Shown here in pieces: positions 1 to 64,000 of a stretch of DNA of 64,000 nt (positions are counted from its first letter, which is position 1; each line of letters begins with the position of its first letter). Under the pieces are notes generated by a model. The model searched no databases. It worked only from the letters and a program-made list of their open reading frames with translations, and was not told the DNA's origin. A program made the translations under genes and the position numbers. This DNA comes from Prochlorococcus sp. AG-402-G19 (lineage in GTDB: Bacteria > Cyanobacteriota > Cyanobacteriia > PCC-6307 > Cyanobiaceae), in NCBI GenBank assembly GCA_003279455.1, contig QCHU01000001.1:1-64000 (forward strand), in the 5' to 3' direction.

Positions 1-2
1 AC

Positions 3-443
3 TTAATAAAGGATATTGAGAAAGCTGCAAAAGTTTCCGAGATCCATGGTAATAAGCCTGCAAATGTTAGTGCTGATGAGTGGGCTTTGATTCTCTCTCA
101 CCGTACTCGTAAGACTACGAGTGCTAAAAAAGTTTCAGCAAAACCCTCAGCTAAAAAGGCGTCTGTCAAGAAAACTGTTGCTAAAAAGGCCACTATCAAA
201 AAAACTGTTGCTAAAAAAGTAATTGCAAAGAAAGCAGTAGCTAAAGCTGCTCCAGCCAAGAGCGCTGCAAAAGCAAAAGTTAAGACTTCTAAAGTTAAAA
301 CAGCAGTTAAGAAAGTAGCTTCTGCGCAAGCTAAAAAAGCAACTTCAAGCGCAAACTCAGTTTCAAAGAGAGCATCTAAGGCTTTAGCAGGAAGACCTGC
401 GAAGCGTGCAAGAAAAGTTAGTGTTAAAGCTGTAAAAGCTTAG
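3..443 (+). CDS. histone H1-like Lys/Ala-rich DNA-binding protein (5' truncated by window edge)
   Basis: The frame is open from base 3, so the gene starts outside the window. The first part reads as the end of a folded domain (IKDIEKAAKVSEIHGNKP, then ADEWALILSHRTRK). It matches the same stretch of the complete paralogue at 10854-11372. The rest is a Lys/Ala/Val tail of KKA-type repeats, like the C-terminal tail of histone H1, ending near GRPAKRARK, which contains an AT-hook-like GRP core. I infer non-specific binding to AT-rich DNA. The start sometimes picked at base 87 (TTG) is internal. The 3' flank carries a structured element shared with the paralogue. Confidence 0.8.
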   Translation, partial: LIKDIEKAAKVSEIHGNKPANVSADEWALILSHRTRKTTSAKKVSAKPSAKKASVKKTVAKKATIKKTVAKKVIAKKAVAKAAPAKSAAKAKVKTSKVKTAVKKVASAQAKKATSSANSVSKRASKALAGRPAKRARKVSVKAVKA

Positions 444-449
444 TCAAAA

Positions 450-504
450 AGCCAGATCCGTTAAAGCGGCCTGAAAAGTGCAATGCTTTTCTCTGGCTAT
501 TTTA
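450..504 (+). terminator. conserved three-way-junction 3' element / terminator of the H1-like gene
   Basis: The outer stem pairs AGCCAG (450-455) with CTGGCT (493-498). Inside it are a CCG/CGG hairpin (458-469) and a GAAAAG/CTTTTC hairpin (473-491), followed by TATTTTAG. The same layout with compensatory base changes follows the paralogue at 11379-11427. It probably terminates or stabilises the transcript. Confidence 0.65.
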
Positions 505-516
505 GTAAAGATGTCA

Positions 517-843
517 TTAGTATCCCAATCCTACATTGCCTTTTGTGTAACCTTGGCAGTAGTACTTGGCATGGTAGTAGTGATTAGTAATATCAGCTTT
601 CTCTCCTTCTAGTCCATCGATTCTTTTCTTTCCTAATTTCAATTCTCTTGCAGCTTTTTCCCCTGTAATTAAATCAGCGCTTAGACGTCCGCAAATATCA
701 TTCACTTTGAAGTCTTTCGCTGAAGGACCTCTGACATAGCCTGCAAAAATTGCAAGAAACAATCCAAGCGTTACAAACCTTCGGTGGTTTCTCCACCATT
801 CATAACTATTGAGATTTAGTCTCTTTTTTACATCAATTTTCAT
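517..843 (-). CDS. hypothetical membrane-anchored protein, 108 aa
   Basis: No family recognised. The N-terminus is basic and is followed by one membrane segment at about residues 24-41 (FVTLGLFLAIFAGYV). A hydrophilic C-terminal domain of about 65 residues carries two cysteines and a Tyr/His-rich end (NHYYHAKYYCQGYTKG). It converges with the H1-like gene upstream. The clean ATG start and lack of an overlapping alternative support a real gene. Orientation in the membrane is not clear. Confidence 0.6.
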   Translation of the reverse strand: MKIDVKKRLNLNSYEWWRNHRRFVTLGLFLAIFAGYVRGPSAKDFKVNDICGRLSADLITGEKAARELKLGKKRIDGLEGEKADITNHYYHAKYYCQGYTKGNVGLGY

Positions 844-1016
844 TTATATCAATAATAGATTTGTTCACCTTAGGCCTTAGTCCTTTTCTTTATGGGTGAT
901 GTTCTTGATAGTTAAATACTTTAGCTTATTCACATAGTTAAAGAATTAGCCCTATTCGTTTTTCAATAGATCATATTCACGAAGTACGATTGGATTATTG
1001 GTAAATCTATTTACGA

Positions 1017-1604
1017 ATGCTTGAGAAGATTTCAAAAGATGATTGGCAATATTTTGTCCCCTTTTTGGCTTGCACTATTTGCTTCTTTGCAACAGATTTC
1101 TTTGGAATAATTGATAAGGCTTCCATTGCTTATTGGTCTGGACGTTTGTTTTATGAGTCATACAGGATTATTACATCCCATTTTTTTCATGGTGATGTTA
1201 ATCATTTATTGGCAAATATCTCTGGAATCATCGTAGCTAGATATTTTCTTAAATCTTTAAGCCTTCAAAGTGACTATTTCTTTCTGGCTTTCATTGTATT
1301 GATAATGCCTCTCCAATCGTTCATTTGTTGGTTCGTAGATATTTTTATTTATAGAAATCCTATGTCTCTAGCCATTGGCTTTAGTGGTGTTTTATTTGGT
1401 ATCGACGCGTTTATTCTAATGACTACAATTTATGGAAAGAAAAGATTTTTGTTCATTGGATGTCACCTAAAGAAAGATCCAAGATTACTTAAATCTATTT
1501 CTGTGCTTACAGGTATTGGAATTATTTGGTCATTCTTACCTGGAATTAGTTTGTTAGGTCATATGTCTGGACTTTTGGCAGGATTTCTATTGTTTTGGCT
1601 CTAA
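1017..1604 (+). CDS. rhomboid-family intramembrane serine protease
   Basis: A 195-residue polytopic membrane protein. The rhomboid signature is visible in order: an HFFHGDVNHLLAN segment near residues 55-67 (the conserved His/Asn helix), the catalytic serine in GFSG (Ser123), and the catalytic histidine in LLGHMSG (His182). Family members cleave transmembrane substrates inside the bilayer. Its short length, with no extra soluble domain, fits the compact six-helix bacterial type. The substrate cannot be inferred. It stands alone, ends before a bidirectional terminator, and is convergent with the next gene. Confidence 0.85.
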   Translation: MLEKISKDDWQYFVPFLACTICFFATDFFGIIDKASIAYWSGRLFYESYRIITSHFFHGDVNHLLANISGIIVARYFLKSLSLQSDYFFLAFIVLIMPLQSFICWFVDIFIYRNPMSLAIGFSGVLFGIDAFILMTTIYGKKRFLFIGCHLKKDPRLLKSISVLTGIGIIWSFLPGISLLGHMSGLLAGFLLFWL

Positions 1605-1663
1605 ACAAACTATTGATTTGATGTTATGGGTTCTTACGAAAATCGTTATCTTCTGAATAGTAA

Positions 1664-1697
1664 AAGGCCTCAACTCAACTTTAATTGAGTTGCCTTT
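1664..1697. terminator. bidirectional terminator between convergent genes
   Basis: The hairpin pairs CAACTCAA (1671-1678) with TTGAGTTG (1685-1692), with AAAGGC before and GCCTTT after. It lies between the rhomboid gene (plus) and the next minus-strand gene, so it can serve both. Confidence 0.7.
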
Positions 1698-1956
1698 ACT
1701 TCACTTGATAAACTTTTGACCTTCCATTGCACTTACGCACCGCCCATTCGATTGGAGATTTTAAACTTTCTTGTTCAACACAAATAGTCTGATAATTAGC
1801 CCATTTAGCTATTGGCCCTAGCCTTATTGCAATTAGTGCAAGGCTAAACGCACATAAAAATGCACACAACAGCAATGCAATTCCAGTAAATAGATCATTA
1901 AACTTGAACTTCATTTCTGTCAGATTGAAGTTCTTATTTTTCTTTGTTTCACTCAT
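1696..1956 (-). CDS. small TM protein with C-terminal Cys/CNG motif, 86 aa
   Basis: No named family. A basic N-terminus is followed by one hydrophobic segment (about residues 24-46) and then a short outer domain with WANYQTIC, a second Trp and a final CNG. The order TM - W - C - V(x)2CNG recurs in the genes at 36965-37222 and 52442-52693, so I treat the three as one family. The two cysteines would lie on the periplasmic side and could form a disulfide. That is inference from topology. Confidence 0.65.
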   Translation of the reverse strand: MSETKKNKNFNLTEMKFKFNDLFTGIALLLCAFLCAFSLALIAIRLGPIAKWANYQTICVEQESLKSPIEWAVRKCNGRSKVYQVK

Positions 1957-2093
1957 AGAACTAATGGTGTGGAATAAAATGCCTCAATATTTAAAGTCTT
2001 ATATACTGTTATCTCTTTTATGGTGGCATAGATAATAAAAGCTGAATGAATTTTATAGATCTATTTATTGATAGTTAACAGTTGGAAATTTTC

Positions 2094-2297
2094 TTAGGTT
2101 TCTTCATTTGTCTTTTCACCATTAAACATCCTTTTCTCCCCGATCACGATGGTTAACCATCCAAGTGCTAGAAGCCCTCCAGCTTGATAGTCTCCTTTTA
2201 GAAAATCAAATAGAGCGAGGGTGCTTGCGGAAATAGCAAGAGTACGAACAGCAAACCTTGCAATGGTAATTTTCTTTTTTTTAATAGGTTTATTCAT
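2094..2297 (-). CDS. small membrane protein, 67 aa
   Basis: Not recognised. A Lys-rich N-terminus (KPIKKKK) is followed by two possible membrane stretches (about residues 14-31 and 39-53) and a charged tail ending EKTNEET. It begins a minus-strand run of tiny genes extending to 3983. Function unknown. Confidence 0.5.
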   Translation of the reverse strand: MNKPIKKKKITIARFAVRTLAISASTLALFDFLKGDYQAGGLLALGWLTIVIGEKRMFNGEKTNEET

Positions 2298-2348
2298 ATG
2301 CCTATTTTGCAGGGACTAACTTCGTAAAACAAATTTTGGTTGGATGAG

Positions 2349-2561
2349 TTATTGAAATTTATTCTTTTGCCAACATCTTGTTAATAGAATTAAATCTATC
2401 ATTTCTTCTTTGTCGTAAGAAGATTGATCCTTTCCCCTCACACCGCTTCCCTCTGTTAAACCCTGCAATTTGAGTTTCTTTCTAATCAACATTTTTCTTT
2501 CTGCACTTGAGAGATTTTTAAAACGTTTTTTCCTTTCTTCACGACTTTCACTATTGCTCAT
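2349..2561 (-). CDS. small basic hypothetical protein, 70 aa
   Basis: Not recognised. Highly charged and rich in Lys, Arg and Glu, with no membrane segment. Residues 5-32 read as amphipathic helix (SREERKKRFKNLSSAERKML). It lies in the run of small minus-strand genes with its own spacing rather than overlapping them. A nucleic-acid role is possible but unsupported. Confidence 0.5.
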   Translation of the reverse strand: MSNSESREERKKRFKNLSSAERKMLIRKKLKLQGLTEGSGVRGKDQSSYDKEEMIDLILLTRCWQKNKFQ

Positions 2562-2618
2562 TGGATTTTTTAATAATAATTTGTCTATTAATAGTAAATT
2601 GATAATTTTTTTACTAGT

Positions 2619-2921
2619 TTAATTAATTAAATAATTGTTTTCTAGAAGTGCATCAATGACTTTTGCTCCTCTTGGTTTATTCCCAAGAGAAAGGGGATTG
2701 GCCTTATCTAGTATTGAAGCAAAGCAAGTGAGCCAACTACTACCTTCGCAAACTTGAGCTGCCTCGCAAATGTGCTGTGGTGCTTTTTCTGTGCAACCTT
2801 GAGTGCGAGCAAATTTAATAGATGCTAGTTGAGAATCAAGTTCTAATTCTAGTAATGATATTTCGTCTTTATTAATCCATTCACCAGCAGCGTAGCTTTC
2901 AAGCAAAATTTGATAGTTCAT
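2619..2921 (-). CDS. EGSSW-family small protein, 100 aa (copy 1)
   Basis: Function unknown. It is clearly related to the genes at 11485-11781 and 14844-15125. Shared features in order are an N-terminal helix ending in ELL/YLE, a Cys-containing APQHIC segment, CEGSSWLTCFASILD, then NPLSLGNKPR. No membrane segment is visible and it is probably cytoplasmic. Finding three copies within 12.5 kb points to local family expansion. The ATG start matches the N-terminus of the other members. Confidence 0.65.
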   Translation of the reverse strand: MNYQILLESYAAGEWINKDEISLLELELDSQLASIKFARTQGCTEKAPQHICEAAQVCEGSSWLTCFASILDKANPLSLGNKPRGAKVIDALLENNYLIN

Positions 2922-2950
2922 TATTTAAAGAGTTTTAATAGTATTGAGAA

Positions 2951-3142
2951 CTAAGATCGAAAAAGTTTTTCTAAATCTTGCTTCACTTTCTCCAATTCAT
3001 TTAATTTTTTTGGGTTTGTTTTTTGCCCCCATTTATCTACTTCACCAGTTCGACCATTTTTAATTGTCATCCTTATCCACCAAAATTGAAGACTCAAGAA
3101 AATCAGAGCAAAAAAAATTAGTTCAAGAGTTCCTTGTTTCAT
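2951..3142 (-). CDS. single-TM small protein, 63 aa
   Basis: Not recognised. One membrane segment (residues 6-24, ending FWWIR) is followed by a basic linker and a short helix (LNELEKVKQDLEKL). The aromatic end of the membrane segment (WWIR.T.K) resembles the 44-residue protein at 13051-13185, which may be a distant relative. It is part of the small-gene run. Confidence 0.55.
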   Translation of the reverse strand: MKQGTLELIFFALIFLSLQFWWIRMTIKNGRTGEVDKWGQKTNPKKLNELEKVKQDLEKLFRS

Positions 3143-3203
3143 CCCAAACTATTCTAATAAATCGAACCTTTTCTTATCGTTGTACTCATTTTTCATGTAA
3201 TGA

Positions 3204-3323
3204 TTACTCATTAGGATCAACTTCAGTGATTTTTAAATTTAAGCCAACGTAAAGAAGAATACCTCCAATAAGAGGGGTCCAAAGCCCCAATTGGTTTAAA
3301 TCATGTGATTGCAGAAATTCCAT
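3204..3323 (-). CDS. small TM protein, 39 aa
   Basis: An ORF from ATG at 3323 to TAA at 3204. The protein has one membrane segment (LWTPLIGGILLYVGLNL) and a short acidic tail (EVDPNE). Its ATG directly follows the stop of the gene at 3324-3515 with no gap, which suggests translational coupling in one transcript. Function unknown. Confidence 0.5.
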   Translation of the reverse strand: MEFLQSHDLNQLGLWTPLIGGILLYVGLNLKITEVDPNE

Positions 3324-3515
3324 TTATTCTTCATCTCTTCTAATGAGGATTTGGTTTGTTTTATATTCAGATACTACCCTATTAGCTATTTCAACAATAA
3401 ATGAATTTGGACACCGTAAAGCCTCTTGTAACTCAGCTAATTCATCAGAAATAAACTCTATACTCCTTGCAATAACTGCTTGATGTTCTTCTTTTGGTTT
3501 CCATTCTTTAGCCAT
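3324..3515 (-). CDS. small hypothetical protein, 63 aa (EW-P-EE family, copy 1)
   Basis: A mostly helical, charged, soluble-looking protein. Its opening KEWKPKEEH and later IANRVVSEYKTN align with EEWHPTNEE and IADHYQEN of the neighbouring ORF at 3515-3691, so the two look like a tandem duplication. The start codon overlaps the upstream stop (TAATG) and the stop abuts the next ATG, so three or four tiny genes here are probably co-translated. Confidence 0.6.
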   Translation of the reverse strand: MAKEWKPKEEHQAVIARSIEFISDELAELQEALRCPNSFIVEIANRVVSEYKTNQILIRRDEE

Positions 3516-3691
3516 TAATTTTCTTGATAATGATCTGCTATTTCGTTAAGCATATTTGAAATATATTTTTTATTTGCAGTTGTTCGCGCTTTTATTTTTT
3601 CGAATCCGACCTTGATTTGCATCCAGGCACTGTCTATCACTTCAATTTCTTCATTTGTAGGATGCCATTCTTCAGGAATATTAAATATGAG
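3515..3691 (-). CDS. small hypothetical ORF without a usual start codon (EW-P-EE family, copy 2)
   Basis: An open frame of 58 codons after a TGA, ending in TAA that overlaps the next ATG by one base. It resembles its downstream neighbour (EEWHPTNEEIEVIDSAW against KEWKPKEEHQAVIARSI). There is no ATG, GTG or TTG ahead of the conserved part. An ATT codon right after the stop of the 31-residue gene is the best-placed start. Either it uses a rare start through coupling, or the start has been lost and it is a pseudogene. Confidence 0.45.
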   Translation of the reverse strand, partial: LIFNIPEEWHPTNEEIEVIDSAWMQIKVGFEKIKARTTANKKYISNMLNEIADHYQEN

Positions 3692-3776
3692 TCAAACCAA
3701 ACATAATCCCTTTTGAGATTGCCCATCCAATACCTAGACATATAGCAACTGTAAAAAGTGTTTTTAAAAGGTCCAT
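3681..3776 (-). CDS. 31-residue membrane peptide
   Basis: ATG at 3776 to TAA at 3681. The product is almost entirely one membrane helix (LLKTLFTVAICLGIGWAISK) with a short tail. Its last codons overlap the start of the ORF at 3515-3691, which fits translational coupling. Function unknown. Confidence 0.5.
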   Translation of the reverse strand: MDLLKTLFTVAICLGIGWAISKGIMFGLTHI

Positions 3777-3782
3777 ATCCTT

Positions 3783-3983
3783 TTAGTCCCTTCCAAATGC
3801 AGTTCTTAACGAACTTGTAAAATCGAATTGAACCCCATCATTAGATGAACCTAGGTTTTGAATTAGCTTTGAACTGGCAAATCTTGATTGGGTTGATGAA
3901 TAAATTGATTGAGATTTTACTGTTGATGATTTTACTGCCGCTGTTTTCTTTGCTGTCGCTTTTGTTGCTGTAGCTGAGGTCAT
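3783..3983 (-). CDS. small Lys/Ala/Ser/Thr-rich protein, 66 aa
   Basis: Not recognised. The first 30 residues are a low-complexity mix of Thr, Ala, Lys and Ser (TKATAKKTAAVKSSTVK). The rest is a polar stretch ending LRTAFGRD. The N-terminus recalls the tails of the H1-like proteins in this window, but it is short and no homology is claimed. It opens the small-gene run. Confidence 0.5.
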   Translation of the reverse strand: MTSATATKATAKKTAAVKSSTVKSQSIYSSTQSRFASSKLIQNLGSSNDGVQFDFTSSLRTAFGRD

Positions 3984-4046
3984 TAAAAAAATTGTATTTC
4001 TTACAACTTAGACAAACTGAGTTAAAAGGCGATAGTTGTTAACTTT

Positions 4047-4964
4047 TTAAAATCTTAAAATCATCAACCAAGCAGGGATTGATATGAGCGCGATGATTGT
4101 ACTTAAGACAACAAGCGATGTGGCTTCCTCTTCATCTCTTGACGCTGCTTGGGATATTAGTAAGACAGATATTGCTGTTGGCGCAGCTGATTGAAGTACT
4201 AAAGCCTCTCGCATGACGTTGGGTAATCTGATCGCTGAGGAAATGATCAACATAATGACTGGCAATCCAACCAGTTTCATGATTAAAGCATTTTTTATGG
4301 ATATTATTTGGATTTTTATTCTTGCGAGATTTGCTTTCCTCAACCAACTTAGACGCATTCCAACGATTACAAGTGCTAAAACAATTACAACCCTTGAAGG
4401 TATCCAAAGTAAGGCTGTTATTTGTTCATTCCATGGTGATGAATGAACAATTAATGCGCCAATCAGTCCTTTTACAGCAGGGCTTCTAAAGATTGCTTTT
4501 ATGAAATTCTGCCAATATCTATTAGAACTTAAAACTTTTGAAGGATCTGTTAGCAGTATTGGACCGATACTCCAAATTACTAATGTCGCACCAAGGTCAA
4601 AACCTATGCTGTAAATCAAGGCATGATTTGGAAGCAGTGCTAGTGAAACTGGTATTCCGAAATACCCAGTATTTCCAAATGCACTACCTAGTTGAAGAGA
4701 TCTGTTTGGAATTAAGTCTTTTATACTAGGAAGGCAATTTAATAGAGTCATTAAAAAGCCAATAGCTACGAGTGCTAAAGCCGCAGATTGTATCAAAGGG
4801 AATTCAAGGCCAGACTTAAGTAATATCCCCATCAAGCTGATAGGAATTCCATAGTTTATTAAAGGGCGAGATATCGTTAGGGAAAAATCTTTTTTAAATC
4901 GTCCTAGTAAATAGCCTATTAAAAGACATGGTATTAATTCAGCTAAAAGAAAGATTATTTCCAA
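4047..4964 (-). CDS. AEC (auxin efflux carrier)-family transporter
   Basis: A 305-residue polytopic membrane protein with about ten membrane segments. The two half-repeats of the AEC/BART fold are visible: GNTGYFGIP near residues 97-105 and the matching SAAPTA around residue 262. These are the discontinuous-helix positions typical of AEC and PIN-like carriers. Bacterial members export or import organic acids or similar anions; the substrate here is unknown. Length is normal for the family. No partner gene is adjacent. Confidence 0.85.
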   Translation of the reverse strand: MEIIFLLAELIPCLLIGYLLGRFKKDFSLTISRPLINYGIPISLMGILLKSGLEFPLIQSAALALVAIGFLMTLLNCLPSIKDLIPNRSLQLGSAFGNTGYFGIPVSLALLPNHALIYSIGFDLGATLVIWSIGPILLTDPSKVLSSNRYWQNFIKAIFRSPAVKGLIGALIVHSSPWNEQITALLWIPSRVVIVLALVIVGMRLSWLRKANLARIKIQIISIKNALIMKLVGLPVIMLIISSAIRLPNVMREALVLQSAAPTAISVLLISQAASRDEEEATSLVVLSTIIALISIPAWLMILRF

Positions 4965-5121
4965 CTGAGTAAAGCGAATATCATTTTGTTATGTTGAGTG
5001 GTCAAGATTACTTTTATGATTAATTCGTTATCTTAACGTGAGTTTATCTTTGTAAGTACTTTTCAGGTTATGGATAGCTGGTTCTCTTCACTGATTGAGA
5101 AAGTTTTAATTCGTAGTTCGC

Positions 5122-5343
5122 TTATTTCTCCTTGTAAATACTTTTTTCTGAACAACCTAATGTTTCTCCAAAAAGAATATCTGTGCACATGGCATTACAT
5201 AAAAGATAAACGACCCAACTTGTAACAGGGACTCCAATTAAATAACTAAATGGGTGCTTTACTTTGATGAATCCAACAATGGCAACGATTAGAACAACAA
5301 TTAAGTTGATGATTCGTTTGAGGGCTTTTCTTGGTATCTGCAT
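5122..5343 (-). CDS. small two-TM protein, 73 aa
   Basis: Not recognised. A basic N-terminus (RKALKR) precedes two membrane segments (about residues 11-26 and 33-50). A Cys-containing tail follows (CNAMCTDILFGETLGC). Stand-alone between longer non-coding flanks. Confidence 0.5.
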   Translation of the reverse strand: MQIPRKALKRIINLIVVLIVAIVGFIKVKHPFSYLIGVPVTSWVVYLLCNAMCTDILFGETLGCSEKSIYKEK

Positions 5344-5447
5344 CAGCTATTTCTAGCAGAAAGTTTTCTTATTTATCTAGTTTTTACAACAACTGTTAGT
5401 CAGTTTTGTTTTGTTTGGGTATTGTTTGCCCATATTAAAGATTTTAG

Positions 5448-5759
5448 ATGTCTTCCACTGTCACCTCAGTTTTTACTTTTAAGGTTGAAAGCACCTTTGA
5501 TGAGTGGGCTGCAATCTTCGACAGCAAAGAAGCTACCAAAAGGCATAGAGAGTTTAATATTCAGCCTTTGTACAGAGGGTGTAGTGAAGATGACCCTCAA
5601 AAAATAATTGTTATACATCAGCACCCAGAGGGGAATATTGAGAAATTTATAGAAGCCAATGGAGACTGGATGGCGAGCCACAGAGTCGATCTATCTACAA
5701 TGGAGAAGTCTGCTTGGACATGGACCGACAACAGTAGTGTTCAGTTTAAAGCTGCTTAA
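5448..5759 (+). CDS. DUF3764-family protein
   Basis: A 103-residue soluble protein with the layout of the DUF3764 family of marine cyanobacteria. It opens with VFTFKVESTFDEWAAIFDS and continues with a core of YRG, KIIVIHQ and an EGNIEKFIEANGDWM stretch. The fold resembles a small alpha/beta ferredoxin-like monomer, as in antibiotic-biosynthesis monooxygenase-type proteins. No biochemical role is known to me. The ATG at 5448 gives the normal family N-terminus. Confidence 0.75.
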   Translation: MSSTVTSVFTFKVESTFDEWAAIFDSKEATKRHREFNIQPLYRGCSEDDPQKIIVIHQHPEGNIEKFIEANGDWMASHRVDLSTMEKSAWTWTDNSSVQFKAA

Positions 5760-5931
5760 TCAAACACGGGTCGTGTACTTATCGAATCGCCATAGATCAA
5801 ATACCAGATTTTTACTATTTCTAGCCATTTATGCTGTTTAAAACTAGCGAGTATCTAGATTTTAATGCTTACATTTTTCGATTAATTATGTCTCTACCAA
5901 AAAGAAATTTTTTGTGTATAGATCTGAGTTG

Positions 5932-6057
5932 TTAAAAAATTGAAATTGAATCAGATAATTCCATGGGTATGGATATTATTCCTATAAATAAAATTAGGAT
6001 TGGTAGATTCCATAATATAATGAGTTGAATAAACTTAAATTTGGTGAATTTAAACAT
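5932..6057 (-). CDS. small TM protein, 41 aa
   Basis: ATG at 6057, stop at 5932. A basic N-terminus is followed by one membrane segment (IQLIILWNLPILILFIGIIS). It starts two bases after the stop of the 26-codon ORF upstream, suggesting a two-gene transcript. Function unknown. Confidence 0.4.
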   Translation of the reverse strand: MFKFTKFKFIQLIILWNLPILILFIGIISIPMELSDSISIF

Positions 6058-6059
6058 AG

Positions 6060-6140
6060 TTAGTAATCAGTTCGTTTGAGTCCCCATAAATTCCCTTGCT
6101 CGGAGCTTTTAACAATTGCTTTGTAAATATCTAAAGTCAT
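6060..6140 (-). CDS. 26-residue peptide ORF
   Basis: ATG at 6140 to TAA at 6060. The product is short, hydrophilic and helical (YKAIVKSSEQGNLWGLKR). Only its position directly before the 41-codon gene supports it. It may be a leader or chance. Confidence 0.3.
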   Translation of the reverse strand: MTLDIYKAIVKSSEQGNLWGLKRTDY

Positions 6141-6486
6141 AACTTTAATTAACTGAATAATTTTTTTAAAGTTACCCTTTTACTTAATGTCTGTATGTAG
6201 GGAGAAATACAAAATCTATAAAGTATAAATTATTAATGTAATTAGATTTTCTAATAATTGAATATTTAGGTGCTTTGTAATTTTAATTTCTTTTAAAATT
6301 TATACAATTTTAAAAAATGCAATTTAGCTAAAATACGTTCTACGATCCTCATCTAGAATTTAGTTCAGATATTATTTGACATCTAATTGTTCAAAAGCAT
6401 TATGTCTTTTTATATTCGGTTTTCTATCCCAAATTGTTCGGTAGATTTCTTTCAGAACTATTTCGTTATTTTTAGGATATGGATAG
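6141..6486. other. AT-rich gap, nothing recognised
   Basis: This interval has no ORF that I can support on either strand, no strong hairpin and no RNA gene signature. It probably holds the promoter for the gene at 6487. Confidence 0.5.
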
Positions 6487-6699
6487 TTGATATTAAAAAA
6501 ATTGTCCTCAAGACCAATTACATCCTGCAAAAGATACGCTGTTAGCTACCGAGATTTAGCTAATAAAAGACATGAATTAGGGTTTTATGCCATTGATGCT
6601 TTTGAAGCTAGACAGTTAGCTATTGAGTTCAATAAATTTGTACGAGAGCATCCAAATTCTATTGATAGGATTTCTCTAAGAAATAAAGTTATCGCTTAA
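6487..6699 (+). CDS. small basic hypothetical protein, 70 aa
   Basis: Not recognised. It starts at TTG. The residues RYAVSYRDLANKRHELGFYAIDAFEARQLA suggest a beta-hairpin followed by a helix, and the sequence is basic. The pattern (aromatic strand, then helix with EARQLAIEF) resembles small nucleic-acid-binding or integrase-arm folds, but that is only a resemblance. Confidence 0.5.
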   Translation: MILKKLSSRPITSCKRYAVSYRDLANKRHELGFYAIDAFEARQLAIEFNKFVREHPNSIDRISLRNKVIA

Positions 6700-6820
6700 T
6701 GTCATTACGTCTAAGCAACATTTTGCTTTTTAAATTTTGTACCGAGACTTGCCTATTAAAAAAATATTCTTAGAAGAATTTGCTGCACAAAACATCTAAG
6801 GTTATTTCAAAGCTGGTTGC

Positions 6821-7309
6821 TTATTTATCCTTTACCCATAGTGCAAGTCCTCCACCCTTTCCCCTGGCTGACAACCACCTACCATTTGGGTCGATAGCTA
6901 TTAATGCAAAAAACGGTCTCTTCTTTTGATCCGGTGCCGGTAGAGATCTCTTTAGAATAGTTAATGAAGCCAGTTTTATTTGAATGCAATCAAAAGAAAA
7001 GGGTAATAATGGCTGCTTCCTTTCTAAATTTGCGTAGCCACTGAATCTCAGGGTTAGTAATCCAAATTTAACTGCGTTGGCGATAATAAATTTCTCTTCT
7101 TCTGGATTCTGTGTATCTTTCTTCAACTCTAGACTGGCTGAAAGAACCTGTAGCAAAGTGCTTGAAACCGTGTCTTCTGTATCTGATCCCTGCTTCCAAA
7201 CTGAATTAAATTTCCATAGTCCTAATAGAGAGTCAAATTCAATGCCACTCCCATCTACTCTTGCGCTTTTTTCTAATTCTTTAAGCTTGTCTAGAGAAGG
7301 AAGATCCAT
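6821..7309 (-). CDS. conserved cyanobacterial protein, 162 aa
   Basis: A soluble protein with conserved-looking blocks LLGLWKFNSVW near the N-terminus, LRFSGYANLERKQPLLPFSF in the middle and GRWLSARGKGGGLALWV at the end. Such strand-rich blocks recall PAP/fibrillin-type lipid-associated proteins of cyanobacteria and plastids, but I cannot be sure of the assignment. An in-frame ATG at 7327 would add six residues; MDLPSLDKLKELE is the more natural start. Confidence 0.65.
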   Translation of the reverse strand: MDLPSLDKLKELEKSARVDGSGIEFDSLLGLWKFNSVWKQGSDTEDTVSSTLLQVLSASLELKKDTQNPEEEKFIIANAVKFGLLTLRFSGYANLERKQPLLPFSFDCIQIKLASLTILKRSLPAPDQKKRPFFALIAIDPNGRWLSARGKGGGLALWVKDK

Positions 7310-7550
7310 TTTATTTCCGCCCATCACAATTAATTTTGCTTTACTAATTTTAATCAGATATCTGATGTCTAGTGGTTTTAGGCTTTATTAATTTTTCAGC
7401 CATGAGTAGTTTTGAGTTAATCATTTGCTTAATTGTACATTTATTTATTTATGGGCTTTCTTTCAATATCTAATTTTAATTATGTATCTTATGAGACTTT
7501 TAAATATTTAGGTCATAATTAGAAATCAATAAGAGAGTGAGTCCCTAGTT

Positions 7551-7637
7551 TTGGCTAATGAAGTTAAACCAAGTACATCACTCTTAACAGTAGGACTAAA
7601 TTTATTTATGCTTATTTTTTTGCTTTTAGCTATTTAG
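7551..7637 (+). CDS. 28-residue membrane peptide
   Basis: TTG at 7551 to TAG at 7637. The sequence is MANEVKPSTSLLTVG followed by a hydrophobic helix ending in LLLAI. A purine-rich GAGAGTGAG lies before it. Its size resembles the small subunits of photosynthetic complexes, but it matches none that I know. Confidence 0.4.
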   Translation: MANEVKPSTSLLTVGLNLFMLIFLLLAI

Positions 7638-7706
7638 TTAATAATATTCAAGCTATGGACGGTGCTTATTCTTTTTGTTTGAATGGAGTGATAATTAACT
7701 TCCCAA

Positions 7707-7880
7707 ATGACTACCTTTAGAGAAAGAATTAATTCACATCTCCCGATAATGCTTCAGTTGTTAAGCACTGCATCCTTGGTTGTTATCGCTCTGTCTGCTA
7801 TTTGTGGATCTCAATCATTGAAGAAATTGTCTTCTGCCCATGAAATGCCTGGCTCGGCAGAAGTGCATCACGATCATTGA
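7707..7880 (+). CDS. small TM protein with His-rich tail, 57 aa
   Basis: ATG at 7707 to TGA at 7880. The N-terminus is hydrophilic, with one membrane segment (MLQLLSTASLVVIALSAICG) and a tail ending AEVHHDH. A strong terminator follows at once. The tail could bind metal, but this is only a guess from composition. Confidence 0.55.
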   Translation: MTTFRERINSHLPIMLQLLSTASLVVIALSAICGSQSLKKLSSAHEMPGSAEVHHDH

Positions 7881-7902
7881 ACTCCTGATCTTATAAAATG
7901 TA

Positions 7903-7929
7903 AAAAAGGGCTTGTATAAGCCCTTTTTT
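7903..7929. terminator. bidirectional rho-independent terminator
   Basis: AAAAAAGGGCT - tgtata - AGCCCTTTTTTT is a perfect hairpin flanked by A and T runs. It lies between the convergent 57-residue gene and the SRAP gene. Confidence 0.9.
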
Positions 7930-7939
7930 TGTCTTGATT

Positions 7940-8578
7940 TTATAGGAAGGATAATTGGTCGGCATTAGGTTTGTTTATTGGCTCGGCTGTCCATTCTTCT
8001 GGGTCCCATTTAGTCATTAGCGGTTTTAAAGCTTTAAGGTCTTGAGAATTTTTAACTGAAGAGATCCATTCTTCTTCTAGCCCATTTGGAATAATAACGG
8101 GCATACGGTTATGAAATTGTTTGATTAAATCATTTGGTTCGGTCGTTAGCACACAACAGCTCTCTAGTTCACATCCTTCTTTAGACATCCAACGATTCCA
8201 AAGTCCTCCTAACCAGAAAGTTTGAGAATCTTTTCTACCTATTAGGTGACCTTTTTCTAGAAAACCACTGGCTGGTATCAAACATCTCTTATGCCTCCAG
8301 CTTTCACGAAAAAGTTTCTTCTCTTCAACACTTTCTGATCTCGCGTTAAATGGCTTTGCCCTTGTGTTGTCAAAAGGGTCTTTACTCCACTTAGATATAA
8401 ACCCCCATAGCATTATGGATGTTTGTGTCTTGCCTTCATTCTTAAGAACAAGAATTGGAGAACCTGGTTTGATTAATATTTGTGGTTCATAATTTTGACT
8501 CAATCCCCTTGGCACATCTTTTTTCAAAAGATCTGGTAAATTTATAAATTTTGTTAATAGCTGATATCTTCCGCACAT
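7940..8578 (-). CDS. SRAP-domain (HMCES/YedK-like) abasic-site crosslinking protein
   Basis: 212 residues that begin MCGRYQL. The catalytic Cys2 becomes N-terminal after Met removal and forms a thiazolidine link to abasic sites in single-stranded DNA. Other family blocks are visible: LWGFISKW, KPFNARSES, the CLIPASGFLEKG block and QFHNRMPVIIP with the active-site His. Family members protect stalled forks from abasic-site breakage. Normal length. No LexA-type box was seen upstream. Confidence 0.9.
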   Translation of the reverse strand: MCGRYQLLTKFINLPDLLKKDVPRGLSQNYEPQILIKPGSPILVLKNEGKTQTSIMLWGFISKWSKDPFDNTRAKPFNARSESVEEKKLFRESWRHKRCLIPASGFLEKGHLIGRKDSQTFWLGGLWNRWMSKEGCELESCCVLTTEPNDLIKQFHNRMPVIIPNGLEEEWISSVKNSQDLKALKPLMTKWDPEEWTAEPINKPNADQLSFL

Positions 8579-8635
8579 CCCATTAATCCTTCAGACGCTT
8601 TTTGATTAGAATCATTTTTAAAACTATTAGCGTTC

Positions 8636-9493
8636 TTAAAATAATGGCAAAGTTCCTTGTGTAATTTCTTTTTTACTTGAATTTCCTGAAAATAGTATTT
8701 TCGAATATTGATCTGCATAGGCGCAGTTCTTGCATGTAGGATTTGATTCTGGAATCTCTGATTGATTCATTAGTGTGACCATTTCATCTAGTCGACTCTC
8801 TATCCAATCATTCCTCCATTTGTAGGGAACAAGATATTCATCAAAACGCATTGTCTTATTAAATTCATCTTCATCCCTTTTTGCATTGCAAACTAGAAAA
8901 TAAGATATTGGATGAACACTAAAACCCATCCCCGAGAGTAAGTAAGCATAAAAGTCCATTTGAATTTTATAGGCCTCATGAATAGGATCCTCTAAATAAT
9001 CTTTCTTATCAACTCGTCCGTTTTTTGCTTGTGATTTGTAATCCACAATTATTAGTTGTCTTGTAATAGTGTCTTGCCAAATATCGTCTACACCTCCAGT
9101 CAAAATTATTCCGGTATCCTTGTAACGATGCATTAGTCCTCGATGAAGAGAGTTTCTCTAGTTATCTATTTCAGGATGATCAAATGGAACAACATGAGAT
9201 AGTCCATTAGATGCAAATATTCTGTGTGGAACCTGCTTTTGTCTGCAATCGTCAAATTCTTTTTTTAGTAATAGGTCAGTGGTTTCATTGAGAGTCCAAC
9301 CTGGTGTCCCAGGAGGATCAAGACCTCTTACCCTATCGAGATAAAAGAACCTTTGAAACGTTCGAAAATTTGAGAATCGACCTCTACTAATTTTGAAATC
9401 TTCTTGTTGATTTGGCTTATATAGAGAAGACTTACGACTTCGAAGACCTGTGTGCTTCAATTGGTTCTTTTTTGCTATTTCTTTTGAGATCAA
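8636..9493 (-). pseudogene. PD-(D/E)XK nuclease-like gene interrupted by an in-frame TAG
   Basis: The frame runs 286 codons from ATG at 9493 to 8636 and is broken only by a TAG at 9158-9160. The sequence on both sides joins smoothly (HPEIDN - stop - RNSLHRGLMHRY). The upstream part has SRGRFSNFRTFQRFFYLDR. The downstream part holds the nuclease core (GGVDDIW, then IIVDYKS) and a CKNC pair. This resembles RecB/Cas4-type PD-(D/E)XK proteins. The codon is most simply a Trp TGG mutated to TAG. An open frame with no other damage suggests a recent change, readthrough, or a sequencing error. Confidence 0.8.
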
Positions 9494-9716
9494 TCATTTT
9501 GTGTAATCACGTAAAGATTTCAACTGGATTTAGTCGATAGATTTAATTTCTTAAGCGCAATTGTCTTTTCCCTATCAATTAAAAGATTTAGAACCTTTTT
9601 AATTAATTGAGAAGGATTTTTCAATCAATCGTTTTTAAACTTTTATAAGCTACTTTTTCGAAGATTTAGGTAAGGACATATTTTTGTAGCTCGCAAATTC
9701 ATCCAAATAACAAAAG

Positions 9717-9725
9717 TTTTCCACA
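9717..9725 (+). promoter_or_regulatory. DnaA-box-like nonamer upstream of sRNA-like locus 1
   Basis: TTTTCCACA is the usual cyanobacterial DnaA-box form. It sits in a 16-base block (AGTTTTCCACAGCTTC, 9715-9730) repeated exactly, in inverse orientation, at 26681-26696 before the second sRNA-like locus. A single box does not make an origin. Confidence 0.35.
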
Positions 9726-9779
9726 GCTTCTATATGCTTAATATTGACGAAATCCCTCTATAAAAGGTTTTCCAATAAA

Positions 9780-10013
9780 AAAGACCCTAGGTATGGTGTC
9801 CTACGGGTCTGGGTGATGGGGATACTATTTCTAACCCTATTTCCTATATAAATCAACCCCCCCCCTACAGATGGTGTTCATTTAAGCCTGAGATAAAACA
9901 TATGGTGCTTTAACGTTGCCTAATCTGATTGATTTGATTATTATTTTTGAAAAAGCTGGGTGACGGGGATCCTTCAGCAGTTTGTTTTGCCCTCATGAGT
10001 GAGGGCTTTTTTT
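9780..10013 (+). ncRNA. sRNA-like locus 1 (double CTGGGTGAYGGGGAT motif)
   Basis: A non-coding segment built of a hairpin AGACCCTAGG/CCTAcGGGTCT (9782-9810), the motif CTGGGTGATGGGGAT (9809-9823), a spacer with a C9 run, a second motif CTGGGTGACGGGGAT (9956-9970), and a terminator hairpin GCCCTCA/TGAGGGC followed by T7 (9989-10013). The same order and near-identical spacing occur on the minus strand at 26393-26640. No ORF of useful length fits. I infer a duplicated regulatory RNA. The G-rich motif could pair with C-rich mRNA segments. I could not match it to a named RNA. Confidence 0.6.
9989..10013 (+). terminator. strong rho-independent terminator
   Basis: GCCCTCA - tgag - TGAGGGC followed by seven T residues. 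It closes sRNA-like locus 1. Confidence 0.9.
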
Positions 10014-10161
10014 ATTGCTTATTTTGTTTTGTGGTGGACCTATCCGTTTAATTATTTTTAATTAGCCTTTTGTCCCTGAAATATTCATCGTGTTTGAGCA
10101 TTTGGTTGTTCAATTTTTGGTATTGCATGCGACATCTATTAGATGTTTTGAAATATATGAC

Positions 10162-10200
10162 TTGACATTACCTATTGATTCTTGCTAGTACATGTGTACT
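10162..10200 (+). promoter_or_regulatory. promoter with LexA (SOS) box
   Basis: A perfect -35 hexamer TTGACA (10162-10167) is followed by AGTACATGTGTACT (10187-10200). The latter fits the cyanobacterial LexA consensus as I recall it, RGTACNNNDGTWCB, at every defined position. The box overlaps the expected -10 region and ends 11 bases before the ATG at 10212. Repressor binding there would block transcription until DNA damage. Confidence 0.7.
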
Positions 10201-10211
10201 GCTAATAGTAA

Positions 10212-10412
10212 ATGACTTTATCTGCTTCCCCGTATGCTGTCTTTAAGGCTGAAGAATGGGTGTCTGCCGTAGCTCAACCTATTGGAATTGGTCAATGTCT
10301 ACGACTCACCCCAAAGAAACTTGCGCCGATCAGATCTTCGCTCAAGAAGAAGAGTAGCAATTCCTTGAGTAAGGGATTCTCAAAAAAACATGTTCAGCTT
10401 GCGTTTGCATGA
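10212..10412 (+). CDS. LexA-box-controlled small basic protein, 66 aa
   Basis: It begins just downstream of the LexA-type box. The N-terminal half is mixed (VFKAEEWVSAVAQPIGIG). The C-terminal half is strongly basic and Ser-rich (LKKKSSNSLSKGFSKKH), with no membrane segment. I recognise no family. Context suggests a DNA-damage-induced protein; a cell-division inhibitor or nucleic-acid binder are possibilities. Its TGA ends one base before the ATG of the next small gene, so the two look like an operon. Confidence 0.6.
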   Translation: MTLSASPYAVFKAEEWVSAVAQPIGIGQCLRLTPKKLAPIRSSLKKKSSNSLSKGFSKKHVQLAFA

Positions 10413-10413
10413 C

Positions 10414-10584
10414 ATGTCAACATTTCAATTATTCCAGCGACAATCATTGCAGAACAATTCTTTCGTGTCATGTTCATCGTCGTCTTATTCTTCATGGAGA
10501 CCATTTCATTTCACCTTGTCTTCTTTGGATGCGGCAACGAGAGAAAGAGATTGGTTTGTGTCAAGAGGTGGGTTGACACTCTGA
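10414..10584 (+). CDS. second small protein of the LexA-box operon, 56 aa
   Basis: ATG at 10414, one base after the stop of the 66-codon gene. Ser- and Gln-rich, with LFQRQSLQNNSF and then LDAATRERDWFVSRGG near the end; no membrane segment. An in-frame ATG further upstream (10390) would overlap the first gene and is less likely. No family recognised. Confidence 0.5.
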   Translation: MSTFQLFQRQSLQNNSFVSCSSSSYSSWRPFHFTLSSLDAATRERDWFVSRGGLTL

Positions 10585-10853
10585 ATAGATCAATTTGCTT
10601 ATTAGTGTTCACATGCCATCTTTGATTACCGTATGAGGTCTATTAGCTCTATTGACTAGAATTGTTTTGTATTAGTTTTTTGGCTTTTATCTCTCCCACT
10701 TGATCTGGCTTTATAGTCAAGATCAAATTATTTAAAGATGTAACTTTAATTGTTATTGATAGATATATGAAAATTTAGTAGTCGATTAACCATTGACTAT
10801 TGAATTTAATACCCTATATGTGATAGATGTATTAAGAAAGTAATTATTGAGTT

Positions 10854-11372
10854 ATGTCTCAGTTATCCATCAAAGTTAGTGCTAAAGGTGATGCCTTGAT
10901 TGCTACCTTGCAAAAGGAGATCTTTAACAGACGTCGTAAGAAGGTTACTGCTTCTCAAGTCGTTGAAACCCTTGTTGAAAGCGGTGCTAAATCTCAGTCT
11001 GATAAACGGTACGCAGCTTCTTGGAAAAACCTAATTAAAGATATCGAAAAAGCAGCTAAAGTTTCTGAGGTTCATGGAAATAAGCCAGCAAATATTAGTG
11101 CTGATGAATGGGCTTTAATTCTTTCTCATCGCACACGTAAAGGCTCTGCTCCAAAAGCTGCTACAGCAAAAAAAACCACAGCTAAAAAAGCTGTCGCAAA
11201 AAAAACGGTTGCTAAAAAGGCAACAGCAAAGAAAGCAGTAGCTAAAAAGCCTGTTGCTAAAAAGGCTGCAGCCAAAGCTAAAACTGAGGTTTCTGCAGTT
11301 GTTAAGCCAAGTGCTGGTAGACCTGCTAGACGTGCACGCAAAGCCAGGAAAGCACCTGAAGCTGCTAAATAA
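10854..11372 (+). CDS. histone H1-like DNA-binding protein with AT-hook-like end, 172 aa
   Basis: The complete paralogue of the truncated gene at 3-443. Residues 1-98 form a folded domain (QLSIKVSAKGDALIATL to ADEWALILSHRTRK). Residues 99-157 are a KKA-repeat tail like that of histone H1, and the end has GRPARRARKARK with an AT-hook-like GRP core. The N-terminal block RRKKVTASQVVETLVESGA looks like a helical nucleic-acid-binding unit. I infer nucleoid binding. A 3' RNA structure conserved with the paralogue follows. Confidence 0.8.
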   Translation: MSQLSIKVSAKGDALIATLQKEIFNRRRKKVTASQVVETLVESGAKSQSDKRYAASWKNLIKDIEKAAKVSEVHGNKPANISADEWALILSHRTRKGSAPKAATAKKTTAKKAVAKKTVAKKATAKKAVAKKPVAKKAAAKAKTEVSAVVKPSAGRPARRARKARKAPEAAK

Positions 11373-11378
11373 GCTTAC

Positions 11379-11427
11379 CCAGACCGTCAGGCGGCATGAG
11401 AGGTTCAATGCCTCTCACTGGTATTTT
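11379..11427 (+). terminator. conserved three-way-junction 3' element (copy 2)
   Basis: The outer CCAG/CTGG (11379-11382 with 11418-11421) encloses CCG/CGG (11384-11394) and GAGAGG/CCTCTC (11398-11416), then TATTTTTT. The second inner stem differs from copy 1 (GAAAAG/CTTTTC) by two paired A-T to G-C changes, so the structure is preserved while the sequence changes. Confidence 0.7.
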
Positions 11428-11484
11428 TTGTAGATATCTTGGTAATATTTGTTTGGAACTGTTTGCTCAGGTAGGTCTCTTCCT

Positions 11485-11781
11485 TTAATCAGTAACTATT
11501 AAACCTGCATTACATAGAGCGTTGAATACCTTTTTTTTGCGTTCCATTGGTTTTTCTATTGGCTTAAGCATATCAAGTATGGACGCAATACAACTTATTT
11601 CATAGGAACCATGGGAAATGAGTGCTGCATCACATATTTTGTTATTAGAGATAATAGGTTCTATACCAGTGAATTTCAATTTCTGAATAGATGCTTTTAA
11701 AACTTGTTCGAGATATTCTAGTTGTTCGTTATTTAATGTTTTTCTTTCTACATAATCCATTAAAACTAATGAGGGTGTCAC
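11485..11781 (-). CDS. EGSSW-family small protein, 98 aa (copy 2, divergent)
   Basis: A GTG start gives the N-terminus that aligns with the other family members (a YVERKTLNNEQLEYLEQ helix). The core reads NKICDAALISHGSYEISCIASILD, so the EGSSW block is changed to HGSYE. KPMERKKKVFNALCNAGLI follows, like the end of the copy at 2619-2921. Function unknown. Confidence 0.6.
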   Translation of the reverse strand: MTPSLVLMDYVERKTLNNEQLEYLEQVLKASIQKLKFTGIEPIISNNKICDAALISHGSYEISCIASILDMLKPIEKPMERKKKVFNALCNAGLIVTD

Positions 11782-11853
11782 TACGAAATAATCAAAAATC
11801 TAATTTAATCGCTTTCTAGGAATAATTATGATCTCTTTGGATTTTTCTATCTT

Positions 11854-12069
11854 TTAGGTATCTTTCTTATTCATATCAGCTTTATATGCATTGAGAGCCT
11901 CTTTAATTCTTCCTGGAGCAAAAGGATTTTTACCTTTTGCTTCTTTCTTGGCTTCTTGCCATGCATTGTCAATTTCTTTCTTTGCTATCGGATCGTTATT
12001 GAAGTTTGTGTATAGCTTCATCAGATACCATGTGCTTAAAACTAATAGTCCAAGCCCTAATAAATACAT
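11854..12069 (-). CDS. single-TM small protein, 71 aa
   Basis: One N-terminal membrane segment (YLLGLGLLVLSTWYLMKLY) is followed by a charged helical tail (AKKEIDNAWQEAKKEAKGK). This is an anchored cytoplasmic helix by composition. Function unknown. Confidence 0.5.
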   Translation of the reverse strand: MYLLGLGLLVLSTWYLMKLYTNFNNDPIAKKEIDNAWQEAKKEAKGKNPFAPGRIKEALNAYKADMNKKDT

Positions 12070-12148
12070 GAGACTGTCTCGTTAATTACGACAATCTAAC
12101 CAATTGAATGGGATTTGCGCCTATAAATAAAAAAAATACGTATGCGCT

Positions 12149-12304
12149 ATGCCACTTATTGTAGACCCTTCTAAAGATACGAGTAATGGAGTTGGGAAGA
12201 TTTTCAGAACAATCAATATCACACTTGCCATCGCACTACCTTTGTCAGCAATTTTGGTGACTATCTTTTGGGGTTTAAAGCATGGTTTCAGTAGTTTCAT
12301 TTGA
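12149..12304 (+). CDS. single-TM small protein, 51 aa
   Basis: ATG at 12149 to TGA at 12304. A hydrophilic start (LIVDPSKDTSNGVGK) is followed by one membrane helix (TINITLAIALPLSAILVTIF). Function unknown. Confidence 0.45.
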   Translation: MPLIVDPSKDTSNGVGKIFRTINITLAIALPLSAILVTIFWGLKHGFSSFI

Positions 12305-12325
12305 TTTCAATGGAGACATTATTTT

Positions 12326-12484
12326 TTATCCAAATATAGTTTTAATGAGTTGAACAAATAATTTGATACTCCAAAATAAGATGCCTCCATAAATAAATCC
12401 TGCCAGGCCAGAAGCCCAGTCATTGAAGAATTTCCACGAAATGATTATCACGAGGATTCCAAGTAAGAGTGAATATGTAGTCAT
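12326..12484 (-). CDS. small membrane protein, 52 aa
   Basis: ATG at 12484, stop at 12326. Two hydrophobic stretches flank a Trp-Asn-Asp loop (SWKFFNDWASG). Typical of the tiny membrane proteins in this region. Function unknown. Confidence 0.45.
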   Translation of the reverse strand: MTTYSLLLGILVIIISWKFFNDWASGLAGFIYGGILFWSIKLFVQLIKTIFG

Positions 12485-12661
12485 TATTTTGTTGTCTCTT
12501 TCAAGAGACGCTTTGTGAAAAAGTTTTGAGGTCGGTATACCTAACTTTTAAGTAGTAGCAACCGAAGTGAGTTGTACTTACCGAATCAATTTCTACGGTA
12601 TGCCTCATCACTTACTGAATTAATTTAGGACAGAGTAGTTGTGTACTCCGAAAGAAAAGTT

Positions 12662-12928
12662 ATGTACACTTCACTCTTCGACACCTTTTTCTCTGATTCT
12701 TTAATTGCGCCTACTAGAACTGTTTATGTCGTTTCTGATAGTCAGCTTGATGAGCTTAAGCGTAATCAACGTCAAAAGGAACTCGACGACATCGAGGACT
12801 CCAGAAAAAGAATAGAAGAGAGCTATCAAGCTCGTATTAAAGTTCTTGATGAACGTCAAAATGAGATAAAAGAGGAACTTAAGGCTTTGTCTCCCACAAA
12901 GGTTAAGGCTGCCCTTAATAAGAAGTAA
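12662..12928 (+). CDS. small coiled-coil protein, 88 aa
   Basis: I choose ATG at 12662; a GTG 21 bases upstream would add seven residues. The N-terminus (YTSLFDTFFSDSL) is followed by the strand RTVYVVSDSQ. A long charged helix then runs from about residue 33 to the end (ELKRNQRQKELDDIEDSRKR), probably a coiled coil. It is followed by its own terminator. It resembles a conserved small picocyanobacterial protein whose function I do not know. Confidence 0.6.
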   Translation: MYTSLFDTFFSDSLIAPTRTVYVVSDSQLDELKRNQRQKELDDIEDSRKRIEESYQARIKVLDERQNEIKEELKALSPTKVKAALNKK

Positions 12929-12960
12929 CTGTTAGTTGGTCTGAAGAATGTGTTTCTTAG

Positions 12961-12991
12961 TACCTCCCTATTTATGTGGAGGTGCTTTTTT
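12961..12991 (+). terminator. rho-independent terminator
   Basis: TACCTCC - ctatttatgt - GGAGGTGC followed by TTTTTT. It ends the coiled-coil gene. Confidence 0.8.
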
Positions 12992-13050
12992 ACTAAATGT
13001 TCAAATGATTTTTCTCAAAGCATTTCTTTGTACTTAAATCTATGAAAGTG

Positions 13051-13185
13051 TTAATTGTCTAGATTCTCTTTTTGGCTTTCTTTAAGTGCCTTATTACCTT
13101 CTTTGAGGGTTGTTCTGATCCACCAAACTGAAATTCCTGTTATAGCGATACCTAATGTCATTATTGAAATTATTGTTGAAGTCAC
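13051..13185 (-). CDS. single-TM small protein, 44 aa
   Basis: GTG start. One membrane helix ends in SVWWIRTTL and a charged tail follows (KALKESQKEN). The WWIR end of the helix resembles the protein at 2951-3142. Confidence 0.45.
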   Translation of the reverse strand: MTSTIISIMTLGIAITGISVWWIRTTLKEGNKALKESQKENLDN

Positions 13186-13379
13186 TTGTTATAACCCTTA
13201 ATTACCTGAGTCGATTTTGCTTTATTTAAGCAGCTCCTCAGATGTCAAAAATAAATTTTTCTAGATAAAAACTATTTTAAATAATGACTCTAAAATAATT
13301 TAAGAGAAAGATGAGGATAAATTCACTTGCAATAGGCCTTCTTGATGGTTTATACCGAGATTAATTGAAGAGGAAAACT

Positions 13380-13541
13380 ATGAAACTTCAAACTTCTTTT
13401 AGTGTCCCCAGAGAAAATATGGGTGACATAGGTAGAAAACACGAGGCGGTCAAAAGAGGAATGAAAGCGATCGCTTCATACTGGGAGAGAGAGTGTGCTT
13501 TAAATCCTTCCTCACCTGCATGTCTGATTTTTGAGGACTAG
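13380..13541 (+). CDS. small protein with CP12-like C-terminus, 53 aa
   Basis: ATG at 13380 to TAG at 13541. Residues 16-35 form a basic helix (GRKHEAVKRGMKAIASYWER). The last 16 residues, ECALNPSSPACLIFED, match the C-terminal CP12 pattern of Cys - few residues - NP - few residues - Cys ending in an aromatic-E/D-D. In CP12 this cysteine pair forms the redox-controlled loop that binds GAPDH and PRK. The N-terminal CP12 cysteine pair is absent. The link to Calvin-cycle control is inference. Confidence 0.5.
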   Translation: MKLQTSFSVPRENMGDIGRKHEAVKRGMKAIASYWERECALNPSSPACLIFED

Positions 13542-13604
13542 TAGCTGAAAGAAAAATAAGGACATATACTTTCTTTGAGCAAATAGTTAATCTTTTACTT
13601 CTCA

Positions 13605-13865
13605 ATGAAAATTGTTATAAAAGCTTGTTTTGGATTATTTATTTCTCTATTTTTAGTAGTTAGTTTTTGCTTCCAGTCAGTTGAAGCGCAGCCAATGTTG
13701 ATGACTATGGATGTTGATATTGAAAATGATCAAGGCTCAATGGATTCAAAAAGTATTGATGATCTCTTAGGCCCAGATACAAATTTTCCATTTGATCCAG
13801 CAAATCATAGAGACGGGTCTAATCCGATCAAAAGAATTGGCAAAATAAGCGAAGATAATTTGTAA
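13605..13865 (+). CDS. secreted acidic peptide, FPF family (copy 1), 86 aa
   Basis: An N-terminal signal peptide (hydrophobic core about residues 8-26, cleavage probably after VEA) is followed by an acidic segment. It ends with DDLLGPDTNFPFDPANH. The arrangement signal peptide - acidic Met/Ser/Asp region - D.LG(D/P)..xFPF.P is shared with 16993-17238 and 25530-25790. Predicted export to the periplasm or outside. Function unknown. Confidence 0.65.
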   Translation: MKIVIKACFGLFISLFLVVSFCFQSVEAQPMLMTMDVDIENDQGSMDSKSIDDLLGPDTNFPFDPANHRDGSNPIKRIGKISEDNL

Positions 13866-13877
13866 GTAAGTATCTTT

Positions 13878-14084
13878 TTATTTTCTAAGCAAAAGTTCTA
13901 AACGTTTTTTTTGTTCTTCAAGAGATTCGGTCTTTTCATTTCTTTTTGCTTCCATTCTATTTTTTATAGATTCATCAGCTTGTCTTGCGATACTTGCTTT
14001 TCTAAGGAAAACGAGTATTGAAATCACAGCAAATAGAAGTGCAAGTGAACCCAATGGAACTATTGTTGCGCTCATTCCTTCCAT
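13878..14084 (-). CDS. single-TM coiled-coil protein, 68 aa
   Basis: A membrane segment (residues 10-27) is followed by a strongly charged helix (RMEAKRNEKTESLEEQKKRL). Its ATG overlaps the stop of the 54-codon gene upstream by one base (TAATG), so the two are probably co-translated. Function unknown. Confidence 0.55.
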   Translation of the reverse strand: MEGMSATIVPLGSLALLFAVISILVFLRKASIARQADESIKNRMEAKRNEKTESLEEQKKRLELLLRK

Positions 14085-14248
14085 TAGTAATTACAGGCGT
14101 TATATAAACGATTCGCTTTCTGTTGATCCTCACATTTTTTTAATTTCGTTTCTAACTCTTCCATCTCCTTTTGAGCCTGATTGATTAAATTCAATGACCA
14201 TTGCCAGTTTCGCTCGTTGCAATGTTGTTTTGCTGAATCCCAGTCCAT
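14084..14248 (-). CDS. small Trp/Cys protein, 54 aa
   Basis: ATG at 14248 to TAA at 14084, coupled to the next gene by a TAATG overlap. Residues read DWDSAKQHCNERNWQWSLN, then a charged helix with KKCEDQQK and CNY at the end. Three cysteines, no membrane segment. Function unknown. Confidence 0.5.
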   Translation of the reverse strand: MDWDSAKQHCNERNWQWSLNLINQAQKEMEELETKLKKCEDQQKANRLYNACNY

Positions 14249-14456
14249 GGTTGGATTGCTTTAATAATGGATGATTTAGTCGAGCAGAACTCTTATGACT
14301 CCCAGAGGATAACAAGTTTATTAACTAAATATTGTGTTTTTATCTTCTATTTGAAAACTTTATTTGTATTAACTTTGGGCTTATCAATTTAAACCCAACC
14401 TTTGATCCTCATTTTGACACTGCCTCACTTAAGCTCGGAATATTATTTTTTATTCC

Positions 14457-14867
14457 ATGGAAACAGCTTTTGCTTGGAGCCTTTGTCTGTCTGCTGTTGT
14501 TGTTTTGCTTTCAATTGGGCCACTAACTTATGGCCGAGTCAAAGCTGGATATTCGGCCGAGAATATGAGTGCTCCAAGAGCTTTATTTGATGAGCTCCCC
14601 GATTTTGGCAAAAGAGCTGTTTGGTGTCATCAAAATTGCTGGGAAAGCATAACTCTTCACGCTCCTGCGTGTTTATTATGTCTGATTGCTGGTGTTGTCT
14701 CTCCTGTATCAGTGATAGCTGCGTGGGTTCACCCTTTTGTGAGGTTTATTTATATCGGTGCTTATGTTGGTGATATTCCTCCTGCTAGGGGACTTTGTTG
14801 GGCATCGGGCCTTTTATGTTCAACTCTTTTGTATAAAGAGGGCTTAACTGCTTTGCTTTCTTCTTGA
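14457..14867 (+). CDS. MAPEG-family membrane protein
   Basis: A 136-residue four-helix membrane protein. The MAPEG pattern is visible in RAVWCHQNCWESITLHAPACL, where the conserved N/E residues of helix 2 lie, and in VRFIYIGAYVGDIPPARGLCW before the last helix. MAPEG members include glutathione-dependent eicosanoid and peroxide enzymes; cyanobacterial members are mostly uncharacterised. The 3' end overlaps the convergent gene at 14844-15125 by 24 bases. Confidence 0.8.
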   Translation: METAFAWSLCLSAVVVLLSIGPLTYGRVKAGYSAENMSAPRALFDELPDFGKRAVWCHQNCWESITLHAPACLLCLIAGVVSPVSVIAAWVHPFVRFIYIGAYVGDIPPARGLCWASGLLCSTLLYKEGLTALLSS

Positions 14868-15125
14868 TTGATCAAAGATTAAACTTCTTGGCTTGCCAGT
14901 CTTAACAGGATTTAATCTATCAAGTACAACTGCTACTGCTGTAAACCAAGAACTTCCCTCTGGAATATTGGTTTGATTACAAATATGTTTTGGAGCTAGT
15001 TCAAGGCAGAGATTAGTATCTTTTTCATTGATTACCTGTTGATAATGTTTTTCTAAAAGCTCAAGATCCTCTTTCTCGAGAATGTTCCCTGAACAATACC
15101 AATCTAGTGATGTTTTCCAATCCAT
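14844..15125 (-). CDS. EGSSW-family small protein, 93 aa (copy 3)
   Basis: The strongest match to copy 1 at 2619-2921. It has an ELLEKHYQQ helix, then LAPKHICNQ, PEGSSWFTAVAVVLDRLNP and GKPR. Soluble by composition. Its last codons overlap the convergent MAPEG gene, which may have replaced the usual family C-terminus. Function unknown. Confidence 0.65.
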   Translation of the reverse strand: MDWKTSLDWYCSGNILEKEDLELLEKHYQQVINEKDTNLCLELAPKHICNQTNIPEGSSWFTAVAVVLDRLNPVKTGKPRSLIFDQSRRKQSS

Positions 15126-15140
15126 TATCAGATGATACGT

Positions 15141-15989
15141 CTATTGTTTGATAATGTCCCATGCTTCTGAAGCACTATCGGCGTATTGAAAGAGACTCAT
15201 ATGCTCATCTAAGATAAGTCCGTGATCGGAAAGGAATTGAAAGTTGATTACTTTCGACCAATAATCTCGACCAAAAAGGATAATTGGAATTTGATTTTTC
15301 ATTCCTGTTTGACGAAGAGTCAGTAATTCAAATAGTTCATCAAATGTTCCAAATCCACCTGGAAAAAAAACTGCTGCAACTGATCTCATTACAAAATGAA
15401 ATTTTCGTAAGGCGAAATAATTAAATTTAAAGCAAAGTCCAGGCGTGATATATGAATTGGGATGTTGTTCGTTTGGGAGACTTATATTTAAACCTATGGA
15501 TTTACAGTCGGCATCAAAAGCGCCTCGATTAGCAGCCTCCATAATCCCTGGGCCGCCACCAGTGACAATTACATGTGAATTACACTGTTCTTTTTGGTTT
15601 TGTCTGGAGACAATCTTTGCGAATTCTCTGGCCGAATCGTAGTAATGAGATATCGATTGTAAATTCTTTAGACGTGTTATTTCTCTCTGTAAATTAGATG
15701 AGCTCGGATCTTGGGAGAGTGAGTTCTTCGCTAGTTCAAGGCTGTGATCTATAGAGCTTTTATCGGTAAGGCTCGCTCCTCCAAAGACGATGATTGTTGA
15801 TAAAATATTTTGTTCTTCTAGGATTTTTTCTGGTTTATTAATTTCTAGAAGCATTCGCACTCCTCTCATTTCATCACTATTGAGTAACTCTCTATCTTCA
15901 TGGGCTAATTGGTAATTGTTCGAACTAATAATTAATTCAAGGTTTTTCCTGACTAGTTCTTTATCGTCACTTCTATTTTGAGTACTCAT
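15141..15989 (-). CDS. LOG-family Rossmann-fold protein (TIGR00730-like)
   Basis: 282 residues. The nucleotide-binding strand IIVFGGASL is followed by the LOG signatures GGGPGIMEAANRGAF and PGGFGTFDELFELLTLRQTG, which form the active site of cytokinin-riboside 5'-monophosphate phosphoribohydrolases and related nucleotide hydrolases. An N-terminal helical extension of about 70 residues is typical of the long cyanobacterial form. It probably hydrolyses a nucleoside monophosphate, but the exact substrate is unknown. Confidence 0.85.
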   Translation of the reverse strand: MSTQNRSDDKELVRKNLELIISSNNYQLAHEDRELLNSDEMRGVRMLLEINKPEKILEEQNILSTIIVFGGASLTDKSSIDHSLELAKNSLSQDPSSSNLQREITRLKNLQSISHYYDSAREFAKIVSRQNQKEQCNSHVIVTGGGPGIMEAANRGAFDADCKSIGLNISLPNEQHPNSYITPGLCFKFNYFALRKFHFVMRSVAAVFFPGGFGTFDELFELLTLRQTGMKNQIPIILFGRDYWSKVINFQFLSDHGLILDEHMSLFQYADSASEAWDIIKQ

Positions 15990-16082
15990 CAGAATATGCC
16001 TCCATAAGATTTAATGCTATAAACAATTAGAACTGTTCATACATTCACTTGAAATGAATAATGAATAGGCTGATGCCATTGT

Positions 16083-16424
16083 CTACATTCCCATTGCTCT
16101 TCTAAGTTTTGTCGCCTCGTCCATTCCCTCCATGATTGTGAAAGTAGAATTAACTGTCGCGGCTGTACGTAGCTTTGATAGCTCTTGATATTCACTGGAT
16201 TCATAAGCTTCTACTGCTATTCGCATTGATGGAAATTCACAAATGACGGCTAGGTTTGAATCTTCAGTTTTTTCTTTTCCTATTGGGTCTGTATCTTTCG
16301 CAAATACTTCCCCACCATTTTCTTTGAGCCATGGCCCAACTTTTTCGACATATTCATTAAACAATTCTTGATTAATAACCTTTGCAGTTGAGATCCAGTA
16401 CCCTTTGGCTCCTTTCTTATCCAT
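16083..16424 (-). CDS. DUF1330-family protein (copy 1), 113 aa
   Basis: It opens KGAKGYWISTAKVINQELFNEYV, then PWLKENGGEVFAKD, FPSMRIAVEAYESSEYQEL and TIMEG. This is the ferredoxin-like alpha/beta DUF1330 layout, including the Y.S.EYQ block. It is related to 58050-58340, which shares GAKGYW and the PWL..GG..AKD block. Members are thought to be dimeric, ABM-like proteins of unknown role. Confidence 0.8.
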   Translation of the reverse strand: MDKKGAKGYWISTAKVINQELFNEYVEKVGPWLKENGGEVFAKDTDPIGKEKTEDSNLAVICEFPSMRIAVEAYESSEYQELSKLRTAATVNSTFTIMEGMDEATKLRRAMGM

Positions 16425-16511
16425 TACCTTTGAATCAATTATGAATTTAGGATAGATCAGACATACCTCATTAAAATAATTTTAAATCAATGGCCTATAA
16501 GTCTCAATAAT

Positions 16512-16922
16512 TTATTTCCATAGACTTCTTTTTTTTAAAAGATCTTCGATATTAGGCCATGCTGCAATTAGTTCCTTGAGGGCTTGTCTATTTGGAGTGT
16601 ATAACACACATGAGAAGGCACTGATGACATAAAAGATAAACCACAATTTATTGATTGAGTAAACAGAGACAAAGGAGAAGATAAAACTACCAATGAATAC
16701 AAAAAATAGTGATCGATTTATCACTTCAAGTGGAGATCTTCTTAATCGTCTAAGCAATCTTTTTGTAGATTTTGTCTTTGAGAATCTTTGTGCCTCTATT
16801 TCTTCTTCTTTGATTAGTCTTTCATTTTCTTGATCCAATATTTCGTTTGATCTGACAATATCCTCTATCTCTTCACTGGATAAGTTATCTAGAGGCTCTG
16901 AGTCTTTTTTTATTGCTGCCAT
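16512..16922 (-). CDS. two-TM hypothetical protein, 136 aa
   Basis: An acidic N-terminal helix (residues 10-45) is followed by a basic patch (KRLLRRLRRSP), two membrane segments (about 69-86 and 91-107) and a helical C-terminus (QALKELIAAWPNIEDLLKK). No family recognised. The charge pattern suggests both ends are cytoplasmic. Confidence 0.55.
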   Translation of the reverse strand: MAAIKKDSEPLDNLSSEEIEDIVRSNEILDQENERLIKEEEIEAQRFSKTKSTKRLLRRLRRSPLEVINRSLFFVFIGSFIFSFVSVYSINKLWFIFYVISAFSCVLYTPNRQALKELIAAWPNIEDLLKKRSLWK

Positions 16923-16992
16923 TAGTTCAACAAACTTAAAAGTTAGATAGTTATCTGTATCTACCTTACTAAAGCGAATGTTTGCCTTTTGA

Positions 16993-17238
16993 TTAATTGC
17001 CTAGACCAGGTGGAAAAGGAAAAACTTGTTCATCCCCAAAGATATCCTCCATACTCAACTCTTCACTTTGTGAATCCATTCCTACAGCTTCTTCTTCGGA
17101 TTCCATTCCCATCTCATATGAGTCACCTTCTCCATAATCCTCTGGTGGAACCCAGCCTTGTATTACAGCCTCAGCACTATTCAATCCAGAGAAAACAATG
17201 AATACGAATAAAACTAATTTGATTAGAAAATTTTTCAT
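16993..17238 (-). CDS. secreted acidic peptide, FPF family (copy 2), 81 aa
   Basis: A signal peptide (residues 1-24, ending AEA) is followed by a very acidic Met/Glu/Ser-rich region and the terminal block EDIFGDEQVFPFPPGLGN. The block aligns with DLGDDQAFPFIPGFGKN of the copy at 25530-25790. Exported, probably unfolded and acidic. Function unknown. Confidence 0.65.
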   Translation of the reverse strand: MKNFLIKLVLFVFIVFSGLNSAEAVIQGWVPPEDYGEGDSYEMGMESEEEAVGMDSQSEELSMEDIFGDEQVFPFPPGLGN

Positions 17239-17366
17239 ATACCCATGCTCTCATTACTTAGGCTAATGATTGATCAGAAGCTTGATTAGCTTTAGGACTT
17301 GTAAAAATACCTTTACGATTGTTTTCTTTAGATTGAGGCTTTTTTCTTTCTTATTCGCAACTGATT

Positions 17367-17501
17367 TTAATCTGCATTTTGCCTGACAGGTCTCATCATC
17401 CCACCTCCATCATCATCGTCATCACCAAAACCAAAAAATAGCCAGGTAATAGCAAATACAGCTAATGCTCCTGATAGCGTCAATGCTTGTAACTCGTTCA
17501 A
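17367..17501 (-). CDS. TM protein with D5-GGGM tail (copy 1), 44 aa
   Basis: A TTG start. One membrane helix (ALAVFAITWLFFGFG) is followed by DDDDDGGGMMRPVRQ. The same design occurs at 24197-24373 and 26815-26991. The acidic run right after the membrane exit suggests metal binding or a charged interface. Function unknown. Confidence 0.5.
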   Translation of the reverse strand: MNELQALTLSGALAVFAITWLFFGFGDDDDDGGGMMRPVRQNAD

Positions 17502-17605
17502 AGCTTTTCGGCTAATTTTTCACGACCTTAGCCTTTATTTCGTTTTTTTGTTGATGATGAGTGCTTTCTTTCTAGTTATATTATCGAAACTTAATTTGAT
17601 TACTA

Positions 17606-17698
17606 ATGGAAGAATTAGCCAAAAGAGTGGAAGAACTTGAGCGTCGAGTCCAGCATTTAGAAGCAGTGCTGCAATACCAAGCAAGAAAAAACAAATAA
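17606..17698 (+). CDS. 30-residue coiled-coil peptide
   Basis: ATG at 17606 to TAA at 17698. The whole product is one heptad-patterned helix (ELAKRVEELERRVQHLEAVL). The regular heptad spacing supports translation. Confidence 0.45.
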   Translation: MEELAKRVEELERRVQHLEAVLQYQARKNK

Positions 17699-17711
17699 TC
17701 TCTGTTGCCAT

Positions 17712-17906
17712 CTAACCAATACCTGGAATGTCAAAAGGGAGTTTGTCCTCCATTACAACTATATATTTTTGGACTGCTGGTATACGAAGCAGAGCTAACG
17801 GAACAACAATATTCAAAACAATCCATGCTCCTCCAACTAATGGAGCCCATTTACCAGCTTTTTTAATAAAGCTCATTCCTTTCTCTTCCTCTGGAGACTG
17901 ATTCAT
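17712..17906 (-). CDS. single-TM small protein, 64 aa
   Basis: A charged start (NQSPEEEKG) is followed by one membrane helix (GGAWIVLNIVVPLALLRI) and a tail ending FDIPGIG. It lies directly beside the left repeat copy. Function unknown. Confidence 0.5.
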   Translation of the reverse strand: MNQSPEEEKGMSFIKKAGKWAPLVGGAWIVLNIVVPLALLRIPAVQKYIVVMEDKLPFDIPGIG

Positions 17907-17939
17907 GTTCTTGATTTATTGATTAGATCCTAGCTTGAC

Positions 17940-18322
17940 CCCAAACATACTATTTTTGACCAGGTTAAGTGTAAAGGCAATGGGCATTAAGGCTGATTGC
18001 GTTGAGGTGCGAATAGAGCAAAGATACGTGTGTTGAGCTCAGAGGCACCATTGATGGTCGACACTCCACCTGAGTATTTAAGAGAAGCGAACTGAATTCT
18101 GGTTCCTGCTCCAACATTCTCAATGAATAAGTAGGCTATTCGTCTGATGCGACAAGGATCAATGATATAGGTGCGTCAATTCAGTCGAAACTCCTCTGCA
18201 TCGTTTAGGTGCCCTAACGGAGTACAAAAGCCTTTCTACTAGACACTTGGCCCCAGGCCACCAATATCCAGAAGCTTCTACAAAAGAATCGGTAAAGAAA
18301 AGGGCCCCCTAGGGCCCTTTTT
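17940..18322 (+). ncRNA. candidate structured RNA in the repeat (left copy)
   Basis: About 380 bases without a long ORF on either strand, ending in a perfect terminator AAAGGGCCC - CCTA - GGGCCCTTT plus T residues (18299-18322). The 5' limit is a guess. It does not show the landmarks of tmRNA, RNase P RNA, SRP RNA or 6S RNA that I would recognise. Confidence 0.45.
18299..18322. terminator. perfect 9-bp hairpin terminator
   Basis: AAAGGGCCC and GGGCCCTTT are separated by CCTA. It is symmetric, so it can act in both directions. The single difference between the repeat copies falls in its T tail. Confidence 0.85.
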
Positions 18323-18423
18323 AAATGTCTAATAAGAAGAGTTTTATTCTTTCTACGGTTTCCCTACCTAAGACGTACGGTCCTACAGAACTATTGAAGA
18401 AAGGGAGAATTTAAAATAAATGT

Positions 18424-18490
18424 ACGTCAGGCAATCAATTGCATTGGTCATCAATTGATTGGCTTCTGGGGGGGAGCACTGACGTTTTTT
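18424..18490 (+). ncRNA. compact double-stem RNA element in the repeat
   Basis: The outer stem ACGTCAG/CTGACGT (18424-18430 with 18479-18485) encloses a perfect 10-bp stem CAATCAATTG/CAATTGATTG (18432-18461) and a free GCTTCTGGGGGGGAGCA strand, then T6. A 10-bp hairpin ACAACCTTCT/AGAAGGTTGT follows at 18501-18536. It looks like a small RNA with its terminator; the G7 run would be single stranded. Confidence 0.5.
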
Positions 18491-18624
18491 ATTCAAAGAA
18501 ACAACCTTCTAAAGCTCAGTATAAAAAGAAGGTTGTCCTGAGAAGTTTCAAAAATATAAGAACAAACCACTATCAGCCGTGTAGGAATAATTACTTATAT
18601 ACCTGTTTTTATTTTCTCTACAGA

Positions 18625-18855
18625 TTAGTTGCCATCGCAATCTTCATCTTTTGGCAACTGAAGCCATCCACTTGTCCACTTTGAGTATGTTTTTAATTCC
18701 GACCATGGAACTTTTATAAGAATTTCGTTGTTGTTGACTGCAAATAGTTCTACCCACCGTTCATCTTTTTTGCCTCCATAGCTTTTAACTTCAAAATGTC
18801 GATAACCTTCTCTTTTTACGGCTGAGGTCCAAGCTGCATTCGGTGGCCATCTCAT
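18625..18855 (-). CDS. TIGR02450-like small Trp-rich protein, 76 aa
   Basis: Six tryptophans in 76 residues. Blocks AAWTSAVKREGYRHFEVKSYGG, RWVELFAV and LKTYSKWTSGWLQL match the small Trp-rich family of marine bacteria and cyanobacteria known as TIGR02450. Soluble. No function known to me. The acidic DEDCDGN tail is unremarkable. Confidence 0.75.
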   Translation of the reverse strand: MRWPPNAAWTSAVKREGYRHFEVKSYGGKKDERWVELFAVNNNEILIKVPWSELKTYSKWTSGWLQLPKDEDCDGN

Positions 18856-18958
18856 TTAGTTTCCTCTTTTCTTCATGCCTTCTCTCTTTTTCCACTTTAG
18901 TCTAAATTTATACACTTAAACCTTTTTTATGTTTTATATTTTTGTAAATTTATCATAA

Positions 18959-19099
18959 TTAATCTAAAAAGATTCCAGAAGCAGATAGCTCTTTTCTCTC
19001 TTTTGGATCTGTATATGTGTTTTCGTATTGCCTAAAATATATAGGTGTACATATTACCAAAACTAAAATTATTAGAAGATATTGTACTTGTTTTTTCAA
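18959..19099 (-). CDS. single-TM small protein, 46 aa
   Basis: A TTG start (codons further upstream are also open). One membrane helix (YLLIILVLVICTPIYF) is followed by a charged tail (ERKELSASGIFLD). Function unknown. Confidence 0.4.
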   Translation of the reverse strand: MKKQVQYLLIILVLVICTPIYFRQYENTYTDPKERKELSASGIFLD

Positions 19100-19237
19100 C
19101 TTCTTATTAAATGCTTGATTGATCTAATGATTGGTTTTCATCCAAGCATCAGTCCTAATATTGCTCATAAATATACCGCTTCGCTCCATCAAACAGATAT
19201 GTTTATTTTGAATTAGTTTTTTTGCCGCAGGTCCTAT

Positions 19238-19272
19238 ATCAAGCTATATTGATTATATCAAATAATATTGAT
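19238..19272 (+). promoter_or_regulatory. tandem ArsR-like operators upstream of pstS
   Basis: Two 6-4-6 palindromes, ATCAAG-CTAT-ATTGAT (19238-19253) and ATCAAA-TAAT-ATTGAT (19257-19272), 19 bases apart. They match the palindrome ATCAAT-TTAT-ATTGAT between gap and arsR (22999-23014). This suggests that the local ArsR also represses pstS. Their position also argues that pstS translation starts downstream of 19275. Confidence 0.65.
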
Positions 19273-19328
19273 CAATGTTAGTGCCTTCACGTCCTATGCT
19301 TTCATTGCTTTTACGTCGCAGACCTTTG

Positions 19329-20300
19329 ATGAGCTTTGCTAAGAAGAGTCTTGTCCTCTCCTCTTTAATTATTCTTGGCTCAGGTGGAAGTGCCTTTGCG
19401 GGTGCTCGACTCAGCGGAGCTGGAGCCTCTTTTCCAGCTAAAATCTACACTCGATGGTTCTCTGACTTAGCTAAAGAGCGTGGACCTCGTGTTAACTATC
19501 AAGCTGTTGGTTCAGGTTCTGGCCGTAAAGCTTTCATTGATGAAACCGTTAATTTCGGTGCGTCTGATGATCCGATGAAAGCAACAGATATTGCAAAAGT
19601 TACGCGGGGATTAGTTCAAATCCCAATGGTTGGTGGCACTATTGCTTTTGGTTATAACTACGATTGCGATCTTAAACTTACTCAAGAGCAAGCTGTTCGT
19701 GTTGCTATGGGTAAAATTACAAACTGGAAAGAGGTTGGTTGCCCTGAAGGAAAACTAACTTGGGCACATCGTTCTGATGGCTCCGGTACTACGAAGGCTT
19801 TTACAAATTCCATGCAGGCTTTCTCTAAGACATGGACTCTAGGAACAGGTAAATCTGTCGCCTGGCCTGCTGGTGTTGGTGGTAAAGGTAATGCTGGTGT
19901 TGCTGGCATTATTCGTAACACTCCTGGTGCAATTGGTTATGTAAACCAGTCATATATTAGAGGTGAAATCAAAGCAGCCGCTCTCCAAAATTTATCAGGA
20001 GAGTTTTTACAGCCAACTACTGAGGCTGGTGCGATTGCTCTTAATGGAATACAACTAGATAAAAATCTAGCCGGTAATAACCCTAACCCTAAGGCCAAGG
20101 GCGCATACCCAATCGCAACCCTTACATGGATTCTTGCTTACGAAACTGGTAATGGTAGAAGCACTGATGCCATTAGAGATTCACTTAACTACCTACTAAG
20201 TGATAAAGCCCAGGCTAAGGCTCCTTCTCTTGGCTTTGTTCCTCTAAAAGGTGATATTCTTTCCAAGTCTCGCGCTGCTGTAAAGCGTATTGGTAAGTGA
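19329..20300 (+). CDS. pstS: phosphate ABC transporter substrate-binding protein PstS
   Basis: A periplasmic phosphate-binding protein. A signal peptide (SFAKKSLVLSSLIILGSGGSAFAG) precedes the mature LSGAGASFPAKIYTRW. Phosphate-binding blocks are visible: GSGSGRKAF, GASDDPM and HRSDGSGTT. Normal length at 323 residues. An ATG at 19275 would add 18 residues, but it directly abuts two ArsR-like operators, so I place the start at 19329. No pstCAB genes are adjacent. In this setting, extra PstS could favour phosphate over arsenate during arsenate stress. Confidence 0.92.
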   Translation: MSFAKKSLVLSSLIILGSGGSAFAGARLSGAGASFPAKIYTRWFSDLAKERGPRVNYQAVGSGSGRKAFIDETVNFGASDDPMKATDIAKVTRGLVQIPMVGGTIAFGYNYDCDLKLTQEQAVRVAMGKITNWKEVGCPEGKLTWAHRSDGSGTTKAFTNSMQAFSKTWTLGTGKSVAWPAGVGGKGNAGVAGIIRNTPGAIGYVNQSYIRGEIKAAALQNLSGEFLQPTTEAGAIALNGIQLDKNLAGNNPNPKAKGAYPIATLTWILAYETGNGRSTDAIRDSLNYLLSDKAQAKAPSLGFVPLKGDILSKSRAAVKRIGK

Positions 20301-20317
20301 ATTAATTCCTTATAAAT

Positions 20318-20346
20318 TAGAAAGGAGGCAATAGCCTCCTTTTTAA
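20318..20346 (+). terminator. terminator after pstS
   Basis: AAAGGAGGC - aata - GCCTCCTTTTTAA, 21 bases after the pstS stop. Confidence 0.9.
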
Positions 20347-20422
20347 TGTCTTTTTTTGCTAGCCAGTCACTTCCTAACTTAAGCTGAAAAAAAGATCTTT
20401 AATATGAAAAAAAAAAGAATCA

Positions 20423-20557
20423 ATGAATAATTGGAAGGAAATAGTTGGATCACCCATTTGGTGGGTTCCAGTTTCACTACTAGTTTTATTTATTTCGATT
20501 GAGGGATTACATCTAGCCGATCATGGTAAAAACTGTAAAACGAAAGCAGCTTGGTGA
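20423..20557 (+). CDS. single-TM small protein, 44 aa
   Basis: ATG at 20423. NNWKEIVGSPIWW leads into a membrane helix (PVSLLVLFISIEGL), then HLADHGKNCKTKAAW. It lies between pstS and arsJ. Function unknown. Confidence 0.5.
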   Translation: MNNWKEIVGSPIWWVPVSLLVLFISIEGLHLADHGKNCKTKAAW

Positions 20558-20648
20558 ATGAAGTTGGACTTGAATATGATCGAGAATCAGAGGTTCAATA
20601 GTCTTTCTTTCGCGTGATATTTAATTTATTTTTAATTGATATGGGATC

Positions 20649-21911
20649 TTAGGCTTTTTCAATAGCTATAGCACTTGATACTGATGGTAGTCGTAAACTA
20701 GTCAACAATGAGATAAATACAAATAGGCTTGAACACCATAAACATAGTTGCATTCCTATAGAGGCATTAGCTCCAAGCATGAATAAAACTCCTGATAGGA
20801 GAGTACCAATCAGTCTCCCTGCCGCATTTGCCATGTAATAGAAGCCGACGTTTAGACTCACGTTTTCCTTGTCTGTATAAGCAAGAACCATATATGAATG
20901 TATTGATGAGTTCATTGCAAAAATGAACCCAAATAATATCAATCCAGCTGTAATTGCTATTTCTGGATTGCTTTGTCGCCATAGCGCTATTGCTATTAGC
21001 GCTGGTATTGCAGTTAAGGCAGCGCTCCAGAATTGAACAGAAGAAACCCCTGGGCTTGTTTTATTTCCCCATAAATTTCTTAAAGACGGCGCAAACGCTT
21101 GAATAAATCCATAACCAATAACCCACAATCCTAGAAAAGCTCCAATCTCAGAAAAATTCCAATTTAGATACGTTTCAAGGAAAACAGGAAGTGCTACGAC
21201 AAACCATACATCTCTTGCCCCAAAGAGAAAAAAACGTGCAAAAGATAGAACGTTGATCCCTTGAGATTTAGAGAATAAGTCATTAAAGATGGGTTTGCTT
21301 TTCATCTTTCCAATATCTCCAGGCAAAATTAATGTCATTAAAAATGACAGACCTAAACCGATAGCCATTACTTCAACTGCCTCGTTAAAACCAAAACTGG
21401 TAAGCAACAATCCACCAAGAAAGAAGCCAACTCCTTTGAGCGCATTTTTTGAACCTGTTAAGATAGCTACCCATTTAAATAATTGAATATTTCCACCATC
21501 GTCTTCTGAGGAGTCTGGAACAACAGTTTTGATGGCACTTTTAGCACTCATCTTATTTAGATCTTTTGCTATACCACTAATTGCTTGAGCAACCATGACA
21601 TAAATGACACTCAAAAGTTTCGACCAGCCACTTGAAACGGGTATCAACATCAATAAGGCAACGATTTGTAAAAGAGTCCCGACCCAAAGTGTTAGACGTA
21701 ATCCATATCTTGCTCCTATCCATCCTCCATAGAGATTAGCAATAATGCCAAAGAACTCATAAAAAAGGAATAAGAATGCGATTTCTAATGTTGTATATCC
21801 AAGGCTATGAAAATGAAAAATCACTAGCATTCTTAGAGCACCATCTGTCAGTGTGAATGCCCAATAGTTGGTCGTTACGATTCCATATTGTTGTAATGCC
21901 GTTAATCGCAT
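20649..21911 (-). CDS. arsJ: organoarsenical efflux MFS transporter ArsJ
   Basis: A 420-residue major-facilitator protein with about twelve membrane segments, in an operon with a GAPDH and next to arsR. ArsJ exports 1-arseno-3-phosphoglycerate, which GAPDH makes from glyceraldehyde 3-phosphate and arsenate. The product hydrolyses outside and so removes arsenate. N-terminal blocks NYWAFTLTDGALRMLVIFHF and GWIGARYGLRLTLW fit this family. The gene starts ten bases after the gap stop. Gene context is the main evidence for the substrate. Confidence 0.88.
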   Translation of the reverse strand: MRLTALQQYGIVTTNYWAFTLTDGALRMLVIFHFHSLGYTTLEIAFLFLFYEFFGIIANLYGGWIGARYGLRLTLWVGTLLQIVALLMLIPVSSGWSKLLSVIYVMVAQAISGIAKDLNKMSAKSAIKTVVPDSSEDDGGNIQLFKWVAILTGSKNALKGVGFFLGGLLLTSFGFNEAVEVMAIGLGLSFLMTLILPGDIGKMKSKPIFNDLFSKSQGINVLSFARFFLFGARDVWFVVALPVFLETYLNWNFSEIGAFLGLWVIGYGFIQAFAPSLRNLWGNKTSPGVSSVQFWSAALTAIPALIAIALWRQSNPEIAITAGLILFGFIFAMNSSIHSYMVLAYTDKENVSLNVGFYYMANAAGRLIGTLLSGVLFMLGANASIGMQLCLWCSSLFVFISLLTSLRLPSVSSAIAIEKA

Positions 21912-21921
21912 GTTTTTATTT

Positions 21922-22947
21922 TTAGCCTTTTTCGAGATTTATGACATGGCAAACGAGATCTGCCATTCGACAGCTATAACCCCATTCATTGTCATACCAA
22001 ATATAGACTTTTAGTTGAGTTTTGTTGACCACCATGGTTGAGAGAGCATCAATGATTGAACTTCTCGAGTCATTCACATAATCGATTGATACAAGTGGCT
22101 TTTCTTCGTAACCAAGTATTCCTTTTAGCTCTCCTTCAGAGGCTTCTTTGAACACATGATTGACTTCTTCTTGCGTGACCTCTTTCTCTAATTCAAATAC
22201 AGCATCAGTTAAAGATCCATTGAGGACAGGAACTCGAACTGCATGACCATTTAATTTTCCTTGTAATTCAGGGAATATCATCCCTATCGCTTTGGCTGAT
22301 CCTGTCGTTGTTGGAATTAAGCTTTGTGATCCGCTTCTGGCTCTTCTTAAATCCGGCTTAAATGAATCAACGATTACCTGAGTATTTGTTAGGTCATGGA
22401 GTGTAGTGATGCTTCCATGCTTAATACCAAAGGTTTGATTAACGACTTTCACGACTGGAGCTAAGCAATTAGTTGTGCAGGATGCTGCTGTTACTAAGCG
22501 ATGTTTATTGGGCTCATATAAATCATGATTAATACCGTAGACGATATTTAGAGCATCCTCACCCTGTATTTCACCTTTAACAGGACATGCAACGACAACT
22601 CTTCTCATTCCAAGAGTATCGAAATATGGATTTAATGTAAGAGGGGTTTTGAATTTTCCTGAACATTCGATAATTAGTTCTATTCCTTTTTCCTTCCATG
22701 GCACTTTTGCGAAATCACTTTCTTGAGAAAAAGATATTGGTTGACTTTCAATACTCAGGTTGTTTTGATCGTTGCTTATTGTTTTGTTCCAACGACCATG
22801 TACTGAATCAAATTCAAGTAAATGCGCAGCTCCCTTTGCATCACCCAATGGATCGTTGATATGTGTAATCTCGATATTTTCTCTACCCCAGAGCGCTCTT
22901 AGAACAAGTCGTCCTATTCGACCGAAACCATTAATACCGATTCGCAT
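21922..22947 (-). CDS. gap: ArsJ-associated glyceraldehyde-3-phosphate dehydrogenase
   Basis: 341 residues. The NAD-binding start [16 protein letters not shown] and the catalytic SCTTN block (Cys157) are present, with [21 protein letters not shown] and the [10 protein letters not shown]-terminal block. In this operon the enzyme should use arsenate in place of phosphate to form 1-arseno-3-phosphoglycerate for ArsJ. It differs from the photosynthetic Gap2 by its partner gene and by Asp32 after the first Rossmann unit, which favours NAD. The promoter faces arsR with the ArsR-like operator between them. Confidence 0.9.
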
Positions 22948-22998
22948 AACCTGTAATTGAGTTAATTGAGTAAATCAATGAAGGACTGGATTACTCAT

Positions 22999-23014
22999 AT
23001 CAATTTATATTGAT
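22999..23014. promoter_or_regulatory. ArsR-like operator between gap-arsJ and arsR
   Basis: ATCAAT-TTAT-ATTGAT is a perfect 6-4-6 inverted repeat in the divergent intergenic region. It can control both the gap-arsJ operon and arsR. Similar palindromes lie before pstS. Confidence 0.7.
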
Positions 23015-23085
23015 GTATAGAGGTTTGTCGATGCAAGCCTTTTCTGAAGTTTGTTTTATCATGTGATTATATTTTTCCTTCTGTG

Positions 23086-23415
23086 ATGGCCACAGCGATA
23101 AAGAGCGAAGTAGTTCTTGAAAATGCAATGGCTAGGAAATTGCTAAAAGCTTTATCTGATCCATTGCGATTGCAAATCATTGAGTCTCTTTCAGGAGGAG
23201 AACGATGTGTTTGCGATTTGATCAATGAAATTGGATTGGCTCAATCGAAAATATCTTTTCATTTAAAAGTTTTGAAAGACGCAGGCTTGATTACCGATAG
23301 GCAAACTGGTAGATGGGTTTATTACCAATTGAATATTGACTCGTTAAATTCTTTGCAAGATTGGATTGAACTATTAAAAGAAAGCTCGCAACAACCATCG
23401 CAAGCTTGTAAATAA
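23086..23415 (+). CDS. arsR: ArsR/SmtB-family repressor
   Basis: About 109 residues with a winged-helix fold. The metalloid-sensing ERCVCDL motif holds Cys42 and Cys44 (numbered from a GTG three bases upstream). The recognition helix is in GLAQSKISFHLKVLKDAG and the wing is GRWVYYQLN. A C-terminal cysteine (QACK) may be the third ligand. It should release DNA on binding As(III). It is divergent from gap-arsJ and probably represses itself, gap-arsJ and perhaps pstS. Confidence 0.92.
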   Translation: MATAIKSEVVLENAMARKLLKALSDPLRLQIIESLSGGERCVCDLINEIGLAQSKISFHLKVLKDAGLITDRQTGRWVYYQLNIDSLNSLQDWIELLKESSQQPSQACK

Positions 23416-23565
23416 AGCAATTAATTTAAATCTAGTTTCCAATTGATTTAGCTCTATTCAGAATTGTTCTAATAATTTTTAGGTAATTATTTCTACTAGG
23501 TATCAATGGATACTCTTTTATGCTTGGATAGTTATCATATTCTTATTACATCAAGATTTTTTGAT

Positions 23566-23724
23566 ATGAGCAAGAAAATCTCTAAGAAAGCCAGTGCTAT
23601 TAGAACAGTTTCATTAGCAGTTGGTTCTCTAAGCCTTCTCGTTATTGCTGTTTCTCAAGTTACAGGCAATGAGGCCTGCACAAGCAATGCTTATTCGATT
23701 GAAAATCAAATAAGACTTTCATGA
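23566..23724 (+). CDS. small exported or TM protein, 52 aa
   Basis: I take the ATG at 23566 rather than one 60 bases upstream, because MSKKISKKASAIRTVSL gives a normal basic start before the hydrophobic helix (AVGSLSLLVIAVSQV). The tail NEACTSNAYSIENQ is polar. Function unknown. Confidence 0.5.
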   Translation: MSKKISKKASAIRTVSLAVGSLSLLVIAVSQVTGNEACTSNAYSIENQIRLS

Positions 23725-23768
23725 TTTAATTTTCAATCTAAATATTTATAGTGCTTGATTTTTTTTAG

Positions 23769-23921
23769 GTGAATTTTTCAAGAGATATTTTTATTACTAG
23801 TTTAATTATTGTGGGATCCTCTACGATTGTTGGATATTTTTATCAACTTCAATTTGCTCTTGGATATGTATTTTTTAACGTGTTGCTACTATTTATTTGG
23901 TCAAAACTCGCATCTCGCTAA
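23769..23921 (+). CDS. small two-TM protein, 50 aa
   Basis: A GTG start. Two hydrophobic helices (IFITSLIIVGSSTIVGYF and ALGYVFFNVLLLFIW) are joined by YQLQF. Function unknown. Confidence 0.45.
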   Translation: MNFSRDIFITSLIIVGSSTIVGYFYQLQFALGYVFFNVLLLFIWSKLASR

Positions 23922-23950
23922 ACCTTCATTCATCTCGACTTGTACATAAA

Positions 23951-24088
23951 TTATTTTTGGTCTTGTGAAAAATCTGCTAGTTCCATTATTTTTTTAAATT
24001 CGTCCATCTCCTCATCCGAAACACCTGTTTTTTCCTGAAGTTCTTTTAATAAAGCATATATTTTTCTTTTGATATTTTCTTCGCTCAA
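23951..24088 (-). CDS. small acidic helical protein, LKxxTx family, 45 aa
   Basis: A TTG start. ENIKRKIYALLKELQEKTGVSDEEMDEF is close to the KELQMKTGCPDDDIDRF block of the gene at 36622-36798, and to similar blocks at 29225, 47678 and 53815. Soluble and helical. Function unknown. Confidence 0.5.
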   Translation of the reverse strand: MSEENIKRKIYALLKELQEKTGVSDEEMDEFKKIMELADFSQDQK

Positions 24089-24196
24089 AATTTTAAATTA
24101 AATAGATGACTAATTATATATTCAATTCCCCCTTAAACCTGTTTAGAGACGACATATTTTTGTAGTCAATAAGTACATATTATTTTGTTAGACAAT

Positions 24197-24373
24197 TTAG
24201 GCCTGTGCTCCATCTGCTACACGCATCGTCATTCCTCCATCCATGTCATCATCATCGTTGTTGTCCAATATTGCCTTTCCAACCTCATAAAGAAGATAAG
24301 TCCCAACAATAATTAGAACGAAAAGGAAACTAAAATCTCCTGAGTTTGAAGCGTATGTTTGAATTTCACCCAT
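24197..24373 (-). CDS. TM protein with acidic GGM tail (copy 2), 58 aa
   Basis: One membrane helix (FSFLFVLIIVGTYLLYEV) is followed by NNDDDDMDGGMTMRVADGA. Related in design to 17367-17501 and 26815-26991. Its ATG lies two bases after the stop of the 58-codon gene upstream, so they form an operon. Confidence 0.55.
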   Translation of the reverse strand: MGEIQTYASNSGDFSFLFVLIIVGTYLLYEVGKAILDNNDDDDMDGGMTMRVADGAQA

Positions 24374-24375
24374 AA

Positions 24376-24552
24376 TTATCCTCTGTTAAACAACCCTCTT
24401 CTTTTTTGTTGTGGCTTAGCTGCTCTAGTTCCACGAGACTGCTGCATTTCAGCTTTAGTAATTGGCTTACGATTTTGGAAAGTATCCCAACCAAGTAAAG
24501 CCACAGTTCCAATGGCTCCAAAGAAAAGAACTACACCTGGTATTAAATCCAT
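24376..24552 (-). CDS. single-TM basic-tail protein, 58 aa
   Basis: An N-terminal membrane helix (LIPGVVLFFGAIGTVALLGW) is followed by a basic tail (KPITKAEMQQSRGTRAAKP) ending KRRGLFNRG. First gene of a two-gene unit with the acidic-tail protein. Opposite tail charges suggest that the two proteins may pair; this is inference. Confidence 0.55.
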   Translation of the reverse strand: MDLIPGVVLFFGAIGTVALLGWDTFQNRKPITKAEMQQSRGTRAAKPQQKRRGLFNRG

Positions 24553-24662
24553 CTAGTTAAATTAAGTTCAACAAAGTTAGTGGAATTGTTATTTAGACCG
24601 TGGATAAAAAATATTGCTTCAGCTAATACCCCTGATAACTTTTGCTGTGTACGGGTGCCCCC

Positions 24663-24691
24663 TTTACATTCCTTTACTTTTCCTTTACATT
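24663..24691 (+). promoter_or_regulatory. HLR1-like RpaB site upstream of hli pair
   Basis: Three direct repeats, TTTACATT (24663), TTTACTTT (24673) and TTTACATT (24684), are spaced 2 and 3 bases apart. The HLR1 element bound by RpaB is two (G/T)TTACA(T/A)(T/A) units 2 bases apart. One unit has a mismatch. Confidence 0.6.
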
Positions 24692-24717
24692 CATGGCCAT
24701 TATTTGAGTTTAATCTC

Positions 24718-24825
24718 GTGACTCCAGAAGCAGAAAAGTTTAATGGTTGGATGGCAATGATCGGCTTTCTTGCTGCTTTCGGTGCTTACGCAACAACAGG
24801 TCAAATCATTCCAGGTATTTTTTAG
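24718..24825 (+). CDS. hli: high-light-inducible protein, 35 aa
   Basis: A GTG start. TPEAEKFNGWMAMIGFLAAF holds the one-helix Chl-binding signature (E..NGW.AM.GF) and the protein ends TTGQIIPGIF, the usual picocyanobacterial Hli C-terminus. Hli proteins sit in thylakoids and protect photosystems and chlorophyll under light stress. Nearly identical to the first gene of the cluster at 33578. It shares a transcript with the next hli, nine bases downstream. Confidence 0.9.
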   Translation: MTPEAEKFNGWMAMIGFLAAFGAYATTGQIIPGIF

Positions 24826-24833
24826 GTTCTTAT

Positions 24834-25130
24834 ATGACTTCTAGTAACCCAGTTTCTGATCAATCAATAGATCCAACTGATAATCAATCAGAAGGTCAAT
24901 CTGTTGATCCAACAGGAATCCCTGCTTACAGTTCTGCTTCTAACCAGATCATTACTGAATATGGCAAGCAAAACATGTTTGCTACCCAAGTACAAACTCA
25001 ATTAGTTGAAAACTATTCCAACTACCCTGAGGAAGCAGAAAAGACCAATGGTCGTTGGGCAATGATAGGAATGATTGCTTTACTTGGCGCTTATATCACT
25101 ACTGGTCAAATTATTCCTGGCATATTTTAA
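24834..25130 (+). CDS. hli: high-light-inducible protein with long N-terminal extension, 98 aa
   Basis: ATG at 24834. A polar, Ser/Asp/Gln-rich extension of about 60 residues (DPTDNQSEGQSVDPTGIPAY) precedes the Hli helix (EEAEKTNGRWAMIGMIALLG), and the protein ends TTGQIIPGIF. The E..NGRWAM chlorophyll-binding motif is intact. Thylakoid membrane; photoprotection. The long stromal arm is unusual beside the minimal 35-residue Hli upstream and may bind a partner. Confidence 0.9.
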   Translation: MTSSNPVSDQSIDPTDNQSEGQSVDPTGIPAYSSASNQIITEYGKQNMFATQVQTQLVENYSNYPEEAEKTNGRWAMIGMIALLGAYITTGQIIPGIF

Positions 25131-25159
25131 TTAGATTTAGACAAATAAATCTTCATATA

Positions 25160-25190
25160 AATCTAGAGATTTTTCTCTAGATTTTTTTTG
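25160..25190 (+). terminator. terminator after hli pair
   Basis: AATCTAGAG - atttttt-type loop - CTCTAGATT followed by a long T run. Confidence 0.85.
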
Positions 25191-25323
25191 TTCCATTCGA
25201 GCATTTAATACATTTTTTCCAGTTTTTGCAAAATAAAAATTTAAATAAGCAAAAAAATGCCAAAAGTAATCATTTTAGGAATAGTTCCTCAAATAATCTC
25301 CGCTTGTCCAAGCAAATTAATTC

Positions 25324-25428
25324 TTAGGAAATACGATCACTGATCATCCTTATCAATGGCGCAATTGACCCTATTGCAAGCACTGCAAACATAACAAAAA
25401 TGATTATTTTTGATTCCCATTTTTCCAT
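25324..25428 (-). CDS. 34-residue membrane peptide
   Basis: ATG at 25428. EKWESK leads into a membrane helix (IIIFVMFAVLAIGSIAPLI) and a short basic tail. Function unknown. Confidence 0.45.
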   Translation of the reverse strand: MEKWESKIIIFVMFAVLAIGSIAPLIRMISDRIS

Positions 25429-25529
25429 GAAAATGGTTTAGCTAATTACCACTTATATCTGTGGATTTTTTATAGCATTCGAAAAAATTAGTAATTTATT
25501 ATCAATCAATACTTTCAACAAGAAGATAA

Positions 25530-25790
25530 TCAGTCTTTACCGGAATTTTTACCAAAACCTGGAATAAAAGGAAATGCTTGATCATCTCCAAGGTCTGGTT
25601 CAGCAGTAGTTTTCGAACCATCCAAGGCATCACTCGACTCTTCGATCACAATACTCATAGAATTGTCTTGATTCATATCAGAACCCATTTGCGCGGACAT
25701 TACAGGGTTAATTCCTGAAAAGATTGTTGTTGAAGCTAAAAAAACAGACAAAGCTAAAAAACTAGCAGCCCTAAATATCTTTTTGAGCAT
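25530..25790 (-). CDS. secreted acidic peptide, FPF family (copy 3), 86 aa
   Basis: A signal peptide (residues 1-33, ending MSA) is followed by an acidic Met/Ser/Asp-rich segment and the terminal block DLGDDQAFPFIPGFGKN. The block aligns with GDEQVFPFPPGLGN at 16993-17238 and GPDTNFPFDPANH at 13605-13865. Exported. Function unknown. Confidence 0.65.
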   Translation of the reverse strand: MLKKIFRAASFLALSVFLASTTIFSGINPVMSAQMGSDMNQDNSMSIVIEESSDALDGSKTTAEPDLGDDQAFPFIPGFGKNSGKD

Positions 25791-25872
25791 GAATACAAAT
25801 CAGTTATACATAATCTAACGTCGGTATTCACCCGAACGTGTTAGGTCTGAATACTCAATCAGTGAGAATCAG

Positions 25873-25953
25873 TTAAATAATAGGCGTTGTGGCAATTGTT
25901 GAAACTTCTGAGAAGATAGCAACAGCCATGAATATGTAAGGAACTAATTTCAT
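25873..25953 (-). CDS. 26-residue peptide resembling the start of an SMR transporter
   Basis: ATG at 25953 to TAA at 25873. VPYIFMAVAIFSEVSTIATT resembles the first helix of small multidrug-resistance proteins (YIYLAxAIxxEVIGT), including the membrane Glu. The other three helices are missing. It may be a decayed remnant, a micropeptide, or a chance likeness. Confidence 0.35.
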   Translation of the reverse strand: MKLVPYIFMAVAIFSEVSTIATTPII

Positions 25954-26081
25954 TGTTTTTGTTAAATATGTGTTAAGCATATATGCTCATCATCTAATCA
26001 GTGGTAGCTGATTGTACGGTTCTCGCCCAAACGACCATAAGTAAATTTGTTTGTGGCTATAAAAATATCTGATAACCAATA

Positions 26082-26294
26082 TCAATTGCTATCACTGTTT
26101 TGTTGGATCGCTTTTCTTGCAAGATTTTCTAATTGATCAGGTGAAACTGGTGTCGTTTTGTTTTTACTTTCTTTTAATCCTCTTATTAAAGAAGTAATTA
26201 TTGCCAGTCCTAAAAATGCACCTAACCCCAACCAAAAAATTCTCTCTACTAAGAGTGCTGTGGGATTACCAATTGCACTAGTTACTTGTTCCAT
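26082..26294 (-). CDS. single-TM small protein, 70 aa
   Basis: One membrane helix (IFWLGLGAFLGLAIITSLI) is followed by a basic stretch and a polar helix (DQLENLARKAIQQNSDSN). Function unknown. Confidence 0.5.
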   Translation of the reverse strand: MEQVTSAIGNPTALLVERIFWLGLGAFLGLAIITSLIRGLKESKNKTTPVSPDQLENLARKAIQQNSDSN

Positions 26295-26392
26295 CTTTTC
26301 GATTAGAGAAAAACATAAGGATCAGTTCGAATTTTTATTGACTAGTTTTGCCTTGATCCATCCTAGAAATTACCCTCAGAAATTGATGGCAT

Positions 26393-26640
26393 AAAAAAAC
26401 CCTCAGATTTGAGGGAAAAGGTACTGAGAAATCCCCATCACCCAGTAACTCAAAAATACTACTCGTTGTGTACATATTACGCAAGCTAATAATCCCAGAT
26501 ATGGGTCTTTTTTTCTGTTTTTTTAATCTTTTTGACACCAGATATGGTAGGGGTTGCAATTTGGTTGAAAAACAGTTAAAAATAAGATCCCCATCACCCA
26601 GACCCGTAGGACACCATACCTAGGGTCTTTTTTATTGGAA
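26393..26640 (-). ncRNA. sRNA-like locus 2 (inverse copy of 9780-10013)
   Basis: Read on the minus strand it has a hairpin (26600-26628), the motif CTGGGTGATGGGGAT (26587-26601), a spacer, a second CTGGGTGATGGGGAT (26431-26445), then a terminator CCCTCA/TGAGGG with T7 (26393-26415). Motif spacing is 156 bases against 147 in locus 1. An overlapping minus ORF (26335-26559) runs through the terminator and is not credible. I infer the same duplicated regulatory RNA as locus 1. Confidence 0.6.
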
Positions 26641-26685
26641 TTGCTTTTTATTTAGAACTTTTGAGTTATTTAGTGAAACTGAAGC

Positions 26686-26694
26686 TGTGGAAAA
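26686..26694 (-). promoter_or_regulatory. DnaA-box-like nonamer upstream of sRNA-like locus 2
   Basis: TTTTCCACA on the minus strand, in the 16-base block shared exactly with 9715-9730. Its distance to the first hairpin is about the same in both loci. Confidence 0.35.
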
Positions 26695-26814
26695 CTTAGA
26701 CAGCTTTAAGTAATTTTTTACACAAGTTTCGATTAGATTAACATTCGCTTCGTGCTAACCGTAACACTAAATATTTTTAGATCAGTTAGGTTTATGCAAA
26801 CAATTTTCTGATAC

Positions 26815-26991
26815 ATGTCTGAGCTTCAGCTGGTTGACTCATTTCCCATCTGGAAAGCTGTTTTATGGTGTTTTTATCCTATGGCTGCTCTAGTTCTCGT
26901 AGAGCTTATCTCAAGAGCGCTTCCCGATGATGATGACGATTTCGGTGGTGGAAAGATGATTCCTGCTTACCAACCTGTCCGAGCAAGATAA
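26815..26991 (+). CDS. TM protein with D5-GGGM tail (copy 3), 58 aa
   Basis: SELQLVDSFPIWKAVLW leads into a membrane helix (YPMAALVLVELISRAL). PDDDDDFGGGKMIPAYQPVR follows, matching DDDDDGGGMMRPVRQ of 17367-17501. One member has NELQ and another SELQ at the N-terminus. Function unknown. Confidence 0.6.
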   Translation: MSELQLVDSFPIWKAVLWCFYPMAALVLVELISRALPDDDDDFGGGKMIPAYQPVRAR

Positions 26992-27100
26992 TTTAATCAT
27001 TGTTCTACTTCCATATTCATCTCCAATAGTTATCGATAATTAAATAAATAGGTTATAAATTATATCTTTTCATTGAGTATTTATACTTAAGTAGTGAGTT

Positions 27101-27613
27101 ATGGGGATTATGAAAGACTTTAATTCATTTGTTTTAGATTTCAGTGTAAGTATTCTTGATCGGATCTACGAAAATAGACCGATTCAACGTTTTTGGGTTC
27201 TTGAGGTAATTGCTAGAGCACCTTATTTTGCATTCTTATCAGTTTTGCATTTACAAGAGTCGCTTGGTCTAAAGACTCCTTTAAGCAACAAGCTTATGAA
27301 GGCTCATTTTTACCAAGCAATTAATGAGACGGAGCATTTAGAGGAGATGGAATCACGAAGCGGTAATAGATATTGGGTTGATCGATTTCTTGCTAGGCAT
27401 TTAGTGCTTTTTTATTACTGGGTAATGGTTTTTTATTACTTGTTATCTCCATCAAATGCATACGATATCAATATAAAAATTGAAGAGCATGCATATAAAA
27501 CTTACGCAAAGTATTTAACCGTTCATCCAAATGATCAGAGAATACGTGAAATTGCTCAGGATGAGATCAAGCATGCAAACGAATTAAAAGAAGCAATTAC
27601 TTTGATAAGTTAA
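27101..27613 (+). CDS. ptox: plastoquinol terminal oxidase (PTOX / AOX family)
   Basis: A 170-residue di-iron carboxylate oxidase. All six ligand positions are visible: Glu35 in LEVIARAPYF, Glu76 and His79 in NETEHL, Glu129 in IEEHAY, and Glu155 and His158 in DEIKHA. It oxidises plastoquinol and reduces oxygen to water at the thylakoid, relieving over-reduction in bright light or low iron. It is shorter than plant enzymes, as in other cyanobacteria. Start at 27101 or, three codons later, 27110. It lies beside the right repeat copy. Confidence 0.92.
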   Translation: MGIMKDFNSFVLDFSVSILDRIYENRPIQRFWVLEVIARAPYFAFLSVLHLQESLGLKTPLSNKLMKAHFYQAINETEHLEEMESRSGNRYWVDRFLARHLVLFYYWVMVFYYLLSPSNAYDINIKIEEHAYKTYAKYLTVHPNDQRIREIAQDEIKHANELKEAITLIS

Positions 27614-27668
27614 GATGCCAAATATTTGGTTGGTTTTCATAATAAGAATTTTCATTTTTGGTTTTTTA

Positions 27669-27938
27669 TTATCTAAAGCATGCATCTCCTACAATTCTGA
27701 GCTTCTCTATACGACTAAGGTCCTCTCTCTTTAGCAATGTTTTAGGGGAAAGTGCCAAGCCTAATTTGATTTTGTTGGGCAATGATTCAACTAATGATTC
27801 AATATCTGTTAAATCTTCATTGGATGATGCAACAACATCTTTTGTGCATTCCCAACCTTTGGTTGTAATGATTTGAGGCCATATAATCCAAAGACCGCTA
27901 AATGTACCGAGAATTAAAAAAAACAGATTTCTAATCAT
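27669..27938 (-). CDS. hypothetical exported or anchored protein, 89 aa
   Basis: One N-terminal hydrophobic segment (LFFLILGTFSGLWIIWPQI) is followed by a polar domain with two cysteines (GWECTKDVV and VGDACFR). It lies convergent to PTOX and next to the right repeat. No family recognised. Confidence 0.5.
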   Translation of the reverse strand: MIRNLFFLILGTFSGLWIIWPQIITTKGWECTKDVVASSNEDLTDIESLVESLPNKIKLGLALSPKTLLKREDLSRIEKLRIVGDACFR

Positions 27939-27968
27939 TATTCAGATTTAATTGAGACTAATTTTCAA

Positions 27969-28650
27969 TTATTGATTAGATCCTAGCTTGACCCCAAACA
28001 TACTATTTTTGACCAGGTTAAGTGTAAAGGCAATGGGCATTAAGGCTGATTGCGTTGAGGTGCGAATAGAGCAAAGATACGTGTGTTGAGCTCAGAGGCA
28101 CCATTGATGGTCGACACTCCACCTGAGTATTTAAGAGAAGCGAACTGAATTCTGGTTCCTGCTCCAACATTCTCAATGAATAAGTAGGCTATTCGTCTGA
28201 TGCGACAAGGATCAATGATATAGGTGCGTCAATTCAGTCGAAACTCCTCTGCATCGTTTAGGTGCCCTAACGGAGTACAAAAGCCTTTCTACTAGACACT
28301 TGGCCCCAGGCCACCAATATCCAGAAGCTTCTACAAAAGAATCGGTAAAGAAAAGGGCCCCCTAGGGCCCTTTTAAAATGTCTAATAAGAAGAGTTTTAT
28401 TCTTTCTACGGTTTCCCTACCTAAGACGTACGGTCCTACAGAACTATTGAAGAAAGGGAGAATTTAAAATAAATGTACGTCAGGCAATCAATTGCATTGG
28501 TCATCAATTGATTGGCTTCTGGGGGGGAGCACTGACGTTTTTTATTCAAAGAAACAACCTTCTAAAGCTCAGTATAAAAAGAAGGTTGTCCTGAGAAGTT
28601 TCAAAAATATAAGAACAAACCACTATCAGCCGTGTAGGAATAATTACTTA
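27969..28650 (+). repeat. 682-bp direct repeat, right copy
   Basis: The partner of 17916-18597; the only difference is A at 28375. It contains the same candidate RNAs: terminator at 28352-28375, double-stem element at 28477-28543 and hairpin at 28554-28589. The ends fall in unrelated flanking sequence, and no target-site duplication or integrase is visible. Confidence 0.95.
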
Positions 28651-28824
28651 ACGTCTAATTCTTTAAGACATTATTATTTTGTTAAGGAATTTGATAAGAA
28701 ATCTTTATGAAGGGATTTTCATATTTTATTTATGAATTATGGCAAAAGGAGATTATCCCTATCGGTATTTACGGTCTCAGAGCAAATTCATAGTGGTTAA
28801 GTTAACAACTGATTTTATTTTTTT

Positions 28825-28965
28825 ATGTCTAAAGAAACCTACCAAGAAATCAAAAGAATCAGTGGAGAGGAATTAAAAGAACTCCTGTCTGATTTGGATA
28901 ATGTTTTTGATTTGGGTACATGTACATTAATGGGAGATAACCATTTGATTTCATATGATCATTAA
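28825..28965 (+). CDS. small acidic protein, 46 aa
   Basis: ATG at 28825. SKETYQEIKRISGEELKELL forms a helix, then DLDNVFDLGTCTLMGDNHLI. No membrane segment. A frame on the opposite strand (28859-29059) overlaps but is less convincing. Function unknown. Confidence 0.45.
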   Translation: MSKETYQEIKRISGEELKELLSDLDNVFDLGTCTLMGDNHLISYDH

Positions 28966-29040
28966 ATTTTTTTATTATTTTTTTTATTGAATTTGGCACT
29001 TGATTTTTTTCCTCTACATTAAGAAAAAATCTCGTCTCTA

Positions 29041-29193
29041 ATGAATCATTTTTTGGCAACCTATATAGATCTTATTCAGAGTTTTGGTTTTATATTTCTT
29101 TTGAGCATGGTTTTTTTTATCTCTAGAAAATTAATCTTGGACAATAAAAAGGCTAATTTCATTAAAGCTGTGAAAATTAAAGTTGATGAATGA
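29041..29193 (+). CDS. single-TM small protein, 50 aa
   Basis: ATG at 29041. A membrane helix (FGFIFLLSMVFFISRKLI) is followed by a basic tail (DNKKANFIKAVKIKVDE). Function unknown. Confidence 0.5.
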   Translation: MNHFLATYIDLIQSFGFIFLLSMVFFISRKLILDNKKANFIKAVKIKVDE

Positions 29194-29224
29194 AATCTTT
29201 GCTAGAACATAAAAAAATGAAAAA

Positions 29225-29395
29225 ATGCCAAAAGCTTTTGAGGAGTTCAAATTCTCTGATGATCAAAGATCAGGCGCAGTGTCAGTATTTTGGGAGAACG
29301 TTCATCTTGCAGCCAAGGCCTTAAAAGAAGACACTGATTGTCCAAACGAGATAATTGCTAGTGGGTTAAGAGCTGTAGCGGCCGAATGGGATTGA
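29225..29395 (+). CDS. LKxDTxC-family small protein, 56 aa
   Basis: FSDDQRSGAVSVFWENVHLA, then ALKEDTDCPNEIIASGLRAVA. It aligns with the gene at 53815-53985 (SG..W..NV, LELKDDTSCDDNEIVELLRSIA), and more distantly with 23951, 36622 and 47678. A single conserved Cys follows the DT. Soluble, helical. Function unknown. Confidence 0.6.
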   Translation: MPKAFEEFKFSDDQRSGAVSVFWENVHLAAKALKEDTDCPNEIIASGLRAVAAEWD

Positions 29396-29431
29396 TGATG
29401 TAGATAACTAAAAATTTTGAGTTTTTAACTT

Positions 29432-29566
29432 TTAATCTTGTTCCGGCTTCTTATTTGATTCTGGATTTTTTCTGTCGTCTTCTTCTTTCTTGAATTGATT
29501 CATAGCTTTACTACCTATTGCGTCTTCGATTAATTCAAAAAACCATGTTTTAATAGGATTAGTCAT
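29432..29566 (-). CDS. small charged protein, 44 aa
   Basis: ATG at 29566. PIKTWFFELIEDAIGSKAMN is followed by a Lys/Glu/Asp-rich tail. It starts two bases after the stop of the 33-codon Hli-like gene, so the two may form a unit. Function unknown. Confidence 0.45.
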   Translation of the reverse strand: MTNPIKTWFFELIEDAIGSKAMNQFKKEEDDRKNPESNKKPEQD

Positions 29567-29568
29567 TC

Positions 29569-29670
29569 TTAACGAATTAGATAGTTTGTGAATAACCAGA
29601 TAGCAACGATAAACATAGCGGCTCTTCCGTGAATAACTTCAGATCTGCTAAGACGAGCAAAAATAGTCAT
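29569..29670 (-). CDS. divergent one-helix (Hli-like) protein, 33 aa
   Basis: ATG at 29670. EVIHGRAAMFIVAIWLFTNY has the ExxxGRxAM pattern of the chlorophyll-binding helix, with His replacing the usual Asn. The usual TTGQIIPG end is absent (NYLIR instead). It may bind pigment in the thylakoid. Too short for certainty. Confidence 0.5.
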   Translation of the reverse strand: MTIFARLSRSEVIHGRAAMFIVAIWLFTNYLIR

Positions 29671-29793
29671 TAATTACCGTATTGCTATCTTTTTTATATC
29701 AGTACTTCTCTGAATATGCATGGGTAATTGTTGGGATCTTTCTCTTGTTTACTGTTTTTAACTTTTGCTCAATGACTTAACTATTTTTTGCTA

Positions 29794-30084
29794 TCAGCCT
29801 CTTACACTTTTAACTTTTTCTTTAAATAATTGCTTCTTATCTGTACGTGTATTTATTTTTAATGTTGTGTAAACACGTGGAGCACCTTTGCTATGAACTA
29901 CCTCATGGCAATTCTTTACGCATTCAAATACTTGATCCCACTCACCTTCAATTGCTGTTCCATTTGGACCCAGTTCATACTCGAGCTTATGATCTTCAAT
30001 AATCGTTAAGCATGCCTTTATATATGGAGACAATGAGACACCTACTCCTATTGGTACCAAGCAAAGATCTATGCTTACCCACAT
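29794..30084 (-). CDS. MTH1187/YkoF-like thiamine-binding family protein, 96 aa
   Basis: WVSIDLCLVPIGVGVSLSPYI starts the ferredoxin-like domain. LEYELGPNGTAIEGEWDQVF and VHSKGAPRVYTTLKINTRTD match the UPF0045 / MTH1187 family, members of which bind thiamine-like ligands. Length is normal (about 95-100). Cytoplasmic, probably a dimer or tetramer. Confidence 0.85.
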   Translation of the reverse strand: MWVSIDLCLVPIGVGVSLSPYIKACLTIIEDHKLEYELGPNGTAIEGEWDQVFECVKNCHEVVHSKGAPRVYTTLKINTRTDKKQLFKEKVKSVRG

Positions 30085-30264
30085 TAGAATTTAAGAATGA
30101 AAGGTTTTTATGAAATTCTAGCTTCTAATTTTTTACTTTATTTCTTCTTAACCAATAGTGTTTGATTATTAAATTTGGGCATGGTCGGTTATTACTCATT
30201 TATTTGTTTGTTTTTTTAACTCCCCTTGCTTGTCGATTTATTATCTTATTAGAAAAATTATCTT

Positions 30265-30351
30265 ATGGAAACTAATCAAATTCAAGTTCTCCCATTTTTT
30301 ATAATTACCTTCGCAATTTTGATAAGCGGTTTTACAGTCATCTTTACATAA
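30265..30351 (+). CDS. 28-residue membrane peptide
   Basis: ATG at 30265. ETNQIQVL leads into one helix (PFFIITFAILISGFTVIFT). Function unknown. Confidence 0.4.
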   Translation: METNQIQVLPFFIITFAILISGFTVIFT

Positions 30352-30408
30352 CAGGAAGTTTTATACCTCCTGTTAGATTATGAGTTCAAGTTAAACCAAT
30401 ATTTATCT

Positions 30409-30549
30409 ATGAATGCCGCCACTATTTCAGTTATTACTGTAGTAATTACTTTATCTCTTTACTTGATTTTTTTGGTACTTGGTGTAGGAGGTATTGCTAA
30501 TAACCGTGCAGCTCAAGGTATTGATCAGAATCAAAATACTGAAAAATAA
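30409..30549 (+). CDS. single-TM small protein, 46 aa
   Basis: ATG at 30409. A membrane helix (VITVVITLSLYLIFLVLGVG) is followed by a polar tail (NNRAAQGIDQNQNTEK). Function unknown. Confidence 0.5.
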   Translation: MNAATISVITVVITLSLYLIFLVLGVGGIANNRAAQGIDQNQNTEK

Positions 30550-30600
30550 TTGACTTAGAAACTATTTGAATTTGTATTTTATATTCTATAAAATATTTTC

Positions 30601-31038
30601 TTACCCTCTTCCTTTATGACAAGTACCTATTAAAGTTCTATTTCTATGAGGAGATTCAACCGTGTATGTAAGGTGCGTTCGATTTACTTTGTAAATATTT
30701 TTAATGATGTTTCTACTACCTCTATGCGTAATAGTGTATAAATTACGTCTAATTAAAGTCCTTCCTTCATTTGCTATGCCTTTATCGTCAATAATAGATA
30801 TTAATCCATTCAGATTAATTTTTAAATAGCTCGTTTCCCAATCTGGTTTAATTAGAGCACCTCGATTTATCTCAAACTTACCAATACATTTAAGAAAAAG
30901 TTCTTCCGATCTAGTTTTTTGCAATGGTAGTAAAAGTAATCCAAATAGTAATATAAAATTTAATCGAAACTTATTTTTTTTGTTAGAGTTTATTAAATTG
31001 TTGAAATTTGTGATTAATTTAGAAATGTTTTTATTCAT
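30601..31038 (-). CDS. secreted hypothetical protein, 145 aa
   Basis: A long basic/Asn-rich start precedes a signal-type hydrophobic core (FILLFGLLLLPL) with likely cleavage after RSE. The mature part has two cysteines (FLKCIGKFEI and GTCHKG) and strand-rich sequence (ETSYLKINLNGLISI). Probably a small periplasmic beta-rich domain. No family recognised. Confidence 0.6.
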   Translation of the reverse strand: MNKNISKLITNFNNLINSNKKNKFRLNFILLFGLLLLPLQKTRSEELFLKCIGKFEINRGALIKPDWETSYLKINLNGLISIIDDKGIANEGRTLIRRNLYTITHRGSRNIIKNIYKVNRTHLTYTVESPHRNRTLIGTCHKGRG

Positions 31039-31150
31039 ATATTTCTTGTATTTGTTTTGATTGTTGACGAGTTTAATCTAAATTCCAATGTTGTTGTTGT
31101 TGTTTGTTTGTTTGTTTGGTCACAAACAATTTATTTATCGGTAAAATAAT

Positions 31151-31297
31151 TCAATCTTTCTTTCCTTTTAAAATCATTGTTAATGGTACACCCACTGTAA
31201 AAAATATTCCTATGATTAGTATAGCTAATCCCGTTGGTGAAAGGATGTCTACTCCTCCAATGACTTGTGAAGCTTTTTGTGTTGAAAAAAAAATCAT
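31151..31297 (-). CDS. single-TM small protein, 48 aa
   Basis: ATG at 31297. TQKASQVIGGVDILS precedes a membrane helix (LAILIIGIFFTVGVPLTMIL) and a KGKKD tail. A frame on the opposite strand is not convincing. Confidence 0.5.
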   Translation of the reverse strand: MIFFSTQKASQVIGGVDILSPTGLAILIIGIFFTVGVPLTMILKGKKD

Positions 31298-31986
31298 AAT
31301 TTTATGGCGTATGCCCAATGTTTTGATAGATTATTTTCTCCAAGATACTTTTGCAATTTTCTTGAATTAATTTTCAATACTATCCCGTTTGTTGGATAGC
31401 TTTTAAATATTTTATCTTCTTTCCAGCATTGAAGGTAGATTTCTACATCTGAAGTAAAGTTTGTAAATTGAGTTTCAGGAATTTCAAAATTTAGATGTTT
31501 TAATTCTTGAAGAGACTGATAATGATTGATATTGCAATGGAATATTTGAAAAGCACAGAATCTCATTCTTTTTAAATTTGATTTGAATTTTAGAATTTCC
31601 ATAAATTCTGCATTATTATTTTTTTTATTTAATGTATTTTCATCGTCGTATAGAACTCCTCGAATTTCTATCCTGTTTTTAATCGGTATGATTTGAGGAA
31701 TGTTTTTTAGAGACCTTACACTTTCTGTTATGTCTTGATTATTTTTATTTATTGCCTTGTTTACTTTCCCATTGAAATATTGAATGCCAATATCTGATCC
31801 AATGATTTTTGGCTCTAAAATTATTCTTGTATTTGGAAGAAGTGACTCCAACCATTCATGAACATTGCCTTGTCCTAACGATAACAAGGCTTTTCCTCCA
31901 GAATTGTAATTAAAGATAGTATTTTCTAGAGATATTCTCTCAAGATTCCTTATAAGATGATCTGATCCTTCAGTTTCTTCATTCAT
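31294..31986 (-). CDS. stand-alone NAD-dependent DNA ligase adenylation-domain-like protein (A), 230 aa
   Basis: The order of short blocks follows the LigA nucleotidyltransferase domain. LEPKIIG holds Lys60 where LigA has the adenylated KxDG. Then come RSLKNIPQII, the EIRGVLY block (LigA EVRGEV), FCAFQIF (FFAYQ), LNFEIP, PTNGIVLKIN (EIDGVVIKV) and WAYAIKL (WAIAYKF). The lysine is kept, but Asp in motif I is Ile and Asp in motif IV is Asn. Ia, OB, Zn-finger, HhH and BRCT domains are absent. Paralogue at 35849-36478. It could be a nucleotide-binding or regulatory relic, or an RNA/DNA-end sensor; activity is uncertain. Confidence 0.65.
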   Translation of the reverse strand: MNEETEGSDHLIRNLERISLENTIFNYNSGGKALLSLGQGNVHEWLESLLPNTRIILEPKIIGSDIGIQYFNGKVNKAINKNNQDITESVRSLKNIPQIIPIKNRIEIRGVLYDDENTLNKKNNNAEFMEILKFKSNLKRMRFCAFQIFHCNINHYQSLQELKHLNFEIPETQFTNFTSDVEIYLQCWKEDKIFKSYPTNGIVLKINSRKLQKYLGENNLSKHWAYAIKL

Positions 31987-32078
31987 CCTTCAGTCCTACA
32001 TTTAATCAATTTAGTTTGCTTTTTATAATGCTAGCTAGGCATATTTAATGTAGTTAAATATTTTTTTAAAGATCAGAA

Positions 32079-32354
32079 ATGAGTCGATATTATTGCCCTT
32101 TCTGCTCTTCTCGTTATCAATTTCATAAAACCAGATGTGATGGTGTTTTGATTTGTGGCCTTTGCGGAGATCCATTAATAAAAAAACCTTTACTAATTTC
32201 AAGACGAATTATTGGGGTAGTTGCCGCATCAGCATTTCTAGCTCCCTTATTAATAATGATTATTTTTGTGATAAGTAATCTTAGTAATGAACAACATCCC
32301 ACCAATTCTGAAACATTAGTACTATTAACTATTAATAAATCATGGAAAATATAA
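32079..32354 (+). CDS. zinc-ribbon membrane protein, 91 aa
   Basis: SRYYCPFCSSRYQFHKTRCDG with a following ICGLCGDPL forms a four-cysteine zinc ribbon at residues 6-29. One membrane segment follows (about 47-68) and then a polar tail. This is a conserved cyanobacterial arrangement of unknown role. The last codons overlap the next gene's start at 32342, implying coupled translation with the methyltransferase. Confidence 0.7.
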   Translation: MSRYYCPFCSSRYQFHKTRCDGVLICGLCGDPLIKKPLLISRRIIGVVAASAFLAPLLIMIIFVISNLSNEQHPTNSETLVLLTINKSWKI

Positions 32355-32974
32355 ATCTAGACAATCGACTCAATTTCGCTGCGACGAAAAGGAATCGTGA
32401 TTCTATTGCCGCAGTTTTGAGTCATTATATTTCTCCCAACAGCTTGCTTTTAGAAATAGCTAGTGGTAGTGGAGAACACGGAGTATTCTTCCAAAAAATA
32501 TTCCCATCAATTATCTGGCAAACTAGTGATCCTGAACAAGCACATAGAAATAGTATAAATTCATGGATTAAGCATGAAGGGCTTTTTTCAAAGATGCCAG
32601 AAGCGTTAGATATTAATGTAGAAAAATCTCCTTGGCCAATAACCAAACAAATTAGATCTTTAATTAAAGGAATTGTCTGTATAAACATGATTCATATATC
32701 TCCCTGGAGTTGCACAAAAGCATTGTTTAAACATTCAAAAAGTAATCTTGATCAAAATCACTTTTTGATGATCTATGGACCCTTTATAAGAAAAGAGGTT
32801 CAAACTTCTGCTAGTAATTTAATTTTTGATCAATCGTTAAAATTTCAGAATCCACTTTGGGGACTTCGCAACTTAGATGAAGTCAATAAACTTGCCTTTT
32901 TGAATGGATTTGAGCAAGAAAAGGTCTATGAGATGCCAGCTAATAATCTTTCAGTTATTTATCGCTTAAATTAA
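32342..32974 (+). CDS. DUF938 SAM-dependent methyltransferase-like protein
   Basis: 210 residues. FAATKRNRDSIAAVLSHYI and LLEIASGSGEHGVFF (SAM-binding motif I, E.ASGSGEH) are diagnostic of DUF938, followed by WQTSDPE (motif II acid) and INMIHISPW. These proteins have a class I methyltransferase fold with unknown substrate. Length is typical. It overlaps the zinc-ribbon gene. Confidence 0.88.
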   Translation: MENINLDNRLNFAATKRNRDSIAAVLSHYISPNSLLLEIASGSGEHGVFFQKIFPSIIWQTSDPEQAHRNSINSWIKHEGLFSKMPEALDINVEKSPWPITKQIRSLIKGIVCINMIHISPWSCTKALFKHSKSNLDQNHFLMIYGPFIRKEVQTSASNLIFDQSLKFQNPLWGLRNLDEVNKLAFLNGFEQEKVYEMPANNLSVIYRLN

Positions 32975-33023
32975 AACTTAAGATAATTATATAATTTAGT
33001 GTATAACTGCCAAATTTAGGTAG

Positions 33024-33332
33024 TTGCGAGAGGAGAATAAATACAATCGCTTTTTTGAAGTGGATATTTCAGGCCCAGATGCAATTGATAAAGCTATTAA
33101 AGCTGGAGTTGATCTTGATGGAACTCCTATTCCTTCAGAAATGCTAAACCTATACACAGAGGTTATGGAAAAGGAAAATGCACGCAAAAGAAGTGGAGTT
33201 AAAAAATCAATGAGAAACAGAATTGTTAAAACTGGTGCTAAACATTTTGACCAAGAAACCCTTAATGCTCGTTTAATTAAAGCTGGTTGGCAAGGATTAA
33301 AAACAAAAGAAATTGAATTTTTTTATAAATGA
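33024..33332 (+). CDS. hypothetical protein, 102 aa
   Basis: A TTG start; a later GTG at 33060 is possible. VDISGPDAIDKAIKAGVDLD is followed by a long charged helix and a basic segment (KRSGVKKSMRNRIVKTGAKH). The end, ARLIKAGWQGLKTKEIEFFY, looks like a helix plus strand. Soluble. Not recognised. Confidence 0.55.
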   Translation: MREENKYNRFFEVDISGPDAIDKAIKAGVDLDGTPIPSEMLNLYTEVMEKENARKRSGVKKSMRNRIVKTGAKHFDQETLNARLIKAGWQGLKTKEIEFFYK

Positions 33333-33520
33333 AGTCGAACTTCTAATTGCACAAGCTCTACAGTAATCACAATATTTTTTAGTTCATTATCTGGTTAGTC
33401 AAATTAATATTGCAAATATTGTTTTTCAACAAATGTGCGTAAAGTTACTTTATTTGCAACAAGTCTTGTATCTTCCGTAACTGATTAGCAGATTGAGGTG
33501 GCAAGCCGTACACATGCGAC

Positions 33521-33559
33521 TTTACATAGTTTAACAATTCATTTACATTTGTTTACATG
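33521..33559 (+). promoter_or_regulatory. HLR1-like RpaB site upstream of the five-gene hli operon
   Basis: TTTACATT (33542-33549) - TG - TTTACATG (33552-33559) fits the RpaB HLR1 direct repeat with one terminal mismatch. A further TTTACATA lies at 33521. It sits just before the first hli ATG at 33578, like the repeats before the other hli pair. Confidence 0.65.
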
Positions 33560-33577
33560 TAAAAATTCTAATTTTTT

Positions 33578-33685
33578 ATGACTCCTGAAGCAGAAAAGTT
33601 TAATGGTTGGGCAGCAATGCTTGGCTTCGTTGCAGCGTTCGGTGCATATGCAACAACAGGTCAAATCATTCCTGGAATTTTCTAA
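33578..33685 (+). CDS. hli: high-light-inducible protein, 35 aa
   Basis: TPEAEKFNGWAAMLGFVAAF then TTGQIIPGIF, differing from the gene at 24718 by only a few residues and with nearly the same DNA. The chlorophyll-binding E..NGW.AM motif is intact. First gene of a five-member hli operon under an HLR1-like element. Thylakoid photoprotection. Confidence 0.92.
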   Translation: MTPEAEKFNGWAAMLGFVAAFGAYATTGQIIPGIF

Positions 33686-33706
33686 ACCAAATAACAACTC
33701 ATAACA

Positions 33707-33826
33707 ATGCAACCATCTAACAAAACAATCCTAGAAAGAAGCATCGGCAGACCAGCCATGATGGCATTCGTTCTACTAACAGGTATCTACCTAACAACCG
33801 GTCAACTCATCCCAGGTGTCGTTTAA
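33707..33826 (+). CDS. hli: high-light-inducible-like protein, 39 aa
   Basis: QPSNKTILERSIGRPAMMAF then TTGQLIPGVV. The helix motif is changed to E..IGRPAM, so the usual Asn ligand of the chlorophyll site is replaced by Ile, but the rest fits Hli. Its stop overlaps the next ATG (TAATG). Confidence 0.88.
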   Translation: MQPSNKTILERSIGRPAMMAFVLLTGIYLTTGQLIPGVV

Positions 33827-33972
33827 TGAAAAACCAAACTACTAAAACTCCAAGAGTAGAAGAAGGCAAAGTGATTGCTGAAAGGCTCAATGGCTACGCA
33901 GCATTTGTAGGATGCTGGGCCCTGATCGGCGCATATCTAACAACCGGTCAAATCATTCCAGGTGTTGTTTAA
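33826..33972 (+). CDS. hli: high-light-inducible protein, 48 aa
   Basis: A charged start (NQTTKTPRVEEGK) is followed by IAERLNGYAAFVGCWALIGA, ending TTGQIIPGVV. ER.NGYAA is a variant of the chlorophyll-binding motif. Start and stop both overlap neighbours (TAATG), showing tight coupling. Confidence 0.9.
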   Translation: MKNQTTKTPRVEEGKVIAERLNGYAAFVGCWALIGAYLTTGQIIPGVV

Positions 33973-34115
33973 TGACTAACAGTGTAACCTCCAGAAACAT
34001 TGATCCTGAAAAGGCTACAGCTGAAAGACTAAACGGCTACGCAGCAATCCTTGGTTGTATTGCTCTTATAGGTGCATATACATCAACTGGCCAGATTATT
34101 CCAGGTTTTGTCTGA
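33972..34115 (+). CDS. hli: high-light-inducible protein, 47 aa
   Basis: TNSVTSRNIDPEKATAERLN, then GYAAILGCIALIGAYTSTG and QIIPGFV. Close to the preceding gene (ERLNGYAA), so the two look like a tandem duplicate. Its TGA overlaps the next ATG. Confidence 0.9.
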   Translation: MTNSVTSRNIDPEKATAERLNGYAAILGCIALIGAYTSTGQIIPGFV

Positions 34116-34234
34116 TGGAAAACGACTATTGGACTACAGCTGAAATAATGAATGGTCGTCTTGCAATGATAGGCCTTCTTGCAGCTTTTATTAATTACGG
34201 TTTCACTGGCTGGATAGTTCCAGGCTTTATTTAA
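34115..34234 (+). CDS. hli: high-light-inducible protein, 39 aa
   Basis: NDYWTTAEIMNGRLAMIGLL then FTGWIVPGFI. The E..NGR.AM.G motif is intact and the C-terminus is WIVPGFI instead of TTGQIIPG. Last hli of the overlapping set. Probably membrane photoprotection like the others. Confidence 0.9.
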   Translation: MENDYWTTAEIMNGRLAMIGLLAAFINYGFTGWIVPGFI

Positions 34235-34251
34235 TTTTACCTCTTATTACA

Positions 34252-34362
34252 ATGTCTCTAAGTTATTGGCTTCGCGCTGAAGTTGACGATCTCTTAAACG
34301 AAGATACTTTCTTCGATAGCTCAGATTATTCCAGTCTTTTGGAAGATACTGATTGGGCTTAA
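34252..34362 (+). CDS. small acidic peptide after the hli operon, 36 aa
   Basis: ATG at 34252, 17 bases after the hli stop. SLSYWLRAEVDDLLNED then FFDSSDYSSLLEDTDWA. Very acidic, no membrane segment; probably co-transcribed with the hli genes. Function unknown. Confidence 0.55.
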   Translation: MSLSYWLRAEVDDLLNEDTFFDSSDYSSLLEDTDWA

Positions 34363-34382
34363 ATATAAAGCTTGGTTTGAGT

Positions 34383-34508
34383 ATGCAAAGCACAACACTT
34401 CATTGTCAACTTTGCAAGGAGAATTTGTCTGACTCTTTTTATAGAAGAAAAGGTTTGATCCTTTGTAAGCAATGTTTCAGAAAACTTAAAAAAGTCAGTA
34501 ATAGTTGA
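34383..34508 (+). CDS. small zinc-ribbon protein, 41 aa
   Basis: LHCQLCKENLSDSFYRRKGL then LCKQCFRKLKK. Two CxxC pairs form a zinc ribbon and the rest is basic. It lies 20 bases after the acidic peptide gene, so it may share its transcript. A nucleic-acid or protein contact is possible. Confidence 0.6.
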   Translation: MQSTTLHCQLCKENLSDSFYRRKGLILCKQCFRKLKKVSNS

Positions 34509-34662
34509 TTTTTTCGTTTTAAGCTAAGCAATTATTTTAATTAAATATTAAATTGAATATGCACATAAGATTTATTGAACAACTACGTTTTGCGTATACT
34601 GAATTCTTTTTTCCACTCTGATGAATCTTATTTGTTTAACGTATTGAGGATCAATTTATTAT

Positions 34663-34863
34663 TTAAAAATCAATAAGCAAAACTTGATTGCGTTTAACCT
34701 CTATTGTAAGAAGATTAATAGCTTTTTCTAAGTCTTCTTCTGTCTGGAAACCTAATACTTCTGCTGGTTCAAGACCCAGCGAACTGAAATCTGGTTCTAT
34801 TCCGAAAGGTTCTATATTTTCTAAACTTCCAACGATCTCTTCAAGTTCTTCTAACTCAGTCAT
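34663..34863 (-). CDS. small acidic protein, 66 aa
   Basis: TELEELEEIVGSLENIEPFG, then GLEPAEVLGFQTEEDLEKAI. Glu/Leu-rich and helical, no membrane segment. Not recognised. Confidence 0.5.
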   Translation of the reverse strand: MTELEELEEIVGSLENIEPFGIEPDFSSLGLEPAEVLGFQTEEDLEKAINLLTIEVKRNQVLLIDF

Positions 34864-34905
34864 AATGTTTTTTTCAGATAATCAGTGGTTTTTCTTGCAA
34901 TTCCT

Positions 34906-35160
34906 TTATGAGACTTCAAGTTTAAAACCTTTGTCTAAAAGTTGTTGATATGTGAGTCTTGCTTGGAATGCGAGAATTTCAATAGGTTCTTTATCGTCTC
35001 TTTGCATGATGAAATAGTGATTGTCATCACCTTTTCTAGCAAAAATTACTATTTCAGAACCTCTTACTAATCTCCAATTTTCTAGAGCTTTATGTTCAGA
35101 TAATGGTCCTAAATCCCAAGGAGCCTTCTCTGGATACTTCTCTCTTTTTACCCTTGGCAT
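34906..35160 (-). CDS. YPE-PWDL family protein (copy 1), 84 aa
   Basis: EKYPEKAPWDLGPLSEHKAL, then IVIFARKGDDNHYFIMQRDD and EILAFQARLTYQQLLDKG. It aligns along its whole length with the neighbour at 35227-35478. The strand-strand-helix pattern is soluble. A tandem duplicate of unknown role. Confidence 0.6.
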   Translation of the reverse strand: MPRVKREKYPEKAPWDLGPLSEHKALENWRLVRGSEIVIFARKGDDNHYFIMQRDDKEPIEILAFQARLTYQQLLDKGFKLEVS

Positions 35161-35226
35161 TTACTAAAAGTGTCTATTTCTTTAAGCCTACACTTATGAT
35201 CTTCAACGTCAAGAATTATTTATTAA

Positions 35227-35478
35227 TCAGGAAAAGGCAGCTAATGAATATCCCTCATCAAACAACCTTTGAAAGGTAAACCTGGCTTCATATTCATGGA
35301 TTGCCTTTCTAATTCCATCATTTTTCTGGATGTATATATATTTATCGTTTATACGACTCCTCGTAAACGTATAAACTATGTCCGCTTTAGATAGTATCCA
35401 CTCTATTGATTTGTAATTGTTTTTGTCGAAATTTAAATCCCAGGGAACATTTTCCGGGTATTTTTCCATTACTGCCAT
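35227..35478 (-). CDS. YPE-PWDL family protein (copy 2), 83 aa
   Basis: MEKYPENVPWDLNF, then YTFTRSRINDKYIYIQKND and YEARFTFQRLFDEGYSL match copy 1. The first gene of the pair in transcription order, 66 bases before copy 1. Function unknown. Confidence 0.6.
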   Translation of the reverse strand: MAVMEKYPENVPWDLNFDKNNYKSIEWILSKADIVYTFTRSRINDKYIYIQKNDGIRKAIHEYEARFTFQRLFDEGYSLAAFS

Positions 35479-35848
35479 ATTTATAGAAGTTCCTCTATAA
35501 AAAATATGTGATAACTGCTATGGATACATGAGAATAAATACTGACTTTGTTTACAATATCTTTATCTTGTATTAATTATAAATTTGTAAAAGCATATTTA
35601 TGGACTCTTTATGTTAGAAATTAATTTTTTTATTCTCAATTATTTCTAGCTGTAATTGCCTATGAGTTATATAAATCTAATACTTATTTCATATTATTAT
35701 TGATGATATATATCTGTATAGAAAATTTATTGAAGCTTGATATTTTAAGTTGATTTCATTCATTATTTTTTTTATTATGCTACATATTTGAATAACCTAA
35801 AGCTGTTTAAAATTTTGATTCCTTAAGAAAAGAGGTTAAAGAAGCGAC
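35479..35848. other. AT-rich gap, nothing recognised
   Basis: No supportable ORF, hairpin terminator or RNA gene. It separates divergent genes, so it should contain two promoters. Confidence 0.5.
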
Positions 35849-36478
35849 TTGACAGAACATTTTACTATTGATATGGGTATGAAGTTACTTGGATTAGATA
35901 AAATTTGTTTCTCAAGCTGGTGGGCAAAATTACCAGAGGGATCAACTATGGTGGTACAGCCTAAAATAGAAGGTTTCGCAATAGGTCTAAGATACAAATA
36001 CGGTCAATTAGTAGATGCTTTTTCTCGAGAGGATAGTGAAATCATTGAAAATATAAGAACAATCAATGCTATTCCATTAAATATTGATGACTCTTTAAAA
36101 GTTGAAGTTGAGTTGGAGGGTGTTTTATATTCTCCTTTTTCTAATTCTAAATTATCATCTGAGAAACCGTTGTCGACCTTAACTCCAAAAAACTTTAGCA
36201 ATTCTCCATTGTCTTTTTTGGCATTTCAAATATTTCGATCTAACCGTGATGAATTGTCAGATTTGACTCAACTTCAAAATTGGGGCTTTGAGGTACCTAT
36301 TACCTTAAGAACGCATGATCCAATGCAAGTAAAGAGATGGCATTCTCAATGGTTAAGAAATGAATTGTTTTCAAATTTTCCTACTAATGGAATAGTCGCA
36401 AAATGCAATTCTTATTCGACAAAAAATATTTTAGGCGTTAGCCAATACTCACCTAACTGGGCTTTAGCTTTAACATAA
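35849..36478 (+). CDS. stand-alone NAD-dependent DNA ligase adenylation-domain-like protein (B), 209 aa
   Basis: A TTG start. VVQPKIEGFAIGLRYKYGQL matches LigA motif I and its following strand, with Lys39 in KIEG for KxDG. Next come ENIRTINAIPL (LigA NIRTIRSIPL), VEVELEGVLY, FLAFQIF, WGFEVP, PTNGIVAKCN (IDGVVIKVN), LGVSQYSPNWALAL (LGATSRAPRWAIA). It keeps more LigA residues than the paralogue at 31294-31986, but motif IV Asp is again Asn. All other LigA domains are missing. Function unknown; NAD or AMP binding is plausible. Confidence 0.75.
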   Translation: MTEHFTIDMGMKLLGLDKICFSSWWAKLPEGSTMVVQPKIEGFAIGLRYKYGQLVDAFSREDSEIIENIRTINAIPLNIDDSLKVEVELEGVLYSPFSNSKLSSEKPLSTLTPKNFSNSPLSFLAFQIFRSNRDELSDLTQLQNWGFEVPITLRTHDPMQVKRWHSQWLRNELFSNFPTNGIVAKCNSYSTKNILGVSQYSPNWALALT

Positions 36479-36621
36479 TAATTCTTTAGTAGTTTTTCTG
36501 AGAATCTAATTGAGAATGTCAATGATTTTGATTATTAGTTTCTATTCATTTGTTCTTATCAAGATTGCTAGATAAGCTTAATAAAAAATAACCTTCATTG
36601 ATTCACCGCGCGATAGCTATT

Positions 36622-36798
36622 ATGACCTTTACTGACAACCAACTGCTTGAAGCAATAAGAGGAAATATTGATGTGAAAAATTGTTTTAATAAGATTTCCG
36701 ACGCATGTAAGGAATTACAAATGAAAACTGGCTGCCCAGATGATGATATTGATCGATTTCTTGAGTTTGCAATTGGTAAGTGGCACAATTCAAATTGA
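36622..36798 (+). CDS. LKxxTxC-family small protein, 58 aa
   Basis: I take the ATG at 36622, because the eight residues from an earlier TTG (36598) lack family likeness. TFTDNQLLEAIRGNIDVKN then ACKELQMKTGCPDDDIDRFLE. It shares the helix-TxC-helix pattern with 29225, 47678, 53815 and 23951. Soluble. Function unknown. Confidence 0.6.
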   Translation: MTFTDNQLLEAIRGNIDVKNCFNKISDACKELQMKTGCPDDDIDRFLEFAIGKWHNSN

Positions 36799-36964
36799 AA
36801 CTTCTAAATTTATAAGTTTTGGCATTATCTAGCGTGTTCTCTATTTTTTAATCTTCATCTATTAATCTTCGCAGCATCAGATGATTGCATGTTTTGTCAT
36901 TGTAAATGTGACTTGATGTCTTCATCCCCTGAACTGCTTGAATAGATCTTATTGATTACTTATC

Positions 36965-37222
36965 TTGAATTTTCTAAGGAAAGATTTTATCCAGGTAATA
37001 TATCTAGGACTGTTGCCTTTCTGTTTTACTACTATTGCTATTCTGTTAATTCCTCTATCCAGGCAAGCTTCTAGCTGGAATAAGTGTATAAAAAAAACAA
37101 CCGCGACATTGAGTAAGGTGAAAGCTGTTCAAAAAATGAATGATGAAGGTAAGGAAGTTTTATCAGTGATGATATGTAATGGTGCTGTTTTTGAACCAAA
37201 GATTAAAACGATAATCGAATGA
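36965..37222 (+). CDS. small TM protein with C...CNG motif, 85 aa
   Basis: A TTG start. One membrane segment (LGLLPFCFTTIAILLIPL) is followed by SSWNKCIKKTTATL, a charged helix and VLSVMICNGAVFEPK. The W-C-CNG order after one TM relates it to 1696-1956 and 52442-52693. A possible periplasmic disulfide. Confidence 0.6.
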   Translation: MNFLRKDFIQVIYLGLLPFCFTTIAILLIPLSRQASSWNKCIKKTTATLSKVKAVQKMNDEGKEVLSVMICNGAVFEPKIKTIIE

Positions 37223-37355
37223 AGCTTTGGAATTATTTTTAAAACATATAATTTCCATACAGGTTAAAAATATCAGCTTCTACATGTCTTAGTTAGATTA
37301 TAAGGTCAGTATAATTGTTCTCATGGAAAACTAGATGTTATATTTTCATGTCTTA

Positions 37356-37448
37356 CTAGGAATTTAATAGAGTTCCAATTAATCCCGCAAATGCTGAAAG
37401 GATGAATACAGATACGATACAAATCGCAAGAATTTTAGTGAGATTCAT
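37356..37448 (-). CDS. 30-residue membrane peptide
   Basis: ATG at 37448. NLTKILAICIVSVFILSAF then AGLIGTLLNS. One helix. Function unknown. Confidence 0.4.
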   Translation of the reverse strand: MNLTKILAICIVSVFILSAFAGLIGTLLNS

Positions 37449-37863
37449 TTTTTGTTGTAATAAGTAATTATATTCTGATTCATCCCTTAGCAAATATTCA
37501 AATATAAAGCTTTATATACCGAACAAACTGATTTTTGCAAATTTGTGATTTGGTCATAGCTCTCTTTATGAATTCTTAGATTTTTCCTTATTTATTAAAA
37601 TTATCTTGCTATTGCTGGCGATTGAGCGTTTTCTAATAGATAAATGACCCTTCGATTCATTTATTTTACAGGTTTCCAAAGAGGACGTTTCCTATAAATC
37701 ATTGTCTATAAGCATGAACAATTTTCCATATAACCTTGAATTCCTGAGTTTAATCTAGTTACTTCTCTTCCCATTACTTTTAGCTTTAATGTCTGGGACT
37801 AATGTAAATATTGTAAGTTTGTTAATTATAAGTTAGTATTATAAGTACAACCATTTATTTATC
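37449..37863. other. gap upstream of cyAbrB, nothing recognised
   Basis: No supportable gene on either strand. It presumably contains the cyAbrB promoter. Confidence 0.45.
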
Positions 37864-38220
37864 ATGCTCACTGGTAAGGATTTATTAGCCAAGGTCAAAG
37901 ACTTGGGAGATGTCTCAAAATCTGATCTTGTTAAAGCTTGTGGATATGTTTCCACCAAAAAAGGAGGCGGAGAACGTCTTAACTACACTGCATTTTATGA
38001 AGCCCTTCTAGAGGCTAAAGGTGTAAACCTAGCAGCTGAAAGTGCTGGTGGTATTGGTAAAGGTGGAAGAAAGCTTAGTTATGTGGCTACCGTTCAAGGA
38101 AATGGAAACCTATTGATAGGAAAGGCCTATACAGCTCTTTTAGATCTCAAGCCAGGTGATAATTTTGAGATTAAGATGGGACGCAAAGGTTTTCGTTTGG
38201 TTCCAGAAGGAGAAGGTTAA
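37864..38220 (+). CDS. cyAbrB-type transcriptional regulator
   Basis: 118 residues. LTGKDLLAKVKDLGDVSKSD and LVKACGYVSTKKGGGERLNY form the N-terminal part. YVATVQGNGNLLIGKAYTAL and LKPGDNFEIKMGRKGFRL form the AbrB-like swapped-hairpin DNA-binding end typical of cyAbrB. These proteins are conserved in cyanobacteria and regulate carbon, nitrogen and light responses. Normal length. Followed by a strong terminator, so monocistronic. Confidence 0.92.
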   Translation: MLTGKDLLAKVKDLGDVSKSDLVKACGYVSTKKGGGERLNYTAFYEALLEAKGVNLAAESAGGIGKGGRKLSYVATVQGNGNLLIGKAYTALLDLKPGDNFEIKMGRKGFRLVPEGEG

Positions 38221-38252
38221 TTCCTGAAAAACTGATTTAATTTATTTAGATT

Positions 38253-38286
38253 TAGCCGAGATGCATATCTGTATCTCGGCTTTTTT
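38253..38286 (+). terminator. terminator after cyAbrB
   Basis: GCCGAGAT - gcatatctgt - ATCTCGGCTTTTTT, a perfect 8-bp stem with a T tail. Confidence 0.9.
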
Positions 38287-38744
38287 AATTGCTAAATTGT
38301 CCTAGATAAACTTGTCGGATTGTTAATCTATATTTAATTTACCGACTAAGATCTTTACCCTCTTATTCACAGCGTTTTCCATTTTTCCTCTAATTGATTC
38401 TTCGTTTTTACTGATCAAATTTTTTTTTTTTGTTTAAATTCGTTTTTTGTCCCAACAAAAACTTTTTCATATAGCATTTTGATTTTCGAATTTTATGTTT
38501 TTCATGATTTTCTCTCATAATGGCTTTAATTATGATCGTTTTTGCTTTCGACGATTTTATTCTTGTTTAAATCTTCGTCTTTTTTTTGTATCAACCTTTG
38601 TATTTGAGATAAAACCTTGTCCAGCATTCTCTTTTATAGCCATGTCGCTTTTATTTGATAAGGTTTATACTCTTTTTTTTCTCTTGTCTCTAATTATATA
38701 TATTCACGTTTTGATATCTTAGTTCGTTATCCTTAAAACCTTTT
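38287..38744. other. very T-rich gap, weak ORF only
   Basis: The plus strand is extremely T-rich. A 75-codon frame at 38495-38722 is dominated by Phe and Leu codons as expected from composition alone, so I do not call it. Confidence 0.4.
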
Positions 38745-38975
38745 ATGCATAGTAGATTCTTGTTTGATCCGCTCTATGAAGAAATTGTTACTAATACATC
38801 AGAATTTATATTGTATATGGTTAGACATGTTTTTTTTGAGCTTGTTCTACCATTGTCTATTTTTGTTGGTGTAATACTTACTCTGTTTATGGATTGGAGT
38901 TGGATACCTATTTCAAGTATTGATCGTGGAAGGGGTCATAGTCTTGAACAAGTTAAGAAAGATCTACTTGAATAA
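38745..38975 (+). CDS. single-TM hypothetical protein, 76 aa
   Basis: FLFDPLYEEIVTNTSEFILY, then a membrane helix (FFELVLPLSIFVGVILTLFM) and DWSWIPISSIDRGRGHSLEQ. The polar, non-repetitive tail in a T-rich region supports a real gene. A T17 run follows the stop. Not recognised. Confidence 0.5.
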   Translation: MHSRFLFDPLYEEIVTNTSEFILYMVRHVFFELVLPLSIFVGVILTLFMDWSWIPISSIDRGRGHSLEQVKKDLLE

Positions 38976-39051
38976 GGTAACTTTTTTTTTTTTTTTTTTA
39001 TAACCTTACTTGTTCATTAGGCTCCATAGTAATTATTTAAATAGCTAGTGA

Positions 39052-39156
39052 TCATTTTATCTTTTTCGTTTTAGCCTGGATTCCAAAATATATTGACAAA
39101 CCAATTAAAAGAACAACTAGTAATGAACTGCTATTCCCTAGGATTTCTATAAGCAT
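39052..39156 (-). CDS. 34-residue membrane peptide
   Basis: ATG at 39156. LIEILGNSSSLLVVLLIGL, then SIYFGIQAKTKKIK. One helix with a basic tail. Function unknown. Confidence 0.4.
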   Translation of the reverse strand: MLIEILGNSSSLLVVLLIGLSIYFGIQAKTKKIK

Positions 39157-39495
39157 ATTTAGCTTAGAGCTATTAATTCTTATTTTTACATATTTAAACT
39201 CCTCCTTGGAAAAGCATATATCCTCTCATCAACTGATGTTACAAACTGAATATCAAAATGACTTTCTTGTTAAAAGTCTTGCTTAAGGCTTTTACACAAA
39301 GCTATGGCAAATGCATATGTGAATTTCTTATTATTTAAAAAAGTTTTGAATATTTGCGATTTATCAGCGCTATTTTAATTAATGACAGGCCTTGTGTTTT
39401 TGAACTAAATAAATAATTTTCTTGATTTTGGATAAATATATAATTTTATACCTCTTCTTAATATTTGAATGTTGATCCCTACTCGTATCACAGAT
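39157..39495. other. gap, nothing recognised
   Basis: No ORF, hairpin or RNA gene that I can support. Confidence 0.4.
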
Positions 39496-39897
39496 TCAAT
39501 AGAATTTAAGATTATCATTTACGGGCTGCCATACCTTTCCTTTTACTGTCAGTGATAATCTCCTGCCCCACAGAAGAAACGGAAATAAAAAGTTAGCCCT
39601 CTTGTTTGATGTGAAAATAATCCGAAGTACTTCTAGGATGGAGTCGCTTGGTTCTTTAATCTGAGAGCAAATCCAATTAATCGCTACAGCACCATGCATA
39701 ATTTGTTCATTATTTATCAGAATTGCTCCTTTATTTAAATCGTAGCCTTGATTATAGAGTTGAGATAAGAGGGGGAGATTCATTCTTCCATCTACTATTT
39801 CGAATTCATGAATATTGCTTTTTAATTCAACTAATTGTGCAAAGTAATTGCAAAATGGACATTCACCATCATATATAAATAATGTTTTTTCAGACAT
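39496..39897 (-). CDS. DCC-family (DUF393) thiol oxidoreductase-like protein
   Basis: 133 residues. LFIYDGECPFCNYFAQLVEL carries the DGxCxxC active-site motif of the DCC (DUF393) family. Family blocks also include GAILINNEQIMHGAVAINWI and FLLWGRRLSL. A thioredoxin-like fold and a role in thiol-disulfide exchange are assumed for the family. Normal length. Stand-alone. Confidence 0.88.
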   Translation of the reverse strand: MSEKTLFIYDGECPFCNYFAQLVELKSNIHEFEIVDGRMNLPLLSQLYNQGYDLNKGAILINNEQIMHGAVAINWICSQIKEPSDSILEVLRIIFTSNKRANFLFPFLLWGRRLSLTVKGKVWQPVNDNLKFY

Positions 39898-40173
39898 AAT
39901 TATTTATTAATAAATCTATTGTACATACACTTTGTTCGAAAACGTGTCAAAATATTCAAAATCGGATAGTTAAATCATAAAAAAAATAAATATGATCTTG
40001 TCAAACGATTGTTTTTATATGGTAATTAGACTTAAATTGATCAGATCTACCTAAAATATCGTAATCCTTTTAATGATTAGTTAAAAGAACAATATTTTCA
40101 TATATTTATTTGTACTAAGAATTAACTTTAAATAATAACTTTTAAATTTTTTTTAAATTATCATTTTATAGTA

Positions 40174-40341
40174 TCAGTTTTTGAAAACACTGCTCTTTAC
40201 ATTATCTTCTTGTATTTGAGGTCGTAATAAAGACATAGGTAGTGCTGTTACTATTGCAAAAGATAGAACAAGTATCAAATCAGTCGTGAAGTGGCTTATA
40301 CCTAACTCAGAGTGAGCGAGAGCAAAGTTTAGTAATGTCAT
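40174..40341 (-). CDS. single-TM small protein, 55 aa
   Basis: ATG at 40341. LNFALAHSELGISHFTTD, then a membrane helix (LILVLSFAIVTALPMSLL) and a polar tail. The N-terminal HSELG and FTTDL recall short photosystem-type peptides, but I cannot assign it. Confidence 0.5.
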   Translation of the reverse strand: MTLLNFALAHSELGISHFTTDLILVLSFAIVTALPMSLLRPQIQEDNVKSSVFKN

Positions 40342-40574
40342 TTTTTTAATAAAATACTGAACAATTTTATTTTAGTTTGTATAAATTTATTTATTATGTA
40401 GTAAAAATTATTGCTAAAACACAATAATTTTTTCTAATATTTGATGATTATATATTGAGTTATGCGTATTTAACCCTATTAATAAGAAACTGTGAGTGAT
40501 AATCCTCACGTGTCTAAAAAATTCACTACAATTATATTGTAATTTACTAGACCTTGATTGTTCATAAGGTAAAT

Positions 40575-40808
40575 ATGTTGAAAATAGTTGCCTACGTTCG
40601 ATATTCAAATGCTTCAATAATCCTTAATTGGAATATCTTTCTAGGTGCGCTTATATTTTTTATACTTTGTGGGATCTTGATCTTTCAAAATCAAATTTGG
40701 GAAGAAGAAGATTTTTCTAGAAATAAAAATTGGTACAAATGGAAAGATTCGGCTATTAAGTCAAATAAGGGTGATTTGTCTAGAATTTACCCAACATCAA
40801 AAAAATAA
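40575..40808 (+). CDS. single-TM small protein, 77 aa
   Basis: I take ATG 40575 over an upstream TTG. LKIVAYVRYSNASIIL, a membrane helix (FLGALIFFILCGILIF), then WEEEDFSRNKNWYKWKD. The charged tail is probably cytoplasmic. Function unknown. Confidence 0.5.
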   Translation: MLKIVAYVRYSNASIILNWNIFLGALIFFILCGILIFQNQIWEEEDFSRNKNWYKWKDSAIKSNKGDLSRIYPTSKK

Positions 40809-40949
40809 ATATTTAAGATTTTTTTCTGAACATCATGTATTAATTTTAGAGTTATTTAAATATGCCTTTTGAGATTAACATAAATATTGCTTGTCGACGT
40901 TAAAACAGATAAAAAGAGGAAATAGATTGTTTTTCCCTTTAATTAAGAT

Positions 40950-42242
40950 ATGAATAAAATCAAATGCCCTGAATGTGGTAGTCAGATCAGCATTGATGAA
41001 GATAATTACTCAAATATCATTAAGCAAGTAAGAGATCAGGAGTTTGACGATGAACTGAGCAAAAGACTTGAACTACTTGAAAAGGATAAACAGCAATCAG
41101 TTGAGCTAGCTATTCAAAATATTAGATTCAAAATGCAAGAAGCAGCATATTTAAATGAAAAAAAAATGCAAGCTCTTGAGTCTCAGTTGACTGCTGCTGA
41201 GACTGAGAAGCTTCTCGCTGTCAACAAAATTAAGCATTCCTTCGAAAAAGAGAAAGACACACTTTCTTATTTATTGGAAAAAACGAAAGAAAAGAATGAA
41301 TATGATAAAAAACTTGCAGTTTCTAATGCAATTACAAAATTAAAAGAAGGATATGAACATATTAAAAATAATTTAGACAAGGTTGAGCTTCAAAAAGAAT
41401 TATCAGAAAAATCTATAAAAATGAAATATGAGATTCAGCTAAAAGAACGTGATGATGTAATTGAGAGACTTCGTGATATGAAAATAAAATTGTCCACAAA
41501 AATGGTTGGTGAGTCATTGGAACAACATTGTGAGAATGAGTTTAATAGATTAAGGTCAACAGCTTTTCCAAATGCATATTTTGAAAAAGACAATGATACC
41601 AGCTTTGGTAGTAAAGGTGATTATATTTTTCGCGATAGTGATAATGAAGGGAATGAAATAGTCTCAATTATGTTTGAAATGAAAAACGAATGTGATAAAA
41701 CCTCTTCTAAGAAGAAAAATGAAGACTTCCTTAAAGAGTTAAATAAAGATCGCAATGAAAAAAATTGTGAATATGCTGTACTGGTTTCTTTATTAGAATC
41801 TGATAATGACTTATTTAATTCTGGAATTGTTGATTTTTCATATCGATATCCCAAGATGTATGTCGTCAGACCTCAATGCTTTTTATCTATTATTTCCTTA
41901 TTAAGAAATGCTTCACTAAAGGCACTTGAGTATAAATCTGAATTATCAGCTATTAAAGAACAAAATATCGATATTACCAATTTTGAAAATAGCCTTGAAT
42001 TATTCAAGGATGCTTTTGGTAAAAACTATACGCTTGCTTCAAAACGCTTTGAATCTGCAATTATGGAGATTGATAAATCTATTAATCATTTGCAAAAAAC
42101 CAAAGATGCTTTGCTTGGTGCTGATAGAAACCTTAGGTTGGCGAACGACAAAGCCCAAGAAGTTTCTGTTAAAAGATTGACTAGAAATAATCCCACAATG
42201 AGAGAAAAATTTAACTCGATAAGAAAGAGTGAGGCAGCATAA
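40950..42242 (+). CDS. DUF2130 protein (PD-(D/E)XK nuclease-like with coiled coil)
   Basis: 430 residues. An N-terminal zinc-ribbon half ([10 protein letters not shown]) is followed by a long coiled coil (about residues 30-180). The DUF2130 core holds [25 protein letters not shown] and MFEMKNECD, the order E - GD - ExK of a PD-(D/E)XK nuclease fold. A second helical region closes the protein. DUF2130 proteins often accompany mobile elements and phages; their activity is not established. Next to a GIY-YIG protein, so the pair may be an acquired DNA-processing module. Confidence 0.88.
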
Positions 42243-42281
42243 CTTGCATAAAAATATTAATAATAATATGTTTATAATTTT

Positions 42282-42824
42282 ATGATTGGATGGATCTATT
42301 TAATTAGAAATAGAGATATTTATAAGATTGGAATAACTAAAAATTTTAGAAATAGGATGCGTCAACTTAAGCCAGATAATATAATTGCTAAATTGTATAC
42401 AAGTGATTATGTAGAATTAGAAAAAGAGTTACACCATCGCTATAAAGAGTACAGAATTCCTCAAACGGAATATTTTCGATTACATAATTCACATCTTAAG
42501 GAGATTAAACAAAGAATTTCTAAGCTGGACTATAGTAAGAAAGTTAATTTAATGATCTTAATAAAATCAATTTTACTATTATTATTCATATTTTTCCTAC
42601 TATTCTTAATTCTATCTTTAAATATTAATGAACCAAGGATTATAACCATAAAAACCTTTTTATGGATCCAGCGAATTTCATTTTGTTTTTCATTTCTTTC
42701 CTTATTGCTTCCTTCTGGTAAGAAATTTATCTTTTTGAATGAATTAAAATATAGATCTGTAAGATTATTTATATATTTTATTTTTGCAATCTTTTTTCGA
42801 ATTGCTTATCTATATTTAACTTAA
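42282..42824 (+). CDS. GIY-YIG (T5orf172/Mug113-like) domain protein with membrane tail
   Basis: 180 residues. WIYLIRNRDIYKIGITKNFR is the GIY-YIG strand pair and first arginine. EKELHHRYKEYRIPQTEYFR carries the conserved E, H and aromatic residues of the T5orf172 type. From residue 88 on there are about three membrane helices, which is unusual for this nuclease family. It lies 40 bases after the DUF2130 gene, in the same direction. Very AT-rich. Probably an anchored nuclease-fold protein; activity uncertain. Confidence 0.75.
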   Translation: MIGWIYLIRNRDIYKIGITKNFRNRMRQLKPDNIIAKLYTSDYVELEKELHHRYKEYRIPQTEYFRLHNSHLKEIKQRISKLDYSKKVNLMILIKSILLLLFIFFLLFLILSLNINEPRIITIKTFLWIQRISFCFSFLSLLLPSGKKFIFLNELKYRSVRLFIYFIFAIFFRIAYLYLT

Positions 42825-42875
42825 AAATATTATTAAATTTTATTGCTAACTATATCCATAAATTTTTTTGGATAT

Positions 42876-43235
42876 TTAATCTTCCCACATGTCATTATCC
42901 CGGTTCTCATCTTGTTGTTGTTTTAAAAGGCCAAGTCTTCTATCAAATTCAATTTCTTCTTGACTTTTTAATTCAATCTTACGATTTTTATTGCATTTAT
43001 CTTTTACTTCAATAATCTTTTTACTTAAGTCCTCTGAAAAATGATCTTTAATTTCTTCCCAAACTTCTTTTTCCTCAGCATTTCCTACAGTTCCTTTTAT
43101 TTGATCAATTATAATTTCCTTAACAAACTCCCTTAAATCACTTTCAGTCATTGAGGCAAGTTTGCTTGATATGTAAATATCTTTAAGATAGTCTAATTCC
43201 TTTTGGCTTAGATCCTTATAAGTTAATTCTTCCAT
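42876..43235 (-). CDS. charged helical hypothetical protein, 119 aa
   Basis: EELTYKDLSQKELDYLKDIY, ESDLREFVKEIIIDQI and HFSEDLSKKIIEVKD are helical, followed by a charged coiled-coil end. Soluble. No family recognised with confidence; it resembles small proteins of picocyanobacteria. Confidence 0.6.
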   Translation of the reverse strand: MEELTYKDLSQKELDYLKDIYISSKLASMTESDLREFVKEIIIDQIKGTVGNAEEKEVWEEIKDHFSEDLSKKIIEVKDKCNKNRKIELKSQEEIEFDRRLGLLKQQQDENRDNDMWED

Positions 43236-43478
43236 TGTTGTTGTCAGTTATTAGTAGAGAGAATGTTTTAGAATAATTTAGGTTTAATGCCTTAGCATTA
43301 GCATTAATTATTTGAGAAATAGTTTTTATACATTTTCATTATTAGCAGAAACTGTCTTTTAGTGGCATTTACGAGATCATTAATCATGAATACCTTAAAT
43401 CTTTTTTGTATTTTATTCTAATTCATATTTAAAACAATTTATATTTCTAAAATCTTGAAAGCGTAACTTTATGTGATT

Positions 43479-43730
43479 TTATTTCTTATCTCTAGCTATT
43501 AGTTTATTAAAAATTGCTTCAATCAATATTGCTGTAAAGAATAGACTTAAAGAGGGGATAAATAGTGGGTACCATAATTTTTCAAACATGTTATATAAAT
43601 ATGCATTTCCATTAACACTTAATAAAAAACTTAGTGCCAGGAATATAGAACCGATTATTAAGATATAAAGGTTGTAGATTAATATGTTATCTATAACTTT
43701 TTTCCATTTGTTTTCATTTTCTTTTTCCAT
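43479..43730 (-). CDS. two-TM small protein, 83 aa
   Basis: A charged start (EKENENKWKKVIDN) then two membrane helices (about residues 20-38 and 51-72) and a KLIARDKK end. Function unknown. Confidence 0.5.
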   Translation of the reverse strand: MEKENENKWKKVIDNILIYNLYILIIGSIFLALSFLLSVNGNAYLYNMFEKLWYPLFIPSLSLFFTAILIEAIFNKLIARDKK

Positions 43731-43782
43731 ATTTTTTTTTTATTTTACATGTATTAAGTGTGATGAGTTCTTGAAAAAATAA

Positions 43783-43908
43783 TCAATTACCCCTAAAGGC
43801 GTATAGATCAATTCCATTTGACTTAAGATAAATAGCGCCCGCGATAGCTACTAAATTGAGACCAAATACAAAAAACCAAACTTTCCATGATTTCTTTTGA
43901 GAATTCAT
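43783..43908 (-). CDS. single-TM small protein, 41 aa
   Basis: ATG at 43908. NSQKKSWKVWFFVFGLNLVA, then IAGAIYLKSNGIDLYAFRGN. A typical tiny anchored protein. Function unknown. Confidence 0.45.
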   Translation of the reverse strand: MNSQKKSWKVWFFVFGLNLVAIAGAIYLKSNGIDLYAFRGN

Positions 43909-43988
43909 CTTTTTTTTAACTTATATATATTTATAACACCTTTTGAAATATATTCATAAATTTTATCTTTTGATCAATCCCAGTTGTT

Positions 43989-44240
43989 TCAACTCAAAGC
44001 ATCAAGATCTCTTCTGTAATGTTTTGAGCTACTAAAATCTTTATTATTTGATTTCCATTCGGTATCTTCTAGCAGATCTGAATAATTATTATTGTTTGAA
44101 GGAAATTTTTTTTCTAATCTCCAGCCAGCTTCATTTAAATAATCTACGTAATCTTTAGTAAATACGTTCCCATTAATCTTTGATGGAACATTTGTTTGTC
44201 CTCTTTCGTCAACAGTGCCTTCTTTTGTTTGTAACTTCAT
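43989..44240 (-). CDS. hydrophilic hypothetical protein, 83 aa
   Basis: KLQTKEGTVDERGQTNVPSK, FTKDYVDYLNEAGWRLEKKF, then an Asn/Asp/Ser-rich end. No membrane segment, probably partly disordered. Not recognised. Confidence 0.5.
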   Translation of the reverse strand: MKLQTKEGTVDERGQTNVPSKINGNVFTKDYVDYLNEAGWRLEKKFPSNNNNYSDLLEDTEWKSNNKDFSSSKHYRRDLDALS

Positions 44241-44339
44241 CCATTGTTGTAATCTTCAAATGTTCTAATCTAATTTTTCCGAAGTTGCCTTGTTCTACTT
44301 GTAGTGTTAACCCTCGTCTGTCCAAATACACTTCACGAT

Positions 44340-45380
44340 TTATGGCGTTTTTACTAAAACGTCGTTCAAACTAACTCTAACTCTGTCTAGTTGTTTTTGA
44401 CTTCCAAGAAATATCAAAATCATACCTGCAGAGATTGAAAACTTGTCTATAGGATTACCAGTTAATTTTCCAGAGACTTTAGTTGCCAAAAGTAATGCTT
44501 CACCTTGTTTTGAGAAATCAAAAACTGTATTTTTTTTGCTTATAAAATTATTAATTAAATCTATATTTTTGGTTACTTCAAATTCTTCTATTTCGCAATC
44601 TGAGCCTGCTAGTAAATCCATAAAATCAACAGCTATTGGCCTTAATGCAGAGGCGGCCATAGTCCTTCCTGCCGCAACATATGGACTTACTACTGCGTTA
44701 GCACCTGCTAGTTTTAATTTATTTGCTGCTTCTTCATTCGCAGCTCTGGCGATCAATCTGCAATTATCATTGAGAGCCTTTGCACTTAGTACAACATATA
44801 AATTAGCTGCATCACTTGGAAGTGTAACAACTAGACTTCGACAATTTTTTATTCCAGCAAGTAAGAGTGATTCGTCCATAGTGGCATCTGCTAATAAGAC
44901 GTTGAAGCCCTTTTCTTCTGCTTCATTCTTTCTTGTAGCGTCAATTTCTATTATTAAAGTTGTTATTTTTTCAGCCTTTAATTGATCAGCGATTTCTTTT
45001 CCTGTACGACCATACCCGCATATAATTACATGATTCTTCATTCTTCTAATAAACCTCCTAAGTCTAAGTTCCTCTAACTTTATAAAATACCCTAGTTCAG
45101 ATAATTGTATAAACCTTTGAAGTGTTAATTGAATTACAAATAGTCCTCCTCCGATTATTAAAAAAGTTATTATTCGCCCAGCAGAACTTAAAACTTCGAC
45201 CTCACCAAAACCTATTGTTGTAACAGTTATCAGTACCATCCATAGACAATCTCCCCAATCCCATCCTTCAGTAATTCGATAACCCAATGCCCCAAATAAA
45301 AATAAGAAAATAAGTAAAGATATTGGGCCCGCCCATAACTTTAAATAACTCTTATATTTATTTGATTTAATAAGATTCAA
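44340..45380 (-). CDS. two-TM potassium channel with RCK/TrkA-N domain
   Basis: 346 residues. Two membrane helices flank the pore loop TVTTIGFGE (residues 53-60), a K+ selectivity filter of the TxGFG type. An RCK Rossmann domain starts at HVIICGYGRTGKEIADQL (GxGxxG at 122-127), with IIEID as the nucleotide-binding acid and LLADATMDESLLLAGI. A C-terminal TrkA-C-like part follows. An MthK/Kch-like ligand-gated K+ channel of the plasma or thylakoid membrane. Normal length. Monocistronic. Confidence 0.92.
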   Translation of the reverse strand: MNLIKSNKYKSYLKLWAGPISLLIFLFLFGALGYRITEGWDWGDCLWMVLITVTTIGFGEVEVLSSAGRIITFLIIGGGLFVIQLTLQRFIQLSELGYFIKLEELRLRRFIRRMKNHVIICGYGRTGKEIADQLKAEKITTLIIEIDATRKNEAEEKGFNVLLADATMDESLLLAGIKNCRSLVVTLPSDAANLYVVLSAKALNDNCRLIARAANEEAANKLKLAGANAVVSPYVAAGRTMAASALRPIAVDFMDLLAGSDCEIEEFEVTKNIDLINNFISKKNTVFDFSKQGEALLLATKVSGKLTGNPIDKFSISAGMILIFLGSQKQLDRVRVSLNDVLVKTP

Positions 45381-45529
45381 ATTAATCCATTTGCTTAATT
45401 CTAATTTTATAGTGTTGAATGAAGAAAATGTTTATTCGTTTTTTTTCTATACGTATAAGTCTAACTTATTGATTAATCATTTAATTTCAAACTTTTCACT
45501 TTGTATGATTAAATTAGAGTAGCTTGTAA

Positions 45530-45760
45530 TTGTCAATTGTGGAAGCTCTTACATCGGAAGACAAAAAAGAATTATGTAAGGAGGCTTTTCAAGATATATC
45601 AGCAATTCTAGCCAGTTTACGGGATCAAGGTTTATCTGATTTGGAAATTTTCGAATTTGGTAAATCATTAATAGATCATTTTGATCCAATCAAGATGGAG
45701 AATTTAAAAAAAGATTCGGATTATCAAGACGCTTTGTTTAGAGAAGCTAATGATTTGTAG
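45530..45760 (+). CDS. acidic helical hypothetical protein, 76 aa
   Basis: A TTG start. EALTSEDKKELCKEAFQDIS, LASLRDQGLSDLEIFEFGKS and a DHFDPIKMENLKKD tail. Soluble and helical. The internal order resembles the LKxxTxC proteins loosely. Not recognised. Confidence 0.5.
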   Translation: MSIVEALTSEDKKELCKEAFQDISAILASLRDQGLSDLEIFEFGKSLIDHFDPIKMENLKKDSDYQDALFREANDL

Positions 45761-45889
45761 ATTATTGTTTAATATTTCTTTCTAATTAAATAATCTATAT
45801 ATATTTTATTCATATTTATTCATTTTTGATCGATTTAAGTTTTTTCTTATCTTAAAAATATTCTTAATTAATTTTTTCTTATCAACAAT

Positions 45890-46057
45890 TCAATTATCGT
45901 ATTTCTGAATATAGTCAATTATTATTTTGCATTGCTCAATTGATATTGATGAAAGGGGTGATGATGCTGGTATTTCTAGAAGGGCACATGATGCAATTAT
46001 CTCAGAGGAATCAACGTTTAGAGCCTCTGCGAGTTCCTTCACTCTCAACCTGGCCAC
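45890..46057 (-). CDS. free-standing IF2 N-terminal-type domain, 55 aa
   Basis: A GTG start. ARLRVKELAEALNVDSSEII, then ASCALLEIPASSPLSSISIE and CKIIIDYI. This follows the IF2_N subdomain pattern (VxELAkxLxVsxxeii...L.I...s.lS.ls.e), normally found at the start of translation initiation factor IF-2. Here it stands alone. It could bind the ribosome, nucleic acid or a partner, or be a relic. Moderately sure of the domain, unsure of the role. Confidence 0.6.
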   Translation of the reverse strand: MARLRVKELAEALNVDSSEIIASCALLEIPASSPLSSISIEQCKIIIDYIQKYDN

Positions 46058-46153
46058 ATTAATATTTATGTTTTGATGATCCTATTATGATTTATGTTTT
46101 TATTTTTACTTTTTATTGCTATGTGTAAGGGAACTTGATTTGTAACTGATTAA

Positions 46154-46339
46154 ATGAATCGTGATAAAGATTTGAAGTCGACACTACATAATGTTGTTTC
46201 ATATGCTGTGCTGCGAATGGAGACTGTTTCTGATTCCAATATCAGAAGATGTATATTTCAAGAATACAGGGAATGGCTAGGTACTTCTATTGATGATTGG
46301 GTTTTGGCATTGCCTAATGATTGGGGTAAAACTGACTAG
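46154..46339 (+). CDS. hypothetical protein, 61 aa
   Basis: NRDKDLKSTLHNVVSYAVLR, SDSNIRRCIFQEYREWLG, DDWVLALPNDWG. Soluble, two helices and a Trp-rich end. Not recognised. Confidence 0.5.
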   Translation: MNRDKDLKSTLHNVVSYAVLRMETVSDSNIRRCIFQEYREWLGTSIDDWVLALPNDWGKTD

Positions 46340-46751
46340 AATTTTTGCTAGTATTATTAAGGCATAGGCGGATTAATATTTTTTTATATTTATTTAAATT
46401 AATTAAAGTTTTTTGGGCACAGTAATAACATTACTCTCTAATATCTTTATTTTGATCAAAAATTGGTTATGTCGAGTTTTGAAATAGACATATTAGCTGG
46501 ATTATTTAAAGCGCTTGAAACAAAGTCATCCATTTAACTCTCTGGGTATGACTATGCTGGATAAACATAGAAAAAGATAAAATAGATATGATTAATAAAG
46601 AATTGATTTTATATAAAATATTAATTAACTATAAATTTTAGCGTGATTATTTATTATCTTGCAATTAAATATTTATTATTGTAGTTATTGACCTAATAAT
46701 TAAAAAAAGGCCTATGATAATATAAAAAATTAAATACAACCATTTTCTTAA
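46340..46751. other. AT-rich gap, only a 22-codon ORF
   Basis: A tiny ATG frame at 46468-46536 (SSFEIDILAGLFKALETKSS) is the only candidate. Nothing else is recognised. Confidence 0.4.
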
Positions 46752-46967
46752 ATGTCATTAGATCAAATAAGGAAATTTTTAAAGGAAATGCAGAATGACG
46801 AATCTTTAAAGGACGAGGTACTGTCTTCCTCTACAGCAGATGATGTTGCCCTCATTGCATTAAGGAAAGGCTATGAATTTTCAGGAGATGAATTGCTAAG
46901 ATTTTCAGGTAAAAAAGTTGGAAGAGTTACAGTACAAAAGAATGATGTGCCAGGAGAATATAATTAG
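46752..46967 (+). CDS. Nif11-domain (Nif11-like leader) peptide, 71 aa
   Basis: SLDQIRKFLKEMQNDESLKDEVL, AVE-like spacing and then DDVALIALRKGYEFSGDELLRF. This is the Nif11 pattern (S..Q...FL......L...L......D.V.iA...G..fs.deL). In picocyanobacteria the same domain serves as leader of prochlorosin lanthipeptides. The tail here (KKVGRVTVQKNDVPG) has no cysteine, serine or GG site, so it is not a lanthipeptide core. No modifying enzyme is nearby. Best called an orphan Nif11 protein. Confidence 0.75.
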   Translation: MSLDQIRKFLKEMQNDESLKDEVLSSSTADDVALIALRKGYEFSGDELLRFSGKKVGRVTVQKNDVPGEYN

Positions 46968-46972
46968 ATGAT

Positions 46973-47119
46973 CTATTTTCTTTTTTTTAGTTCTTCCACG
47001 ATTTCATCCCACTTTTTGCCAGCTTTAAGAAAATGATTTCTCTTTTGTCTATTGATTAAATAACTAAAAATACGAATAATTAATAATAATATAATTAGTA
47101 TGATAAAAATAAAATACAT
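46973..47119 (-). CDS. single-TM small protein, 48 aa
   Basis: ATG at 47119. An Ile-rich membrane helix (YFIFIILIILLLIIRIF) is followed by LINRQKRNHFLKAGKKWDEI and a KKRK end. Function unknown. Confidence 0.45.
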   Translation of the reverse strand: MYFIFIILIILLLIIRIFSYLINRQKRNHFLKAGKKWDEIVEELKKRK

Positions 47120-47284
47120 TTTTAATTATTTATCGTACTTATTTATTATATAGAGATTTATATAATGTGTATAGTTCTAATACCATTTTTATTTTGCTTT
47201 AAGTGACGATACTCATTTTAACTATGGTATGTACCCATTTTTAATCGTTATCAACTATTATGCAATGTAGTTCTTACTAAACTT

Positions 47285-47617
47285 TTGGATATTACATTAA
47301 TTGCTATTGCCGTTTTTGTATTTGTTGCAATAGCATTTCTTGCCCTTTATTTGTTTAAAAGTATTAATAAAAAATCTTTTACTGCAGAAGATGGTTCTGT
47401 CTTTGATAGTCAACCTGATTTAGATCTCTATCAGAGGTTATATGACAAGACAAAGCCTTTATTTAGTCCCGACGATGAGAATGGTTCTTCTCAGCAAACA
47501 CTTGGATTTGAGAAAACATTCATATCTAAACTAACAATCGAAGGATTTCCAAATTTAAAAACCCTTGTAAAATATCGCAAACAATTTAAATCATTATCAG
47601 ATTTAATAAATAATTAA
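47285..47617 (+). CDS. single-TM hypothetical protein, 110 aa
   Basis: A TTG start. A membrane helix at residues 3-24 is followed by a soluble part: SFTAEDGSVFDSQPDLDLYQ, LFSPDDENGSSQQTLGFEKT, FPNLKTLVKYRKQFKSLSDL. It looks like an anchored cytoplasmic domain. Not recognised. Confidence 0.55.
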   Translation: MDITLIAIAVFVFVAIAFLALYLFKSINKKSFTAEDGSVFDSQPDLDLYQRLYDKTKPLFSPDDENGSSQQTLGFEKTFISKLTIEGFPNLKTLVKYRKQFKSLSDLINN

Positions 47618-47677
47618 ATTAATTTCTTTTTTTATCGTTTGACTATACTATATATGGAATTAATTTGATAAATCCAA

Positions 47678-47857
47678 ATGATTAAAGCTGAATATACTGA
47701 CGAACAACTATCAGAAATGAGAGAAGACGCTTTTGTAAATATTAAAGAGGCTTGCTTGAGACTCCAAGAAAGAACAAAGTGCGGAAACGATGTAGTTATA
47801 AAAATGTTAAACCAAGTAACTCAATTCTATATTGAACAAGATGAGAAAACTAAATAA
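47678..47857 (+). CDS. LKxxTxC-family small protein, 59 aa
   Basis: KAEYTDEQLSEMREDAFVNI, then ACLRLQERTKCGNDVVIKML. Same layout as 36622-36798 (TDNQLLE...C.ELQMKTGC) and, further away, 29225 and 53815. Soluble. Function unknown. Confidence 0.6.
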   Translation: MIKAEYTDEQLSEMREDAFVNIKEACLRLQERTKCGNDVVIKMLNQVTQFYIEQDEKTK

Positions 47858-47882
47858 TAGATTATAAATCACTATTAGTTTA

Positions 47883-48617
47883 TTATTTAATCTTGTATTC
47901 ATTTAATGGTTTAGGATTTATTAAGCTAGTAGTAGTATCTTTGAACAAACTAATATCCTCGACTGATCCATCAACCTTAATAAGTTTATTTATTATTCCT
48001 CTAAAAGTAATGTCTCCTCCTGTAGTGCTTGCTAAAATTGTTTTTGGATTAAAGTGCTTTATTAATTGAGGTAGTACAGTTTTACCTTTAATAAATTTAC
48101 CTGCAATTGGTAATGAAAAATCTATTACTGGTGTTATGACTAAATCTATATTTCTTGGTTTTAATTTTTTATCAAGAAAACCATGTGGTTCGATATAAAT
48201 TGAATCTATCCCTGAATCAATAATGTAACCATTCTCAATATTAGGTACTGATGCACCTGATGTTGCCTGAATATTGATTTTTGTGTTACTAAAGCTTTCT
48301 CCTGGCTTTAGAGTATTTATTTTGGTAAAACCAATATGACGAACAACTTTGGTTGCTGCTTCTGATGCAATAACTGATATACCTTTATCAATTTTTTGAA
48401 GTGTTGGAGGATGCGCGTGATCAGGTTGGCCTTGAGTTAATAATAAATAATCAATATCTTTTGGTACATCAATCTCTTTAGCCAATTCGCCTTTTACTAA
48501 CCAGTCGCCAGGAGGGAACGTTAGATCACCATTCAACCAAGGATCTATCAAAATCCTTGTTTGATCTAATTCAATAAGCCAACCATTCGCTCCGTAATAA
48601 GTTGCAGTTATGGACAT
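47883..48617 (-). CDS. MBL-fold (UlaG-like) metallo-hydrolase-like protein
   Basis: 244 residues from the ATG at 48617; an earlier start adds four. ATYYGANGWLIELDQTRILI starts the beta-lactamase fold, and WLNGDLTFPPGDW is the cyanobacterial form of the substrate loop. The metal motif HxHxDH reads TQGQPDHAH, so the first His positions are replaced by Gln, keeping Asp and His. Such proteins are common in cyanobacteria. Metal binding and activity are uncertain. Confidence 0.8.
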   Translation of the reverse strand: MSITATYYGANGWLIELDQTRILIDPWLNGDLTFPPGDWLVKGELAKEIDVPKDIDYLLLTQGQPDHAHPPTLQKIDKGISVIASEAATKVVRHIGFTKINTLKPGESFSNTKINIQATSGASVPNIENGYIIDSGIDSIYIEPHGFLDKKLKPRNIDLVITPVIDFSLPIAGKFIKGKTVLPQLIKHFNPKTILASTTGGDITFRGIINKLIKVDGSVEDISLFKDTTTSLINPKPLNEYKIK

Positions 48618-48687
48618 GTTTTCTTTCAATATAACTATTTTTATGGAATAAGGTGGATTGTTCTAATATGTTTATTTAATTTAGATA

Positions 48688-48792
48688 TTAAAATATAAAT
48701 AATATGATTAATAATATAAGCATAATTAAAACAATTAAAATTGCAAATTTTTTAATATATTTTTGAAACTCATACAACCAGTCATTTTCCAT
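48688..48792 (-). CDS. 34-residue membrane peptide
   Basis: ATG at 48792. ENDWLYEFQKYIKKF, then an Ile/Leu-only helix. It may be real, but the composition is also what AT-rich DNA gives by chance. Confidence 0.35.
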   Translation of the reverse strand: MENDWLYEFQKYIKKFAILIVLIMLILLIILFIF

Positions 48793-48920
48793 TTGCTTAA
48801 TAAATTTATTTTATGTTATATTTTATTATATTATATTTAGTATTAAATCTAGATATATTTCAATTTTTTATCTCGATTGAGACAATATTTTTCTATTATT
48901 TATTAAAATCTCTAAATCCG

Positions 48921-49640
48921 ATGGTAATTCGTGAATGGGAAGGAGTTGCTTTAATTATTGGAGCTGGTGATATTGGTAGGTGTATTTTTGATTATTTGTC
49001 GACTGTATCTCCAAAGCTAGATGTGTATATCTGTGGTCGAAATCAACATAATAATAAATCTATTTATTTAGATTTGGAGAATGACAATTCATTTGCTTCA
49101 TTTGAAAAACAAATTGAACTTTTTAAAAAGCCTCTTAGATTTGTAATTAATACAAGTGGCTTTCTACACTCTAATCTTGTAAAACCTGAAAAAAGACTGT
49201 CACATGTAAATCGCTCTAGTATTATTAAGAATTTTCAGATTAATGCAATTGCCCCAATTTTGATTGCTAAAAGTATTGAAAAATCTATCAGAGCAGACTG
49301 TCCCTTCTCTTTTGCAAGTTTAAGTGCCAGAGTTGGCAGTATTGGTGATAATAGGCTAGGAGGTTGGTATTCCTACAGGGCCTCTAAAGCTGCTCAGAAT
49401 CAATTTTTAAAAACCTTGAGCATTGAATGGAGTCGAAAGTATCCTTTTTCAATTGTATCTATATTGCATCCAGGTACTTGTGATACAAAATTATCAAAGC
49501 CATTTCAGTCAGGTGTAGATAAAGGCAAGCTTTTTACTCCCTATCAATCTTGTGAATATTTGCTTAATATAATTTCCGATCAAAAACCATCTGATTCTGG
49601 TAAGTTTTTAGCATGGGACGGCAGTAGTATTCCCTGGTGA
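48921..49640 (+). CDS. short-chain dehydrogenase/reductase (C-factor-like)
   Basis: I take ATG 48921, because the 36 residues before it from 48813 are an AT-type hydrophobic run. WEGVALIIGAGDIGRCIFDY is the Rossmann GxxxGxG strand. VINTSGFLH follows (the usual NNAG is changed to NTSG). The catalytic Ser lies in SFASLSARVGSIGDN, and YSYRASKAAQN holds the YxxxK pair. NADPH-dependent reductase fold; substrate unknown. Confidence 0.85.
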   Translation: MVIREWEGVALIIGAGDIGRCIFDYLSTVSPKLDVYICGRNQHNNKSIYLDLENDNSFASFEKQIELFKKPLRFVINTSGFLHSNLVKPEKRLSHVNRSSIIKNFQINAIAPILIAKSIEKSIRADCPFSFASLSARVGSIGDNRLGGWYSYRASKAAQNQFLKTLSIEWSRKYPFSIVSILHPGTCDTKLSKPFQSGVDKGKLFTPYQSCEYLLNIISDQKPSDSGKFLAWDGSSIPW

Positions 49641-49741
49641 TAATTATTTTTAAATAATTTCTAAGTCATAACCATTTTATTATTAAGTTTTCATATATAT
49701 ATTTTAAAGTCCTATTATATTGAAAGATATACACTAGTACA

Positions 49742-50434
49742 TTGAAAAAACATATTATTGCAATTGGGGGAGGTGGTTTTGGGAGATCTAATTCATCTTA
49801 CTTAATAGAAAAATATATCCTTAATCTTTCAAAAAAAAATAGCCCAAAAATTTGTTTCTTACCAACAGCAACTGGAGATGACGATTCATATATTGTTCGT
49901 TTTTATTCAATTTTTACACGTTTAAATTGTGTACCATCTCATATTGAATTTTTTAAAAGAACTATGGATATCAGTAATCATATTATCAACCAGGATGTCG
50001 TTTTTGTTGGTGGTGGTAATACAAAGAGCATGCTCGCTGTATGGAATGATTGGGGAATGAGTAAATTACTTAAGCATGCATATAATAAAGGGGTAATCAT
50101 GAGCGGAGTAAGTGCAGGAGCAATTTGTTGGTTTACCAGTGGTATTACAGACTCATGGGATAATGAATTAAAGATTTTGCCTTGTTTAGATTTTATTAAA
50201 GGCACATGTTGTCCTCATTACGATGAAGAACCTACACGTATTCCATATGTTAAAAAAATATTGTATGACAATAAAGTTAGCAATTGTATAGCCATTGAAG
50301 GTGGTTCCGCTATTCATTTTATCGACGGAATGCCTTTTAAAAATGTAAGTTTTAAAAAAAACAAAAATTCATACAATGTATTTCTTAAAAATAAAGATAT
50401 TGTTGAGAGTCCATTCGAGATGGTTCAGTTGTAA
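49742..50434 (+). CDS. peptidase S51 family (PepE/cyanophycinase-like)
   Basis: 230 residues from a TTG start. AIGGGGFGRS and DDDSYIVRFYSIFTR fit the S51 start. VVFVGGGNTKSMLAVWNDWG and VIMSGVSAGAICW hold the nucleophile elbow (GVSAGA), and a His occurs in CPHYDEEP. Members cleave Asp-containing dipeptides or cyanophycin. Cyanophycin synthesis is not evident here, so an Asp-dipeptidase-like role is more likely. Confidence 0.85.
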   Translation: MKKHIIAIGGGGFGRSNSSYLIEKYILNLSKKNSPKICFLPTATGDDDSYIVRFYSIFTRLNCVPSHIEFFKRTMDISNHIINQDVVFVGGGNTKSMLAVWNDWGMSKLLKHAYNKGVIMSGVSAGAICWFTSGITDSWDNELKILPCLDFIKGTCCPHYDEEPTRIPYVKKILYDNKVSNCIAIEGGSAIHFIDGMPFKNVSFKKNKNSYNVFLKNKDIVESPFEMVQL

Positions 50435-50519
50435 ATAATATTGTGGTCATTTACAATTGTTATTCTCTTTATGAAATCGTCTAAGATTAAAAATATTGCA
50501 TTATTTTGAATTATCTAAA

Positions 50520-50726
50520 ATGTATTTATTCTTATTATCATTTTCCGAAATGGGCCTAACTTTACCACTTGCGCTAGTTTTAATAATTTTTGGTGGTTTC
50601 TTTCTTATTAGCTTTTTCATAACAAGTCCTAACATGGACACAAAAGGTTTGTTGAGAGTTCTTTATTCAAAACCTATTAGGAAAGAGGATGGATCCGTTG
50701 AGTATCCAGAAAGTAGAAATAATTAA
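50520..50726 (+). CDS. single-TM small protein, 68 aa
   Basis: I take ATG 50520 over a TTG at 50496. YLFLLSFSEMGLTLPLA, then a membrane helix (LVLIIFGGFFLISFFI) and NMDTKGLLRVLYSKPIRKED. The TSPNMDTKGLLRVL part resembles TASPNFENTDRLKKIL of 52839-52997. Function unknown. Confidence 0.55.
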   Translation: MYLFLLSFSEMGLTLPLALVLIIFGGFFLISFFITSPNMDTKGLLRVLYSKPIRKEDGSVEYPESRNN

Positions 50727-50919
50727 TTTTAGAATATATTAGTTTTTATTATCAATTTTCTAGTATTTCTTGTTGATGTTTTGCTTATAAATCTGTTCAT
50801 TAATAACAATTTTTTGTTCATTCAGAAACTATTTTTGTGAAAATTAGAAATTCCTATAGCCTCATAGCACTGTTAAAGAGTAACGTCGTATAAGAACCTC
50901 AATCATGTGATTAAAGAAA

Positions 50920-52137
50920 TTGGAACAAAGATTGCTTACTAAATTCGAGACGAACAATAAAGAAAATAAAAATACTACTTTCCTTCCTTCTGGACTAAAT
51001 GGTAAAGCATTACAAATTTCACTAGATGATATCCCTTCAAGAAAAGAAGTTAGAGAAGCCATACCAAATGATTGCTTTACTCGGCAGACGAATAGATCTC
51101 TTTTTTATCTTACAAGGACCATAGTTATTCAGATCTTTGTTGTTTTGCTAGGACTTTCTATTCCTCTTACTTCAGAGATGATTCCTGTTTGGATCTTTTA
51201 TGCAATACTTTCTGGTACAACATCAATGGGGCTTTGGGTCCTAGCTCATGAATGTGGACATGGTGCTTTTTCAGATAATCGTAAATTAGAAACACTTGTC
51301 GGATATTGTCTTCATTCATTTTTACTTGTCCCATATTTTTCGTGGCAAAGATCACATGCAGTTCACCATGCTTTTACTAATCACATAACAGATGGAGAGA
51401 CGCATGTTCCTGTTGTGATTTCAGGAGATGGTAAATATGAAAAGAAGGGTGGTGAAAATGAAATGGAGTCATCATTATTCTTTGGTAAAATTTTGTATGG
51501 CTTTAATCAATTGTTCCTTCACTTGATTCTTGGATGGCCAGCTTACTTACTTCTTGGCAAGACAGGTGGACCTAAGTACGGGACAAGTAATCATTTTTGG
51601 CCAATTGCCCCTTTCTCGAAAAAACTTTGGCCATCCATATGGGCAAAAAAGGTATGGATTTCTGATTGGGGAATTCTCTTTATGTTTCTTTTATTGATTT
51701 CTTGGTCTCTATATTTTGGAATAAATTCAATGATTAGTCTTTACCTGGGTCCTCTAATCGTTGTTAATATTTGGCTTGTTATTTATACATGGCTTCATCA
51801 CACAGATACCGATGTTCCACATCTTGGTTCCAGTCAATTTTCCTATATGAGAGGAGCCTTATTATCTATCGACAGACCTTATGGACGCATTTTAGATTTT
51901 CTTCATCACTCAATAGGTTCTACTCATGCTATTCATCATATTGAACCAACAGTACCTCACTATCATGCAAGACTTGCGACGAGAATATTGAAAGAGAAAT
52001 TTTCAAAAGTATATCTCTATAATCCTACCCCTATCCATAAGTCTCTATGGCATATAGCTACCAACTGCGTTGCCGTAAAAAAAGAAGATTTAATCGATAG
52101 ATACCTCTGGCAACAGCCGAATCACTCAAAATCATAA
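50920..52137 (+). CDS. membrane fatty-acid desaturase (Delta-12/omega-3 type)
   Basis: 405 residues from a TTG start. The three His boxes are HECGH (110-114), HAVHH (146-150) and HAIHH (336-340) in HAIHHIEPTVPHYHA, the spacing of acyl-lipid Delta-12 or omega-3 desaturases. Four membrane helices lie between. It would introduce a cis double bond into membrane glycerolipid acyl chains using ferredoxin. A light- or temperature-response role fits. Family placement certain, regiospecificity not. Confidence 0.92.
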   Translation: MEQRLLTKFETNNKENKNTTFLPSGLNGKALQISLDDIPSRKEVREAIPNDCFTRQTNRSLFYLTRTIVIQIFVVLLGLSIPLTSEMIPVWIFYAILSGTTSMGLWVLAHECGHGAFSDNRKLETLVGYCLHSFLLVPYFSWQRSHAVHHAFTNHITDGETHVPVVISGDGKYEKKGGENEMESSLFFGKILYGFNQLFLHLILGWPAYLLLGKTGGPKYGTSNHFWPIAPFSKKLWPSIWAKKVWISDWGILFMFLLLISWSLYFGINSMISLYLGPLIVVNIWLVIYTWLHHTDTDVPHLGSSQFSYMRGALLSIDRPYGRILDFLHHSIGSTHAIHHIEPTVPHYHARLATRILKEKFSKVYLYNPTPIHKSLWHIATNCVAVKKEDLIDRYLWQQPNHSKS

Positions 52138-52230
52138 GTATGAATTATTTGTTTTCGCTCTTAATTAAATTATGAAATATTAGTAAAAAACAACTAAATA
52201 TTTATTAGCTAAATATTACATTTAATAAAT

Positions 52231-52410
52231 ATGTCTAAAAAGGATTATGAAGGTTTTCTATACAAAATTGATCAATTAAATCAATTGATTGACCTAGTTA
52301 AAAAATCTCCTGAAAAGTATGAATTAATTATCAGATGTAAAACACATGATGATGTTGTAGGACTTGCGAAGCAATGGGGTTATGAGATTGGAAAGAGATG
52401 GGGAGAATAA
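52231..52410 (+). CDS. Nif11-like small protein, 59 aa
   Basis: KDYEGFLYKIDQLNQLIDLV, IIRCKTHDDVVGLAKQWGYE, IGKRWGE. The C-terminal half (D.VV.LAK.WGYEIG) follows the Nif11 pattern. No core peptide follows the leader-like domain. This GKRWGE form is frequent in some Prochlorococcus as a stand-alone family. Function unknown. Confidence 0.7.
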   Translation: MSKKDYEGFLYKIDQLNQLIDLVKKSPEKYELIIRCKTHDDVVGLAKQWGYEIGKRWGE

Positions 52411-52441
52411 CATGATTCACTGAGGAGCAGTCAATCTTAAG

Positions 52442-52693
52442 CTATTGGCCACCACCATTACAGCTCCAGACTTTTGAGGGGATTCCTTGTGTATTCTTTC
52501 CGTCGATGCGAAATGTTTTTGTTATGCATTCATTTTGTGACTCAGCCCATGATGAAAGGGGTTCTAAATCAATTGAAATTTCATTAACTGATTTTGACAG
52601 AGAGATTATTGAAATTGAAGTGAATACCAGAGATAAGGTACTCAGACCTGCACAGATCAAGTATTTGTTATTGTCAAATAAATCCTTTAACAT
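52442..52693 (-). CDS. small TM protein with C...CNG motif, 83 aa
   Basis: An N-terminal membrane segment (LICAGLSTLSLVFTSISI), then SSWAESQNECITKTFRIDGK and SKVWSCNGGGQ at the end. The W - C - V(x)2CNG layout is shared with 1696-1956 and 36965-37222. A likely periplasmic disulfide. Function unknown. Confidence 0.65.
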   Translation of the reverse strand: MLKDLFDNNKYLICAGLSTLSLVFTSISIISLSKSVNEISIDLEPLSSWAESQNECITKTFRIDGKNTQGIPSKVWSCNGGGQ

Positions 52694-52838
52694 CTCTAGA
52701 AGTGATTATTTAATATAAATAGTAGATATGTTTTAGATATTGATCAGATTAAGTTATCCTTTGAGAATATAGTGAATTACTCACGTTTAATTTTTCTACA
52801 GAACTGGTTGGTGTTCTAGTATTTACTTATTATATAAA

Positions 52839-52997
52839 TTAATTCTTTTTTTCAATAAAGTCTAATATCTTTTTCAGCCTATCGGTATTTTCAAAGTTAG
52901 GACTTGCCGTAAGAAAAATCACTAAAACTATCATTAGTAGTCCAACACTAGATACACCTAACAATAGTTGCTGAAAAGGATCTAAGGATTCAATCAT
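52839..52997 (-). CDS. single-TM small protein, 52 aa
   Basis: ATG at 52997. IESLDPFQQLLLGVSSVG, a membrane helix (LLMIVLVIFLTA), then SPNFENTDRLKKILDFIEKK. The last part resembles the tail of the protein at 50520-50726. Function unknown. Confidence 0.5.
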   Translation of the reverse strand: MIESLDPFQQLLLGVSSVGLLMIVLVIFLTASPNFENTDRLKKILDFIEKKN

Positions 52998-53098
52998 CTC
53001 TATTGAGTTTAATGTTATAAAAATTTCTATTAATGATAATCGATTAAAAGCCTCTAAATCGCAGAGGAAAATTTATGTTTGAGTTCTTAGATAATAAT

Positions 53099-53266
53099 TT
53101 ACTTCTCTTTAGCATCTTTTGGCCATCTTGCCTTCAGATTAAGTGGGTTTTTGAAATTTATTTCTACAGGTTTGCCTTGAGCTAATGATATCAAAGCTTT
53201 AAACGTCCAACCACCCATAATTAATAGTAGTGTGATTAAAAATATATAACTTATGTTGGTAACCAT
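53099..53266 (-). CDS. single-TM small protein, 55 aa
   Basis: ATG at 53266. VTNISYIFLITLLLIMGG then WTFKALISLAQGKPVEINF and a basic tail (NPLNLKARWPKDAKEK). Probably a membrane anchor with cytoplasmic tail. Function unknown. Confidence 0.5.
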   Translation of the reverse strand: MVTNISYIFLITLLLIMGGWTFKALISLAQGKPVEINFKNPLNLKARWPKDAKEK

Positions 53267-53587
53267 AAAAATTAAACTCTTTTATATATTTTAAGACGTT
53301 ATTTTGAATAATTCTTCCGTTGTTAATCTAAATTATAATTAAGTTCTTATATTTTAATAAAGACTATTTCTTATTATATATCTAATTTATTTAATCTCCT
53401 ATTACACTTAAGCTCTCAAGGAAGAGATTATTTACATATCTACCCTTCTGTCTGGTTATTAATACCTATGCTTCCAATATGTTCCTATTCGCATTGGTGT
53501 GTTAGATCAGTCATTATATTATTTTTTTAACTTTTATTGATTTTTGTACGATTTGGTATGAATATAAAAATGTATTAGAATAATTTA
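53267..53587. other. AT-rich gap, nothing recognised
   Basis: No ORF, RNA gene or clear hairpin that I can support. Confidence 0.4.
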
Positions 53588-53800
53588 ATGATCAACAGTC
53601 CCTATTTATATTCATTTTTAATATTATTCGCATGTTGCTCTATATTTTATTTATTTCTAAATTTTAGACCTGGTAAAAGCGATATAAACAATAAAATACT
53701 TTTAAAGAATTTGTTGGAAGGTTTAGATATGGAATTGCCTGAAGAATTAAAAGCTTTAGATAACTCTTCTAATGATCCTCAAAAATATCGTAATTTCTAA
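53588..53800 (+). CDS. single-TM small protein, 70 aa
   Basis: INSPYLYSFLILFACCSIFY is the membrane helix; an acidic tail follows (LLKNLLEGLDMELPEELKAL). Eleven bases before the stop-linked next gene, so probably one transcript. Function unknown. Confidence 0.5.
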   Translation: MINSPYLYSFLILFACCSIFYLFLNFRPGKSDINNKILLKNLLEGLDMELPEELKALDNSSNDPQKYRNF

Positions 53801-53814
53801 TTACATATAACCTA

Positions 53815-53985
53815 ATGTCCGATTTTAACTTTGATGACACTGAAACTTCAGGTATTTGGTGGTCTACTAACGTTTCTATTAGAGATTTATGTTTAGAGCT
53901 AAAGGATGATACAAGTTGTGATGATAATGAGATAGTGGAGTTGCTTAGATCAATAGCAAAATCAATTGAAATTAATGGTTTATAA
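53815..53985 (+). CDS. LKxDTxC-family small protein, 56 aa
   Basis: DFNFDDTETSGIWWSTNVSI, then LELKDDTSCDDNEIVELLRS. Closest to 29225-29395 in this window (SG..W..NV and LK.DT.C...EI). Soluble, helical. Function unknown. Confidence 0.6.
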   Translation: MSDFNFDDTETSGIWWSTNVSIRDLCLELKDDTSCDDNEIVELLRSIAKSIEINGL

Positions 53986-54014
53986 GTATTCTTTAAGCTT
54001 AAATTATTACTTTT

Positions 54015-55073
54015 TTATTTATCCCATTGTAGCTTCCATTGAGATGATTTCCACTCCCTTGACCATGAATTTCTCGTGTTATTCTGTTTTTCAAGTTTTC
54101 CTTTAAGCCAATCTTTTAGAGATGTTGGAACAATATTTAGTTCATTCTGAATTATTTTAAGCTTATTCATATCAGCTCCATAACCTGTTCTTTCAATCCA
54201 ATCTGCCATCACGCCTATGTCATATTCCAGTAACTTCATAACTATTCTAGGAATCACAACATAATTTGTTTGAAGTCCTTCTGACTCAACAAGTTTTTGG
54301 AGAGTCATCGCCATTTCTGGTCCTGTAAGCTCCTCTCCTGCAATATTGATAGATTGATTCTTATATTTTTCGGGTTTTGATAAAATGCCCCTTACCCATT
54401 TACCAATATCTTCAACAGCAATTGTCTGCCACTTGAAATCTTTATCAACGATTCCTGGGAATATTTTCTTAGAAATAGTATAACCAGGTAATTTGTTTTC
54501 AAAATTCTCAAAGTAACTAACTGGTCTTAAGACAGTTGTGATTTCTTTAAGATCACAACTGTCTATATATTCCTCAATATCCCATTTACTCGTAAAATGC
54601 CCTGGAGCAGGATCGTTTTTTAAAGGATCTTTTGCTTTACTAATTGAGCTAAATATAAAATGATTTAGTTTACCTTTTGTATAAGCTAATTTAACCTGAT
54701 TTATCAAGTTAAAGCCTTGTTCCATTTCATAAGCCCTTACAATACTCCCTCTGAAAACTTTCCATCCTTTTGTGGGGGTGGTATTGCCAAAAATTACGTC
54801 AACGCCATCAAAAGCTCTATTCAAGCTTTCAGGATCCATTAAATCCCCTTTGTATAGTTCTACGTTTTTAAGACTTCCTAGCTCTAATGCTTTGGAACTT
54901 TTTATGTTTCTTGTGATAGCTCGTATTTGATATTTGTTTGATTTACTCAATTCTTTAACCACTCCTGTACCTTGTCGGCTTGTTGCCATAGTTACTGCTA
55001 CGACAGAAGCTCTCCTTAAAGTTACATCGACATTTTCTCCTTTTTCAAGCACGGCCAAACAAGTTATTGACAA
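54015..55073 (-). CDS. NmrA-like NAD(P)-binding protein
   Basis: 352 residues. VAVTMATSRQGTGVVKELSK replaces the usual GATGxxG glycine loop with TSRQGTG. Then come RAITRNIKSSKALEL (cofactor 2'-phosphate contact), VELYKGDLMDPESL (the D of GD) and HFIFSSISKAKD. These are features of NmrA/atypical SDR proteins, which bind NADP and act as reductases or redox sensors. The 25 residues before the Rossmann strand are unusual, so the true start could be later. Substrate unknown. Confidence 0.82.
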   Translation of the reverse strand: MSITCLAVLEKGENVDVTLRRASVVAVTMATSRQGTGVVKELSKSNKYQIRAITRNIKSSKALELGSLKNVELYKGDLMDPESLNRAFDGVDVIFGNTTPTKGWKVFRGSIVRAYEMEQGFNLINQVKLAYTKGKLNHFIFSSISKAKDPLKNDPAPGHFTSKWDIEEYIDSCDLKEITTVLRPVSYFENFENKLPGYTISKKIFPGIVDKDFKWQTIAVEDIGKWVRGILSKPEKYKNQSINIAGEELTGPEMAMTLQKLVESEGLQTNYVVIPRIVMKLLEYDIGVMADWIERTGYGADMNKLKIIQNELNIVPTSLKDWLKGKLEKQNNTRNSWSREWKSSQWKLQWDK

Positions 55074-55277
55074 GGAATGTAAAGCATAGATGAATTTATG
55101 TAAAGTTGTTGGTTTTACTCTTGTTGGTAGGGATCTGTCTTTAGAAGGTTAATGATTTTTGTCTTTGTGAAGTTGTTTAATTTTTATCTGTATGAACTTT
55201 TCGTAAAGGAATGTTTTAATTACTTTTGTTGATACAAATTATTGGCTATTTATTTATTAGTACTTAGTTTGATCATT

Positions 55278-55478
55278 ATGGCAAATGAAGTTCTTGCAGA
55301 AATGGATCGACAAAACATTATCTTTGATGTTGTTGACGGCATTCCTCTATCAGGCGATGAATCCGAAGAAATCAGATCCTTCCATTCTCAAATTGAATCA
55401 GATAATATGATGCTTGAATATTCAGCTGAAGAGTTAGGTTTTAATAATGTATTGTTTGAATACCTTAATCAAGGTTAA
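55278..55478 (+). CDS. acidic hypothetical protein, 66 aa
   Basis: I take ATG 55278; a TTG at 55242 would add 12 hydrophobic residues. ANEVLAEMDRQNIIFDVVDG, GDESEEIRSFHSQIESDN, SAEELGFNNVLFEYL. Soluble, acidic. Not recognised. Confidence 0.5.
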   Translation: MANEVLAEMDRQNIIFDVVDGIPLSGDESEEIRSFHSQIESDNMMLEYSAEELGFNNVLFEYLNQG

Positions 55479-55508
55479 CTTTTTTTCGTTGTTATCAATA
55501 TGAGAATT

Positions 55509-55910
55509 TTAATCTAGACCTTGGAATAATTCTTTGTGGACAGCAAAAGTATGGTATAGACAAGTCCCGTTTTCTGGTGATAAGCGTTCTCCATCTTTGT
55601 CCCAGGCTAGTGAGCAGATAAGGTCTCCATCCCATTTTACTTTATGTTCATTAATTTCTTTAGACCAAGCTCTTACATTACTAAAGTGTTCAGGCATGAA
55701 TTTACCTATCTTTCTACATATTTCGCAAAGCACTGATAAGATGGGTGGCTTTGAATCTAATTTAAGTTCTTTAGTTAGTGAGGGTTGTGTAAATACGCCA
55801 ACATACCTTATGTGATCAATGATTTTTTGTTCCTTATTGTTTAATTTAGCTTGTCTACAAGCTTCTTCAAATTCATTCACTGGTGTTATTGGTCGTAAAT
55901 GATTATTCAC
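55509..55910 (-). CDS. hypothetical protein, 133 aa
   Basis: FEEACRQAKLNNKEQKIIDH, VFTQPSLTKELKLDSKPPIL and SVLCEICRKIGKFMP resemble a winged-helix-type domain. The end has KWDGDLICSLAWDKDGERL and a NGTCLYHTFAVHKELF block. Soluble. I cannot name the family; a DNA-binding role is only a possibility. Confidence 0.6.
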   Translation of the reverse strand: MNNHLRPITPVNEFEEACRQAKLNNKEQKIIDHIRYVGVFTQPSLTKELKLDSKPPILSVLCEICRKIGKFMPEHFSNVRAWSKEINEHKVKWDGDLICSLAWDKDGERLSPENGTCLYHTFAVHKELFQGLD

Positions 55911-56221
55911 TTAGACATTTTGAAATTATTTTTATTATCTTATATTATATATGTTTGTTTTTGTAATTAATATTATATTCAATAATTAATAGTTCATTAA
56001 TGATTTTTTATATTGTTCTTTAGTTTAATCCGTAAATATTCAAATTGATGCTGTAGTGGTGGATTGGCAACTATGAAAATATTTTTTTTCAAATCTACTT
56101 CATGATTCACTTCCTAAAGCCAGTCATAGCTTACTTTTGGTGGACCTAAATGTTACAAAGTAAAATATCAATGGTCATATTTCCTGATGACTGGTATTTA
56201 TATTGGGTCTTACTAAAGAAC

Positions 56222-56371
56222 ATGCTTCCTTTAACCTTCGCTGGATTACTAAGTACACCAGCTCCTACTGCACCAATCGTAGGTATCGCTTTTATGGCAC
56301 TATTTGGAATTATGGCTGTCGTGGTTGGCCCTAACTACGATGGTTTTAACGATCCAAATACATCTAAATAA
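56222..56371 (+). CDS. STPAPTA-family membrane peptide (copy 1), 49 aa
   Basis: I take the ATG at 56222, where it aligns with its paralogue; an earlier TTG/ATG would add 24. LPLTFAGLLSTPAPTAPIVG, a membrane helix (FMALFGIMAVVV), then GPNYDGFNDP. Copy 2 at 56653-56802 shares AGL.STPAPTA and VGP.YDG.N.P. Resembles a one-helix thylakoid peptide. Function unknown. Confidence 0.6.
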   Translation: MLPLTFAGLLSTPAPTAPIVGIAFMALFGIMAVVVGPNYDGFNDPNTSK

Positions 56372-56652
56372 TTAGATTATCTAGTCTGAATCAAGTGGGT
56401 TGATGTGCTTTGCATGTTATCCCACTTTTTTTATGCTAATCAGTATAAAAAATTCATTTAAACTAGTTTTCAATAATTCATTTTGTTAGCAATTAATAAA
56501 TTATTTTGTATAGAATATTTTAAGGTATTTAAACAATCGTATCTTATCAATGTATAAAATTTTCTATTTTATATTATTTAAGTCAAAACAAGTAACTAAT
56601 TAGTTAAATTCTTGCATTTTCTGCTATTTATTAAATGCTTTATTTAACTTTT

Positions 56653-56802
56653 ATGGGAAATTTATTAATTGCTGGTCTTACTAGTACACCAGCCCCAACA
56701 GCAGTTTTAGTTGGAGTTGCGTCAATTGCTTTATTTGCGATTGTTGGTTTAATGGTTGGACCTGACTACGATGGAATGAATGCTCCTGAGGTGAAAAAAT
56801 AA
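56653..56802 (+). CDS. STPAPTA-family membrane peptide (copy 2), 49 aa
   Basis: GNLLIAGLTSTPAPTAVLVG, a membrane helix (SIALFAIVGLMV), then GPDYDGMNAPEVKK. An ATG at 56635 is also in frame. A tandem paralogue of copy 1, 280 bases upstream. Followed by a terminator. Confidence 0.6.
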   Translation: MGNLLIAGLTSTPAPTAVLVGVASIALFAIVGLMVGPDYDGMNAPEVKK

Positions 56803-56831
56803 CTACTTAAATATTTTTTTTCTTAAATTAA

Positions 56832-56871
56832 TATTAACTAAGAAAAAACTATTTATTTTTCTTAGTTAATT
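56832..56871. terminator. convergent terminator
   Basis: ATTAACTAAGAAAAA pairs with TTTTTCTTAGTTAAT (56833-56870). It lies between the plus-strand STPAPTA gene and the minus-strand kinase-like gene. Confidence 0.75.
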
Positions 56872-57480
56872 ATTTAAAAAATAAAAATCTAAATCTTGGA
56901 TTAAATTATTGTATGAAATTTTATCTGATGTATTCAATTGAATAACATGGTTAGTATTAATATAACCTTTTAAATTTTTATAAAACAAATACCATGAGCT
57001 GTTAAATCTTTTAATTATTTCTTTAACTGATCTAGATCTATATAATTGATCTCTATTAATTCTTCTTTTTAAACAGATTTCTTTTTCTTCATTACAAAGA
57101 ATATTTAATGTGTCAATATAATTTAAATCCAGCCTATGAGCAAATACTCCCTCTAATATTAAAATTTGATTTTTTCCATTATAACTAATTTTTTTTATTG
57201 AATAGCTTGATTTTTTTTTTATAAAATCATATTGAAAGTTCTTCACTTCACTGACTCGATTATATATAGCCAGTATTGTTTTTTTTAATTCATTTTTCTT
57301 GATACTCAAAGGTCTATCATAAATATCAACAAAAAATATCGATAAAAAACGGATAATTATATTATCTCTATAATATGAATCTGTTTTTATTACTATTGAA
57401 TTACGAAAGAATTTAGATAATTTATTACTTAAAAATGTTTTTCCAGAACCAGATGGGCCTGTAATGACTATTGTTTTCAT
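56866..57480 (-). CDS. uridine kinase-like P-loop protein
   Basis: 204 residues. KTIVITGPSGSGKTFLSNKL is the Walker A loop. VIKTDSYYRD is the D(S/D)YY acceptor-site motif of uridine/phosphoribulokinase-type kinases, ILILEGVFAHR is the Walker B-like strand (EG), and KRRINRDQLYRSRSVKEII is the lid arginines. The gene is extremely AT-rich (many Ile, Asn and Lys). It may phosphorylate a nucleoside, sugar or pantothenate-like substrate; the substrate is unknown. Confidence 0.8.
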   Translation of the reverse strand: MKTIVITGPSGSGKTFLSNKLSKFFRNSIVIKTDSYYRDNIIIRFLSIFFVDIYDRPLSIKKNELKKTILAIYNRVSEVKNFQYDFIKKKSSYSIKKISYNGKNQILILEGVFAHRLDLNYIDTLNILCNEEKEICLKRRINRDQLYRSRSVKEIIKRFNSSWYLFYKNLKGYINTNHVIQLNTSDKISYNNLIQDLDFYFLNN

Positions 57481-57540
57481 TATTAAATCTATTCCTTATT
57501 TTTTATAGTCTAACAATAAATCTGTATTGATAATAAAGTA

Positions 57541-57681
57541 TTATACAGTTTTATTGTAATTAAGTTCTTCTATAGTCCAATTTCTATTATTAAATCTATT
57601 TTCAATAAATCTTAGAACTAGAATTATTATAGGAATATGCATGAGTCCACCAATTACCACAGTGAGTTGGTTATAAGGCAT
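57541..57681 (-). CDS. single-TM small protein, 46 aa
   Basis: ATG at 57681. PYNQLTVVIGGLMHIPIIIL, then VLRFIENRFNNRNWTIEELN. Function unknown. Confidence 0.45.
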   Translation of the reverse strand: MPYNQLTVVIGGLMHIPIIILVLRFIENRFNNRNWTIEELNYNKTV

Positions 57682-57780
57682 AATCTTTTTAACTAAGTAC
57701 TATCAATATACGTTATTAATCATTTGTCATACTAATATGTATCTTTTAGTCATATAAATATTGCAATAATTAGGTATAAA

Positions 57781-58008
57781 TTACAAAATTTCTGATAACT
57801 CCTTTTCGAAAAACCAATTTATTTCACCATTTTTTAGTTTAACCACTAGGCCAAATTGATTCCCATCTACCATTTTATAGCCAACTAATTCGACATCTGG
57901 CTCTTTTCTTATTAATTCAAGAATATTTTGCGGTATACGATCTTTAACTTCGTTTATTTCAACTCTTAGCATTTGTCCTTTTTGAAGAGTTGAAGAATCT
58001 TTTATCAT
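57781..58008 (-). CDS. DUF2862-family protein, 75 aa
   Basis: STLQKGQMLRVEINEVKDRI, VELVGYKMVDGNQFGLVVKL, NGEINWFFEKELSE. This is the small beta-barrel pattern of the cyanobacterial DUF2862 family (GQ..RV...DR, GYKM.DG...G.VV...DG...WFFE.EL). Unknown role; 41 bases before DUF1330 copy 2 in the same run. Confidence 0.85.
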   Translation of the reverse strand: MIKDSSTLQKGQMLRVEINEVKDRIPQNILELIRKEPDVELVGYKMVDGNQFGLVVKLKNGEINWFFEKELSEIL

Positions 58009-58049
58009 GATTAATCATTTCTACTTATTTAATCAAAAGGATAATGCAG

Positions 58050-58340
58050 TTACCCAATTATTGACAGCGATAACTGTTTATCTATTCCGCTATATTTTAT
58101 ATATTCCTGAAATTCAGATGAATTAAAGGCTTTTTGTGCAGCGGCTTTAGATTCAAATTCAACAATAACGCCTAATTGCCCACCATCCCATTCGTTTAAA
58201 TCAGAATTTTGGTTTACATCTTTAGCGATTATTGTCCCCCCAACTGATCTAAGCCATGGAACCACGGTTTTAACGTATTCGATAAATTGTGCAGTGTTTT
58301 CAATTTTGGCCTGTTTTAGCCAGTAACCTTTAGCTCCCAT
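58050..58340 (-). CDS. DUF1330-family protein (copy 2), 96 aa
   Basis: GAKGYWLKQAKIENTAQFIE, VVPWLRSVGGTIIAKDVNQN, AAAQKAFNSSEFQEY. Related to 16083-16424, including GAKGYW and PWL..GG..(F/I)AKD. A ferredoxin-like fold, function unknown. Confidence 0.8.
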   Translation of the reverse strand: MGAKGYWLKQAKIENTAQFIEYVKTVVPWLRSVGGTIIAKDVNQNSDLNEWDGGQLGVIVEFESKAAAQKAFNSSEFQEYIKYSGIDKQLSLSIIG

Positions 58341-58514
58341 CTCATCTCTTTATACTTTCTTAAGATTCTCTCATAATCACCTCCTTTTTTTAAGTTAGAT
58401 GAAAATTATTTACTGTTTTTATTCCGAAGAAATATATATTATCTTTCTTGGAATTAATTATAAATTCTTTGTTTATGAAAATTAGATATATTTAATAGCT
58501 TAATTATTTATTTA

Positions 58515-58745
58515 TTACTTTATCGCTTCAATTGATTGTAGTTTTGACTTTAGTTGAATTGCAAGATGTTGGCGGCCAACTGCTAAAACTTTAAGCGTGT
58601 CTTCGTGCATTCTGAGTTGTGCATCAGCCACCTGCATTCCTTTTATAAGTTCTTGTACGTCTTTAGGTAGGTTTTTTAGATCATATTTTTTATCCTCAAA
58701 TGTAAGTATTGCTTCCTTTTCATTTGACGGTGTATTTGTCATCAA
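58515..58745 (-). CDS. DUF6447-family protein, 76 aa
   Basis: KEAILTFEDKKYDLKNLPKD, LIKGMQVADAQLRMHEDTLK, LAVGRQHLAIQLKSKL. An N-terminal strand pair is followed by a long helix; small, soluble and well conserved in marine viruses and picocyanobacteria as DUF6447. No known function. Codons start at MM; the second Met may be the true start. Confidence 0.75.
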   Translation of the reverse strand: MMTNTPSNEKEAILTFEDKKYDLKNLPKDVQELIKGMQVADAQLRMHEDTLKVLAVGRQHLAIQLKSKLQSIEAIK

Positions 58746-58786
58746 TTTGATATTAGGTTATTAATAATATAACATTAAATATATTA

Positions 58787-60526
58787 TTAATAACTCTCTA
58801 TAAACTGTTTATCGCAAAAATCTTTATATCTACCTCGTTTCTTGATTAATTCAATATGATTACCCACCTCACACACTCTCCCCTTTTCGATTACTGCGAT
58901 TTTATCAGCTTTTTGGATTGTCGATAATCTATGAGCGATTACCAATACCGTTCTATTATTCATGGCTTGTTGGAGACCTTTTTGAACAGATTCCTCCGCT
59001 TCTGCATCTAAAGCACTAGTAGCTTCATCAAGTAACAAAATTGTTGGATCGCCCAGCAAAGCCCTTGCTATTGATATCCTTTGAAGTTGACCTCCTGAAA
59101 GATTGCTACCTCTTTCCTCTATATATGTTTCGTATCCATTAGGTAATCTTTCTATAAAATCATGTGCATTAGCAATTTTTGCAGCATTAACAATATCTTC
59201 TTTAGTAGTTGCTCTTCCAAATCTTATAGCTTCAGCTATCGTCCCTGAAAATATAAATGTTTTTTGCGGAACTATAGCTATCAATTTTCTCAAATAATCG
59301 GTATTGATTTCATCTAATTTATATTCATCAATATAAATAGATCCTTTGCTTGGTTCGATAAATTTTAAAATCAATGAAAATATTGTACTTTTCCCTGCTC
59401 CTGATGGACCGACTAAAGCAACTATTTGACCATAGTCTATGTCTAAATTAATATCATTTATTGCATTATTTTTATCGCTATATGAGAAGAATACATGTTT
59501 AAATAATAATTTACCACGTATTTTTTTATTTGGAATAATACCTTTATTTGATGTTGATATTTCTAGTGGATTAGTTGTTATTTCGTTTAATCTTCTTAGT
59601 GATGCCTGACCTTGCTTTAACTCGTTGTAGTTTACTGTTATATGACTTATTGGATCTATTAACATTATTAATGCTGTAAAATAACTACTAAATTCTTCAT
59701 TTGAAATTCCTCCTGTTTGTATTCTATAAGTTCCAATTGTAAGTATGCTCAAAATACCAATTACTTCTATTAAACCGACTATTGGGTGCTGAAGGGCTAC
59801 AAGAGTTAGCATTTTATATTTAGCCTCTTTGTGTAATTTAACTTGTTTTTCAAAATCTCTTTGTAACCATTCTTCAACTGCAAATGCTTTAACCATTGGT
59901 AAACCTTGAATAGCTTCTGATAGCAAAGAAGCTAAAGAACTTATTTTCTTTTGGCTTTGCTCAGAGGCTTTTAATACTCTTCCACCAAAATTACTTACTA
60001 ATACTGCAATTAATGGAGCTAAAATAATAGTTGAAAGTGATAAATTCCAATCAACAAATATCATATAACCAAATACTGCTAATAATTGAAATACAGATGG
60101 TGTCGTATCTTGAATTGATTTGTAAATAACCTCACCAACACGATCAACATCCTCAGTAAGTCTGTAGGCGATATCTCCAGATGAGAGTTTTTCAATAAAA
60201 AGAATATTACTTTTCTGAAGTTTTTTAAATAGTGTCGTTCTAAGATCTTGACTTAGTGCCAATGCTGGCTTAGCTAGAAGACTATCTTGGAGATATTGTG
60301 CAGTTTTTTGAATGATAAAAATAATTAGTGCTTGTAGAATTACAATTAAAACTTGTTTTGTATTTCCTTGACCTATAGCCGGGATTAATTTACCTGATAA
60401 CCATGCAAGAATCGGCCAGCAAAGAACATAAACAAGCATGCTAATACCACCAAGTATTAATACCTGCATATTTCCTTTAAGTCTCCTTAAGAGGTAAATA
60501 AGATCTATTTTGATTTTTTGGTTCAT
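58787..60526 (-). CDS. ABC exporter, fused membrane and ATPase domains
   Basis: 579 residues. Residues 1-320 are a six-helix ABC transmembrane domain. The ATPase domain has Walker A (VGPSGAGKS), Q-loop, the LSGGQ signature, Walker B (ILLLDEATSALD) and the H-loop (IAHRLST). The MsbA/McjD-like half-transporter architecture works as a homodimer. Likely lipid or small-molecule export. It is divergent from the S4-protein gene, sharing the intergenic promoter region. Confidence 0.92.
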   Translation of the reverse strand: MNQKIKIDLIYLLRRLKGNMQVLILGGISMLVYVLCWPILAWLSGKLIPAIGQGNTKQVLIVILQALIIFIIQKTAQYLQDSLLAKPALALSQDLRTTLFKKLQKSNILFIEKLSSGDIAYRLTEDVDRVGEVIYKSIQDTTPSVFQLLAVFGYMIFVDWNLSLSTIILAPLIAVLVSNFGGRVLKASEQSQKKISSLASLLSEAIQGLPMVKAFAVEEWLQRDFEKQVKLHKEAKYKMLTLVALQHPIVGLIEVIGILSILTIGTYRIQTGGISNEEFSSYFTALIMLIDPISHITVNYNELKQGQASLRRLNEITTNPLEISTSNKGIIPNKKIRGKLLFKHVFFSYSDKNNAINDINLDIDYGQIVALVGPSGAGKSTIFSLILKFIEPSKGSIYIDEYKLDEINTDYLRKLIAIVPQKTFIFSGTIAEAIRFGRATTKEDIVNAAKIANAHDFIERLPNGYETYIEERGSNLSGGQLQRISIARALLGDPTILLLDEATSALDAEAEESVQKGLQQAMNNRTVLVIAHRLSTIQKADKIAVIEKGRVCEVGNHIELIKKRGRYKDFCDKQFIESY

Positions 60527-60564
60527 TTCATCAAAATATCAATGTTTAATTTAAAAGCACTAAA

Positions 60565-60783
60565 ATGAAATTAGATCAATACCTAAAATTTACTGGGATC
60601 GTTCAGACTGGAGGAGAAGCGAAAATGATTATCAGAACAGGTAAAATTAGCGTTAATGGCATAGTAGAAAATAGAAGAGGACGAAAATTAATTGATGGTG
60701 ATCAAATTATTTTTGCTAATGAAACATACATTGTTCCAAATTCTGATCCTCTAGGCCGTAAGTTGGCAAGAAGCGAAAAATGA
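60565..60783 (+). CDS. S4-domain RNA-binding protein, 72 aa
   Basis: KLDQYLKFTGIVQTGGEAKM and IIRTGKISVNGIVENRRGRK are the S4 alpha-L fold (helix-loop-strand), ending with YIVPNS. This is the short YbcJ/YaaA-like S4 type. Translation-associated RNA binding is expected. It precedes tpiA by 12 bases, so they form an operon. Confidence 0.9.
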   Translation: MKLDQYLKFTGIVQTGGEAKMIIRTGKISVNGIVENRRGRKLIDGDQIIFANETYIVPNSDPLGRKLARSEK

Positions 60784-60795
60784 GGAGCTAGCAGC

Positions 60796-61536
60796 GTGCG
60801 TAAAAAGGTCATTGCAGGCAATTGGAAGATGAACATGACATGCTCTGAAGCTATTGAGTACATGCGTGTATTGATCCCATTATTGAAAGATATACCAAAG
60901 AAAGACAGGGAAGTTGTTATCGCACCTCCTTTTACAGCCCTCTACCCTTTATCTGAGCTTATTAAAGACAAAAGTGAATATCTTTCATTATCGAGTCAAA
61001 ATGTTCACTGGGAGGACAGTGGAGCTTACACAGCTGAGGTCTCACCACTAATGCTTAATGAACTGTCTGTTAAATGTGCAATCGTTGGACATAGTGAGCC
61101 CAGAAAATATTTTAGTGAAAGTGACGAACAGATAAATAAAAGAGCTCAATCAGCTCAAGATCATAAATTAATACCCATTGTTTGTGTTGGAGAAACATTT
61201 CAGCAAAGAGAGCTTGGTGAAGCCGAAAGGGTTATTAAAAGGCAAATTGACCAAGGCCTTGAAGGGATAGATGTAAAAAGGTTAATAGTTGCCTATGAGC
61301 CAATATGGGCAATTGGAACAGGTAAAACTTGTGAATCCCATGAAGCTAATAGAATTTGCGGACTAATCCGTAAATGGATTGGTTTTGAAGGCGTGATTAT
61401 TCAATATGGTGGATCAGTTAAATCAAATAATATTGATGAAATTATGTCTATGTCTGATATTGATGGTGTATTAGTTGGTGGAGCCTCTTTAGATCCTAAA
61501 AATTTTGCGAGAATTGCTAACTACGAAAAAATATAA
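60796..61536 (+). CDS. tpiA: triosephosphate isomerase
   Basis: 246 residues from a GTG start. AGNWKMN is the N-terminal strand with the catalytic Lys. [11 protein letters not shown] holds the catalytic His, [13 protein letters not shown] the catalytic Glu, and [11 protein letters not shown] and VLVGGASLD the phosphate loop. It interconverts glyceraldehyde 3-phosphate and DHAP in glycolysis and the Calvin cycle. Core gene; overlaps folP by 32 bases. Confidence 0.97.
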
Positions 61537-62356
61537 TAAGTATCTGCCAAAAAATTGGGAAAGAGAAACCCATTTAATGGCAATAGTAAACATCACTGAA
61601 GACTCATTTAGTGATGGTGGACTTTATATTGATTTGCCGGCTGCAATTAATCATGCATCATTATGTATAAAACAAGGGGCACACATACTAGATATTGGAG
61701 CACAAAGCACACGCCCCGGCGCATCTGAGGTTGGAGCCGATATTGAGATTAAAAGATTAGTTCCTTTAATAAAAGAATTAAAATTATTACATCCCGAGAT
61801 TCCAATTTCTGTAGACACCTTTAATCATACTGTTGCCGAAAAAGTAATCAATGTTGGTGCCGATTGGGTTAATGATGTTAGTGGTGGACGTCATGATCCC
61901 GAAATCCTTAGTGTTATTGCTGATAAAGATTGTCCTTATATTTTGACTCATAGTCGTGGAAATAGTAAGACAATGGATTCTTTGGCTAAATATTCAAATG
62001 TAGTTAAAGATGTAAAAAAAGAATTATCCAATCAAATCGATTTAGCATTATCTAAAGGCATAAATAATGATCAAATAATTATTGATCCTGGAATAGGTTT
62101 TGCGAAGAATGTTGATCAAAACTTAACCCTTCTAAAAAATATAGAAGAATTTGTTTATATGAATTATCCAGTATTAGTAGGTGCTTCTAGAAAAAGATTT
62201 ATTGGGTCAGTTATCAATGAACCTGACCCTAATAAAAGAATATTTGGAACCTCTGCAGTAGCCTCTCGATGTGTGATTGCAGGTGTTGATATTTTAAGAG
62301 TTCATGATGTTAAACAAATTTCTCAGGTGATAATAATGACCAAGTCAATTATTTAA
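61505..62356 (+). CDS. folP: dihydropteroate synthase
   Basis: 283 residues from a TTG start that overlaps tpiA; the family needs the lead-in [20 protein letters not shown], so a later start would truncate the first strand. [38 protein letters not shown] and DPGIGFAKN are the family blocks for DHPP and pABA binding. It makes 7,8-dihydropteroate in folate synthesis. Normal length. Convergent with chlH. Confidence 0.95.
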
Positions 62357-62363
62357 TGTTTTT

Positions 62364-64000
62364 CTAATCTTCTTTATTTACTCCTTCAATTCTATCTTCT
62401 ACTTCTTGATAAAGTTCTTTCAACTGTTCAATATTTTCATCGGATGTTTCCCAATATCCTCTCCCATTAACTTCCAACAATGTACCGACTATTCTTCTAA
62501 AACTATGAGGATTCAATTCCATTAATCTTTTCCTCATCTCTGGATCATTTATAAAAGTTTCATTTGACTCTTCATATACGAAATTATCAACTTGGCCACT
62601 AGTTGCACTCCATCCTAATGTGTAATTAAGTCTGTTCGATACTTCTCTTACTCCCTCATATCCAGACTTCAGCATTCCTTCGTACCATTTTGGATTAAGT
62701 AATTTTGTTCTTGAATCTAATCTAATAGTTTCACTTAGTGATCTTACCTGAGCATTGGCTGTAGTTGTATCTGCTATGTAACTGCTGGGAGCTTTACCAT
62801 CATCTCTAAGATTTTTAATTAAATTTGTTGGGTCAGAGTCAAAATAATGACTTACATCTGTGAGGGATATTTCTGAAGAATCAAGGTTTTGGAAAGTAAC
62901 GTCAGCTGTTTTCATAACAGATTCAAATACATCCCTGTTCTGATTCATCTCCCCTGGATTATCAGCGTTAAAAGCATAAGTTTTCCTTGAAAGATACATT
63001 TCTTGTAACTCATTTTCTTCTTCCCATGTTGAGTTCTCTACAGCTAAGTTAACATTCGAGCTATAACTTCCACTTGCATTTGAGAAAACTCTGCTTGCAG
63101 ATTCCCTAATACTTTTCCCTTCCTTTTCTGCCTGCTCAAGTGCATGTTTTCTTACGAAATTTTTATCAAGTGGTTCATCTGCCTCAGCAGCCATTTTTAC
63201 AGCTTGATCAATTAATGCCATTTGATTAATAAATAAATCTCTAAAGACACCAGAACAGTTCACTACTACATCAATTCTTGGTCTTCCTAATTCTTCAAGA
63301 GATAAGAGCTCTAATTTATTGACCCTTCCAACCGAGTCTGGCTTTGGTTTCACACCTACGAACCAAAGGATTTGAGCAAGTGATTCTCCATATGTTTTTA
63401 TGTTATCAGTACCCCAAAGTACGCAAGCAATAGTTTCGGGCCATGTACCTTGCTCCTCTTTTTGTCTTTCAATAAGCTTGTCAACAACACCTTTAGCAGA
63501 AGCCACAGCAGCTACTGTTGGTATCGATTGGGGATCTAGTGCATGAATATTTTTACCACTGGGTAATACTCCAGGGTTCCTTATGGGATCTCCACCTGGA
63601 CCAGGAATAACATAATCACCATCTAAAGCTTTTAACAAGCTCTCCATTTCTTTATCTGCACATATTTGTTCTAAACAAAATCTCAAATAGTCAAACAATT
63701 TATCCAGTGAATTTGAATTTACATTTTCAAAACCTGCTTTCTTCGCTGATGCTTGCCATGGCGAAGGGATTGAGAAACCAATTCCTCTTAAAAATTCAAC
63801 AATTAGAGTCCAAATATTCTTCTTCATATTTACTCTGCCATCTCTTCCTGTAAGAGACTTAACCATTGAACCAACGGATTCTCTAGAAGTTTCTGTAATT
63901 AATTTATTAAGTTCAACATCTTCTAATTTTCCCTTGTTATTTCCTTCATAAACTTCCTCAATCGTTTTCCCTTTTGCTTCAGCTAATAAACCTGGTAAAG
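62364..64000 (-). CDS. chlH: magnesium chelatase subunit H (5' truncated by window edge)
   Basis: The frame stays open through 64000; the internal ATG at 63866 is not the start. Conserved C-terminal blocks: [75 protein letters not shown]. ChlH binds protoporphyrin IX and, with ChlI and ChlD, inserts Mg as the first step to chlorophyll. About 545 of some 1,330 residues lie here. Confidence 0.97.

Follow-up and report, generated by a model that had tools for sequence, protein, structure and literature searches.

Yfr103 was reportedly first described by Voigt et al. in 2014. According to section 8 of a later account, it is the most abundant picocyanobacterial transcript in some samples, its function being unknown; high expression and seven paralogues are given for Synechococcus CC9605, and the strains listed include SS120, NATL2A, MIT9313, RCC307, CC9902 and CC9311, while MED4 is not listed in that section (PMC5069720). 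The part consulted of the survey by Axmann et al. (2005) contains a candidate cluster 9, aligned over 397 nt, with a single member each in SS120 and MIT9313, four in WH8102 and none in MED4 (PMC1242208). In the sections consulted of a third paper, the MED4 RNAs Yfr11 and Yfr16, of 149 and 138 nt, are 74% alike (PMC2518516).

The window analysed here, a 64,000-nt stretch of Prochlorococcus sp. AG-402-G19, contains two near-identical direct repeats that enclose a 10-kb stress-gene interval (Table 1). It is likely that each repeat copy consists of a Yfr103-family non-coding RNA gene and, downstream of it, some 270 nt that carry hairpin elements, and that the copies are converted by homologous recombination.

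The repeat pair and its RNA gene

The copies align over 682 nt without indels at an offset of 10053 (99.85% identity), the sole difference being T at 18322 against A at 28375, exactly as originally predicted. Chance is far too small to account for such a match, and the sequence beyond both limits of the repeat is dissimilar between the copies. The source assembly, which is 66.7% complete with 1.28 Mb in 45 contigs, has just two matches to the repeat. Both copies lie at the same flanking genes in 20 genomes, the source genome counted.

Covariance model R1 matches 258 of the 272 genomes of the family. Because the copy A core is one of the rows used to build R1, its own score proves nothing. Two of the 14 genomes without an R1 match, G007 and G028, belong to the genus. 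An assembly gap lies at the locus in G007. The left flank was unmatched in G028 and G020, as was the protein of a gene there, so that these two genomes are uninformative on the locus. Seven strong full-length R1 copies and one weak 92-nt match are found in G212 (2,510,659 bp), which we take to be Synechococcus CC9605, and further matches lie in genomes that we equate with SS120, NATL2A, MIT9313, RCC307, CC9902 and CC9311. The assignment to Yfr103 is made because the seven strong copies agree with the published number and because of the species distribution. Weak R1 matches also lie inside both Yfr11 and Yfr16 of MED4, this genome being recognised by the Yfr11 coordinates. The RNA-gene nature of the repeat itself had been missed in the first reading.

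Judging from the sequence, transcription of copy A would start near 17960, and the Yfr103 transcript probably extends from there to the terminator near 18325. The promoter-like sites listed by a promoter scan all lie on the minus strand, the proposed TACTAT site not being among them, and a terminator scan lists none at 18297..18322. Yfr103 should have a strongly conserved secondary structure; the consensus structure obtained has 29 predicted pairs, of which 4 are changed on both sides, with little covariation (a covariation term of just -0.45), and the single-sequence fold has a z of -1.93. The part of the repeat with the third hairpin has diverged relatives at other places in four relatives. 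Rfam gave no match in the window at the gathering score and nothing convincing for the repeat at a relaxed threshold; the relatives' loci examined likewise lack an Rfam match where Yfr103 lies.

Table 1. Positions of the repeats, their elements and the genes that they enclose
Feature	Position	Strand	Basis
Repeat copy A, Yfr103-family gene and downstream hairpin element	17916..18597	+	682 nt, alignment; copies also in genus
Possible -10 element TACTAT, copy A	17948..17953	+	Alignment
Conserved Yfr103 core, copy A	18037..18278	+	Covariance model R1
Hairpin, 11 pairs and short T run; probable Yfr103 terminator	18297..18322	+	Fold; stretch 18280-18330 = -18.6 kcal/mol
Second strong hairpin, then T run; possible second small RNA	18424..18485	+	Fold; also in consensus fold of 25 copies
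Third hairpin, 10 pairs	18501..18536	+	Fold
Trp-rich protein (DUF2389 / TIGR02450), first gene inside interval	18625..18855	-	Family search
pstS (PstS, TIGR00975)	19275..20300	+	Family search
arsJ (ArsJ, NF033734)	20649..21911	-	Family search
ArsJ-associated gap (GAPDH, NF033735)	21922..22947	-	Family search
arsR-type regulator	23083..23415	+	Family search
hli gene, repeat families D1/D4	24685..24825	+	Original prediction
hli gene	24834..25130	+	Original prediction
PTOX-like alternative oxidase	27101..27613	+	Pfam AOX, E 7.7e-16; no NCBIfam match
Repeat copy B	27969..28650	+	682 nt; differs from copy A only at 28375
Conserved Yfr103 core, copy B	28090..28331	+	Covariance model R1

Family searches bear out the gene calls originally made for pstS, arsJ, gap, the arsR-type regulator and the PTOX-like gene, while the hli ORF at 24834-25130 has no match in Pfam or NCBIfam. 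The ORFs of at least 150 aa between the copies are only pstS, arsJ, gap and the PTOX-like gene, or shadows of them. The interval thus lacks a further ORF of recombinase size, in keeping with the original view that no integrase is needed.

An assembly artefact, a possibility raised with the original prediction, or an MDA chimera would mean that the second copy is not real; the window does come from an incomplete draft, and the contigs of several relatives end near the repeat. However, 6 single-contig genomes and G039 have the same order, and the one-base difference between the window's copies argues against a single collapsed sequence placed twice by the assembler. An artefact is therefore extremely improbable. 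The presence of island-like genes between direct repeats would also suit repeats that are the ends of a mobile element, either a composite transposon or a tycheposon-like island. Against this, the window has no tRNA that could mark a tycheposon or integrative-element site, the interval has no candidate recombinase among the ORFs just listed, the RNA gene is found singly or dispersed elsewhere, and the repeat has no match at E 0.01 in 50,697 phage and 72,556 plasmid records. We regard a mobile element as very improbable.

Likeness of the copies within genomes

Among 19 genome pairs of the genus, mismatch is 0.44% within the own genome versus 5.79% between genomes. When the 19 pairs were permuted 100,000 times, the sum never fell below 370, against an own-genome sum of 52. 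In the quickly changing part of the repeat (417-540), the values are 1.16% and 14.88%; because this part too is far closer within than between genomes, shared constraint alone is insufficient. The two copies are sisters in the tree for 17 of the 19 pairs, and 17 of the 20 two-copy genomes have 0-4 mismatches between them. It must be noted that in short-read drafts the assembler may partly create this near-identity. Of the seven members of the genus with a closed or near-closed genome, five have 0-3 mismatches, whereas the copies are clearly diverged in G032 (16/657) and G039 (31/658).

Similar behaviour is seen in closed genomes outside the genus. The copies of G074 are 100% identical over 497 nt and lie 592 kb apart; those of G064 are 99.5% identical over 385 nt and 347 kb apart; and G211 has four dispersed copies, some inverted, that are 98.4-99.4% identical. 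Diverged paralogues are found as well, in G066 (70%), in G071 (83% over 76 nt), as the third copy of G086 (69%), in G212 (about 80%, for a single copy among three compared) and in G223 (96% and 79-80%).

The RNA family is thus conserved, its two-copy arrangement recurs in 20 genomes, and in most of the genomes the copies show concerted evolution. As the original prediction held that the repeats can recombine, it is in accord with the 19 pairs, whose copies behave as recombining sequences. Homologous recombination probably keeps the copies alike, most likely by gene conversion: copying of sequence between the repeats would account for their near-identity despite the old arrangement.

Fate of the bracketed genes

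All seven relatives in the genus whose genomes are closed or near-closed keep both copies and an interval between them, the relatives compared being one genome per species. The repeats stay while the content varies: the interval measures 26 kb in the NATL2A-like genome, and G015 and G026 are without pstS-arsR. The island between the repeats would gain and lose genes through internal events. As direct repeats, the copies could also cross over with each other, which would excise the interval and leave a single copy. Single-repeat contigs do occur in two drafts, G013 (54% complete) and G026, but may be assembly effects. A reading of G026 as excision with a circle was dropped because the remaining interval, on contig C32, stops short of the repeat; the 150-nt ends of C32 share no 12-nt word with it.

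Another Yfr103 bracket, in a related group, surrounds the OCP-crtW-frp photoprotection operon. The closed genomes G215 and G216 have exactly one Yfr103 copy at this site and lack the operon, which makes it probable that the reaction proposed, or the reverse of it, took place between species; the single-repeat state without an interval, which had been predicted, is therefore seen in closed genomes, at another locus. A general link between Yfr103 and photoprotection genes was rejected: among 39 loci, all outside the genus and 34 including 5 kb to either side, OCP, CrtW and FRP lie within 5 kb at G217 alone, and none has hli or PTOX within 5 kb at E 1e-6, which is strict for a protein as short as hli. 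Other genes near Yfr103 are pstS (1.9 kb off in G083), DUF2389 (1.6 kb off in G071) and RRM (G064, G217 and G215). Near-tandem pairs enclose a glycosyltransferase in G083 and ORFs without identification in G212, G218 and G214; since these genes differ, the bracketed content is not of one kind.

The copies might instead be kept alike by crossover, that is, by repeated loss and re-gain or by exchange between cells rather than by conversion within the cell. Such turnover predicts an identical sequence pattern, and the presence or absence at the OCP bracket, with one copy, would fit it. However, distant or inverted copies in closed genomes (G074, G211) are homogenised too, which counts against crossover because it would delete or invert large parts of the genome, and the two-copy order is kept in 20 genomes. 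We consider this explanation unlikely. It is equally improbable that the repeats form a population-level switch, in which frequent recombination loses, duplicates or circularises the 10-kb block so that strains of one population differ. The concerted evolution of direct repeats, the single-repeat contigs of G013 and G026 and the one-copy state in G215 and G216 speak for it; the seven of seven closed or near-closed relatives, the ends of C32 and the incompleteness of G013 speak against it. The predicted loss, duplication or circularisation of the block is thus unsupported, and the proposed search of siblings for one repeat without the interval yielded weak draft contigs and no closed or near-closed genome.

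Conversion of a Yfr103-family gene pair is the reading preferred here. That many genomes of the family carry near-identical copies points either to strong pressure on RNA dose or identity, or to frequent conversion in these small genomes. A tentative extension is that Yfr103 pairs serve as integrase-free exchange points, where RecA-type recombination would gain and lose cassettes, so that an abundant RNA gene would shape the stress-gene content of the ocean. The cassettes might then be, as a similarly speculative suggestion, phosphate/arsenate, PTOX and hli genes in low-light Prochlorococcus and OCP-crtW-frp in Synechococcus. If the copies do guide the turnover of photoprotection and nutrient cassettes, this would offer a testable route for island change without integrases. 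Short-read drafts call for caution, as they can break or bypass at Yfr103 genes.

Comparison with described systems

Like tycheposons and Prochlorococcus genomic islands, the locus is an island in which genes for nutrients and light stress vary; it differs from them in the absence of a tRNA from the window and of a recombinase-sized unknown ORF from the interval. Repeated RNA operons such as those of rRNA are also long, near-identical RNA genes that are kept alike and able to recombine, whereas the present repeat belongs to a streamlined genome and concerns a non-coding RNA that has no known function. Yfr11 and Yfr16 likewise are duplicated RNAs associated with an island, but at 74% the pair is not near-identical in the sections consulted (PMC2518516). 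Cluster 9, compared by counts, has no member in MED4 in the part consulted (PMC1242208), while the MED4-like genome has a divergent match here; the SS120- and MIT9313-like genomes agree with it in having one copy each. Section 8 of the Yfr103 account covers paralogues and abundance rather than concerted evolution or direct-repeat brackets, whereas a length near 300 nt, multiple copies, the strain distribution and the seven copies in the CC9605-like genome are features that the present family shares with Yfr103 (PMC5069720).

The repeats as a probable Yfr103 gene pair

The two direct repeats of the original prediction (Table) are confirmed as 682-nt copies without indels, offset by 10053 and differing at one base (T at 18322, A at 28375). 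They are the sole matches of the repeat in their own assembly, which is a 1.28-Mb draft of 45 contigs at 66.7% completeness. Family searches support the gene names proposed for PstS, ArsJ, the ArsJ-associated GAPDH, ArsR and a PTOX-like protein in the interval between the copies; the hli names rest on the original prediction, and one of the two hli ORFs gave no family match.

As a DNA query, the repeat finds matches, some of them partial, in 71 of 149 relatives, including 31 of the 40 of the same genus. Its widely conserved part is an RNA-like core with blocks invariant across 21 sequences. Among 272 family genomes, comprising the own genome and others of at least 90% completeness, a covariance model of this core finds a match in 258, in 1 to 7 copies each when up to seven candidates are scored per genome. 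The 14 genomes without a match include G007 and G028 of the same genus, which had none even with 150 candidates scored. Rfam returned no family matching the repeat.

Genome G212, which we take to be Synechococcus CC9605, carries seven strong core-model copies and one weak 92-nt match. The genomes likewise taken as NATL2A, SS120, MIT9313, RCC307, CC9902 and CC9311 all carry a core-model match. A paper on the Red Sea (PMC5069720) describes Yfr103 as an RNA of 290-328 nt with enigmatic function, represented in CC9605 by seven paralogues that jointly make up 55.2% of its mdRNA-Seq reads, and reports homologues in named strains, these six among them. Because the copy number of G212 and the strain distribution fit this account, the repeat is filed as a Yfr103 gene; the feature is real and now reads as a probable pair of Yfr103 genes.

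In the genus of MED4, nine closed genomes carry a divergent, shorter Yfr103-model match with the key motifs (E 3e-14 to 3e-21), for example locus L217 in G259, taken as MED4 (genome 979903-980091, +). Weak matches also lie inside MED4 Yfr8, Yfr11 and Yfr16. MED4 is absent from the list in the Yfr103 section of the Red Sea paper (PMC5069720).

An RNA running from the candidate promoter to the candidate terminator would measure ~366 nt, exceeding the range published for CC9605; a consensus scan listed neither element. The strong hairpin downstream may represent a second small RNA. Across 25 copies, repeat positions 141-200 and 281-300, in the core, show nearly no variation, and positions 421-540 have a mean minority-letter share of ~7-14%. 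The consensus structure shows little covariation.

Features of the repeats and other elements in the window
Feature	Position	Strand	Remark
Copy A	17916-18597	+
Copy B	27969-28650	+
RNA-like core	18037-18278
Candidate -10 element	17948-17953	+	TACTAT
Candidate Yfr103 terminator hairpin	18297-18322	+
Strong hairpin with T run, 3' of Yfr103	18424-18485; 28477-28538		in both copies
Further downstream hairpin	18501-18536	+
Last 140 nt of repeat (544-682)	18459-18597		diverged relatives stand alone elsewhere in G007, G019, G022, G032
Intergenic element	26567-26697		relatives (~75-91% alike) at other sites in many same-genus genomes
Inverted relative of intergenic element	9762-9867
Mutually similar stretches	168-269; 11169-11270		AAGAAA-rich direct repeats; lysine/alanine-rich reading by eye

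Concerted evolution of the copies

Both copies were recovered in 20 genomes of the genus, the own one included. Seventeen pairs differ at 0-4 positions, the others at 9 (G024), 16 (G032) and 31 (G039), while mismatch between genomes has a median of ~5% and a minimum of 2.06% (G023 excluded). In a permutation test of 19 pairs, again without G023, whose alignment spans just 354 nt, the own-genome mismatches sum to 52, against at least 370 in each of 100,000 permutations. Copy A is sister to its own copy B in 17 of 19 cases in the tree, the exceptions being G032 and G039. Two drafts of the genus, G023 and G008, have 100% identical pairs. Closed genomes are weighted higher because drafts can reuse one collapsed repeat. 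Five of the seven closed or near-closed genomes show 0-3 mismatches, and all seven together differ by 1.09% within genomes versus 4.66% between them.

Outside the genus, Yfr103 pairs were picked non-randomly from the listed matches. Among closed genomes, copies are 100% identical in G074 (over 497 nt, 592 kb apart) and G217 (434 nt), 99.5% in G064 (385 nt), 99.8% in G338 and G200, 98.9% in G317 and 98.3% in G356; the four copies of G211 are 98.4-99.4% alike and the three of G213 99.5-100%. Drafts add pairs at 100% (G083) and 99% (G086, G069). As a yardstick, copies across neighbouring species (G211 versus G213, or G338 versus G356) are 94-95% alike. Copies stay diverged in G066 and G071, as do a third copy in G086 (69%), one of three compared in G212 (~80%) and some in G223 (96% and 79-80%). 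Since inverted and far-apart copies are homogenised too, gene conversion would be the simplest mechanism.

Fate of the bracketed genes

It had been proposed that recombination between the copies could lose, duplicate or circularise the interval and so give a population-level switch. Concerted evolution supports the recombination; the switch stays a proposal. No loss is proved at this locus: all six single-contig relatives, and G039 in seven contigs, keep both copies and an interval, with a spacing of 10.6-11.3 kb, except for 26.0 kb in the genome taken as NATL2A. G015 and G026 are without pstS to arsR, G023 has a small interval containing pstS, and further Prochlorococcus drafts (e.g. loci L047-L052) carry the arsJ-gap-arsR-pstS group unaccompanied by the repeat. 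In two drafts, G013 and G026, a single repeat connects both outer flanks, with no N in either stretch. The join in G026 is probably an assembler product, since contig C32 holds the rest of the interval and has, at its ends, no 12-nt word in common with the repeat. G013 is 54% complete and has no PTOX match; it retains one 268-nt interval piece and hli-like and dispersed-element matches. Contig ends lie near the repeat in several other drafts. Contig C21 of G016 connects flanks in an unusual order, perhaps as an MDA chimera; its PTOX-like match (L104, 13541-13933) has several internal stops and is probably decayed.

A second bracket is found in closed genome G217, presumably Synechococcus since its genus includes genomes taken as CC9605 and CC9902. 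Here, OCP, a CrtW-like ketolase (Pfam FA_desaturase) and FRP lie between a pair of identical, directly repeated Yfr103 copies spaced 2.7 kb. A search of 32 closed genomes finds OCP in 19, and five of these 19 loci have a Yfr103 match within ~1.5 kb. In wider stretches, viewed at ten loci (the other nine at 1.5 kb), brackets enclose the operon in G217, G224, G339, G348 and G354; a single Yfr103 lies nearby in G220 and G352, and the operon loci of G340, G064 and G351 are without one. The bracketing copies are 95% alike in G224, and just 68-70% in G339, G348 and G354, where an extra gene is enclosed.

G215 and G216, the two compared at this site among the 13 closed genomes without OCP, each carry a single Yfr103 there, and one more elsewhere. 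One side of the single copy aligns to the left flank and copy 1 of G217, the other to copy 2 and the RRM side. This is the single-repeat state expected from direct-repeat recombination. A one-gene tree, open in its other parts, groups the two genomes as a clade (99/97). Loss and gain of the operon are not firmly separable here, although the occurrence of OCP next to Yfr103 in two genera favours loss. A gene for an RRM RNA-binding protein is next to Yfr103 both at the G217 bracket (L206/L244) and at the one-copy site shared by G215 and G216.

Gene neighbours and published families

No claim is made for Yfr103 as a regulator of photoprotection or stress genes, as a survey of 39 Yfr103 loci, all outside this genus and with OCP-centred loci excluded, shows no general link. 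OCP, CrtW and FRP occur near Yfr103 at the G217 site only, hli or PTOX at none of the 39; pstS lies 1.9 kb from the Yfr103 pair of G083.

Among the matches listed in literature searches (titles and abstract starts, mostly without subscription papers), none described concerted evolution or gene conversion of Prochlorococcus or cyanobacterial small RNAs; among those listed for multicopy ncRNA, direct-repeat islands, and OCP with ncRNA or islands, nothing described the present arrangement. A study of gene copies in cyanobacteria treats gene conversion generally, its accessible text not using the term ncRNA (PMC3552681). A candidate cluster from 2005 has a distribution that fits the repeat, and the two may be the same (PMC1242208).
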